Positions 1 through 38,566 of a stretch of 38,566 nt of DNA are shown piece by piece. A program made the translations under genes and the position numbers. Each line of letters opens with the position of its first letter. The stretch's first letter is position 1. The notes under the pieces were generated by a model. It did no database searches. It was not told the DNA's origin and saw only the letters and a program-made list of their open reading frames with translations. The stretch is from Halorubrum halophilum (lineage in GTDB: Archaea; Halobacteriota; Halobacteria; Halobacteriales; Haloferacaceae), in the NCBI RefSeq assembly GCF_000739595.1, contig NZ_BBJP01000018.1, positions 1-38,566 of the forward strand. Direction: 5' to 3'.

Positions 1-1185
1 GGGGGGGCGCCCCCCCCCCGCCGGTCCGGGGCGGTCGTCGCCGTGAACGACCTCGCCGTCCTCGGCCTCGCGGAGCCAGCGCTCGGGGCGGTAGGTCTCG
101 GGCCTGTCCCACCAGCGCCCGTCGCGGTGGACCGCCCACGGGGAGAGCGTGAGCACGACGCCGGCCGGGACGCGGTACCCGCCGAGCGAAACCGGCTCGG
201 TCGGCTCCCTGAAGAAGGAGTGAACCGGCGGGTACAGACGGAGCGCCTCGTCGACCGCCGCGGTCAGCGCGGGACAGTCGCGGAGGTCAGCGGGCGTCGG
301 ATCCCCATCGAGCGCTGAGATCTCCGCGTGAACCCGCTCTTGGAACTCGGAGGCGTCGGCGAGACAGTAGAGCGCGTACGTCAGCCCGAGGGCGCTCGTC
401 TCGTGGCCGGCGAAGAGGAACGTCACCGCGTTGTCGACCAGCTCGTCGTCGTCGAGCGCCCCCAGCTCCGCGGCCGCGACGAGGGTCCCGAGGAGGTCGT
501 CCGCGGCGCCCGGGTCGGTCGGCGGACCGGCGGCGCGGCGCTCCGCGACGAGGTCGCGTATCGTCTCGCGGAGGGCGTCGAGCCGCCGGCGGTAGCGTCG
601 GTTTGTCGGAGTCGGGAGCCACTCGGGGAGGAACGAAGTCGGCCGGCGCATGTCGAACCGGTCGGTGATGGCCTCGGCCGCCGCCCGGACCGTCTCGCGC
701 TCGCGCTCGATGTCGCTCCCGAGCAGGCTCTCCGCGAGGACGGCGAACGCGTACTCGGTCGATGCGGCGTGCACGTCGACGACCGCACCGTCCTCCCACG
801 AGGCCGCCGTCCCGCGGGCGTGTTCGACCATCGCATCGCCGTAGGCGGCGACCTGTCCGCGGAAGAACGCCGACCGGATCGCCGCGCGCTGCTCGCGCCA
901 CGCCTCCCCCTCGGCGAGGAACAGCCCGTCGCCGAGGAGGCCGCCGAGCTGTTCGCGGGGCATCTCGCCTTTTACGAACCGGTCGTGGTCCGCGACGAGA
1001 ATCTGTCCGATCGCCTCGGGATCGGTCACGAGGTAGCTCTCCGTGCCGAACACGTCGTACCGGACGACCCCGCCGTGCTCGGCGGCTCGCCGTTCGTAGA
1101 ACCCGAGCGCGTCGCTCGCGAGCTCGTGGACGTTTCCGAGCACCGGGAGCCCGCCGGGAGCCGGCGGCCGCGTCGTGTCGCTCAT
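1..1185 (-). CDS. Cytochrome P450, C-terminus cut by window edge
   Basis: The reading frame opens at an ATG whose first base is 1185 and stays open for 395 codons to base 1. It encodes a soluble P450 monooxygenase that would use haem to oxidise an unidentified substrate. The proline-rich start (PPAPGGLPVLGN) is typical of the family. The I-helix oxygen-binding motif AGHETS lies near residue 260, and the K-helix ExxR is in EALRLYPP near residue 313. The PERF-like region is YRPERW. The haem-ligating Cys loop is not in the window. The last visible codons are an unusual Pro/Gly run encoded by G and C homopolymers (bases 1-20), where a sequencing or assembly error could shift the frame. It is divergent from a bat-like regulator, which may control it. 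Family is certain; substrate is unknown. Confidence 0.9.
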   Translation of the reverse strand, partial: MSDTTRPPAPGGLPVLGNVHELASDALGFYERRAAEHGGVVRYDVFGTESYLVTDPEAIGQILVADHDRFVKGEMPREQLGGLLGDGLFLAEGEAWREQRAAIRSAFFRGQVAAYGDAMVEHARGTAASWEDGAVVDVHAASTEYAFAVLAESLLGSDIERERETVRAAAEAITDRFDMRRPTSFLPEWLPTPTNRRYRRRLDALRETIRDLVAERRAAGPPTDPGAADDLLGTLVAAAELGALDDDELVDNAVTFLFAGHETSALGLTYALYCLADASEFQERVHAEISALDGDPTPADLRDCPALTAAVDEALRLYPPVHSFFREPTEPVSLGGYRVPAGVVLTLSPWAVHRDGRWWDRPETYRPERWLREAEDGEVVHGDDRPGPAGGGRPP

Positions 1186-1220
1186 ACGATCGGATCGCGG
1201 AGGGAGCGCGCTGAGCCTTC

Positions 1221-1238
1221 GCACGGATGGGTCCGTGC
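1221..1238. promoter_or_regulatory. Inverted repeat in P450/bat-like divergent promoter
   Basis: A perfect 7-bp inverted repeat, GCACGGA at 1221-1227 and TCCGTGC at 1232-1238, has a 4-nt spacer. It abuts the only AT-rich TATA-like stretch (about 1240-1247, TTTTAAG) in the 93-nt gap between the divergent P450 and HTH_10 genes. A dimeric regulator bound here could affect both genes. This is a candidate operator only. Confidence 0.5.
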
Positions 1239-1278
1239 GTTTTTAAGTTTCAAGTGGCAGGCGGACGCCACGAGCCGT

Positions 1279-1929
1279 ATGCGATACGTCCGCGTGAAGT
1301 TCGCATTTCCGCCGTCGATTCGACATCCGATGCACGACTTCCTCGACGACGGCGACGGGTGGCGGACGGAGCTGCTGACGTGGCGTCGGCTCCCCGACGA
1401 GACGCTCGTCACGCTGTTCCGCGTTGTCGCCCCCCGAGAGCGGTACCTCGAACGACTGCGAGCTGTCGATCCGATCGACCGCTTCGAGACGGCTCCCGGC
1501 GACGACGCGTTCTACCTCAAGGCCTACGAACAGCTCGGCGGGCCGCTGGAGACGTTCCTCGGCGCGTTCGTCGACACGGAATTCCTCTCCGTCCCCCCGA
1601 TCGTGTACCGATCGGGCGGCCGGCTGTCGTTCGGGCTGATCGGCCCGCCGAACCAACTGCGAGACGTGCTCTCCGCCGTTCCGGATTCGATCGACGTCAC
1701 GATCGAACGGGTCGGGTCGTACGGGGGCGGTCGACGGCTGGCCGGCGTTGGCCTCACGGAGCGCCAGCGCGAGGCGCTCCGCGCCGCGCGCCGCGTCGGG
1801 TACTACGACGTACCGCGGTCCGGGTCGGTCGCCGACGTGGCCGAGGCGATCGGGTGTTCGTCGTCGACGGCCGGGGCCCACCTCCGCAAGGCGGAGGCCG
1901 CGCTCGTCGGTGCCTCCCTCGACGGGTGA
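1279..1929 (+). CDS. Bat-like HTH_10 domain transcription regulator
   Basis: This 216-aa protein has the haloarchaeal bacterio-opsin-activator layout. A unique N-terminal half (about residues 1-150) probably senses a ligand or state. It is followed by a C-terminal HTH_10 domain starting at LTERQREAL (about residue 159), whose recognition helix is in VADVAEAIGCSSSTAGAHL. There is no GAF or PAS domain like those in full-length Bat. The ATG at 1279 was chosen because a TATA-like TTTTAAG sits about 35 nt upstream; the longer open frame runs back through the divergent P450 and is not credible. The position suggests a local regulator of the P450, which is inference. The family call is firm; the target is not known. 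Confidence 0.85.
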   Translation: MRYVRVKFAFPPSIRHPMHDFLDDGDGWRTELLTWRRLPDETLVTLFRVVAPRERYLERLRAVDPIDRFETAPGDDAFYLKAYEQLGGPLETFLGAFVDTEFLSVPPIVYRSGGRLSFGLIGPPNQLRDVLSAVPDSIDVTIERVGSYGGGRRLAGVGLTERQREALRAARRVGYYDVPRSGSVADVAEAIGCSSSTAGAHLRKAEAALVGASLDG

Positions 1930-1951
1930 CCCCGGCGTGTCGGCGGTACAA

Positions 1952-1958
1952 CTATACT
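1952..1958 (+). promoter_or_regulatory. TATA-like box for TRAM gene
   Basis: CTATACT lies about 35 nt before the ATG at 1990 in otherwise GC-rich DNA, consistent with a promoter giving a very short or absent leader. Confidence 0.45.
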
Positions 1959-1989
1959 GGTCCGTCTCCACGTTTCGCTGGAGTCTACT

Positions 1990-2406
1990 ATGGAGATCTC
2001 AGAGAAGCTCCTTTGTCTGTTCAGCGCCGACGTTCGCGAGGAAGACGGCGAGTACGTCGTGGAGGTCCCGCGACGCGAGGTCGAGACCGGCTCGCTGGAG
2101 CCGGGCGAGACGTACCGCGTCGCGCTCATCTCTCGGTCCGAGTCCGAGACGGATGAGGGGACCGACGGGGGCATCGACGCCTCCGCGTCCCGGGCCGACG
2201 ACGGGCCGCAGCCCCCGGTCGAGCCCGGCGAGATGCGCTACGTCGAGATCGAGGACCTCGGCAAGCAGGGCGACGGGATCGCTCGCGTCGAGCGCGGCTA
2301 CGTGATCATCGTCCCGGACACGGAAGTCGGCGAGCGCGTAAAAATCGAGGTAACGGAAGTCAAATCGAACTTCGCGGTCGGGGAAGTCGTCGAGGAGTCG
2401 GAGTAG
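1990..2406 (+). CDS. TRAM domain protein
   Basis: This is a 138-aa acidic protein. Its C-terminal 60 residues form a TRAM beta-barrel (MRYVEIEDLGKQGDGIARV, then VGERVKIEVTEVKSNFAVGEVV), a small RNA-binding fold also attached to tRNA-modifying enzymes. The N-terminal 45 residues are a conserved haloarchaeal extension, joined by a Glu/Asp/Ser-rich linker (about residues 50-75). No catalytic domain is present. Stand-alone TRAM proteins in archaea are thought to act as general RNA binders or RNA chaperones, somewhat like bacterial cold-shock proteins. The gene ends one base before the convergent methyltransferase stop. The domain call is strong; the cellular role is inferred from the family. Confidence 0.88.
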   Translation: MEISEKLLCLFSADVREEDGEYVVEVPRREVETGSLEPGETYRVALISRSESETDEGTDGGIDASASRADDGPQPPVEPGEMRYVEIEDLGKQGDGIARVERGYVIIVPDTEVGERVKIEVTEVKSNFAVGEVVEESE

Positions 2407-2407
2407 C

Positions 2408-3199
2408 TCACTCGTCGTCGTCGCTGTCGGCGGGTTCCGCGTCGTCGCCGGCGGCGGAATCGCTGTCGGCGTCGCCGTCAGCGCCACCCCCGGAGACCCG
2501 AGCGTCCCAGTAGGAGACGGAGGCCACGTAGTCGCCCGGTATCGTGTTGCCGACGAGCTCGTCGATCACGCGGAACGGCTTCGCGACGGGGCCGGGGAGC
2601 TCGCGGTAGAAGCCGTACGGCAGCACGAAGTCGTGTTCCTCGCCGGCGAGCGTCAGGTCCGCCGCGCGGAGCATGTCGACGACCTGCCGCTCGGAGTAGA
2701 GCCGGGAGCCCATCGGGAGCAGCCACGTGTACAGCGTCCGCAGGCTGCGGCCGTTGAACGTGTCGAAGAACACCTGATCGGCGCTAACGCGGCGCAGCTC
2801 GCGGGCGAACGGCACCGGGTCGTCCATCAGGTGGAAAAAGCGCATCGCGACCACGGTGTCGAAGTGATTATCCGGGAACGGGAGCCGAGAGGCGTCCCCG
2901 CGGACGAACTCGACCGTGTCCGAGAGCCCCGCCTCGGCGGCCTTCTCGCGCCCCTGTTCGAGCATCTCCCTGGAGATGTCGAGCCCGACGATGTCCGCGC
3001 CCCGATCCGCGAGCATGGTCGTGAACCGGCCGGTGCCGCAGGCGACCTCCAGCACGCGGTGTCCCTCCTCGATCGGTCCGAGCGCCGAGAGGACCGCCTC
3101 CTTCTCGCGCCGGTCGATGAGCTCTCCGCCGCCGGAGAACCGTACGTCCTCGTACTCCTCCGCGACCTCGTCGGCCTGGTACCAGTCCTGTCCCTTCAC
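2408..3199 (-). CDS. Class I SAM-dependent methyltransferase
   Basis: A Rossmann-type methyltransferase of about 263 aa. SAM motif I is VLEVACGTGRF, with the acidic residue of motif II in IVGLDIS, then RGDASRLPFPDNHFDTVVAM (motifs III-IV). This order matches the UbiE/Methyltransf_11 group. The C-terminus is a disordered Asp/Ser-rich tail of about 30 residues. I place the start at a GTG (3199) giving MKGQDWYQADEV, because homologues begin this way as I remember them. A GTG at 3217 is also possible, and an open frame to 3283 has an implausible Arg-rich start. Substrate cannot be told. Convergent with the TRAM gene with a 1-nt gap. Confidence 0.82.
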   Translation of the reverse strand: MKGQDWYQADEVAEEYEDVRFSGGGELIDRREKEAVLSALGPIEEGHRVLEVACGTGRFTTMLADRGADIVGLDISREMLEQGREKAAEAGLSDTVEFVRGDASRLPFPDNHFDTVVAMRFFHLMDDPVPFARELRRVSADQVFFDTFNGRSLRTLYTWLLPMGSRLYSERQVVDMLRAADLTLAGEEHDFVLPYGFYRELPGPVAKPFRVIDELVGNTIPGDYVASVSYWDARVSGGGADGDADSDSAAGDDAEPADSDDDE

Positions 3200-3431
3200 G
3201 TTGTCCGTACTGCACACCCGACCGACAAAACCGTACTGGATACGGTCGGCGTCTGCTCGGCGTCGGCGGCGTCGCCGACCCACGGGTCGGCCGACGATTC
3301 GATCGGCGGGACGGGCCTCCCACCTCGATCGACCGCTCGCTGAGCTGTGATATTAACACATTATATTATTGCAATCAAATTGCCCTATATGTAGCCAACC
3401 TTTACCAATAGGCGCAGACTTGTCGTGAAAC
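3200..3431. promoter_or_regulatory. Divergent intergenic region with AT-rich island
   Basis: This 232-nt gap separates the methyltransferase from the winged-helix gene. It holds an AT-rich island at 3350-3410 with several TATA-like stretches (TTATATTATT at 3361-3370, CTATAT at 3385-3390, TTTACCAATA at 3401-3410). The last is about 28 nt before the ATG at 3432 and is the likeliest promoter for that gene. No ORF or repeat was recognised. Confidence 0.45.
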
Positions 3432-3704
3432 ATGAGTACCAGTCCCGCGGAGACCGCCGACCAGGACCGCCTCTCGGAAGCCGAATACCGCGATCGCTTG
3501 CGCGAACTCCCCCCGAGCGCCAAACTCGTCGCAAAAGTACTGGAGGGCGACGCCCCCCTCTCGCAGGGTGGCCTCGCCGAGGAGTCCCTGCTACCCGACC
3601 GGACCGTCCGCTACGCGCTCAACCGCTTGGAGGAGGAGGGGCTCGTCGACTCCCGCTACAGCTTCAAGGACGCGCGCAAGCAGGTGTACTACCTGACCGT
3701 CTGA
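3432..3704 (+). CDS. Small winged-helix (MarR/TrmB-like) regulator
   Basis: This 90-aa protein is essentially a single winged helix-turn-helix. Helices are at SAKLVAKVLEG and LSQGGLAEESLLPDRTVRYALNRLEEEGLV (recognition helix around DRTVRYALNRLEEE), followed by a basic wing (SRYSFKDARKQVYYLTV). There is no ligand-binding domain. Stand-alone domains of this type are common and conserved in haloarchaea and are annotated as MarR-type. Its upstream region is unusually AT-rich, suggesting strong or regulated transcription. It is followed by a GT2 gene with its own TATA box, so co-transcription is not required. Regulon unknown. Confidence 0.83.
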   Translation: MSTSPAETADQDRLSEAEYRDRLRELPPSAKLVAKVLEGDAPLSQGGLAEESLLPDRTVRYALNRLEEEGLVDSRYSFKDARKQVYYLTV

Positions 3705-3793
3705 ACGGCGCGCTGATCCGCTTCTGCCCGTCCGTTCGAACGCTCGCCGGCCGGCTCGCGGCGCAGCCGCGTCGCCGGCCCCGCACAGAGCCC

Positions 3794-3800
3794 TTTTTAA
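3794..3800 (+). promoter_or_regulatory. TATA-like box for GT2 gene
   Basis: TTTTTAA is about 28 nt upstream of the ATG at 3825, the spacing expected for a leaderless haloarchaeal transcript. Confidence 0.55.
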
Positions 3801-3824
3801 TCCTCGGCCTCGATACCCGACCGT

Positions 3825-4823
3825 ATGGACCTCTCGGTCGTCGTTCCCACGCTCAACGGACGGGACCGGTTGGCCGCCTGTCTCGACGCGCTGGCGGCCC
3901 ACGCTCCTGAGGCGGAGGTGATCGTCGCCAACGGCCCCTCCGCCGACGGCACCACCGGGATGGTGCGGGACCGCGAGGACGTGGACGTGCTGGTGGAGAT
4001 CTCCGACCGCACGGTCAACGTCGCCCGCAACGCGGGCATCGAGGTGGCCACCGGCGAGGCGGTCGCCCTCGTCGACTACGACAACCGGATCGGAGCGGGG
4101 TGGCTTGACGCCGTCCGCGCCGGACTCGACGACGCGGACGCCGTGACGGGGCCGGTGACCCCGATCGAGCCGAAGGAGGAGCGCGACGGCGAGGCGTTTA
4201 TCGACGAGGAACGCACCGAGAGCGACGAGAAGAGACGTGACGGCGACGACGAGGAAGACGGCCCGGAACGCCGAGCGATCGCGGGCACCGAGGTGACCTA
4301 CTTCGAGGGCGGCAACGTCGCCTTCCGGCGCGAGACGCTTCGGGACTTGGACGGCTTCGACGAGTACCTTCACACGGGGGGTGCACGCGACGCGGCCCAC
4401 CGGCTGGCGCAGATGGGGCGGACCGTGGCGTGGCGCGAGGGCATGGCGGTCGCCAAGGAGCTCCCGAGTCCGACGGCGGCCGACGGCGGCCGCAGCGCCC
4501 GGGAGTGGGGATGGAAGTACCGGGCGCTCGCGTACCGCCTCTTGAAGAACTACGGGGTCCGTCCGTCCGTCGTCGCGCGGGCCGGAACGCACGCGGCGAC
4601 GGACGCCTTCGGAGCCGCCGGCGACGTGCTCCGTGGGGAATCCACCCCGTCGCGGTGGGTCTCAACCGGCCGCGACGTGATTCTCGGGCTCGCCGGCGGG
4701 AGCTCCGACGGCCTCGTCGCGCGGAGCCGCGACCGGAGCCCGGCGCGGAACCCGAACGGCATCTCGGAGCGCGCCGACCGCGCCGTCGCGAAGTACGACC
4801 GGCGATCGGAGGCAGAGGAGTGA
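3825..4823 (+). CDS. Family 2 glycosyltransferase
   Basis: A 332-aa GT-A fold enzyme. It opens with MDLSVVVPTLNGRDRL, the nucleotide-sugar-binding start of GT2 proteins. NVARNAGIEVATGEAV is the usual segment before the metal site, and the D-x-D-type motif is DYD at residues 84-86. An acidic, low-complexity insertion sits around residues 115-155 (ERTESDEKRRDGDDEEDG), probably a haloarchaeal surface loop. The acceptor side includes FEGGNVAFRRETL and DGFDEYLHTGGARD. No membrane helices are evident, so it is cytosolic or peripheral. It may glycosylate a lipid or a small molecule; donor and acceptor cannot be read from sequence. Neighbours (regulator, hisF) give no pathway hint. Confidence 0.86.
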   Translation: MDLSVVVPTLNGRDRLAACLDALAAHAPEAEVIVANGPSADGTTGMVRDREDVDVLVEISDRTVNVARNAGIEVATGEAVALVDYDNRIGAGWLDAVRAGLDDADAVTGPVTPIEPKEERDGEAFIDEERTESDEKRRDGDDEEDGPERRAIAGTEVTYFEGGNVAFRRETLRDLDGFDEYLHTGGARDAAHRLAQMGRTVAWREGMAVAKELPSPTAADGGRSAREWGWKYRALAYRLLKNYGVRPSVVARAGTHAATDAFGAAGDVLRGESTPSRWVSTGRDVILGLAGGSSDGLVARSRDRSPARNPNGISERADRAVAKYDRRSEAEE

Positions 4824-4857
4824 CGGACCGGCGGTGCGAGCCGCCGGCGACCCCGCG

Positions 4858-4865
4858 CCTTTTAA
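4858..4865 (+). promoter_or_regulatory. TATA-like box for hisF
   Basis: CTTTTAAC lies about 33 nt before the hisF ATG at 4895. Confidence 0.5.
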
Positions 4866-4894
4866 CCTCGGCCGCCGCCAACGACCGGTAACGA

Positions 4895-5713
4895 ATGGGA
4901 CTCACGAAGCGGATCATCCCCTGTATCGACGTCGACCTCGACGACGACGGGGACGCGGCGGTGTACACGGGCGTCAACTTCGAGAACCTGGAGTACACCG
5001 GCGACCCGGTCGAACTGGCGAAGAAGTACAACGAGGCGGGCGCAGACGAGTTCGTCTTCCTCGACATCACCGCGAGCGCGGACGGCCGCGAGACGATGCT
5101 CGACGTGGTGAACGCGGTCGCCGACGAGTGTTTCATCCCCCTGACGGTCGGCGGCGGTATCCGCACCAAGGCCGACATTAAGGAGACGCTCCGCGCCGGC
5201 GCGGACAAGGTGTCGATCACGACCGGCGCCTTAGAGCGGCCCGAACTCATCGAGGAGGGCGCGGCGGCGTTCGGCAGCCAGTGTATCGTCATCTCCGTCG
5301 ACGCACGCCGCCGGCACGACGACGAGGGCGAGCACTTCTACGAGGACGAGGACGGCGAGACGGTCTGGTTCGAGTGCACCAAGAAGGGCGGCCGCGAGGG
5401 CACCGGTATCGACGCCGTCTCGTGGGCGAAGGAGGCCGAGGAGCGCGGCGCGGGCGAGCTGTTCGTCAACTCCATCGACAAGGACGGGACGAAGGACGGG
5501 TACGACATCCCGCTGATGACGGCGGTGTGCGACGCCGTCTCGACGCCCGTCATCGCCTCCTCCGGCTGCGGCGGCCCCGAGGACATGTACGACGTGTTCA
5601 CGGAGGCGAACGCGGACGCCGGGCTCGCGGCCTCCATCTTCCACTTCGGCGACTACTCCATCGAGGAGACGAAGGAGTACCTCGACGAGCGCGGCGTTCC
5701 CGTCCGGCTGTAG
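4895..5713 (+). CDS. hisF: Imidazole glycerol phosphate synthase cyclase subunit
   Basis: HisF (272 aa) works with the glutaminase HisH to convert PRFAR plus ammonia to imidazole glycerol phosphate and AICAR in histidine synthesis. It is a (beta/alpha)8 barrel. The start [14 protein letters not shown] carries the catalytic Asp12. The second catalytic Asp is D136 in VISVDARR. Phosphate-binding loops are LTVGGGIRT and IASSGCGG. An acidic insertion ([15 protein letters not shown]) after D136 makes it slightly longer than bacterial HisF (about 255 aa) and fits salt adaptation. No hisH or other his gene is adjacent, so the histidine genes are dispersed. A TATA-like box sits at the proper distance. 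Function is secure. Confidence 0.97.
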
Positions 5714-5857
5714 GCGGTGGCGTATCGGTGCGGCTGTGAGGCGGGGATATGCAGTGGCGATTGTCGGGGAAAGAAGCCGATTCGTTGTTTTACTCGAGGT
5801 TCAGTTAATTTCGGACATCAACGACTGTTGTTTCGCCGATCGCGACCGAAAACCAAT

Positions 5858-5867
5858 ACTTATTATC
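5858..5867 (+). promoter_or_regulatory. TATA-like box for 60-aa protein
   Basis: ACTTATTATC lies about 28 nt upstream of the ATG at 5891. It decides that start over longer open-frame alternatives, since those would begin upstream of the promoter. Confidence 0.55.
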
Positions 5868-5890
5868 CGATCGGGAACAGACTGGGACAT

Positions 5891-6073
5891 ATGTCCACGT
5901 CATCGACGCGCGTCCGTGCCGAGCGGTCGGAGCTCGTCTGTAGGCGGAGCGACGGCGACTCTGACGGCGAGGAGGTGACGTTCTTCGAGCGGGACCGCGA
6001 TCCCGACGAGCGGACGACCCGGTGGATCACGGTCGACGCGGCGGACTGCGTGCCGGCAGACGAGTGGCGATAA
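5891..6073 (+). CDS. Small conserved haloarchaeal protein, unknown function
   Basis: A 60-aa acidic protein with no membrane segment. It has two short conserved-looking blocks, RSELVCRRSDGD and EVTFFERDRDPDERTTRWITVD, and ends in ADCVPADEWR. The pattern resembles a small haloarchaeal DUF family, but I cannot name it with certainty. It has two Cys residues, too few for a zinc finger on its own. Independent support for a real gene is a well-placed TATA box upstream and a hairpin plus T-run straight after the TAA. It is therefore probably a single-gene transcript. The role cannot be inferred. Confidence 0.72.
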   Translation: MSTSSTRVRAERSELVCRRSDGDSDGEEVTFFERDRDPDERTTRWITVDAADCVPADEWR

Positions 6074-6075
6074 GT

Positions 6076-6094
6076 CCGGTGCAGACCGGTTTTT
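6076..6094 (+). terminator. Hairpin plus T5 after the 60-aa gene
   Basis: CCGGT (6076-6080) pairs with ACCGG (6085-6089) over a GCAG loop and is followed by TTTTT (6090-6094), starting 3 nt after the stop codon. This fits intrinsic-like termination at T-runs in archaea. Confidence 0.6.
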
Positions 6095-6122
6095 GCGTAT
6101 TTTCGCCATAAACCCGTGAATT

Positions 6123-6155
6123 CCGAGCGCTCAGTGTCGGTTTATGAGCGCTCGG
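6123..6155. repeat. 11-bp perfect inverted repeat in convergent gap
   Basis: CCGAGCGCTCA (6123-6133) and TGAGCGCTCGG (6145-6155) are perfect reverse complements around an 11-nt spacer. Each arm contains the self-palindrome GAGCGCTC, so the site is also two 8-bp palindromes 22 bp apart. It lies between the convergent 60-aa and DUF5781 genes. It could form a strong hairpin or act as a double protein-binding site. Confidence 0.7.
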
Positions 6156-6207
6156 CTCAATAGCGACGGATACGTCCAAATCCCCAGCCGCGCCGACCGC
6201 GTTTTCA

Positions 6208-6215
6208 TTTATAAG
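6208..6215. promoter_or_regulatory. Orphan TATA-like box in convergent gap
   Basis: TTTATAAG resembles boxes used elsewhere in the window but has no annotated gene start downstream on either strand. A minus-strand transcript would start near 6185 and run into the inverted repeat at 6155-6123. A plus-strand one would be antisense to the DUF5781 3' end. A small palindrome (GATCG, then CGATC, 6217-6229) follows directly. Confidence 0.35.
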
Positions 6216-6286
6216 TGATCGTCGCGATCCGTCGACTTCGTCGCTGATCGGGCTCGATCCGAAACGGCGTCCGCGCGGGTTTTCGT

Positions 6287-7018
6287 TCAAACGGCGTACG
6301 CGCGAGCGGCCGCGACCAACGCCTTCCGGTAGTCGCTCTCGGAGGGGTCGGGGCCGAGCGCGAGGAACCGTTCCTTGAACGCGTCGACGTCGACGGCGTC
6401 GGTGTCGCTGCCGGCGGCGCGAGCGAGGTCGTAGATGCGGTGGTCCGGGCCGGCGATGTCGTGGCGCTCGACCAAGGCGAGCGCGAACGCGGCGTTGACC
6501 GCGGTGATCTCCGGGTCTGCGCCGCCCGTAACCGGCTGGGAGCCGTCCCGTGAGACCTCGGGGCGGTCGGCGACGGCGGCCGCGAGGGTCGATTCGAGGA
6601 AGCCGAGGAGCTTGTCCGCGGGCGCGACCGAGAGCGTGATGTCGTCGGCGTAGATGTCCTTCATGTGGTTCGCGATCTGGTAGCAGTGCGCGAGCTTGCG
6701 GCGCTCGACCTTCTCACCGGAGAGTCCGAGGTATAACGCCTCTTCCGTCGACTGAACGTGGGAGGCGTGGCCCTCCTCGTAGCGGGCCATGTGCGAGAGC
6801 TCGTGGACGGCGAGTTCGCGGGCCATCGCGCTGGTGGCGGCGCGCTTCGAGACGTTCAGGACGTGGTAGCCGTCGTAGTGGCCGGCCCACGTCCGCTCGT
6901 CGGGGTCCTCGCGCACCTTCACGTGGACCGGGTCGTCGAGAGAGCACTCGGTCTCGAACAGGTCGGCGGCGCCGAGAAACGGGTCGGGGGGGACATCCCC
7001 CTGCACGCGGAGATCCAT
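6287..7018 (-). CDS. DUF5781 family protein with HExxH motif
   Basis: A 243-aa cytosolic protein matching a haloarchaeal family I know as DUF5781. Residues around 70 read VHELSHMARYEEGHASH: this contains HExxH (HELSH), the zinc-binding motif of gluzincin and other metallopeptidases, with further His residues close downstream. A second conserved block is HCYQIANHMKDIYADDITL. There is no signal peptide and no membrane helix. The C-terminal half is helical and ends in DYRKALVAAARAYAV. A metallopeptidase-like activity is inference from the motif only; the family has no function that I know of. It is followed upstream by the separate transporter gene on the same strand. Confidence 0.82.
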   Translation of the reverse strand: MDLRVQGDVPPDPFLGAADLFETECSLDDPVHVKVREDPDERTWAGHYDGYHVLNVSKRAATSAMARELAVHELSHMARYEEGHASHVQSTEEALYLGLSGEKVERRKLAHCYQIANHMKDIYADDITLSVAPADKLLGFLESTLAAAVADRPEVSRDGSQPVTGGADPEITAVNAAFALALVERHDIAGPDHRIYDLARAAGSDTDAVDVDAFKERFLALGPDPSESDYRKALVAAARAYAV

Positions 7019-7133
7019 GCGTACCGTTCACACGGGATAGTCGGGTAAGTCTCTTGCGCCTGTCGAAGCCTTTTCCGCCGTGCGGCCGAGTGCCTCTCGG
7101 TCGTTTCGGACGGTGCGGCCGCCGGAGCCGGCG

Positions 7134-7859
7134 TTACTCGCGCACAGCGCCGACGACGAGGTAGACGATCGGCGTGTCGAGGACGGCGATCGCGAGTTTG
7201 AGGAGGTACTGGCCGAGTCCGAGCGCGAGGAGGGCGCTCGGCGGGAGGGGGTTCCCGACGCCGAGCAGGATCGGGGCGACGTAGAACGCGACGCCGACGA
7301 AGATCGCGGTGTCGATGGCCTGACTGCTGGCGGTCGACGCGAGGTTGCGCAGCCACAGCATCCCGCGCCCGGTGCGGTCGCGGATCGCGTGGAAGACGAA
7401 CACGTCCCAGTTCTGGCTCACGACGTACGCGAGCAGACTCCCGGCGACGATATTGGTCGCCGGGCCGAGAGCCGTGTCGAAGGCGGCGGCGATCTCCGGG
7501 TCGATTCCCGGCGCGGCGAGCGTGGACCAGACTAAGGCGAGCACGAGGAAGTTCGCCAGGAAGGCGACGTTGACGACCACCTGCGTGGCGCGACGCCCGT
7601 ACAGCTCCGCGTAACAGTCCGACGCCAGGAACGTCAGCGCGTACGCCAGCGCGGCGCCCGGCAGCGTGATCTCGGGGCCGATCACCGGGAGCGCGAACGG
7701 CAGCGGGAGCGCGAGCACCTTCGCCGCGGTGAGCTGCGAGGTGGCCAAGGCGACGACGAACAGCGTGATCAGCCCGACCGCGGCCACCGCGGACCGATCG
7801 AGCGGGTCGGCCGCGAACGGGCCGTCACTCCCGGTCCGCGTCGCCGTCCCTTCACTCAT
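7134..7859 (-). CDS. YhhQ/VUT family queuosine-precursor transporter
   Basis: A 241-aa integral membrane protein with about six hydrophobic segments. It has family signatures FLASDCYAELYGRRAT and WLRNLASTASSQAIDTAIFVGVAF (both characteristic of the DUF165/YhhQ group), and begins with GLITLFVVALATSQLTAAK. Members import 7-cyano-7-deazaguanine or related bases; in archaea the product would feed archaeosine formation in tRNA. Its first 8 bases overlap the 3' end of the RHH gene upstream, so the two are one operon and probably translationally coupled. Substrate is inferred from the family, not from local tgt genes, which are absent here. Confidence 0.88.
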   Translation of the reverse strand: MSEGTATRTGSDGPFAADPLDRSAVAAVGLITLFVVALATSQLTAAKVLALPLPFALPVIGPEITLPGAALAYALTFLASDCYAELYGRRATQVVVNVAFLANFLVLALVWSTLAAPGIDPEIAAAFDTALGPATNIVAGSLLAYVVSQNWDVFVFHAIRDRTGRGMLWLRNLASTASSQAIDTAIFVGVAFYVAPILLGVGNPLPPSALLALGLGQYLLKLAIAVLDTPIVYLVVGAVRE

Positions 7860-8067
7860 CGTCGCCTCCGGTGGGCTTCGACGCTCTCTCGACCGACTCG
7901 TCTTCGAGCCGGTCGTGGCGCGCGTCGATCTCGTCGAGCACGTCGAGCGTCTTGCGGATCGACGCGCGGACGGCGTCGCTGCGGTTCACGAACTTCCCGT
8001 CGTCGCCGACGTGCTCGTCGAGGTCGTCGAGCAGCTCGCCCGGGATCTCGACGCTTATCTTGGGCAT
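7852..8067 (-). CDS. Ribbon-helix-helix (CopG-like) regulator
   Basis: A 71-aa protein with a classic RHH fold. The N-terminal beta strand MPKISVEIP contacts DNA. Helix A is LLDDLDEHVG, followed by a turn at KFVNRSDAVRASIRKTLD (helix B). An acidic C-terminal tail (residues 50-71) has no recognisable domain. RHH proteins bind DNA as dimers or tetramers on short palindromes. Such a palindrome (8092-8107) overlaps this gene's own promoter region, suggesting autoregulation. It is the first gene of an operon with the VUT transporter (8-nt overlap), so it plausibly controls base import. Confidence 0.87.
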   Translation of the reverse strand: MPKISVEIPGELLDDLDEHVGDDGKFVNRSDAVRASIRKTLDVLDEIDARHDRLEDESVERASKPTGGDDE

Positions 8068-8091
8068 ACCGAGCCGGTCGACGCCGGACCG

Positions 8092-8107
8092 ATAAGAGCG
8101 TTCTTAT
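8092..8107. promoter_or_regulatory. Candidate RHH operator overlapping the TATA box
   Basis: ATAAGA (8092-8097) and TCTTAT (8102-8107) form perfect arms around GCGT. The site covers positions about -25 to -40 from the RHH start codon at 8067, exactly where the TATA/BRE would be. No better TATA box is present for this gene. A dimer bound here would block promoter recognition, fitting autorepression by the RHH protein. Confidence 0.55.
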
Positions 8108-8183
8108 TCGAGTATTCCATGAAGAATATCGTGTGGCGGCGAGCGCGGTCAGACGCCGGCGGTCCGTCTCGAACTGCGACAAA

Positions 8184-8191
8184 TTTATAAT
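8184..8191 (+). promoter_or_regulatory. TATA-like box for small membrane protein
   Basis: TTTATAAT sits in a local AT-rich run (8181-8203). The predicted start site is near 8212-8215, at the GTG codons of the downstream ORF. Confidence 0.5.
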
Positions 8192-8211
8192 TATCTATCA
8201 TGTAGTATAAG

Positions 8212-8490
8212 GTGGTGGTATGTGTGACCACACCAAACCGCGGGCGGGAGAACGGGCATCGTCGGATCGCGGGCGCGGCCCCCGACGCTGACGCGCTCTA
8301 CCGGTTTCTGGAGTGCCTCGTCGGCGGCGGCGCTGCCGCGGTCCTCTTTCTGTTCTCGCTGCCGGCGTTGGTCGAGCTGACGAGCCCGCTCCGATCGCTG
8401 TCGCCGATGTGGCTCGTGTTCGCCTTCCTCTTCGCCTGGCTGGCGTTTTGGGCGGTCATCGGCGCCTCTCGCGAACGGATACACGGGTGA
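8212..8490 (+). CDS. Small membrane protein, unknown function
   Basis: A 92-aa ORF with a polar N-terminus (about 30 residues) and two predicted membrane helices (about 36-56 ending in FLFSLPALVEL, and about 65-84 in MWLVFAFLFAWLAFWAVIG), finishing in a charged SRERIHG tail. I recognise no family. Starts: GTG at 8212, 8215 or 8224 are all in frame. The TATA box at 8184-8191 puts the transcript start near the first two, so a leaderless GTG is likely. It is divergent from the RHH-transporter operon and could be influenced by the same operator about 105 nt upstream. Moderate confidence that it is expressed. Confidence 0.6.
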   Translation: MVVCVTTPNRGRENGHRRIAGAAPDADALYRFLECLVGGGAAAVLFLFSLPALVELTSPLRSLSPMWLVFAFLFAWLAFWAVIGASRERIHG

Positions 8491-8574
8491 GAGGGCGATC
8501 GGGGTCCCCGCCGGGCGTTCGTCGCGAGAGCGCCGCCGCCGACCGCGCCGGGACGCGAGAGACCCCCGACCGCC

Positions 8575-11046
8575 TCACTGCGGACTCGGCGTCCCGATCC
8601 CGGACCATGCGCCGCGGTAGCGCTCCCACAACAACACCGCGGGCGGAAGCGCGATCACGGTGAATCCGAACGAGTACACTACGCTCAGCGCCATCAGGAG
8701 GCCGAAGTCACCGAGAACCGGGGTGATGGCGAGCGCGAGCGCACCCGTCCCGAGCGAGGTGGTGAGCATGCTCCCGAGCAGGGCGCCGCCCGTCCCCGAG
8801 AGCGTGATGATCATCGATTCGTAGGCGTCCGCGCCCGCGTTGAACTCGTCGATGAAGCGGTGCGTCGCGTGCACCGAGTAGGCGATCCCGAGTCCGATCG
8901 AGATGGAGAGGATCGTCGCGGTCAGCGCGTTCAGCGACATCCCGAGGAACCGCATCGTCCCGAGGAGGAACGCGATCGCGATCAGGATCGGAAAGAGGTT
9001 CACGATCCCGAGGAGCGGCTTGCCCTCCAGGACAGCGTACGCGATGACGAGGAACACTCCCGTCAGTCCCATCGCGAGGATCAGTCCTTGGATCGCGGAG
9101 TCGAAGATGATGTCCGTCACCGCGTCGAAGACGACCACTTGGCCGGTGGCGGTGGTCTCGTACCGGAACTGCTCGGCGAACTCGCGAGTGTCGGCCGCGG
9201 CCTCGGCCTGCGAGGCCCCGGACTCGATCGCGTAGTCGACCTGCGCGCTCCGTCGGTCCGGGGTGAGGTACTGCTCGGCGCGGTCGCCGGACGCGGAGGC
9301 GAACAGCACGTCGTAGATGCGGTCGAGGTTTCGGTCGGGGATCCCGTTGCCGTCGACGTCGTTGCGGGCGATCAGCTCGGCGAACTCCGGGTTCTCGTCG
9401 GCGTGGGACCGCATCACCGTCACGATGCTGGTCGGCCGCGCGGCCCCGCCGTCGCCGACCGCGAGCGACTCGGGCGGGTCGTCGTTCGGGTCTGCGAGGG
9501 CCTCCAGCGCGTGGCCCTCCTCGAAGTTCCCCTCCACGTACAACTTCACCGTTTGGTCCTGATTGGTCGAGAAGCGGTCTTCGAGGAGGTTCAGCGTCTC
9601 GGCGACGGTGTACTCGCTCGGCGCGAACGGCTCCGGGAGCCCGGTCACGTAGTCCGGCTGTTCCTCGGGCGGGAGGAAGTCCTCGGTCTCGAAGGAGGTG
9701 TCGACGCCGCTGCCGTACGCCGCGGCCATCCCGCCCGTCACGAGCAGCACCACCACGAACGCGATCGGCGCGTACTGGCTGACCTGCGCCGGGAACGTCA
9801 GGAGCTTCCCGAGCGCCGAGTCCTCGGAGGAGATCGGAGCCGAGTTGAACTCGGGGACCCCGTACCGCTCTCGTAGCCTGTCGACGACCAGCTTCGCCGC
9901 CGGGAGGAACAGCCCGAAGATCAGGAACGTGAACACGATCCCGATCGCCGAGGCGATCCCCATGTTCCGGATCGGCGTGAGGTCCGATATCACGTTCGCG
10001 CCGAACCCGAACACGGTGGTCACGGTGACGATGATGAACGCGATCATCAGCTGGTTGTTCGCCTCGCGCATCGCCTCGGTGGCCTCGTATCCCTCGGCGG
10101 TCTCCTCGCGGTAGCGGTTGATGATGTGGATCCCGAAGTCGACCCCGACCGCGAGCAACAGGACGGGGACAGATATCATCTGCTGGTTAAAGGGGATCCC
10201 GGAGAACCCGAGGAACCCGAACGTCCAGATGACGGTCATCAGAAGCGACAACAGCCCGAGCGCGAGGTCGATCGGATCGCGGTAGGCGACGACCAGGAAC
10301 AACAGCAGCAACAGCACGACGACGGGCATCACGATGGTGAGCGAGTCGCCGATGACGTTGGCCGTCTCGGCGTTCGTTATGCCGGTCCCGAACGCCGTGA
10401 TATCCCCCGGCTGGTCCGCCGCAATCGTCCGGATCGACGTCTGGATCTCCTGGCGGTCGCCGTCGGAGAACCCCGCCGGTACGTCGTGTGTGACGACCGT
10501 AATCGACGCCGACGCGCTCGCGCTCGTCGGGTTGAAGTCCGTCGACAGCGGCCTCGTGAACCCGGAGTTCTCGGAGAGGTCGCGAACGACCTGCCGGACG
10601 CGGGTCTCGCTCGTCGACTCCAAGACGCGCCGCTGTTCGGCCGCGGTGGTCGCCGAGGGGTCGATCGCCTGTGCGACCACCGTGGCCGGTCCGCTCGTCG
10701 AGGCCACCCGGAGGTCGTCTCGCGACTCGACCTCCTCTAAGACCCGGAGGTTCCTGACGAGCGCCTCCTTGGTGAGGACGTTGCTCCCCGAGTGGATAAC
10801 CTGCGTGCGCTCGTCGCCGGCCGCGAACGGGTCCTCGAACTCCTGGTTGACGGCGTCGAGCGCCTCCTGCTCGTCGAGGCCTTCGGTGAACGAATCGGTG
10901 GCCTCGGTGTCCGTGCTGACGAGGCCCATTCCGCCGGTGAACACCACGGTCAAGACGAGGAACGCGACGATGACTCGCCGCGGACTGTCGATGATCGCGT
11001 CGTTGAGCCGCCTCGTCCCGGCCTCGATCTGCTCACCGAGCGGCAT
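8575..11046 (-). CDS. RND superfamily (MMPL-type) exporter
   Basis: An 823-aa membrane transporter built as two homologous halves. Each has one N-terminal helix, a large extracellular domain, then a bundle of helices (residues about 230-400 and 640-810). The first half has the RND proton-relay segment VGVDFGIHIINRYREE. The equivalent place in the second half reads GLGIAYSVHATHRF, with no Asp. MMPL/HpnN-type members export lipids or other hydrophobic compounds using the proton gradient; the substrate here is unknown. It lies 3 nt downstream of the COG1361-like gene, so the two form an operon. A divergent TetR gene is the likely regulator. Confidence 0.9.
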   Translation of the reverse strand: MPLGEQIEAGTRRLNDAIIDSPRRVIVAFLVLTVVFTGGMGLVSTDTEATDSFTEGLDEQEALDAVNQEFEDPFAAGDERTQVIHSGSNVLTKEALVRNLRVLEEVESRDDLRVASTSGPATVVAQAIDPSATTAAEQRRVLESTSETRVRQVVRDLSENSGFTRPLSTDFNPTSASASASITVVTHDVPAGFSDGDRQEIQTSIRTIAADQPGDITAFGTGITNAETANVIGDSLTIVMPVVVLLLLLFLVVAYRDPIDLALGLLSLLMTVIWTFGFLGFSGIPFNQQMISVPVLLLAVGVDFGIHIINRYREETAEGYEATEAMREANNQLMIAFIIVTVTTVFGFGANVISDLTPIRNMGIASAIGIVFTFLIFGLFLPAAKLVVDRLRERYGVPEFNSAPISSEDSALGKLLTFPAQVSQYAPIAFVVVLLVTGGMAAAYGSGVDTSFETEDFLPPEEQPDYVTGLPEPFAPSEYTVAETLNLLEDRFSTNQDQTVKLYVEGNFEEGHALEALADPNDDPPESLAVGDGGAARPTSIVTVMRSHADENPEFAELIARNDVDGNGIPDRNLDRIYDVLFASASGDRAEQYLTPDRRSAQVDYAIESGASQAEAAADTREFAEQFRYETTATGQVVVFDAVTDIIFDSAIQGLILAMGLTGVFLVIAYAVLEGKPLLGIVNLFPILIAIAFLLGTMRFLGMSLNALTATILSISIGLGIAYSVHATHRFIDEFNAGADAYESMIITLSGTGGALLGSMLTTSLGTGALALAITPVLGDFGLLMALSVVYSFGFTVIALPPAVLLWERYRGAWSGIGTPSPQ

Positions 11047-11049
11047 CGG

Positions 11050-12750
11050 CTACTGCCGCCTCCGGTACGCGACGAGCCCGGCGGTCCCGACGATCAGGAG
11101 CGCGACGACGATCAGGGGAAGCGGCAGCCCGCCGCCCTCGGCCTCGACGACGTCGATGGGGACCCGGTAGGTGTCGGTCAGGTGGCTGTCGCCGTCCGCG
11201 TCGTCGTACCGGAAGTCGAGCGAGATCGGGTACGTGCTCCCCGGCGTCGCGGTGCCCGTCGCGGTCAGCTCGAAAGTCATGGTCGCGGTCTCGCCGGGAT
11301 CGAGCGATCGGACGTACCCGCTGTCGGTGTCGCCGGTGTCGAGCGGGTCGTTGGCGAAGAGCCGAGCCTCGACGTCGGCGGCCGTCTCGTCGAGGTTGTT
11401 CGTCACCGCCACGTCGACGGTCCGGGTTCCACCCGACTCGATAGTGCGGTTGGTGATCTCGACGCCGAATCGGTCGCGTTCTGGGGCGACCGACGCGTCG
11501 AGGGCGAGCGTCTCGTCAGCCCGCCGCTCGCCCTCGTCGTTGCGGTATCTGACCGCGAGGTCCACCGACCGAAGGCCGTCCTCGGCCTCGCCGCCGACGG
11601 CCATCGGGAGCTCAAAGTCGGTCGACTCTCCCGACCCGAGCGAACCCACTGCCGCCGAACTCTCGATCGGGATCAGAGACGGGTCGTCGCCGGTGTACTG
11701 TACCACGACGCTTCGGGCCTCGACCGGGCCGTCGTTAGTCACGGTGCCCGAGACCGCACCGTCCTCGCCGACGCGCAGGTCGGACTCGACGTCGCTCACG
11801 GAGAACTGCTGTTCGGCGAGGGGGACGACGCCTGCCGCGAGCCCCTCGTCGACTCGTTGGACCCCGTCAGTGGTGTCGAATCGGACGGACCCGCTGAGGG
11901 CGTACTCGCGCATCGGGGCGTCCGGCGCGAACGTCACGTCGTACGGGACGGTCGTCGTCTCGCCGGCGTCCAGCTCACCGATCCGCGCGGCGTCGGACGC
12001 TGCCTCGCCGAACCGGAGGCCGGCGCTCGACGACTCCAGCGAGACGACCGCGTCGCTCGCGGCGCTCGCGCCGACGTTCTTGATTTCGGCTTCGAGCGTT
12101 CCGCCGTCGCCGATCTGGGCGTCCGTGGTCGTGTTGACGATCCGGAAGCGGGCGTCATCGGTGACCTCGAGCTTGACCTCCTCGGTGACGGTCCGCTCTC
12201 GGTCCTCGGTGACGCCGCCCGACTGCTGGCGGGTGTACGAGTACTCGAGCTCCACGTCTAGCTCGTAGGTCCCCTCCTCGACACCCTCGGGAACGGTCAC
12301 GGCGATCGGCGCCTCGCCGGGTGCGCTGTCGGTGACGGCGCCGATCGCGACCGTTCCGGTCTCCACGTCGAGGGCGTTGTCGTCCGCCTCAGCCGTCACG
12401 CGGACGTTTCGCGCGGTCGTGACGATATCTCGGGTCTGTGCGGTCCCGAGGTCCATGTCCCCGTTGTTCGAGATCTGGAGGGAGAGCTCGTTCGTCCGGC
12501 CGGGAGTCACCCGCGGTGAGGTCGTGGTCACGCTCAGGTCGGGCGACCCGCGGACGAGTCCCCCACTCTGCGGTCGGGCGGTCGGATCGGTCGGCGCCGC
12601 GCCGTCGAGGGCGGCGACTGAGTCGCCCGCGGTCGGGCCGGCTGTCGCCGTCCCGGCCGGCGTCGCGCCCGCGACGAACCCGACCGTCCCGCTCGTTACC
12701 AGCAGCGCCGCCGCGATCACGGCGAGGATCCGCGTCCGTCTCACGCCCAT
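11050..12750 (-). CDS. Secreted, C-anchored COG1361/CARDB-like protein
   Basis: A 566-aa cell-surface protein. It has a Sec-type signal peptide (MGVRRTRILAVIAAALLVTSG, cleavage near residue 30). It carries four or so beta-sandwich repeats of the NEW3/CARDB kind, seen as recurring LSLQISNNGDMDLG, AEIKNVGASAASDAV, GTVTNDGPVEARSVV and VDVAVTNNLDETAADV segments. One C-terminal membrane helix follows (PLPLIVVALLIVGTAGLVAY) with a YRRRQ stop-transfer tail. It is very acidic and Thr/Ser-rich, as expected outside a haloarchaeon. It ends 3 nt before the RND exporter and probably acts with it, perhaps as an extracellular partner; this pairing role is inference. Confidence 0.85.
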   Translation of the reverse strand: MGVRRTRILAVIAAALLVTSGTVGFVAGATPAGTATAGPTAGDSVAALDGAAPTDPTARPQSGGLVRGSPDLSVTTTSPRVTPGRTNELSLQISNNGDMDLGTAQTRDIVTTARNVRVTAEADDNALDVETGTVAIGAVTDSAPGEAPIAVTVPEGVEEGTYELDVELEYSYTRQQSGGVTEDRERTVTEEVKLEVTDDARFRIVNTTTDAQIGDGGTLEAEIKNVGASAASDAVVSLESSSAGLRFGEAASDAARIGELDAGETTTVPYDVTFAPDAPMREYALSGSVRFDTTDGVQRVDEGLAAGVVPLAEQQFSVSDVESDLRVGEDGAVSGTVTNDGPVEARSVVVQYTGDDPSLIPIESSAAVGSLGSGESTDFELPMAVGGEAEDGLRSVDLAVRYRNDEGERRADETLALDASVAPERDRFGVEITNRTIESGGTRTVDVAVTNNLDETAADVEARLFANDPLDTGDTDSGYVRSLDPGETATMTFELTATGTATPGSTYPISLDFRYDDADGDSHLTDTYRVPIDVVEAEGGGLPLPLIVVALLIVGTAGLVAYRRRQ

Positions 12751-12920
12751 CCCCTCGCGGACGAAACGGGTCGGTTAGGCGGTTTCTCGTCGAACAACTC
12801 TCGTGGCCAGTCCATGGGATCCCTGACGCTCACGAATCAATAAATATTTTGTTTCTGCGTTCTAAATCGGCGATCGATGGAAGGAAACCGTTCGCCGACC
12901 TCCGTCCGTTCGTCACGCAT
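12751..12920. promoter_or_regulatory. Divergent promoter region, exporter operon and TetR
   Basis: The 170-nt gap has one AT-rich block (CAATAAATATTTTG, 12838-12851) that could be the TetR promoter with a leader of about 50 nt, and TTCTAAATC at 12859-12867 as an alternative. No clear TATA box is seen close to the exporter-operon start at 12750. AAATATTT (12842-12849) is self-complementary but does not extend into a convincing operator. Confidence 0.4.
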
Positions 12921-13535
12921 ATGAGTCGGTTCACCGACCGCGATCGGGAGCGCATTCGGACTCGGCTGATCGAGGCCGGCCGGGAGCTGTTCGAGCAGTT
13001 CGGGTTCGATCGCACGCGGATCAGAGACGTCACCGAGGCGGTCGGAATCGGTACGAGCACGTTCTACCAGTTTTTCGACTCGAAGGAGGCGCTGTACGTA
13101 GAGGTGTTACTGGCCGAACGCGCGGAGCTTGAGGAGCGCGTCGCCGAGGCGGTCACGGCGGCCGACACCCCGCGAGAAGAGGTGCGCGCGTTCCTGTCGA
13201 CCCTGTTCGCGGAGGTGCGGTCGAACCCCCTCATCTCGACGCTGATCGTCGACGGCGAGCTGCGCAAGCTACAGGACCGGATCGCCGCCGTGGAGGAGGA
13301 CGGGGAGCCGATCGCTCCGCACGCACACGAGTCGGACCTCCCGTACGCCGAACGGTGGGCGGAGATCGAATCGATCCGGTACGACGACCCCGAGCTGATC
13401 GACGGGCTGTTCGTCGCGCTCCTCTTCACGGCACGCGCGCGAAACGCCCCGATCGGGACCGACAGCGACGCTGCCGCCGAGCGCGTCGAGGACGCGCTGA
13501 TCGAGACGATCGTCGACGGGCTGTTCGTGGACTGA
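12921..13535 (+). CDS. TetR/AcrR family regulator
   Basis: A 204-aa repressor-type protein. The N-terminal TetR DNA-binding domain runs from RIRTRLIEAGRELFEQFGFD through the HTH TRIRDVTEAVGIGTSTFYQFF to SKEALYVEVL. The rest is the all-helical ligand and dimer domain (residues about 60-204). The ATG at 12921 follows an AT-rich promoter region; upstream in-frame codons lack a plausible start. TetR proteins commonly repress a divergent transporter and release on binding its substrate. Divergence from an RND exporter operon makes that the best hypothesis here. No strong palindrome was found to mark the operator. Confidence 0.88.
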   Translation: MSRFTDRDRERIRTRLIEAGRELFEQFGFDRTRIRDVTEAVGIGTSTFYQFFDSKEALYVEVLLAERAELEERVAEAVTAADTPREEVRAFLSTLFAEVRSNPLISTLIVDGELRKLQDRIAAVEEDGEPIAPHAHESDLPYAERWAEIESIRYDDPELIDGLFVALLFTARARNAPIGTDSDAAAERVEDALIETIVDGLFVD

Positions 13536-13835
13536 GCCGGACTGGCAACCCGCTCTCGTTCGGTTCTGCGCCCGCTTCGCACGCGCTTCGGTCGCGATCC
13601 GTCCCTCCCGTATTCGCGATCGTTCCTCCCGTATGCGACTCACCCGCACGCGAACGCCGTAGCGAAGCGGTTAAGGGCGAACCACGGGAAATACGGACAA
13701 CTCGCTGGTGCGGACACAGCGGGCACTCGCCGCCGGAGCCGGCCTTGACGCCGCGATGGTCGTCAACGCTGCGCCCCGGGACGAGACGACATGTGGCCGC
13801 TTCGCGGCTGAATCGCAACCGTCCGCGGACAACAT
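13536..13835. other. Intergenic region: tandem repeat and eL15 leader
   Basis: 300 nt without a credible gene. It contains an imperfect tandem repeat of about 22 nt at 13593-13614 and 13615-13635, both holding CGCGATC and CTCCCGTAT. A TATA-like GGTTAAGG follows near 13668-13675. A hairpin is formed by GCCGC (13796-13800) and GCGGC (13804-13808) over TTC. The perfect palindrome GTCCGCGGAC (13821-13830) ends 5 nt before the eL15 start. If the TATA reading is right, eL15 has an unusually long leader of about 140 nt. Confidence 0.45.
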
Positions 13836-14426
13836 ATGGCACGAAGCTTCTACTCGCACATCAAGGAGGCGTGGCGGTCCCCCAAGGAGGGGAAACTGGC
13901 AGAGCTGCAGTGGCAGCGCAAACAGGAGTGGCGCGACGAGGGCGCCATCGAGCGCATCGAGCGTCCCACTCGCTTGGACAAGGCCCGCGAGCTGGGCTAC
14001 AAGGCGAAGCAGGGCGTCATCGTCGCCCGTGTGAGCGTCCGCAAGGGCGGCTCCCGCAAGCAGCGCCACAAGGCCGGCCGCCGCTCGAAGCGGCAGGGCG
14101 TCAACCGGCTCTCGCGGCGCAAGTCGATCCAGCGTATCTCGGAGGAGCGCGCCTCGCGCAAGTACCGGAACCTCCGCGTGCTCAACTCCTACTGGGTCGG
14201 CGAGGACGGCTCCCAGAAGTGGCACGAAGTGATTCTGGTGGACCCGAACCACCCCGCGATCGAGAACGACGACGATCTCGGCTGGATCGCCTCGGACGAC
14301 CACAAGGGGCGCGCATTCCGTGGGCTCACCTCCGCCGGCACGAAGGGTCGCGGTCAGCGCACGCGCGGGAAGGGCACGGAGAAGACCCGCCCGAGCGTCA
14401 CCGGCAACGACCGGCAGGGTAAGTAA
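13836..14426 (+). CDS. rpl15e: Ribosomal protein eL15
   Basis: A 196-aa large-subunit protein of the archaeal/eukaryotic L15e family, which binds 23S rRNA. It starts MARSFYSHIKEAWRSP and has the highly conserved basic core VRKGGSRKQRHKAGRRSKRQ and the SYWVGEDGSQKWHEVILVD block, with KGRAFRGLTSAGTKGRG near the C-terminus. Length is as expected. It is basic in an otherwise acidic proteome, as ribosomal proteins are. It appears monocistronic with its own upstream region and not part of a ribosomal operon. A 10-bp palindrome lies directly before the start and may matter for regulation. Confidence 0.97.
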   Translation: MARSFYSHIKEAWRSPKEGKLAELQWQRKQEWRDEGAIERIERPTRLDKARELGYKAKQGVIVARVSVRKGGSRKQRHKAGRRSKRQGVNRLSRRKSIQRISEERASRKYRNLRVLNSYWVGEDGSQKWHEVILVDPNHPAIENDDDLGWIASDDHKGRAFRGLTSAGTKGRGQRTRGKGTEKTRPSVTGNDRQGK

Positions 14427-14460
14427 CGGTCAGTCGATCGCGTTCCGACCGACTTCTCTC

Positions 14461-14468
14461 GTTTATAG
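14461..14468 (+). promoter_or_regulatory. TATA-like box for membrane protein
   Basis: GTTTATAG is 70 nt upstream of the ATG at 14538, predicting a start near 14490 and a leader of about 45-50 nt. Confidence 0.4.
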
Positions 14469-14537
14469 GAGCGCAGTCACCTGTCCCGAACCGATCGATG
14501 GACAAGACATTTGTCAGGTCTTACAGATCCCCAGCGT

Positions 14538-15287
14538 ATGCCCTCCCCGCTCGCTGCTCCCTCCAAACTCGTCAGTGGTCTCCTCGATCGCTCGCGCGCC
14601 GGCTTCCGCTGGCTCAAGCCGGACAATCAGATGTTCACGGTCGGCGTCGTCGTTTTCGTCACCCTCGCGGCAACCCTCGGAATCGTCGCGCTCGGCGCCG
14701 CCTTCGACGCGACGATCGACCGCGAGGTGACGGTCGACAACCCCGACCGCCCGCCGGAGTCGACCTGCGAGGCGTTCGGCGACGACGAGAACCCGGTCTT
14801 CGCGGAGCAGTGCGACGAGCCCGAGCGAATCGACGTGGACGTGGGCGAGGAACTACAGAGCGCGTCGGGCGACTACGTCGGCTACGCGCTGATCGGCGTG
14901 CCGATCTGGTGGGCGATCTTCGCGCTCGCGCTCCACGGCGGGGCGCGCCTCGCCGGCGGCGCCGGCTCCCTCGGCGACTCGTTCGTGATCGCGGCGTGGG
15001 CGATCGCCGCGGAGCTGGCCCGGCTGGTCGCCGGGCTCGCCGCGATCTGGCACGCGCTCGCGACGACAACGGTCGACGGGACCACGATGGAGTCGATCGC
15101 GAGGGAGATCGTCGCGGCCATCTCCGCGATGCAGGGGCCGCTTCTGGCCGCCTCGGCGGTCGTGATCGGGGTCCAGTGGGTCGTGGTCGTCGGCGGACTG
15201 GAGGCGTACCACGACCTCGATCGGGGGGTCGCGGGCGTGGTCGCGGGCGTCTTCGCGCTGCTCGGGTTCGTGCTCGCGGCGGTGTGA
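14538..15287 (+). CDS. YIP1-like multi-pass membrane protein
   Basis: A 249-aa protein. A cytosolic N-terminus (PSKLVSGLLDRSRAGFRWLKPD) is followed by a first helix near 35-58, an acidic external loop (about 60-110) with two Cys, then about four more helices (WWAIFALALHGGARLAGGAG, FVIAAWAIAAELARLVAGLA and so on). The arrangement, and the GGxGSxxxSFxIAAW segment in particular, resembles archaeal YIP1-domain proteins. That assignment is tentative. The ATG at 14538 is preferred over an in-frame TTG at 14511. No function can be deduced; it precedes dcd with a separate TATA box. Confidence 0.68.
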   Translation: MPSPLAAPSKLVSGLLDRSRAGFRWLKPDNQMFTVGVVVFVTLAATLGIVALGAAFDATIDREVTVDNPDRPPESTCEAFGDDENPVFAEQCDEPERIDVDVGEELQSASGDYVGYALIGVPIWWAIFALALHGGARLAGGAGSLGDSFVIAAWAIAAELARLVAGLAAIWHALATTTVDGTTMESIAREIVAAISAMQGPLLAASAVVIGVQWVVVVGGLEAYHDLDRGVAGVVAGVFALLGFVLAAV

Positions 15288-15340
15288 CGGCCGGCGGGCG
15301 AAGGGCCGAACCGGCTCCACCGACGTCCGCGGATTCGGGA

Positions 15341-15350
15341 GTTTTTAACC
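15341..15350 (+). promoter_or_regulatory. TATA-like box for dcd-ThiN operon
   Basis: GTTTTTAACC is about 28 nt before the dcd ATG at 15373, the spacing of a leaderless promoter. Confidence 0.6.
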
Positions 15351-15372
15351 CGGTCGGGGTCCCTCTCCCGAC

Positions 15373-15996
15373 ATGATCCTGTCGGACGCGGACATCCTCG
15401 ACCGCCTCGCGGACGGGGACCTGGTGGTCGAGCCGCTCGACGACGTCGACCAGCAGGTCCAGCCCGCGAGCGTCGACCTGCGGCTGGGCGAGCGATTCCT
15501 GGAGTTCCAGCGCACGAACATCCCCTGTATCCACCCGACCGAGGCCGACGAGGTCGGCGAGTACGTCACGGAGACGACCGTCCCGAAGGGCGAGGAGTTC
15601 ATCCTCCACCCCGGCGACTTCGTGCTCGGGACCACCACGGAGCGCGTGGAGATCCCGCCGGACCTGCTCGCGACCGTGCAGGGCCGGTCCTCGCTCGGAC
15701 GGCTCGCGATCGTCATCCACGCCACCGCGGGGATCGTCGATCCGGGGTACAAGGGCCAGATCACGCTGGAGCTGTCGAACCTCGGTACCGCACCCGTCGC
15801 GCTCACGCCCGGGATGCGCGTCTCGCAGCTCATCTTCACGGAGCTGAAATCGCCCGCGAACCGCCCGTACGGGACGGAGCGCGGCTCGAAGTACCAGAAC
15901 CAGGACGGCCCGCAGGCCTCCCGGATCGGCTCCGATCCGGAGTTCGACGGGGACGAGGAGGGCACCGATTCCGGCGCCCCGGAGGGCGAGTCATGA
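15373..15996 (+). CDS. dcd: dCTP deaminase
   Basis: A 207-aa member of the dUTPase superfamily that deaminates dCTP to dUTP for thymidylate synthesis. Conserved parts visible are the start [24 protein letters not shown], the active-site segment [19 protein letters not shown], and [15 protein letters not shown], whose Glu is the general base. Some archaeal homologues also hydrolyse dUTP to dUMP, and sequence alone cannot exclude that here. About 30 acidic residues form a C-terminal tail after SKYQNQDGP. It overlaps the next gene by 4 nt (ATGA), so the two are translationally coupled despite different pathways. Confidence 0.95.
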
Positions 15997-16919
15997 GGTT
16001 CATCGAGGAGGTCGTCGTCGACGAATTCCTCCCGACCGTGCGCTCGATGCTGGCGGAGGACCTCCGCGAGCGCGGGTTCACCCAGCGCGAGGTCGCCGAC
16101 GCGCTCGGCATCTCCCAGTCGGCGGTCTCGAAGTACGCCCACGGCGACGTGGCCCGTCACGACCGGATCGTCGGCGACGAGCGCGTCCGCGAGCTCGTGG
16201 AGCGCGTGGGTGAGGGGCTCGCGGCGGGGGAGATGACGCCGGTCGCGGCGCTCGTCGAGATCGAGGTGCTCATCCGCCGGCTGGAGGAGGGCGACCTTCT
16301 CGCGGACCTCCACGAGGAGGCGATGCCCGCGCTCGCCGACGCCGAGGTGGAGTTCTCGGTCCACGACCCGGACAGCGGGCTCCGCGAGCGCGAGCGCGTC
16401 CTCTCGTCGGTCCGTCGCGGGCTCCGCACCCTGACGAACGCCTCCGGCTTCGCCGGCCTCATCCCGAACGTCGGCGCCAACGTCGCCGAGTGCCTCGACG
16501 GCGCGAAGACGATCGACGACGTGGCGGCCGTGCCCGGGCGCCTCGTCGACGTGAAGGGGCAGGCGATGGTCCCCGGCGAGCCCGAGTTCGGCGTGAGCGA
16601 GCACGTCGCGACCGTCCTGCTCGCCGCGCGCGAGGCGGGCGCGACCGCCCGCGGTGCGGTGAACGTTCGGTACGCGCCCGAGACCGTCGAGGCGCTCGGG
16701 GCGTCGCATCCGACCGTGGAGTTCGACCCCGAGCGGCCGACGAGCGAGGCGGTCGCCGACGCGGTCGCGGGCGCGGAGCGCGCGGTCGACGGGAGTTCCG
16801 GCGACGGCGAGGAGACCCTCGTCCTCTACCAGACGGGCGCGGTCGGCGTCGAGCCGATCGTCTACGTGCTCGCGCCGACAGCGGCCGACGCGGCGCGGAT
16901 CGTCCGCGGGCTGGTCTGA
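15993..16919 (+). CDS. ThiR-like regulator: HTH fused to ThiN domain
   Basis: A 308-aa fusion. Residues about 15-50 are a Cro/XRE-type helix-turn-helix ([20 protein letters not shown]). A helical linker to about 125 follows. The C-terminal half is a ThiN domain, the archaeal thiamine-phosphate synthase fold: [19 protein letters not shown], then [30 protein letters not shown] and [18 protein letters not shown]-ThiN proteins (ThiR) repress thiamine genes by sensing thiamine phosphates. An Arg in PGRL and a His in SEHV, 21 residues apart, look like the catalytic pair reported for enzymatic ThiN, so activity is not excluded. It starts inside dcd (4-nt overlap). No thiamine gene is nearby. Confidence 0.84.
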
Positions 16920-16945
16920 GCCGGGCCCCGACGGCCCCGAACCAG

Positions 16946-16960
16946 CGGGCTTTAGGCCCG
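16946..16960 (+). promoter_or_regulatory. Hairpin-embedded TATA-like box before metG
   Basis: CGGGC (16946-16950) and GCCCG (16956-16960) flank TTTAG. The T/A-rich loop is about 35 nt before the metG ATG and is the only TATA-like sequence there. The arms may instead serve as a weak terminator of the upstream operon. Confidence 0.4.
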
Positions 16961-16987
16961 TATCCACGACACTTCGATACACACCAT

Positions 16988-19126
16988 ATGAGCCACGACG
17001 ACTTCCCCACCGACGACCCGGCGGTGGTGACCTGTGGACTGCCGTACGCCAACGGCGACCTCCACATCGGCCACCTCCGCACCTACGTCGGCGGCGACGT
17101 GTACCGGCGCGCGCTCGAACGACTCGGGCAGGAGACCGCGTTCGTCTCCGGCTCCGACATGCACGGCACCCCCGTCGCGGTCAACGCCGAGCAGGAGGGG
17201 GTCTCTCCCGAGCAGTTCGCGCTCGACTGGCACGAGCAGTACGCCGCGACGTTCCCGAAGTTCAACGTCGAGTTCGACAACTACGGCCACACCCACGACG
17301 AGACGAACACGGAACTGACCCAGGAGCTGGTCCGCGACCTCGACGAGGCCGGCCACCTCTACGAGAAGGAGATCATGGTCGCGTACGACCCCGTCGACGA
17401 CCAGTACCTCCCGGACCGGTACGTCGAGGGGACCTGCCCGTACTGCGGCGCGCACGCCCGCGGCGACGAGTGCGACGAGGGGTGTCAGCGCCACCTCGAA
17501 CCCGGCGAGGTCGAGGATCCGGAGTCGACGATCACCGGCAACCCCGCGGAGTACCGCGAGCGCACGCACAAGTTCTTCGACGTCTCCGAGTTCTCGGAGT
17601 ACCTCTCCGGCTTCCTCGACCGGCTTGAGGGGACCTCGAACGCCCGGAACCAGCCCCGCGAGTGGATCGAGCAGGGGCTGCAGGACTGGTGTATCACCCG
17701 CGACATGGACTGGGGGATCGACTATCCGGGTGACGACGGCGAGCAGGATCTCGTCTTATACGTCTGGGTCGACGCCCCGATCGAGTACATCTCGTCGACG
17801 AAGCAGTACTCCGAGCGCGTCGGCGCCGACGCGTTCGACTGGGAGGCCGCCTGGAAGGAGGGCGCGAGCGACGCGCACCCCGAGGGCGGCGAGATCGTCC
17901 ACGTGATCGGTCGCGACATCATCCAGCACCACACGATCTTCTGGCCCGCGATGCTGGAGGCGACCGACCACACCGAGCCGCGCGCCGTGATGGCCAGCGG
18001 CTTCGTCACCCTCGGCGGGAAGGGGTTCTCCACGAGCCGCGACCGCGCGGTCTGGGCCGACGAGTACCTCGACGAGGGGTTCCACCCCGACCCGCTGCGC
18101 TACTACCTCGCCACCAACGGCGGGTTCCAGCAGGACGTGGACTTCTCGTGGGAGAAATTCCGCGACCGCGTGAACACCGAACTGGTGGGGACCGTCGGCA
18201 ACTTCCTCTACCGCTCGCTCCTCTTCGCCCACCGCAACTACGACGACGCCCCCATCGCGGAGGCGACGAGCGACGAGGTCGACGAGCGGATCGAGGAGGC
18301 GATCGCCGACTTCGAGGCCGCCGTCAACGACTACTCCGTGCGCGCGGTCGGCGACGCCGTCACGGATCTCGCGCGGTTCGGCAACGAGTACATCCAGCGC
18401 AGCGAGCCGTGGAAGCTCGTCGACGACGACCCCGAGGAGGCCGCGCAGGTCATCCACGACTGCGTCGCGATCGCGAAGGCGATCGCGGTCCTGTTCGAGC
18501 CGGTCGCGCCCGAGAAGTGCGAGCGCCTCTGGGACCAGCTCGGCGAGGACGGCTCGGTCCACGAGGCCACCGTCGAGGCGGCCCGCGAAGGCCCCGCTGG
18601 GGACCTCGCGGAGCCAACGGAGCTGTTCGAGCAGATCGAAGACGAGCGCGTCGAGGCGCTGAACGAGAAGCTGGAGTCGCGCGTCGCCGACACGGAGGAC
18701 GGTGAGGGCGGCGACGGCGACGAGAGCGAGGACGAACCGGCCGACGAAGGCGCTACCGACGACAGCGGCGACACCGACGACATGACCGACATCGAACCAC
18801 TCAGCGACGACCGCATCAGCTTTGACGACTTCCAGGAACTCGACATCCGGATCGGCCGGATCGAGGACGCCGAGGGCATTGAGGGCGCCGACGACCTCCT
18901 GAAGCTCCGCGTCGACCTCGGCGCGGAGACCCGGACGATCGTTGCGGGGCTCAAGCAGCTTCACGACGTGGACGACCTACCCGGAACCAAGGTCGTCGTG
19001 CTCGCGAACATGGAGAAGGCGGAGCTGTTCGGCGTCGAGTCGAACGGCATGGTGCTGGCCGCCGGCGAGGAGGCCGACCTCCTCACGACCTACGAGGACG
19101 CCGGGCCGGGGACGAAGGTGAAGTGA
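16988..19126 (+). CDS. metG: Methionyl-tRNA synthetase with C-terminal tRNA-binding domain
   Basis: A 712-aa class I synthetase charging tRNA-Met. The HIGH motif is at residues 26-29 (GDLHIGHL). The zinc knuckle has four Cys in CPYCGAHARGDECDEGC. The KMSKS-equivalent is K345-GFSTS. The anticodon-binding helical domain spans about 370-550. An acidic linker of about 40 residues (EDGEGGDGDESEDEPADEG region) leads to a C-terminal EMAP/Trbp111-like OB fold (about 610-712: DFQELDIRIGRIEDAE, TIVAGLKQLH, VVVLANMEKAELFGVESNGM). The ATG at 16988 gives the conserved start; a longer open frame overlaps the ThiN gene and is a shadow. An in-frame ATG at 18782 could start the OB domain alone. Confidence 0.96.
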   Translation: MSHDDFPTDDPAVVTCGLPYANGDLHIGHLRTYVGGDVYRRALERLGQETAFVSGSDMHGTPVAVNAEQEGVSPEQFALDWHEQYAATFPKFNVEFDNYGHTHDETNTELTQELVRDLDEAGHLYEKEIMVAYDPVDDQYLPDRYVEGTCPYCGAHARGDECDEGCQRHLEPGEVEDPESTITGNPAEYRERTHKFFDVSEFSEYLSGFLDRLEGTSNARNQPREWIEQGLQDWCITRDMDWGIDYPGDDGEQDLVLYVWVDAPIEYISSTKQYSERVGADAFDWEAAWKEGASDAHPEGGEIVHVIGRDIIQHHTIFWPAMLEATDHTEPRAVMASGFVTLGGKGFSTSRDRAVWADEYLDEGFHPDPLRYYLATNGGFQQDVDFSWEKFRDRVNTELVGTVGNFLYRSLLFAHRNYDDAPIAEATSDEVDERIEEAIADFEAAVNDYSVRAVGDAVTDLARFGNEYIQRSEPWKLVDDDPEEAAQVIHDCVAIAKAIAVLFEPVAPEKCERLWDQLGEDGSVHEATVEAAREGPAGDLAEPTELFEQIEDERVEALNEKLESRVADTEDGEGGDGDESEDEPADEGATDDSGDTDDMTDIEPLSDDRISFDDFQELDIRIGRIEDAEGIEGADDLLKLRVDLGAETRTIVAGLKQLHDVDDLPGTKVVVLANMEKAELFGVESNGMVLAAGEEADLLTTYEDAGPGTKVK

Positions 19127-19153
19127 GGCGGAAGTCGCTCCTCTCCGCCCCGA

Positions 19154-19513
19154 TCAGGCGGCGTCGATCTGACGGTGTGCCTGCGCGGCGAGGAGCAGAA
19201 ATGCGATCACGCCGAAAACGAGGATCACGAGCGGGAGCGACGAGGCGTCCGAGTTCCCGGAGTAGCCCCAGACCGCAAGCGGGCTGACCGTTAACCCGAA
19301 CATCCCGACCGCGTAGGCGACTCTCTCCGATCGATCGGTGAACTCGAAGACGCTCCCGAGCAGCGCGGCGTCGAACGCGAGGTAGAAGTAGCTCGCGGCG
19401 GCGTACAGCGTCGCTATCGCCGTCGCGACGAACGGGTCAGGGGCGAGGAACGCGTAGACGCCGACCGCGACCGAGAGGCCGCAGACCGCGGCCAGCGGGA
19501 GGTCCGTTTGCAC
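19154..19513 (-). CDS. Small four-helix membrane protein, unknown
   Basis: A 119-aa ORF starting at GTG (19513). It has about four hydrophobic segments: PLAAVCGLSVAVGVYAFLA, TAIATLYAAASYFYLAF, RVAYAVGMFGLTVSPLAVWG and SLPLVILVFGVIAFLLLAAQ. I recognise no family. The start is supported by a TATA-like GTAAAAACC (19537-19545 read on the other strand) 24-32 nt upstream, implying a leaderless GTG start. It is convergent with metG. Expression is likely; function cannot be inferred. Confidence 0.62.
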   Translation of the reverse strand: MQTDLPLAAVCGLSVAVGVYAFLAPDPFVATAIATLYAAASYFYLAFDAALLGSVFEFTDRSERVAYAVGMFGLTVSPLAVWGYSGNSDASSLPLVILVFGVIAFLLLAAQAHRQIDAA

Positions 19514-19536
19514 GGCCTCTAAGGCGGGGCGGCGGC

Positions 19537-19545
19537 GTAAAAACC
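19537..19545 (-). promoter_or_regulatory. TATA-like box for 119-aa membrane protein
   Basis: On the minus strand GGTTTTTAC lies about 28 nt upstream of the GTG at 19513. It is flanked by GGCGG and CCGCC, which could pair around it. Confidence 0.45.
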
Positions 19546-19597
19546 GCCCGGTGGACGGCTCGCGTTTACCGACCGAACGGGCGGCGATCTCGTGGCT

Positions 19598-20017
19598 TCA
19601 GGCGTCGAGCACTTCGATCAGGTTCCCCTCCGGGTCCTTGACGAACAGGATCGTCGTTCCGGTATCGGTCGTCCGCGGCGGGCTCAGCGTCTCCACGTCG
19701 TCGTCGAGGTCGGCGTAGAAGGCCTCCACGTCGTCGACGGACAGGCCGAGGTGGGTCGCTCCTTGACGGTTCAGTTCCGGATCGTTGGCCGACTCGGCGG
19801 CGGGGTCGTACGCGACGAGTTCGATGCGGACGCCGTCGGCGTCGAGGTGCGCGAACTCGGCCGACGCGCCCTCGACGGCGACCGCCTCGGCGAAGGCGTC
19901 GCCGCCGACTGAGAACTCCGAGAGGAGGTCGAGATCGAACGTCTCGGTGTAGAACTCGACGGCGCGGTCGAGGTCGTCGACGGTGATGCCGACGTGGTGA
20001 GCGGTTGGATCGGACAC
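19598..20017 (-). CDS. VOC (glyoxalase/dioxygenase fold) protein
   Basis: A 139-aa single VOC unit made of two beta-alpha-beta-beta-beta modules: AHHVGITVDDLDRAVEFYTE at the start and THLGLSVDDVEAFYADL in the middle, ending VKDPEGNLIEVLDA. The His near the start and the terminal Glu are at the usual metal-ligand positions. Family members include glyoxalase I, fosfomycin-type resistance proteins and extradiol dioxygenases; which one this is cannot be told. I prefer the GTG at 20017 because the TATA-like box at 20071-20080 lies upstream of it. The longer ATG (20110) would start before the promoter. Confidence 0.85.
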   Translation of the reverse strand: MSDPTAHHVGITVDDLDRAVEFYTETFDLDLLSEFSVGGDAFAEAVAVEGASAEFAHLDADGVRIELVAYDPAAESANDPELNRQGATHLGLSVDDVEAFYADLDDDVETLSPPRTTDTGTTILFVKDPEGNLIEVLDA

Positions 20018-20070
20018 GGTCGGTGGATCGGCGGTCGACGAGAAAACGGTGTCGGGACTGTGCGTGAAGT

Positions 20071-20080
20071 GTTTATAAGT
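20071..20080 (-). promoter_or_regulatory. TATA-like box for VOC gene
   Basis: ACTTATAAAC on the minus strand predicts a start near 20050 and a leader of about 33 nt before the GTG at 20017. The same decamer occurs at 38496-38505 in the second repeat-element copy. Confidence 0.45.
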
Positions 20081-20115
20081 GGCTGACGGATCGACGGCAA
20101 ACACTTCCAAAGCCC

Positions 20116-20155
20116 CAGTCGCTCGCTGCGCGCTTCAGTCGCTCGCTGCGCGCTT
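20116..20155. repeat. Two exact 20-nt tandem repeats
   Basis: The unit starting CAGTCGCTCGCTGCG is present exactly at 20116-20135 and 20136-20155, with a diverging third unit from 20156 (CAGTCGCTCGCTACGC). It forms the 3' end of the repeat element on the minus strand. Confidence 0.9.
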
Positions 20156-20354
20156 CAGTCGCTCGCTACGCTCGCTCCTTGCAGTGCTTGTCTCGCCGGG
20201 CGTCGTCCTTCCGGGAGACTCCGTCTCCCGTCTTTCCGCTCGCTTCGCTCGCGGAAATCGCGACTGCCCCTTTGAGTCCCGCCCCGCACAGCACCGCACC
20301 TCACGCCTCCCCAGCCTCGCCGCTCGCTTCGCTCGCGGCGTCCCTCGCGCGGCG

Positions 20355-20381
20355 CTCCTCGCGCCCAATGGGCGCTCGGAG
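20355..20381 (-). ncRNA. Hairpin A of repeat element, tandem G-A loop
   Basis: On the minus strand CTCC pairs with GGAG. Inside them a GA faces a GA, then GCGCCC pairs with GGGCGC over an ATT loop. The same layout with a different inner stem is present at 38522-38554. The predicted transcription start from the adjacent TATA box falls at or near the hairpin's first base. Confidence 0.5.
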
Positions 20382-20470
20382 GCGCGCGCCACCGCATTCT
20401 GACTTATAAGTCGTTGCTATCGCCCGAACCCAGTCGATCGACGACCGGCAGCATCCGAGCGGTTCCGGTC

Positions 20471-20480
20471 GTTTATAACC
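20471..20480 (+). promoter_or_regulatory. TATA-like box for MFS gene
   Basis: GTTTATAACC is about 28 nt upstream of the ATG at 20503. Confidence 0.6.
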
Positions 20481-20502
20481 GTCACCGAGGTATCCACGGG
20501 CG

Positions 20503-21747
20503 ATGAACCTCGGCCGGATCAGGGAGTACGACGTGCTCGTGCTCACGGCCCTGATCTGGTTTCTCGGGAAGTTCGTGCGGTACGCGTTCCCGCCGCTGTT
20601 CGAGCCCCTACAGGCGAGCTACGGCGTGAGCAACGCGGCAGTGGGCGCGGCGTTCTCGGGCTTCATGGCCGTCTACGCCCTCCTCCAGTTTCCGAGCGGG
20701 GCGATCGCGGATCGGGTCGGCGCGGTCCGGGTGATCGCGGCGGGCGCGGCCGTGGCGGGCGTCGGCGCCCTCGCGCTGATCGTCGACACCTCCTTCGCGG
20801 TGCTGGCGGCGGTGATGCTCGTGATCGGCGCGGGGACGGGCGCGCACAAGACGGTCGCGGTGCGGCTGCTCTCGCGGGTGTACCCGGTCCGGACCGGGCG
20901 CGCGCTCGGCGCCCACGACACCTTCGGCGCGCTCGGCGGGGTGGCCGCGCCCGCGGCGGTCACCCTGTTCGTCGCCGCGCCGCCCGCGCTCGCCGCGCTC
21001 CTCTCGCGGCTCCCGGGCGCGGACTGGCGCGGCCTGTTCGTCGTCACGGGCGTCGCCGCGCTCGCGTTGGCGGTGGTCTTCTCCCTCCGGGTTCCGGGTC
21101 GGCTCCCGGCCGACGCCGACCGCGGCCCGGATCGGGAGGGGCCGGATCCGGGCGCGCGAGACTACCTCGCGCTGTTCGAGGACCGACGGCTCGCAGGGTT
21201 CGTCCTCGTGACGATCGCCTTCTCGTTCGCGTACAACGGGACCGTCGCGTTCCTCCCGCTGTACCTCTCGCAGGCGGCCGGACTGTCGATTGCGAGCGCG
21301 AACCTGCTGTACTCCGCGCTGTTCGCGGTCACCTTCGTCCAGCTCGTCTCCGGCGACCTCTCCGACCGGCTCGGCCGGTTCCCCGTGATGGTCGCGGCGC
21401 TCGCGCTCGCGGCGGCGGCGCTCGTCGGCGTCGTCGTCTTCTCCGGGACGGGGGAAGAACCTGGGGCGGGACCGGTCGTCCTCGGCGCCCTCGTCGTCGC
21501 CTTCGGGCTCGGGTCGCACGGGTTCCGCCCAGTCCGGGGCGCGTACCTGATCGAGGCGCTCCCCGACCGGCTGGCCGGGGGCGGGCTCGGCGTGGTCCGC
21601 ACCCTGCTGATGGGCGCCGGCGCGCTCGCGCCCGCGGTCGTGGGCGCGGTCGCCGACGCCTCCGGGTTCCGGCCCGCGTTCGGGCTGCTCGCCGGAGCGG
21701 TCGCGCTGGCCGCGGTCGTGGCGGCGGGGCTGTGGGCCACCGAGTAG
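20503..21747 (+). CDS. Major facilitator superfamily transporter
   Basis: A 414-aa, 12-helix carrier. The loop 2-3 signature appears as GAIADRVGAVRV (G-x-x-x-D-R-x-G), and its mirror in the second half is GDLSDRLGRFPV. GAGTGAHKTVAVRLLSRVYP fits helix 4 and the following loop. A charged central loop around residues 205-225 (ADADRGPDREGPDPG) joins the two six-helix halves. MFS carriers move small solutes using ion gradients; nothing here identifies the substrate. It has its own TATA box and stands alone between the repeat element and the riboflavin-pathway gene. Confidence 0.9.
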   Translation: MNLGRIREYDVLVLTALIWFLGKFVRYAFPPLFEPLQASYGVSNAAVGAAFSGFMAVYALLQFPSGAIADRVGAVRVIAAGAAVAGVGALALIVDTSFAVLAAVMLVIGAGTGAHKTVAVRLLSRVYPVRTGRALGAHDTFGALGGVAAPAAVTLFVAAPPALAALLSRLPGADWRGLFVVTGVAALALAVVFSLRVPGRLPADADRGPDREGPDPGARDYLALFEDRRLAGFVLVTIAFSFAYNGTVAFLPLYLSQAAGLSIASANLLYSALFAVTFVQLVSGDLSDRLGRFPVMVAALALAAAALVGVVVFSGTGEEPGAGPVVLGALVVAFGLGSHGFRPVRGAYLIEALPDRLAGGGLGVVRTLLMGAGALAPAVVGAVADASGFRPAFGLLAGAVALAAVVAAGLWATE

Positions 21748-21812
21748 CGGGGCGGAGAGGCGGGCTCGCCGGCGACCGAAACGACCATTCCCCGTCCGCG
21801 TGACACTCTCGT

Positions 21813-22541
21813 ATGCACGTCGTCGTCAACGCGGCCCAGAGCGTCGACGGGAAGCTCGCGACGCGACGCCGGGAGCAGCTCCGGATCTCGGGGGCGGAGG
21901 ACTTCGACCGAGTCGACCGCGTCAGGGCGGCCGCGGACGCGGTGTTGGTCGGGGTCGGGACCGTCATCGCGGACGACCCGCACCTCACGCTCGACGAGGA
22001 GGACCGGCGCGTCGAGCGCCTCCGGAACGGGCGCCCGGGCAACCCCGCCCGCGTCGTCGTCGACTCGACCGGGCGGACGCCGACCGACGCCCGGATCCTC
22101 GACGACGCGGCGACGACCTACCTGCTCGTCTCCCCCGCGACGCCGCCCGAGCGCCGCGAAGCGTTGGAGGCCGCCGGCGCCGAGGTCGTCGTGGTCGGGG
22201 GCGGAGGAAAAGGGGGGACCGGGAGCGAGAGCGAGGCCGAAGGCGAGTCCGACGAGGGCCACGTCGACCTCGGAGCGGGGATCGACGCGCTCGCGGAGCG
22301 CGGAATTGACCGGCTGATGGTCGAGGGGGGCGGCGAGGTCATCTACTCGTGTTTCGCGGCCGAGGCCGTCGACGAACTCCACGTGTACGTGGGGTCGATG
22401 GTGATCGGCGGCCGGGACGCGCCGACGCTCGCCGACGGGGAGGGGTTCACCGACGCGTTCCCGCGGCTCGATCTGGTCGGCACCGAGCGGCTCGACGACG
22501 GAATCGTTCTCTCGTACGAGGTCGGGGACGGGGAGTCGTAG
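21813..22541 (+). CDS. Diaminohydroxyphosphoribosylamino-pyrimidine reductase (RibD-C/Rib7 type)
   Basis: A 242-aa NAD(P)H-dependent reductase of the archaeal riboflavin/F420 precursor pathway, acting on 2,5-diamino-6-ribosylaminopyrimidinone phosphate. It has the family start MHVVVNAAQSVDGKLA, the substrate and cofactor segments DRVRAAADAVLVGVGTVIADDPHLT and PARVVVDSTGRTP, and LMVEGGGEVIYSCF near the C-terminus. A Gly/Ser/Glu-rich insertion sits at about 130-152 (GGGGKGGTGSESEAEGESDE), likely a surface loop. No deaminase domain is fused, as expected for archaea and fungi. No clear TATA box is seen upstream; it could be read through from the MFS gene 65 nt before. Confidence 0.9.
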   Translation: MHVVVNAAQSVDGKLATRRREQLRISGAEDFDRVDRVRAAADAVLVGVGTVIADDPHLTLDEEDRRVERLRNGRPGNPARVVVDSTGRTPTDARILDDAATTYLLVSPATPPERREALEAAGAEVVVVGGGGKGGTGSESEAEGESDEGHVDLGAGIDALAERGIDRLMVEGGGEVIYSCFAAEAVDELHVYVGSMVIGGRDAPTLADGEGFTDAFPRLDLVGTERLDDGIVLSYEVGDGES

Positions 22542-22833
22542 GCGGTGAGGTGCGGTCAGCGAGCGCGGGCGGGGGCGACCGATACGTAGCGATCAGTGAC
22601 GTAGCCATCAGTGTGTGACCGATAATCACGGATCCGGGAGTATACGGCCCGTGCTACCGGGTTACACCCGATTCACCGAAGTCTTTATATGTCGGCCCAT
22701 GGTAGTGTCTGGTACCAGAACGCCTCCGGCGCTGGTGGGATCGCACGCTGAAATGAACGGGAGCTCTTGTGAACGGCTTGACGCACGACGGCGAGCGCTC
22801 GCCATCCCCGGAGCGGTGATGGAGAGATAAAAA
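22542..22833 (+). promoter_or_regulatory. Promoter and long leader of coiled-coil gene
   Basis: This 292-nt gap has a near-perfect tandem 15-nt repeat (22584-22598 and 22599-22613, one mismatch), a TATA-like CTTTATATG (22683-22691), and then about 120 nt of probable 5' UTR. The UTR holds a perfect 14-bp palindrome GGCGAGCGCTCGCC (22790-22803), a short ORF (22753-22830), and a Shine-Dalgarno-like GGAG (22821-22824) 9 nt before the ATG at 22834. Most other genes in the window appear leaderless, so this arrangement stands out. Confidence 0.55.
22753..22830 (+). CDS. Possible 25-aa upstream ORF in the leader
   Basis: ATG at 22753 opens 25 codons (MNGSSCERLDARRRALAIPG and then AVMER) and the TAA ends 3 nt before the coiled-coil start at 22834. 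It lies within the predicted leader and spans the 14-bp palindrome. In the same frame a longer version begins at ATG 22699, but that is only about 12 nt from the TATA box and so probably is not transcribed. There is no homology evidence. It could couple or gate translation of the downstream gene, or be chance. Confidence 0.3.
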   Translation: MNGSSCERLDARRRALAIPGAVMER

Positions 22834-23757
22834 ATGGTAACGAAAGAAGAAGTCATCGAACAGTACGATATCGAGGCGATGGACGAGGCGGACAACGTGG
22901 ACCTTTCTGAGGACGACCTTGACAACGGGTCGAAGGGTCAGCTCATCAAACGCGCCGGTCAGCTGCGAGACCGACGCAACGAGCTGAACCAGATGGCCTC
23001 CGAGCGCGCCTCCAAGCGCGACGACCTCAACGCGAAGACGCGCGAGAAGGTCGACGAGGCCCAGGAACACCGCGAGAAGCGCGACGAGCTCAACGAGCAG
23101 GTCCAGGAGCACAAGGACAGCCGCAACGAGCTCAACGCCGAGGCCAACGAGCTGTTCGACGAGGTCGAGGAGCTCAAACAGGACATGGAGCTCGGCTCCG
23201 GCAAGTCCATCGAGGAGCTCAAAGAGGAGATCGAGGACCTGGAGTTCCGTCAGCAGACGGAGGTCCTCGACGCCGAAGACGAGCGCGAGCTCATCGAGAA
23301 GATCGACGAGAAGCGCGAGAAGCTCGCCGAGAAGAAGGACAAGGTCGACGACACGAGCGAGCTCGACGATCTCGTCGAGGAGGCCGAAGAGGTTCGTTCC
23401 GAGGCGTCCCAGCACCACCAGAAGGTGACGGAGCTCGCCGACAAGGCCCAGGAGCACCACAACCAGATGATCGAGGCCTACCGCGAGGCCGACGACATCC
23501 GTGACGAGGCCGACGAGATGCACGAGCTGTTCGTCGAGGCCCAGGAGGCCGCCGACCAGCACCACGAGGACTTCGTCCGCGTCCAGAAGCGCCTGCGCGA
23601 GCTCGACAAGGAAGAGGAGGAAGAGCGCAAGGACGAGCGCGCCGAGAAGCGCGAGGAAGAGAAGGAGGAGGCCGAGGAGATCTACCAGAAGTTCAAGGAG
23701 GGCGAGACGCTCGACACCGAGGACCTGATGAAGCTCCAGAAGACCGGCCTGCTGTAA
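22834..23757 (+). CDS. COG1340-like coiled-coil protein
   Basis: A 307-aa protein almost entirely of charged heptads. After a short acidic N-terminus (MVTKEEVIEQYDIEAMDEAD) come long Glu/Lys/Arg helices from about residue 35 to 285 (for example REKRDELNEQVQEHKDSRNE), with a His-rich stretch around 190-250 (SQHHQKVTE, EHHNQM, DQHHEDF). A C-terminal cap reads GETLDTEDLMKLQKTGLL. There is no membrane or enzyme domain. It resembles archaeal coiled-coil proteins sometimes mislabelled phosphoserine phosphatase. A structural or scaffolding role is likely. The start at 22834 has a GGAG Shine-Dalgarno sequence, unusual among the genes here. Confidence 0.85.
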   Translation: MVTKEEVIEQYDIEAMDEADNVDLSEDDLDNGSKGQLIKRAGQLRDRRNELNQMASERASKRDDLNAKTREKVDEAQEHREKRDELNEQVQEHKDSRNELNAEANELFDEVEELKQDMELGSGKSIEELKEEIEDLEFRQQTEVLDAEDERELIEKIDEKREKLAEKKDKVDDTSELDDLVEEAEEVRSEASQHHQKVTELADKAQEHHNQMIEAYREADDIRDEADEMHELFVEAQEAADQHHEDFVRVQKRLRELDKEEEEERKDERAEKREEEKEEAEEIYQKFKEGETLDTEDLMKLQKTGLL

Positions 23758-23844
23758 GTTCGGTCGAAGCGACGTTTCTGCGGTTCTTTCGCGAGGTATC
23801 CAGCGTCGGCTCCAGGGGTCTGTGGGTAGTGGTCGTCCGAATAG

Positions 23845-23857
23845 GTCCGCTTCGGAC
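23845..23857. terminator. Small hairpin between convergent genes
   Basis: GTCCG (23845-23849) pairs with CGGAC (23853-23857) over CTT. It lies 88 nt past the coiled-coil stop and 19 nt past the NCS2 stop on the other strand. There is no T-run, so a terminator role is weak. Confidence 0.25.
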
Positions 23858-23875
23858 GGTATCAGTCAGTCTGAG

Positions 23876-25390
23876 TCACTTCCGTAGCGGAAAGAAGCGC
23901 TCGTACGCGGACGTGAAGTCCGCGTCCGCTTCGGTCGCGTCCTCCCACGCGGTGAGCCCGCGTTCCGCGGCCGTCCCCGCGATCGAGTTGTCGAGGGCGA
24001 ACGCGACGAGTCCCCCGACGGCCATCCCTGTCGACCCGATGACGAAGACGGTGTTCGCGACGACGTCGGCGCCGAGGACGGAACCAAGCAGGAAGGTCTC
24101 GGCCAGCCCCTGCTGTAGGGCGTCCGCGCTCCCGACGCTCCGCATGTACTCCGGGATGGCCAGCCCGGTGAAGAGCGCGATCCCGATAATGAAGATGTTG
24201 CGCGACGAGTCGAGATCGACGTACTTGAGATTCGAGAGACCGACACCGGCGATCTGGGCGAACATCGCGATGTAGAGTCCGCCGATGATCGGGCCCGGAA
24301 TGGTGGCGACGAGCTGGCCGAAGTAGCCGACGAACCCGACGACGATCATGAGCGCGGCGCCGATCTGGACGACGTAGCGCGAGGCCACGCCGGTGAGACC
24401 GATCGCACCGATGTTCTCGGAGTAGGAGGTCGACCCGCCGGTACCCATTACCCCGGAGAAGACGTTCATGAGTCCTTCCATCCCGATGCCGTGGGTCATG
24501 CGCTCGCTGCTGGGGGCACCCATGCCGGAGAGGCGGGCGACGGCGTGGTAATCGCCGATGGATTCAACGATCGAGGCGGCGACGCCGGCGAGCATTCCGA
24601 TGACGAACGCGGGCGTCACGCTCGGCGTCCCCCACTGAAGCGGGTAGATGGGGTGGACCGGTTCGGCCGCCGCGACGCTCGCCAGATCGACGAAGCCGGG
24701 GGCCTCGGGCCCGAAAATACCGAGGACCGAGAGGACGGCGGCGACTACCCACGCGACGACGATACCGAGGAGGACCGGAAACAGCTGGAATATCCTCGAC
24801 TTCCCTCCGAGGTACTGTGAGAACAGAACGATCGCGACCAGCGTCAGGCCGACGAGCCACCAGTTCTGATCGGCTGTCGCGATATCCGGCGAGTTGAACA
24901 GCGACAGACCGATAAGGACGATGACGGGCGCGATAACGACCGGAGAGAGGTATCTTCGCAGTCGTCCGACAAGTCCGAGATAGCCGATCGCGACCTCGGC
25001 GAGCGCGGCGACGATGATCGCGCCTTGGAGCTGGAGGAGCGCCGCCCGCCAGGCGACGATGCCTTCCGGGGGATTCGCCGTCACGACACCGATGACCGCC
25101 AGTGCGGGCGCGAGCATCGAGAACGGCGCTCCCTGCACGATCGGGTAGCGATTGCCGAACGTCGTCTGCGCGAGGGTCGCGATGCCAGAGACGACGAAGA
25201 ACGTGCCGACGAAACGCGGGATGACCGATTCGGGCATTCCCATCGCGCCGGCGAGGAGAAGCGGGACGGCGATGTTCGCGCCCACCATCGTGAGATAGTG
25301 CTGGACGCCGAGAAGGAGCGATCTCCCTAACGGCGGTTTGTCGTCAATACCGTACTGAACGAACGAGTCCTCGTCGTCGTTGCCTCCCAT
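23876..25390 (-). CDS. NCS2 family xanthine/uracil permease
   Basis: A 504-aa carrier of the nucleobase-ascorbate transporter family with about 14 membrane segments. Signatures include VQHYLTMVGANIAVPLLL near the N-terminus (the QH motif in helix 1), QGAPFSMLAPALAVIG (helix 3), and ESIGDYHAVARLSG in the substrate-binding helix 8, followed by GGSTSYSENIGAIGLTGVASR (helix 10 family motif). The substrate is a nucleobase, uracil or xanthine; the type cannot be resolved without modelling. The polar ends are acidic. A T-rich stretch just upstream (25416-25428) is a candidate promoter. It is divergent from the SppA gene. Confidence 0.92.
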   Translation of the reverse strand: MGGNDDEDSFVQYGIDDKPPLGRSLLLGVQHYLTMVGANIAVPLLLAGAMGMPESVIPRFVGTFFVVSGIATLAQTTFGNRYPIVQGAPFSMLAPALAVIGVVTANPPEGIVAWRAALLQLQGAIIVAALAEVAIGYLGLVGRLRRYLSPVVIAPVIVLIGLSLFNSPDIATADQNWWLVGLTLVAIVLFSQYLGGKSRIFQLFPVLLGIVVAWVVAAVLSVLGIFGPEAPGFVDLASVAAAEPVHPIYPLQWGTPSVTPAFVIGMLAGVAASIVESIGDYHAVARLSGMGAPSSERMTHGIGMEGLMNVFSGVMGTGGSTSYSENIGAIGLTGVASRYVVQIGAALMIVVGFVGYFGQLVATIPGPIIGGLYIAMFAQIAGVGLSNLKYVDLDSSRNIFIIGIALFTGLAIPEYMRSVGSADALQQGLAETFLLGSVLGADVVANTVFVIGSTGMAVGGLVAFALDNSIAGTAAERGLTAWEDATEADADFTSAYERFFPLRK

Positions 25391-25415
25391 CCTTGTGGCT
25401 TCGTCATCACAGGGC

Positions 25416-25428
25416 TACAAAAATTCCC
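25416..25428 (-). promoter_or_regulatory. TATA-like stretch for NCS2 permease
   Basis: On the minus strand GGAATTTTTGTAG lies about 30 nt upstream of the ATG at 25390, the only AT-rich block close to this start. Confidence 0.45.
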
Positions 25429-25533
25429 TCTTTGAAGCACGGGAGGGACGGACGCCGCCCGCGACGTCCCAACTCGGAGTCGGATGAGTAGGTCCGCGAC
25501 GTGACTCGCGACAGCTTGTCCGTCTCCGACAGC

Positions 25534-25540
25534 ATATATA
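25534..25540 (+). promoter_or_regulatory. TATA box for SppA gene
   Basis: ATATATA (25534-25540) is 27 nt before the ATG at 25564 and decides that start over an upstream open-frame extension. Confidence 0.6.
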
Positions 25541-25563
25541 CGGCCACACGCCTAACCGGAGGC

Positions 25564-26499
25564 ATGGAACGCAACCCCCGCTCGAACGGGAAGAGCCTTC
25601 TCGCGGCTGCGGTGATCGGCGCGACGGCGACGGTGGCCGGCAAGCGGCTCGTCGCCCGACTCACCCGCGGTCGGTTCGGTGAGGCCGACGAGTACAACGC
25701 GGCGAAGGTGACGGTCTCGGGACCGATCACTCGGAAGAGCGGCCGCCCGTCCCCGCTCTCGGGACCGGGCGGGGCGACCGCGGACGACGTGGTGGAGCAG
25801 ATCGAGGCGGCCGACGAGGACGAGGACGTGGCGGCGCTCGTCGTCGAGCTCAACACCCCGGGCGGTGAGGTGCTCCCGAGCGACGACATCAGGCGCGCGG
25901 CGGCCGACTTCGACGGCCCCACCCTCGCGTACGCCACCGATACCTGCGCGTCCGGCGGCTACTGGATCGCGAGCGGCTGCGACGAGCTGTGGGCGCGCGA
26001 CGCGAGCCTCGTCGGCTCGATCGGCGTCGTCGGCTCCCGCCCGAACGCGGCCGGTCTCGCCGACAAGCTCGGGATTTCCTACGAGCAGTTCACCGCCGGC
26101 GAGTACAAGGACGCCGGCGTCCCCCTGCGGGAGATCGAGGAGGACGAGCGCGAGTACCTCCAGGGGATCATCGACGGCTACTACGAGCAGTTCGTCGAGA
26201 CCGTCAGCGAGGGTCGGGACATGGACCCGGAGGCGATCCGGGAGACCGAGGCGCGGGTCTATCTCGGCAGCGACGCCGCGGAGATCGGCCTCGTCGACGA
26301 GCTAGGGACCGAGGACGACGTGGAAGACCGGCTCGAAGCGCTGATCGGCGCGGAGCCCGAGATCCGCGAGTTCACGCCCGAGCGGGGGATCGCGGAGCGG
26401 CTCGGCATCGGCGCGGAGCGCGTCGCGTTCGCGGCCGGAAACGGCGTCGCGAGCGCCTTCACGAGCGAGGGCGGCGACGTGGACGTCGAGCTTCGGTAG
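25564..26499 (+). CDS. sppA: Signal peptide peptidase SppA (S49 family)
   Basis: A 311-aa membrane-anchored serine protease that degrades cleaved signal peptides. One N-terminal hydrophobic segment (LLAAAVIGATATVAGK) anchors it. The catalytic Ser130 lies in CASGGYW and the general-base Lys182 in AGEYKDAGVPLR. Their 52-residue spacing equals that of the characterised archaeal SppA as I remember it. The clp/crotonase core is shown by LVVELNTPGGEVLPSDDI and GSIGVVGSRPN. A helical C-terminus (VYLGSDAAEIGLVDELG onward) aids oligomerisation. Single-domain length matches archaeal SppA rather than the double-length E. coli form. Function is well supported. Confidence 0.92.
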   Translation: MERNPRSNGKSLLAAAVIGATATVAGKRLVARLTRGRFGEADEYNAAKVTVSGPITRKSGRPSPLSGPGGATADDVVEQIEAADEDEDVAALVVELNTPGGEVLPSDDIRRAAADFDGPTLAYATDTCASGGYWIASGCDELWARDASLVGSIGVVGSRPNAAGLADKLGISYEQFTAGEYKDAGVPLREIEEDEREYLQGIIDGYYEQFVETVSEGRDMDPEAIRETEARVYLGSDAAEIGLVDELGTEDDVEDRLEALIGAEPEIREFTPERGIAERLGIGAERVAFAAGNGVASAFTSEGGDVDVELR

Positions 26500-26571
26500 G
26501 TAGGGCTGACGGGTCGCCGGGGCGGTCGGCGGCCCCCATCCTGGGCGCGCCGATCCCGCGGCGACGGGGAG

Positions 26572-26580
26572 CTTTTTATC
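26572..26580 (+). promoter_or_regulatory. TATA-like box for DUF373 gene
   Basis: CTTTTTATC lies about 27 nt before the GTG at 26603, supporting a leaderless GTG start. Confidence 0.55.
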
Positions 26581-26602
26581 TGGGCGGATCGAGAGTCGGA
26601 AC

Positions 26603-27730
26603 GTGACGACGCTGGTCATCTGCATCGACCGCTCCGGGGCGATCGGACGAGCCACCAACGTCCCGATGCCGGTCGCCGGCTGGGAGGCGGTCCGCTCGCT
26701 CGTCACGGACGCCGGGCTGAGCGACCCGGAGGACGCCAGCGTCAACTGTCTGCTCGAATCGCTGCGGGTCGCCCGCGACCTCCGCGACGAGCGCGAGGAG
26801 GCGGTCGTCGCGGTCGTCTCGGCCGAGAGTGACACCGCGGTCGGCGCCGACCGCTCGATCGCCGCACAGCTCGACGACCTCGTCGATCGGTACGACCCGC
26901 GGGCCGCGATCGTCGTCGTCGACTCCGCGGAGGACGAGCAGGTGCTCCCGATCGTCGAGTCGCGGATGCCAGTCGACTCGGTCGACCGCGTCGTCGTTCG
27001 GCAGGCCCGCGACATCGAGTCGACCTACTACCTGCTCAAGCAGTTCCTCGCCGACGAGCAGCTCCGGTCGACGATTCTCGTCCCGTTCGGGATCGCGCTG
27101 CTGCTGGTGCCCGCGCTGTTCGCCTGGTTCTCCGCCGGCGAGGCGGTCGCGGGCGTCGCCGGGCTGCTCGGGGCCGCGCTCCTGTACAAGGGCCTCGCGA
27201 TCGACCGGTTCGTCGCGGGGATGCCCGAGCGGGTCCGCGAGGCGCTGTACGCCGGGCAGGTGTCGATCGTGACCTACGTCGTCGCCGGCGGACTCGCGCT
27301 GGTCGGTGGCTTCTTCGGCGTGCTCTCCGCGTCGGACCTCGGGGAAGCACCGGAGCTGGTTGAGGCGGTCGAGTTCGTCTACGCCGCCGTCCCGTGGTTC
27401 GCGGTCGCGGGCGTGACCGCGGCGGTCGGGCGGCTGCTCGACGAGCTGATCCGCGACGAGGGGATCCGGACGCCGTACCTCAACCTCCCGTTCGTCATCG
27501 CCGCGGTCGCTCTCGTCGTCCGCGGGTTCGCCGGCTACTTCCTCGCGCAGGAGGCGATCCACGAACCGTTCGAGATGGGTGCCGTCGCGGTCACCCCGGT
27601 CCAGCAGCTCGCGGCGTTCATCGTCGGCGGCATCGTGGTCTCGCTCGTGGGCGTCAAGCTCGCGAGCGACGTGGGGACGGAGACGCTGGAGGACGTGATC
27701 GACGCAGAGCGGGAGACCGACGGGGAGTGA
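26603..27730 (+). CDS. DUF373 family membrane protein
   Basis: A 375-aa archaeal protein of the DUF373 family. A soluble N-terminal domain of about 145 residues starts MTTLVICIDRSGAIGRATNV, continues with VNCLLESLRVARDL and IVVVDSAEDEQVLPI, and ends at QARDIESTYYLLKQFL. It looks like an alternating alpha/beta fold. The C-terminal part has about six or seven membrane helices (STILVPFGIALLLVPALFAW, TYVVAGGLALVGGFFGVL and so on). The start is a GTG supported by the TATA box. The family has no known function; a soluble regulatory domain tethered to a membrane bundle can be described but not interpreted. Confidence 0.88.
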   Translation: MTTLVICIDRSGAIGRATNVPMPVAGWEAVRSLVTDAGLSDPEDASVNCLLESLRVARDLRDEREEAVVAVVSAESDTAVGADRSIAAQLDDLVDRYDPRAAIVVVDSAEDEQVLPIVESRMPVDSVDRVVVRQARDIESTYYLLKQFLADEQLRSTILVPFGIALLLVPALFAWFSAGEAVAGVAGLLGAALLYKGLAIDRFVAGMPERVREALYAGQVSIVTYVVAGGLALVGGFFGVLSASDLGEAPELVEAVEFVYAAVPWFAVAGVTAAVGRLLDELIRDEGIRTPYLNLPFVIAAVALVVRGFAGYFLAQEAIHEPFEMGAVAVTPVQQLAAFIVGGIVVSLVGVKLASDVGTETLEDVIDAERETDGE

Positions 27731-27800
27731 GGCGCCGTATTTCCGTGGTCTCCCCACGTCGACCACGTCCCTTTTGTCGATCGCGAGCGCGTGACTCGCC

Positions 27801-28625
27801 ATGCAGGTTTACGGACTGATCGGGAACCCGGTGGGCCACTCGCTGTCGCCGCCGATGCACGAGGCCGGCTACGGGACGCTCGGGATCGACGCGCGCTACG
27901 TGACGTTCGAGCCGGCCCCCGACGACGCCGCCGCGGCGATCGAGGGGGCCGGCGCGCTCGGGGTCGCCGGGCTCAACGTCACGGTCCCGTTCAAGCAAGA
28001 CGTGCTGGCGGCGGTCGACCCCGCCCCCCTCGCCGAGCGGATCGGCGCGGTCAACACCGTCGATTTCGGCCCAATCCGCGACGGCGACGCCGACCGCCCT
28101 CGGGGGCACAACACCGACGCGGCGGGCGTGAAACGCGCGTTTTCTCATCACGGCGTCGAGCTGGACGACCGGGACGCGGTCGTCGTCGGGGCGGGCGGCG
28201 CGGGACGGGCGGCCGCGTTCGCGCTGGCCGACGCGGGCGCGGCGGTCCACGTCGCGAACCGCACCGCGGAGCGGGCGGTCGAACTGGCCGAGGCGGTCCC
28301 CGACGCGACCGGCGGGGGGATCGACGATCTCGGCGATCGGGTCGCCGGCGCCGACGTGCTGGTCAACGCGACCAGCGTGGGAATGGACGAGCCCGACGCG
28401 ACCCCGGTTCCCGCCGAGCACCTCCACGGCGACCTCGCCGTGCTCGACGCGGTGTACGCGCCGATCGAGACCCGGCTCCTGCGGGAGGCGGCCGACGCGG
28501 GCGCGACGACGATCGACGGGGCGTGGATGCTGCTGTTTCAGGGCGTCGAGGCGTTCGAAATCTGGACCGGCGCCGACGCGCCGGTTGAGGCGATGAACGC
28601 GGCGCTGCGGGCGGAGCTGGAGTGA
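27801..28625 (+). CDS. aroE: Shikimate dehydrogenase
   Basis: A 274-aa NADPH-dependent enzyme reducing 3-dehydroshikimate to shikimate in aromatic amino acid and folate-precursor synthesis. Substrate-binding signatures are [17 protein letters not shown] and [10 protein letters not shown] (catalytic Lys), with [11 protein letters not shown] holding the catalytic Asp. The NADP-binding Rossmann loop is [19 protein letters not shown], followed by HVANRT. The C-terminal part [19 protein letters not shown] is conserved. The start ATG at 27801 gives the typical [10 protein letters not shown]. It is 1.3 kb upstream of the chorismate-using pab genes, so an aromatic-metabolism cluster is plausible though not one operon. 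Confidence 0.95.
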
Positions 28626-28670
28626 GGCGAGAGCGAGGAGTCAAAAAAACGGACTCGATCCGCGACCGCC

Positions 28671-29129
28671 TCAGAACAGCGTCGGGCTCGCGAGCAGGCC
28701 GGCCGCGACGACGAGCGCGACGGAGAGCCCGGCGGCGCCGTAGAGGAACGGCTTCGCGTCGCGGGCGGGCTCGCGGAGCTTCCCGGCGTCGACGCCGTCG
28801 ATGATCTTCCCGCTGCCGACCTCGACGAGGCCGGTAATCAGGAACCACAGCGCGATCATCGTCACCACGAGGTACCCGCGGGCGCTCCCGGTGAGCGACT
28901 CGAACGTGTAGAGCGTGCCCGCCATGTGGCCGCCGGTGGCGATGAACGCGAGCGCGGCGATCCGACTGATCCACCGGAGGCGGCCGACGATCGAGCCGAG
29001 CGCGCCGCCGTCGATGTCGCCGCGGAGCGCGGGCGGAAGCACGGCCAGTGCGACGAACAACACGCTGCCGGTCCACAGTACCGCGAAGGCGACGTGGACC
29101 GACCACATCACCGGGTTGAGAGCGTCCAT
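28671..29129 (-). CDS. CopD-like four-helix membrane protein
   Basis: A 152-aa protein with four hydrophobic helices: VMWSVHVAFAVLWTGSVLFVAL, RIAALAFIATGGHMAGTLYTF, GYLVVTMIALWFLITGLVEV and FLYGAAGLSVALVVAAGLL. Each of the first two holds a conserved-looking His (SVH, GGH), as in the CopD/DUF2269-type copper and haem-related membrane proteins. The call to CopD is tentative; metal binding by the His residues is inference. The ATG at 29129 lies 27 nt from a clear TATA box, so it is leaderless. It is divergent from the HhH gene. Confidence 0.72.
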   Translation of the reverse strand: MDALNPVMWSVHVAFAVLWTGSVLFVALAVLPPALRGDIDGGALGSIVGRLRWISRIAALAFIATGGHMAGTLYTFESLTGSARGYLVVTMIALWFLITGLVEVGSGKIIDGVDAGKLREPARDAKPFLYGAAGLSVALVVAAGLLASPTLF

Positions 29130-29151
29130 ACCGTCCGTACGCGCCGGCGAT

Positions 29152-29160
29152 CCTTATAAA
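29152..29160 (-). promoter_or_regulatory. TATA box for CopD-like gene
   Basis: TTTATAAGG on the minus strand is 23-31 nt upstream of the ATG at 29129, a textbook leaderless spacing. Confidence 0.6.
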
Positions 29161-29235
29161 CCGGCGAGACGCGGTCGGCGGGTGCTGAGGAGGGTCGACG
29201 CCGACTGAACGTGGCGATCCGTCCCGGTGGCGACG

Positions 29236-29245
29236 GCTTTTAAAT
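29236..29245 (+). promoter_or_regulatory. TATA-like box for HhH gene
   Basis: CTTTTAAATA lies about 29 nt before the ATG at 29270. Confidence 0.55.
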
Positions 29246-29269
29246 ATCCGACGTTCGTACCTGCCGTCG

Positions 29270-29830
29270 ATGGCCCTACTGCAGAAGCTCAAAGAGAAGC
29301 TCGGGTTCGGGAGCGGTCCGGCGGAACGCGAGGAGACGGACCCGGAAGTGACCGTCGAGCACGAACCGGAGTCGGAATCGGAGGCGGAACCGGGACCAGA
29401 ATCGACGGACGACGCCGACGAACCGGTCGCCGCGGAGACGGAGGCGGCCGCCTCGACCGAATCGCTGGTCGACGAGGAGGGCGCCGCCGAGGATCCGGCC
29501 GAGGCGGCCGAGCCGGCGGAGGCCGCGGGAATGGCCCACGAGGAGATGGCGGACGACGACGCCGAGACGGGCGCGGACGAGGCTGTGGCGGGGGCAGATG
29601 ACGACGAGGCGGACGCTGATGAAGACGAAGCGAGCGCGGATGAGGACGTGGTGGGCGTCGCGGTCGACGAGCTCAAGGGCATCGGGCCGGCCTACGCGGA
29701 GCGGCTCGCCGAGATCGGGATCGAGACTGTCGCGGATCTGGCGGCTGCCGACGCCGAGGCCGTCGCCGAGGGGGCGAGCGTGGGCGAGAAGCGGGCGGCG
29801 ACGTGGATCGATCGCGCCGAGGAGTTCTGA
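29270..29830 (+). CDS. Acidic-linker helix-hairpin-helix protein
   Basis: A 186-aa protein in three parts. Residues 1-16 ([16 protein letters not shown]) form a basic amphipathic helix. Residues about 17-125 are a very acidic Ala/Glu/Asp low-complexity region, likely disordered. Residues about 128-186 are a helix-hairpin-helix domain ([20 protein letters not shown], then [17 protein letters not shown]), the tandem HhH found in RNA-polymerase alpha-like and DNA-repair proteins. It may bind DNA or a partner protein. It is followed by the pabB/trpE gene 71 nt downstream, which may be co-transcribed. There is no enzyme domain. Confidence 0.84.
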
Positions 29831-29901
29831 CTCCGCCGACTGCGACCGGTTCCGAGGTCGCCGACCGCAACTGTTTCGTCGGCCCCGCCGAACCGAGAGG
29901 C

Positions 29902-31620
29902 ATGCAGCGATCGGTACACACCGACCGGGACCGGTTCCGCGAGGTCGCCGCCGCGGCGCCCGCGGGGGCCCGAGTCCCGGTCGAACGCCGGGTCGCCGTC
30001 GACGACCCCTTCGCGGCCTACCGACGCGCCCGCGACGGCCCCGGCGGGTTCCTCTACGAGACCACCGGCGGTCAGTCCGGCTGGGGGTACTTCGGCGTCG
30101 ACCCGGTCGAGCGACTCACCGTCTCCGGGGAGGCGGTGATCGCGTCGGCGGGAGAGGAGGCCACCGGCGATTACCGTCGCCCGAGCCCCACCCTCTCAGC
30201 GCTGGAGGGGCTGATCGAAGGCGAAGCCCTCGCGCGCGGCGACTGTGAGGTTCCCTATCCGTGCGGCGCGTTCGGGTGGCTCTCGTACGACGCCGCCCGG
30301 GAGCTGGAGTCGTTCCCGGAGCCGGCACCGGCGGGTCTCGGCGCGGTCGACGACCGGGGGCTCCCGCGGCTCCGGGTCGGCGTCTTCGACCGCGTGGCGG
30401 CGTGGGAGTGTCCGGCTTTTGCGGACGACGGCGACGCCGCCGACTCCGCCGACGCCACGCTCACCCTCCGCGTGACGGCCTGCCCGCGCGTTCCAGAGGG
30501 ACTCGACGACCCGGACGGCGACCGCGACGCGCTCGACGCGCTGTTCGACGAGGGAGCGTCGCGCGCGAGCGACTTGATCGATCGGATCGAGTCGGGCGAT
30601 CCCGCGGTCGGGCCGGCCCCCGATCCGGACGCGTCGACGGCGACCTTCGAGAGCGACGCCGGCCGTGAGGGCTACGCCGAGGCCGTCCGTCGGGTGAAGG
30701 AGCACGTCCGCGACGGCGACACCTTTCAGGCGAACGTCTCTCAGCGGCTGCGCGCCCCGGCCGCGGTCCATCCCGTCGAGGCGTACGACGCGCTCCGGGC
30801 GGTGAACCCGGCGCCGTACTCGGGGCTGATCGAGTTCTCTCGGAGGGATGGGGAAGGCGAGGACGGAGGAGGCGAGGACGGCGGGGACGAGGGCGACGAC
30901 CCCCCGTCCGGCGTCGACCTCGTGAGCGCGAGCCCGGAGCTGCTGCTGGAGCGGGTTCCGGCCGAGGACGGGGCGGTCGGCGAACGCGACGGAGACGACG
31001 CCGGCGACCGCCTCGTCACGGAACCCATCGCCGGCACCCGGCCGCGCGGGGAGACACCGGAGGCGGACGCCGACATGGAGGCGGAGCTGACCGGCGACGC
31101 GAAGGAGCGCGCCGAACACGCGATGCTCGTCGACCTGGAGCGCAACGACCTCGGGAAGGTCTCGCGGTTCGGTTCGGTCGATGTGGCGGAGTACCGCCGC
31201 GTGGACCGGTACAGCGAGGTGATGCACCTCGTGAGCTTGATCGAGGGCGAGGCGCGGCCCGACGTGGGGCTCGCGGACGCGATCGCGGCGTGTTTCCCCG
31301 GCGGGACGATCACGGGCGCGCCCAAGCCGCGGACGATGGAGATCATCGACGAGCTGGAGAAGACCCGGCGCGGTCCGTACACCGGCTCGATGCTCGCGGC
31401 CGGCTTCGACGGGCGGGCGACGCTCAACATCGTCATCCGTACCCTCGTCCGACGGGCGGCCGAGTACCACCTGCGGGTCGGCGCGGGGATCGTCCACGAC
31501 TCCGAGCCCGACGCGGAGTACGAGGAGACGCTCGCGAAGGCCCGGGCGCTCGTGACCGCGGTCGACGAGGCGCTCGCAGCCGGCGGGATGGCGGTCGAGG
31601 AGGGGAACGCGGATGACTGA
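29902..31620 (+). CDS. Chorismate-binding synthase component I (PabB/TrpE family)
   Basis: A 572-aa enzyme that aminates chorismate using ammonia from the following amidotransferase. Conserved blocks are [14 protein letters not shown], the active-site [32 protein letters not shown], and [19 protein letters not shown]. The operon (amidotransferase plus class IV aminotransferase) says aminodeoxychorismate synthase for p-aminobenzoate. However, the key residue in PIAGT is Ala, as in anthranilate synthase, where E. coli PabB has Lys. An acidic insertion sits around residues 314-330. The ATG at 29902 gives [12 protein letters not shown]; upstream in-frame codons overlap the HhH gene. It overlaps pabA by 8 nt. 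Confidence 0.88.
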
Positions 31621-32251
31621 CGACGCCGATCGGTCGGCGGGGGCCGGCTGGCGCCCCGGCGCCGGCGACGCCGAGGCCCGGGTCCTCGTCGTCGACAACT
31701 ACGACTCGTTCGCGTACAACCTCGTCCAGTACGTGGGCGAGGTCGCCGGCGCGGTTGCGGTGCGGCGCAACGACGCGGTGGACGTCGAGGGGATCCGCGC
31801 GCTCGATCCGGACGGCGTCGTCGTCTCCCCGGGGCCGGGTACCCCCGCGGAGGCGGGCGTCTCGATCGACGCGTTCGAACTCGAACGTCCCGTGTTCGGC
31901 GTCTGCCTCGGCCACCAGGCGCTGTGCGCGAGCGGCGGGAGCCGAGTGGGCCACGCCCCGGAGGTCGTCCACGGGAAGCCCTCGACGATCGCTCACGACG
32001 GCGCGGGCGTGTTCGCCGGGCTCCCCGACCGCCTCCGCGTCGGGCGGTACCACTCGCTGTGCGTCGAACGCGAGGATCTCCCCGACGAGCTGGTCGAGAC
32101 CGCGCGCACCGAGGACGAGCGCGGGGTCGTGATGGGCGTGCGTCACCGCGACAAGCCCCACGTCGGCGTGCAGTTCCACCCCGAGAGCATCCTGACGCCG
32201 CGGGGGAAGGCGATGGTGCGGAACTTCGTAGAGGTGTGTGAGGATGAGTGA
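31613..32251 (+). CDS. pabA: Glutamine amidotransferase component II (PabA/TrpG)
   Basis: A 212-aa class I glutaminase that supplies ammonia to component I. After a disordered start (about 20 residues) it has [20 protein letters not shown], the oxyanion strand [13 protein letters not shown], the nucleophile Cys in [10 protein letters not shown], and the His-Glu pair in [11 protein letters not shown]. These complete the Cys-His-Glu triad. The start overlaps pabB by 8 nt and its own end overlaps the aminotransferase by 8 nt. The three genes are therefore translationally coupled. Since TrpG and PabA are alike, the gene could serve either pathway; the PabC neighbour favours p-aminobenzoate. Confidence 0.9.
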
Positions 32252-33158
32252 GGATTCTCAAGAACGCCGCTACCACGTCGACGGCGAGATCGTGCCCGCG
32301 AGCGAGGCGACCGTCTCCGTCGAGGACCGCGGGTTCGCCTACGGGGACGCCGCCTTCGAGACGCTGCGCGCGTACGGGGGCGAGGCCTTCCGGTGGGACG
32401 ATCACGCGGCGCGGCTCGCGGACACCTGCGAGACGCTCGGGCTCGACCACGGGCTCGCGGACTCGGACCTGAAGGCCCGGATCGACGAGACGCTCGCCGC
32501 GAACGACTTCGCAGACGCGTACGTGAAACTCTCCATCACTCGCGGGGTCCAGCCCGGGACGCTCGACCCGAAACCCGAGGTCGATCCCACCGTCGTCGTG
32601 ATCGCGAAGCCGCTCCCTCGGGGCGGCGTCGACTCGGAATCGGTCCACGGCGGCCCCGCTGTGCTCCAGACGACGAAGACCCGAAAGCCCGCCTCACGGG
32701 CGCTCCCGGCCGACGCGAAGACGCACAACTACCTCAACGGGATCCTCGCGCGACTGGAGCTGCGCGTGACCGGCGCCGACGAGGCGCTCATGCTCGATAC
32801 TGATGGTAACGTCGCCGAGGGAGCGACCTCAAACCTCTTCTTCGCCGACGGCACCGCCCTCAAGACGCCCTCGCTCGACGGGCCGATCCTCCCCGGCGTG
32901 ACGCGGCGAGCCGTGATCGAGATCGCGGAGGAGGAGGGGATTCCGGTCGAGGAAGGGACGTACGCGCCCGACGCGGTGCGCGAGGCCGACGAGGTCTTCC
33001 TCACCAACTCGACGTGGGAGATCCGACCTGTCGCGACGGTGGACGGGCTGGACGTGGGCGGAGACGGTGAGGGCGTCGAGGGACCGCTGACCGCGCTGCT
33101 CTCGCGACTCTTCGATCGGCGCGTGGAGGAGCGGTACTACGGCGGCGAGCGGTCATAG
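32244..33158 (+). CDS. pabC: Class IV aminotransferase / aminodeoxychorismate lyase (PabC-like)
   Basis: A 304-aa PLP enzyme. It opens with HVDGEIVPASEATVSVEDRG and FAYGDAAFETLR (fold type IV signature). The PLP-binding Lys is in DAKTHNYLNGILAR. EGATSNLFFADGTALKTPS supplies the Glu and phosphate-binding residues, and VFLTNSTWEIRPV lies near the C-terminus. In the operon context it would cleave aminodeoxychorismate to p-aminobenzoate and pyruvate. Branched-chain or D-amino-acid aminotransferases share the fold, so the lyase call rests mainly on the neighbours. The ATG at 32244 was chosen over a GTG 6 nt earlier (32238). It is the last gene of the triplet. Confidence 0.85.
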   Translation: MSEDSQERRYHVDGEIVPASEATVSVEDRGFAYGDAAFETLRAYGGEAFRWDDHAARLADTCETLGLDHGLADSDLKARIDETLAANDFADAYVKLSITRGVQPGTLDPKPEVDPTVVVIAKPLPRGGVDSESVHGGPAVLQTTKTRKPASRALPADAKTHNYLNGILARLELRVTGADEALMLDTDGNVAEGATSNLFFADGTALKTPSLDGPILPGVTRRAVIEIAEEEGIPVEEGTYAPDAVREADEVFLTNSTWEIRPVATVDGLDVGGDGEGVEGPLTALLSRLFDRRVEERYYGGERS

Positions 33159-33480
33159 GGAATTGCGGAGTGTTCGTCGCGGACGCGGGTTGCCAAAGGC
33201 CTGCGTATCAGTGACGCGTGGGGTCGGCCATGTCCCTGCAGCGGCGGGTCACCCTCTCGACGGTGCGGCAGCGGCCGGATTCGGAGCGGCCGGGTATTGC
33301 CGACTGACGACGACGTTCGTCGGTGATCGTCGTCCCGGAGAACACAGCGAAGAACAACCTCGAAGGACCGGCCGCTCGCGCCACCGCAGTCGCTGAAAGT
33401 AGGCAGCCGACCAAGACAACCGCCCGCGCGTTGTCGCCCGTTCCGACACGGGTTTGCCCGCTGCGCCGCCTCCTGTCGAC
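33159..33480. other. Intergenic region with no recognised feature
   Basis: 322 nt between pabC and the DUF4442 gene. It contains no TATA-like box matching a credible ORF and no strong hairpin beyond short GC-rich pairings. An 11-mer shared with the repeat elements (GCGGTGGCGCG, minus strand 33377-33387) lacks their TATA box and hairpin. ORFs here are low-complexity and without recognisable homology. Possibly gene decay or leader DNA. Confidence 0.4.
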
Positions 33481-33999
33481 GTGACCGACTCCCCCACCGA
33501 CGTCGACCGCGACCCCGACCCGCGCCCGCTCCGTGAGGACCCGCCGGCGGAGAGCCTCCGCACCCGGCTGTGGCGCCGCGGGTTCAACCTCCTGCCCGCC
33601 TACCGCGGCACCGGTGCCCGGGTCGATCACATCGGTGCGGACTGGCGGTACGTCCGGATCCGGGTCCCGTTTAACTGGCGGACGCGCAACGCGGTCGGCA
33701 CCATCTTCGGCGGGAGCCTCTACGGCGCGATCGACCCGGTCTACATGACGATTCTCAGGCGGATCCTCGGCGACGGCTTCACCGTCTGGGACAAGTCGGC
33801 CGCGATCGAGTTCCTCGAACCCGGCCGTGACACGCTGTACGCGGAGTTCGCGCTCTCGGACGACGACATCGAGGCGCTCCGCGAGAAACTGGGTCCCGGC
33901 GAGTCGACCGACCGCGACTACCTCGTCTCGCTGGTCGACGAAGCGGGGACGGTCCACGCGGCCTGCGAGAAGACGCTGTACGTTCGCCGCGACGAGTGA
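33481..33999 (+). CDS. DUF4442 hotdog-fold thioesterase-like protein
   Basis: A 172-aa protein with an acidic N-terminus followed by the DUF4442 segment NWRTRNAVGTIFGGSLYGAI and DPVYMTILRRIL, then KSAAIEFLEPGRDTLYAEF and a strand-rich end (VSLVDEAGTVHAACEKTLYVRR). This resembles hotdog thioesterases of the YiiD_C/DUF4442 group, which may act on acyl-CoA; activity is unproven. I take the GTG at 33481 (MTDSPTDVDRD); an in-frame TTG at 33454 is less likely. No clear TATA box is visible. It is convergent with the response-regulator gene. Confidence 0.8.
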   Translation: MTDSPTDVDRDPDPRPLREDPPAESLRTRLWRRGFNLLPAYRGTGARVDHIGADWRYVRIRVPFNWRTRNAVGTIFGGSLYGAIDPVYMTILRRILGDGFTVWDKSAAIEFLEPGRDTLYAEFALSDDDIEALREKLGPGESTDRDYLVSLVDEAGTVHAACEKTLYVRRDE

Positions 34000-34009
34000 C
34001 GGAGATCGC

Positions 34010-34789
34010 TCAGTCGCCCGCCTGCGCCCCCGACGCGACCTCCTCGAACTCCGAGACGGAGATGACGAGCCGGTCGTCGCTCGTGGTCGTCACCATCTTC
34101 GACTCCGCGAAGGTGGACCCGTCCGCGCGGAGCCCGGTGCTCGTCCCGGTCCACCGCTCGCCGTCCATGACCGCCGGGATGATGTGGGTACGGATGTGCT
34201 CGACCTCCTCGGTCGGGTGGAGCCGCTGCCAGCGCTCCCCGACGAGTTCGTCGGAGTCGTAGCCGTACAGGTCGCCGTACTCCTCGCCCACGAACTCGAA
34301 CGTGCCGTCGGGCGCCACGGTACAGATCCCGTCCAGCACGACCTCACTGGTCGGGCCGCTTTCCGACTCCCGGTTCGGCTCCGACCCGAACCGCCCGCTG
34401 GCGCCTTCGATCGCGTGTTCGACCCGGCGCAACAGCGCGGTGTAGCCGTCGGCGCCGCCGCGCTTCGTGACGTAGTCGCTCACGCCCGCGCGGATCATTT
34501 CGGCTGCGATCGTGTCCGGATCCGTCGCGGAAAAAAGGAGGAAGGGCAGGTCCGGATTGTGCTCTCTGGCGTCGGAGAGCAGTTCGACGCCCGTCCGGCC
34601 GGGCATGTCGTAGTCGCTGACTACGCAGTCGAACGATTCGCGTTCGAGCCGTTCGAGGGCGGCCTCGGGGTCCGTCTCCACGGCGGTCTCGCAGTCGATC
34701 TCGTCGTCGCGTTCGAGGTACGCCGCGACGAGCTCGGCGAGGCCCGGCTCGTCGTCGACGCAGAGCACTCGAAGCGGTGCGTCCGTCAT
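34010..34789 (-). CDS. Response regulator with PAS domain
   Basis: A 259-aa protein. Residues 5-125 form a CheY-like receiver: acidic pocket V-D12-D13-E14, phospho-acceptor D59 in SDYDMPGRTG, the Ser/Thr switch in LLFSATD, and Lys in DYVTKRGG. Residues about 145-250 are a PAS domain (DGICTVAPDGTFEFVGEEYG and DELVGERWQRLHPTEE). There is no kinase or DNA-binding domain, so output may be through a partner, typical for haloarchaeal receiver-PAS proteins. The ATG at 34789 was chosen because a TATA box sits 26 nt upstream; another ATG two codons earlier is less well placed. No sensor kinase is adjacent. Confidence 0.9.
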   Translation of the reverse strand: MTDAPLRVLCVDDEPGLAELVAAYLERDDEIDCETAVETDPEAALERLERESFDCVVSDYDMPGRTGVELLSDAREHNPDLPFLLFSATDPDTIAAEMIRAGVSDYVTKRGGADGYTALLRRVEHAIEGASGRFGSEPNRESESGPTSEVVLDGICTVAPDGTFEFVGEEYGDLYGYDSDELVGERWQRLHPTEEVEHIRTHIIPAVMDGERWTGTSTGLRADGSTFAESKMVTTTSDDRLVISVSEFEEVASGAQAGD

Positions 34790-34810
34790 ACCCACCGCTC
34801 GGCACCGGCC

Positions 34811-34820
34811 GGATATACCG
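34811..34820 (-). promoter_or_regulatory. TATA-like box for response regulator
   Basis: CGGTATATCC on the minus strand is about 26 nt upstream of the ATG at 34789. Confidence 0.55.
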
Positions 34821-34855
34821 TTTCCCTCCCGATGCTCAGAACTGATACCGACCGG

Positions 34856-35812
34856 TCACGCGGTCGCGGCCGCGACGAGAGACTCCTCGACGGTCTCGAC
34901 GAACCGCTCCGGGTGTTCGACGTGCGGCAGCAGCTTGGCGCGGTCGAAGACGACGAGGCGGGCGCCGGACGCGTCGGCAAGGTCTCGCCCGTCGGAGAGG
35001 GGGCTCACCTCTGCCTCGCGGCCCCAGATGATCGTCGGCGCCGTCTCCATCTCGGCGAACGCCGCCGCGAGGTCGAGGTCGCTGTTGAGGTACCCGGAGA
35101 CGAACGACGCGGGCGCGAACCGCGCGTTCTCGGCGTGGGCCGTCCGCCACTCGTAGTCGGTCCACTCGTCGCTCGGGTTCGTCGGGTCGTCGTAGCCGTG
35201 GTCGGCGTTGAAGTACCGGATCGACGGCTTCGAGGCGATCACGTTGAACAGCGCGTCGCCGACGAGCGGCGCCCGAATCAGCTCGCGCAGCCACGACTTC
35301 GGCGGGCTCGGCCCGGCGACGGTCGTCGGACAGACGCCGACGAATCCCCGGATATCGACGCCGTCAGCCGTCGATTCATCGACGTCGACCGCGGCGGCCG
35401 CGTACGCCGCCGAGAGCGACGAGGCGACGACGGCGGGCTTCTCGAAGTCGGCGAGGAAGTCGCGGACGAAGTCCTCGTACAGCGCCGCGGAGTAGCGCAG
35501 CGGCGGGCGGTCGGATCGCCCGAAACCCGGCAGGTCCGGGGCGACGACGTGGTGCTCCGCGGCCAGATCGTCGAACACCTCGCGCCACTCGCCTGCGGAG
35601 CCGGCGGCGTTGACGCCGTGGAGGCAGACGAGGTCGGGGTCGTCGGGGTCGCCCGCCTCGGTGTAGGCCACGTCCATCCCGCGCCAGCGGAACGTGCCGT
35701 CGTCGCCGTCGAGCGGCGACTCTAACTCCCCTTCGTATCGGAGGCCCGTGTTGAGCGCGGCGATCGCGCCGACGCCGAGGAGGGCGGTCCCGGCGAGGTT
35801 CCTGAGCTTCAT
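34856..35812 (-). CDS. Alpha/beta hydrolase, membrane-anchored
   Basis: A 318-aa alpha/beta-hydrolase. A short N-terminal hydrophobic segment (NLAGTALLGVGAIAALNTG) may anchor it or act as a signal. The oxyanion region is VCLHGVNAAGSAGEW, with APDLPGFGRSDRPP as strand 4 and its loop. The nucleophile elbow reads VVASSLSAAYA: small-x-Ser-x-small, but with Ala and Ser in place of the usual Gly residues. The C-terminal catalytic His is in LLPHVEHPERFVETVEE. A lid domain spans about 160-240. The substrate is not predictable. The ATG at 35812 follows a TATA-like box by about 27 nt. Confidence 0.88.
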   Translation of the reverse strand: MKLRNLAGTALLGVGAIAALNTGLRYEGELESPLDGDDGTFRWRGMDVAYTEAGDPDDPDLVCLHGVNAAGSAGEWREVFDDLAAEHHVVAPDLPGFGRSDRPPLRYSAALYEDFVRDFLADFEKPAVVASSLSAAYAAAAVDVDESTADGVDIRGFVGVCPTTVAGPSPPKSWLRELIRAPLVGDALFNVIASKPSIRYFNADHGYDDPTNPSDEWTDYEWRTAHAENARFAPASFVSGYLNSDLDLAAAFAEMETAPTIIWGREAEVSPLSDGRDLADASGARLVVFDRAKLLPHVEHPERFVETVEESLVAAATA

Positions 35813-35835
35813 GGAAACCTGTTGGTCCGCTGGCG

Positions 35836-35845
35836 ACTTATACCT
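35836..35845 (-). promoter_or_regulatory. TATA-like box for alpha/beta hydrolase
   Basis: AGGTATAAGT on the minus strand is 24-33 nt upstream of the ATG at 35812, supporting a leaderless start. Confidence 0.55.
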
Positions 35846-35881
35846 CGTGGGAGCGCGAACGGTCGGATCGACCGTACCGCG

Positions 35882-37000
35882 TCACGGTTCACCGTCGTCG
35901 ACGCACTCCGCGATCGGATCGACGATCTCCGCGGCGAGGCTGTACGGGTCCGTCTCCCGCCGCCGGACCGAGTCGGCGAGCGCGTCGATCCCGCCCCGCC
36001 GCTCGATCTCCGCAGTCGCGAGCGCGCCCACGTCCGAGCGGACCAGCGTGCGGATCTCCTCGGCGTAGCGCCGGCGCTTCGTCGCCTCGATCGCGCCCGA
36101 CTCGCGGAGGTGAGTCGCGTGCGCGTCGAACGTCTCGATAAGCTCCGCGACGCCCTCGCCGGTGTTCGCGACGGTTCGGACCACTTCGGGAATCCACTCG
36201 GGTTCACCTTCGTCGTCCCCGTCGCCGTCGTCTCCCTCCGCGTCGCCCGCGGTCTCGTCGTTTCCGCCGTCCGGGTGGTCCGGGACTTCGAACCCGTGGT
36301 GTCCCCCGCCGAGCCCCTTCGTCGGACTCTCGCGTCGGTGGACCATCTCCTCTAGCTCGGCGAGGGTGCGCTCCGCGCCGTCCATGTCGGCCTTGTTGAC
36401 GACGAACACGTCGCCGATCTCCAATATTCCCGCTTTCAGCGTCTGCACGTCGTCGCCGGAGCCGGGCTGGACCAGCACCGCGACGGTGTCGGCGGTGCGG
36501 ACCACGTCGACCTCGTTCTGCCCGGCGCCGACCGTCTCGATGATGACGACGTCCTTCCCGAAGGCGTCGAGCGCCTTCACGGCGTCCGCGGTCGCCATCG
36601 AGAGCCCGCCGAGTTGGCCGCGCGCGCTCATCGACCTGAAGAACACGTCCATGTCGCCGACGTTCGACGCCATCCGGATCCGGTCGCCGAGCACCGCGCC
36701 GCCGGTGTACGGCGAGGAGGGGTCGACGGCGACGACGCCGACGGTGTCGCCGCGGTCGCGGTAGGCGGCCGCGAGCTTGTCGACGAGCGTCGACTTCCCG
36801 GCGCCGGGCGCCCCGGTGATCCCGATCACGTCGGCGCCGCCGGTGTGCTCGTGGAGGGCGGCGACGATCCCGCGGTAGCCGGCCGCGCGGTTCTCGATGC
36901 GGGTGATGACGCGGGCGAGGGCCCGGTGGCTCCCGTCGAGGAGGTCCTCGACGAGCGCGGCGTCGCCGTCGCCGAGCGCGGGTGCGTCCGTCCCGCCCAT
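35882..37000 (-). CDS. meaB: Methylmalonyl-CoA mutase-associated GTPase MeaB
   Basis: A 372-aa G3E-type P-loop GTPase that protects and reloads the B12-dependent methylmalonyl-CoA mutase. Walker A is GAPGAGKST at residues 63-71. VVAVDPSSPYTGGAVLGDR and MDVFFRSMSARGQLGGLS are strongly conserved MeaB/ArgK blocks. The guanine-specificity motif is VNKAD. An acidic, Gly-rich insertion of about 45 residues (about 228-272) lies before EVVRTVANTGEGV. The C-terminal dimerisation helices end in the mutase-contact region. It starts directly after the mutase B12-subunit stop (TAG then ATG), so the two are one operon. Confidence 0.95.
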   Translation of the reverse strand: MGGTDAPALGDGDAALVEDLLDGSHRALARVITRIENRAAGYRGIVAALHEHTGGADVIGITGAPGAGKSTLVDKLAAAYRDRGDTVGVVAVDPSSPYTGGAVLGDRIRMASNVGDMDVFFRSMSARGQLGGLSMATADAVKALDAFGKDVVIIETVGAGQNEVDVVRTADTVAVLVQPGSGDDVQTLKAGILEIGDVFVVNKADMDGAERTLAELEEMVHRRESPTKGLGGGHHGFEVPDHPDGGNDETAGDAEGDDGDGDDEGEPEWIPEVVRTVANTGEGVAELIETFDAHATHLRESGAIEATKRRRYAEEIRTLVRSDVGALATAEIERRGGIDALADSVRRRETDPYSLAAEIVDPIAECVDDGEP

Positions 37001-37420
37001 CTACGCGCGCTCCGGGAGGTTGTTCCGGATGAACTCGATCGTCTCCTCCATCGGTGTTCCGGGGCCGAACACCTCGGCGACGCCCAGCTCCTTGAGCTTC
37101 GTCTCGTCGTCGTCGGGGATGATCCCGCCGACGAGGATCAGGGTGTCTTCGAACGCGTCGTACTCTTTGAGCCCCTCGATCACCTTCGGGACGAGCGTGT
37201 TGTGGGCTCCCGAGAGGATCGAGATGCCCAGCACGTCCACGTCCTCTTGGACCGCCGCCTGCACGATCTCCTCGGGCGCGCGGTGGAGCCCGGAGTAGAC
37301 GACCTCGAACCCGGCGTCCCGGAACGCCCGCGCGATCACGTGTGCGCCCCGGTCGTGGCCGTCGAGCCCGACCTTCGCGACCAGACAGCGGACGGCTCGC
37401 GTCTCCTGTTCGGCGCTCAT
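37001..37420 (-). CDS. Methylmalonyl-CoA mutase B12-binding subunit
   Basis: A 139-aa cobalamin-binding domain, the stand-alone small component of archaeal methylmalonyl-CoA mutase, which interconverts methylmalonyl-CoA and succinyl-CoA. The B12 motif DxHxxG is D20-G-H22-D-R-G25, where His22 is the lower axial ligand. GISILSGAHNTLVP and ILVGGIIPDDD complete the cobalamin-binding signature. The ATG at 37420 gives MSAEQETRAVRCLVAKVGLD; the longer open frame upstream is not credible. The catalytic large subunit is not in the window. It is immediately followed by meaB. Confidence 0.93.
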   Translation of the reverse strand: MSAEQETRAVRCLVAKVGLDGHDRGAHVIARAFRDAGFEVVYSGLHRAPEEIVQAAVQEDVDVLGISILSGAHNTLVPKVIEGLKEYDAFEDTLILVGGIIPDDDETKLKELGVAEVFGPGTPMEETIEFIRNNLPERA

Positions 37421-37577
37421 GCCCGACTCTCGGTCGCGTGACCGTTTGATTCTAACGGACGTTCGGGATGGATCGGACCGCGTCGGGGCGGGTGAACGAA
37501 CGAGGGGCGAGGAGACGGGAGTCCCGCGCCCTTCCGCGACCGACGGCTTGAACGCGCCAGAGACGGTACCGAACCAC

Positions 37578-38468
37578 ATGGACTTCGACGCTCCCGCACC
37601 GTCCGACGACCGACTCCCTCCCGAGACGCGGATCGGTCGCGCCGCGCTCCGGGTCGCCGACCTCGACGAGACGACCGCGTTCTACCGAGACGTGGTCGGC
37701 CTCGCGGTGCTCGACCGCGACGGCGACCGAGCGACCCTCGGCGTCGACGGAACCGCGCTCCTCGTCTTGGAACGCGCGCCCGACCGCCCGGATCGAGGCC
37801 GGAGCGACGCCGGCCTCTTCCACACCGCGTTCCGCCTCCCCTCCCGCGCCGCGCTCGGCGAGGCGCTGGCCCGCGTGCGGGACCGGTGGCGGCTCGACGG
37901 CGCCTCGGACCATCTCGTCAGCGAGGCGCTGTACCTCGACGACCCCGAGGGCAACGGCGTGGAGATCTACCGCGACCGCCCGCGCGATGAGTGGCCGGTC
38001 GACGACGACGGAACGGTTCGGATGGCGACCGACCTGCTCGATGTCGAGGGCGTCGCCGCGGCCGCTGGAGGGCCGTCCGCCGACCTCGTCGACGACGCTC
38101 CGCCCGGCACGGACGTGGGTCACATGCACCTCGAAGTCACCTCGCTGTCGGCGTTCGAGGCGGTGTACGTCGCTGGGCTCGGCTTCGAGGTCGGCATGAC
38201 GGACCCGAACGTCCGGTTCGTCGCGGCCGGCGGCTACCACCACCACCTCGGCGCGAACACGTGGCAGGGGCGGACGACGCCCGCCGCGGGGTGCGGGCTC
38301 GCGTGGTTCGAGGTCGTGGTTCCCGACGCGGCCGCACTTGAAGCGATCCGAGAGCGACTCGATTCGGTCGCGGCCGACGGCGACCTCGATGTCGTCGTCG
38401 ACGAGCGAGAAGACGGGATCGCGGTCACCGACGCCGACGGGATCGAAGTTCGGATCCGAGCAGAGTAA
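37578..38468 (+). CDS. Two-domain VOC protein, CatE-like
   Basis: A 296-aa protein with two VOC domains. Residues about 17-135 have IGRAALRVADLDETTAFYRD, FHTAFRLPSR and LDDPEGNGVEIYRDRP. Residues about 180-296 have GHMHLEVTSLSAFEAVYVAG and AAGGYHHHLGANTWQGRTTP. This architecture and the GGYHHHLGANTW block match the CatE-type catechol 2,3-dioxygenase relatives found in bacteria and archaea. Metal ligands are probably His and Glu in both domains. Ring-cleavage activity is inference. The ATG at 37578 was chosen because it yields the family start. It is divergent from the mutase operon but is not the single-domain methylmalonyl-CoA epimerase. Confidence 0.87.
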   Translation: MDFDAPAPSDDRLPPETRIGRAALRVADLDETTAFYRDVVGLAVLDRDGDRATLGVDGTALLVLERAPDRPDRGRSDAGLFHTAFRLPSRAALGEALARVRDRWRLDGASDHLVSEALYLDDPEGNGVEIYRDRPRDEWPVDDDGTVRMATDLLDVEGVAAAAGGPSADLVDDAPPGTDVGHMHLEVTSLSAFEAVYVAGLGFEVGMTDPNVRFVAAGGYHHHLGANTWQGRTTPAAGCGLAWFEVVVPDAAALEAIRERLDSVAADGDLDVVVDEREDGIAVTDADGIEVRIRAE

Positions 38469-38495
38469 CAGGCCCGAACGGTGACAATCTCAGTT

Positions 38496-38566
38496 ACTTA
38501 TAAACGAACGCGGTGGCGCGCCTCCGAGCGGCCGCCAAGGGCGGCCGCGAGGAGCCCGCGAGGGAG
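38496..38566 (+). repeat. Structured non-coding repeat element, copy 2 (partial)
   Basis: This is the 5' part of the same element as at 20.1-20.4 kb, in plus orientation and cut by the window edge. TATA-like ACTTATAAAC (38496-38505) is followed by GCGGTGGCGCG (38510-38520). Hairpin A lies at 38522-38554: CTCC pairs with GGAG, GA faces GA, and GCGGCCGCC pairs with GGCGGCCGC over AAG. The inner stem differs from copy 1 but stays paired, which suggests selection on structure. Confidence 0.65.

Follow-up and report, generated by a model that had tools for sequence, protein, structure and literature searches.

The locus and its features

The window analysed here is a 38,566-nucleotide stretch of a Halorubrum halophilum contig, and the element under study lies on its minus strand between a VOC-like gene and an MFS gene, both of which are kept in the six congeners compared. 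An initial annotation of this DNA had drawn attention to three hairpins (A, B and C), each of which reads exactly as it was described. These hairpins are part of a folded core of about 280 nt, and the features of this copy, together with those of a second copy at the window edge, are as follows.

20083..20412, minus strand: whole element (TATA flank, core and tail), the best of 67 matches in its own genome
20403..20410, minus strand: TATA-like palindrome CTTATAAG, read from the sequence, upstream of the core
20262..20396, minus strand: 5' domain (model R1, 131.9 bits), made up of P1, hairpin A, hairpin B and the G-rich junction
20355..20381, minus strand: hairpin A, CTCC / GA / GCGCCC / ATT / GGGCGC / GA / GGAG, from the sequence
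20318..20340, minus strand: hairpin B, CGCCGC GA GC GAA GC GA GCGGCG, an exchangeable cassette judging from the comparison of orthologues with paralogues
20297..20317, minus strand: invariant junction AGGCTGGGGAGGCGTGAGGTG, nearly invariant in alignment A1 and the motif used for counting copies
20262..20280, minus strand: invariant block GGGACTCAAAGGGGCAGTC (alignments A1 and A3), where the 3' domain begins
20270..20273, minus strand: P2 strand AAAG, with its partner CTTT at 20109-20112
20233..20257, minus strand: hairpin C, the first of the two hairpins in an optional module found in some copies only
20213..20229, minus strand: hairpin GGGAGAC GGA GTCTCCC, second half of that module, present also in L002 and L006 and diverged in L057
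20140..20197, minus strand: core of the 3' domain, a ladder arm in which 2-bp steps and tandem G-A steps alternate (R2 match, 46.1 bits, E 2e-8)
20116..20162, minus strand: 20-bp tandem duplication (GCGACTGAAGCGCGCAGCGA), which has remodelled the 3' strand of this copy and is without counterpart in the other copies shown
20083..20112, minus strand: tail CTTTGGAAGTGTTTGCCGTCGATCCGTCAG, conserved
20072..20079, minus strand: second TATA-like box, 3' of the tail, whose spacing from CTTTGG is nearly constant in many copies
38509..38566, plus strand: 5' domain of the second copy, which ends at the window edge and runs on to contig position 38622 (31.5 bits)
38497..38504, plus strand: CTTATAAA, read from the sequence, upstream of the second copy

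Model R1 is a covariance model built from 19 paralogues, the flagged copy among them, and it recognises that copy with an E-value of 3e-30 (the E-values of our covariance models come from a shortened calibration). The second copy, also proposed at the outset (38496-38566, plus strand), rises to 65.6 bits with R1 when it is taken in full (G000:C86:38509-38622). The proposal of a three-hairpin element stands for hairpins A and B, which belong to the core, but not for hairpin C, which is an optional insert. The most extensive tandem G-A architecture is instead found in the 3' domain (20197-20140), which the initial annotation did not list; its observation was real, if understated. In the flagged copy this domain has been remodelled by the two-hairpin insert (20213-20257) and by the 20-bp duplication, and model R2 still finds the ladder core.

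A 107-aa open reading frame on the opposite strand (20079-20402, plus) could in principle mean that the repeat codes for protein. The frame has no NCBIfam or Pfam match, and hairpins differ in length by numbers that are not divisible by three. Because these length changes break the phase, the coding reading is refuted in practice and we assign it a negligible probability, in agreement with the original view that no plausible protein is encoded.

Architecture of the family

Among the aligned paralogues a series of blocks is fixed, namely GCGGTGGCGCG, the GA opposite GA in hairpin A, GCGAGGGA, GAGGCTGGGGAGGYGTGAGG, GGGACTCAAAGGGGCAG and CTGGGGCTTTGG, and the arms between these blocks vary freely in both sequence and length. 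The 3' domain forms a long arm in which an outer stem of variable sequence leads into a ladder of 2-bp steps, which have an A-A mismatch or tandem G-A steps between them, with a short loop as its cap. The two-hairpin insert is carried only by some copies (L002, L006 and L057).

Optional two-hairpin modules (for example GGGCGAGAGC..GCTCTCGCTTGCAACCGGAC..GTCCGGTGACAGC) sit in the hairpin tips or arms of different copies and resemble small hairpin-targeting elements; examples are hairpin B of L203, L022, L061 and L205 (hairpin A), and positions 20213-20257 of the window. A tail unit of about 54-57 bp (GGCTGGGGCTTTGGAGGTGTTC...) is also repeated in tandem up to five or six times behind some copies, as in L201, L203 and L205 upstream of an MFS gene and in the tails of many other copies.

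Compensatory change maintains the fold on one strand

The existence of the fold, and of a family that shares it, is nearly certain, given that compensatory changes in many copies exceed both shuffled and slid controls. In alignment A2, which holds 105 copies from many species and, being fitted to the model, is biased toward it, 97.0% of the cells of the 5' domain are paired compared with 80.1% in shuffles. Double changes occur in 19 of its 20 pairs (266 double-change cells versus 67 when shuffled), and the covariation score is 0.362 versus 0.109 for shuffled and at most 0.041 for slid alignments. Inner P1 pairs covary in A2, and outer P1 hardly covaries at all. Because A2 leans toward its model, the 3' domain was aligned by MAFFT without structure, and from this alignment RNAalifold predicted the ladder unaided, with 20 of 28 pairs doubly changed. 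Under the named structure of the 3' domain, 94.1% of cells are paired, 28 of 39 pairs are doubly changed, and 250 double-change cells are observed versus 78 in the control. P2 alternates between AAAG/CTTT and GAAG/CTTC among relatives (A3 column pair 1-117, six double changes). Since alignment cells are not independent, we attach no exact probability to this covariation. Covariation across many copies was the test that the initial annotation had chosen for itself, and it is strong.

The tandem G-A steps are constant or nearly so. Hairpin A keeps its two GA steps in 97/98 and 94/98 sequences while its stem pairs covary, and the ladder steps (columns 51-52, 55-56, 65-66 and 69-70) are GA in 51/51 sequences, even though the 2-bp steps that flank them take up to nine forms (GC/GC, GG/CC, AG/CT, GT/AC, AC/GT and more). 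Moreover, G-U pairs are more frequent than A-C pairs, with 89 versus 23 in the alignments dominated by Halorubrum and 58 versus 22 in those of distant copies, and selection therefore sees the minus strand, the one originally named. Both domains covary in the distant copies as well, with 87.5% and 91% of cells paired.

It is known that quasi-palindrome correction renders hairpin arms complementary without any selection on RNA, and the apparent covariation might accordingly reflect template switching at the DNA level instead of selection on a folded strand. However, such correction would convert G-A mismatches to Watson-Crick pairs, whereas these mismatches are invariant, the 2-bp steps between them covary and the wobble pairs are skewed to one strand. 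We reject this explanation on the invariant G-A steps and consider it very improbable.

Abundance, distribution and age

A blast-type search of the element's own genome (G000) returned 67 matches among 240 candidates, and at least 150 R1 matches are present there, all 150 scored candidates having passed. The junction motif occurs 160 times in this genome compared with 20 in the reversed control, and similar excesses appear in G026 (161/16) and G029 (72/20). The counts are near background in G017 (18/17), G019 (23/20) and G034 (32/23). R1 matches are present in every congener searched, with these three species nearly devoid of them; their close relatives hold 50-150 copies, such that the three represent natural knock-outs.

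Of 292 genomes sampled across the class, 75 in all have matches at E <= 1e-6, as do 24 of the 77 genera. Many Halorubrum species, Halobellus captivus, Haloparvum and Halorussus are among the named records with matches. Eight non-Halorubrum genomes carry the same skeleton with wholly different stems, and other haloarchaeal families contain diverged copies in which both domains keep their order. The independent model R2 gives a match just 3' of the R1 match, on the same strand, in most of 30 non-Halorubrum loci.

Rfam 15 yielded no match at the gathering threshold for the window, its only hit among 20 loci was to a neighbouring tRNA, and a permissive scan of the element matched no family. No phage record matches the element. 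Plasmid records gave two weak partial matches, and the single matching Halorubrum plasmid record has an unannotated copy between two convergent genes. A description of the element was not found in the literature covered, which takes in few subscription papers or preprints. The suggestion of an unnamed family thus holds: this is a genuine and ancient family, undescribed within the literature covered. It is also dispersed in the manner of a mobile element, as had been supposed.

Genomic sites and the reshuffling of hairpins

The copies lie between genes and at orthologous sites, and they avoid regions with divergent promoters. By approximate gene calls, 46 lie between convergent, 58 between tandem and 14 between divergent genes, and in tandem settings neither direction is preferred ((+,+) 25 versus (-,-) 33). 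At the window site, three of the six congeners have a full element, two have remnants and one has almost nothing. At eight further sites compared across nine relatives, the place and orientation of the element are the same in most, some copies have been shortened by internal deletions, and G017 and G019 have at several sites lost the element or kept no more than a stub. Such stubs persist at some orthologous sites in these two genomes.

The genes flanking orthologous copies are mostly about 85-97% identical, and hairpin B similarity is 0.61 among orthologues and 0.60 among paralogues (p = 0.42). Orthologous B hairpins are no more alike than those of unrelated copies, and the same alleles of a hairpin reappear at other sites and in other species. 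Hairpin sequences are thus reshuffled among the copies, which implies that they were exchanged or repeatedly replaced.

That copies have stayed so long at orthologous sites is more reminiscent of a locus maintained by the host than of a recently active element, and counts against the mobile-element reading favoured below. One could imagine a host-useful RNA or 3'-end element that is kept in many copies, for example at convergent gene ends, and homogenised by gene conversion. This would agree with the 46 of 118 copies between convergent genes, the stability at orthologous sites and the near-invariance of the conserved blocks. However, neither transcript direction is favoured in tandem settings, and a U-rich terminator pattern was not seen. 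Furthermore, G017 and G019 have almost no copies, with remnants at some sites, and the element is therefore dispensable. On balance we regard a host-useful role of this kind as improbable.

The upstream TATA-like box

The element had been proposed to be led by a promoter. The TATA palindrome is indeed there, and TATA-like boxes are enriched in Halorubrum, where 83 of 150 Halorubrum-type copies carry a TATA-like hexamer at -27 to -11 relative to P1 and A/T enrichment upstream of P1 peaks at 13-20 nt. However, a promoter is not established by these boxes, whose distance varies among Halorubrum copies and which occur in 0/30 copies from other haloarchaeal genera. A second TATA-like box lies 3' of the tail at a near-fixed distance. 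With the usual archaeal TATA spacing, transcription would be expected to start about 10 nt inside P1, and if the box is a promoter, such a start would leave the 5' strand of P1 untranscribed. The weak covariation of outer P1 fits a start inside P1 or hairpin A, where the initial annotation had also placed it, but is suggestive only. In Halorubrum the boxes may be promoters or may be part of the unit described below, and we consider the promoter-led reading doubtful.

Inverted repeats and links to transposases

About a third of copies are enclosed in a longer unit, some 450 bp in length, whose two ends are GATCGATAGCGGGAGTRNGTRT and its inverse. This 22-bp terminal inverted repeat (TIR) occurs at 95 sites versus 0 in the control, forms 34 facing pairs and accompanies 53 of 150 copies, a feature expected of MITEs. 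In almost every case 69-78 nt separate the 5' end of the unit from the core. At one site only G000 and G014 carry a TIR unit; in six other relatives the unit is absent and the site measures 25-44 bp, and no clear target-site duplication was seen there. We also considered TTATAA as a target duplication, given the boxes at both ends of many copies, and found no clean duplication in the flanks. None of eight regions checked contained an autonomous, gene-bearing version of the unit. One of the eight, a 130-bp unit (L370, G000:C81:208972-209101), has both inverted ends and no structured core, and is fused at the TATA boxes.

The main rival to a functional RNA is a fold that works as single-stranded DNA. 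The element would then be a non-autonomous transposon of the REP or PATE kind, and an ssDNA-processing enzyme such as a Y1/HUH transposase would read its hairpins during replication. Hairpins of ssDNA are also stabilised by G-T wobbles and tandem G-A pairs. The element is multi-copy, intergenic and hairpin-rich, and its distant relatives have no conserved promoter, all of which would suit such a transposon. There is also a haloarchaeal precedent in the PATEs of Haloquadratum, which are transposase-free, palindrome-ended and heterogeneous (PMC3119063). On the other hand, TnpB genes are unlinked to the elements: only 2/30 TnpB loci have an element nearby, which does not exceed the expectation from copy density, and a TnpB association was rejected. 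A Y1 transposase association was likewise rejected, with no Y1_Tnp match in copy-rich genomes such as G002, G003, G004, G015 and G018, and a REP/RAYT assignment fails on the same ground. The TnpB result also goes against a PATE or IS200-IS605 derivative, which would share near-terminal palindromes with the TnpA/TnpB transposons of the genome. In addition, the 3' arm, with its many covarying 2-bp steps, is much more complex than palindromes near the termini. We judge action as ssDNA to be rather unlikely, though less so than the other rivals. The element's own genome has 32 matches to the TnpB zinc-ribbon domain and only three to Y1 transposases.

Proposed mode of action and significance

We lean, with modest confidence, toward an ancient, non-autonomous and dispersed haloarchaeal family in which a conserved single-stranded fold of about 280 nt is under selection, probably as RNA. 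The conserved fold consists of the 5' hairpins A and B, the G-rich junction and the long 3' ladder arm. The folded strand would probably act as RNA, made either by read-through or from a promoter close to the 5' TATA box. This RNA may be recognised by a trans-acting protein, and the family would spread or persist as a non-autonomous element whose hairpins are presumably swapped among copies through ectopic gene conversion or replacement. A more specific version is a tentative possibility: class-wide large folded RNAs, borne by a hairpin-swapping non-autonomous element that spreads and persists in very many copies, built on the unusual ladder of 2-bp and tandem G-A steps and served by their own undiscovered protein partner.

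About 150 copies of some 300 nt would fill slightly more than 1% of a genome of 3.7 Mb. The element would thus rank among the commonest non-coding features of Halorubrum, although it is apparently unannotated and unnamed, and it may be a major unexplained component of haloarchaeal genomes. Its very many copies and wholesale hairpin swaps make it an exceptionally rich natural resource on an RNA (or ssDNA) fold, and together with the near-copyless sister species G017 and G019 they open its function and its partner protein to direct test. The ladder of alternating 2-bp and tandem G-A steps is a structural motif worth solving.

Comparison with known systems

The large bacterial RNAs OLE, GOLLD, ROOL and HEARO share with this element a large non-coding fold, strong covariation and conserved unpaired blocks. 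HEARO is likewise multi-copy. In contrast to these RNAs, the present element is archaeal, reaches about 150 copies per genome and has no Rfam match. The REP/RAYT and ERIC/BOX repeats of bacteria are also dispersed, intergenic, hairpin-forming and high in copy number, whereas the fold described here is archaeal, much larger and multi-domain, with invariant tandem G-A steps and no RAYT partner found. MITEs resemble the third or so of copies that sit between 22-bp inverted ends in the unit of about 450 bp, in which no ORF was found. However, most copies in the own genome have no TIR, conservation lies in the internal fold and not in the ends, and no clear target duplication was seen.

The PATEs and SMRs of Haloquadratum walsbyi are haloarchaeal and transposase-free, exist in many heterogeneous copies with palindromes, and harbour other small elements inside those palindromes (PMC3119063). 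PATEs resemble IS605 ends and have no inverted termini (PMC3119063), whereas our element has no TnpB/TnpA link, has a covarying internal fold and occurs in a TIR-bounded form. The repeats of halovirus HF2 are also intergenic, with AT-rich promoter-like motifs (PMC8707807). These repeats are 29-58 bp long, viral and promoter-carrying (PMC8707807), in contrast to an element that phage records do not match. Within the literature covered, the PATEs and the HF2 repeats are the closest described systems.
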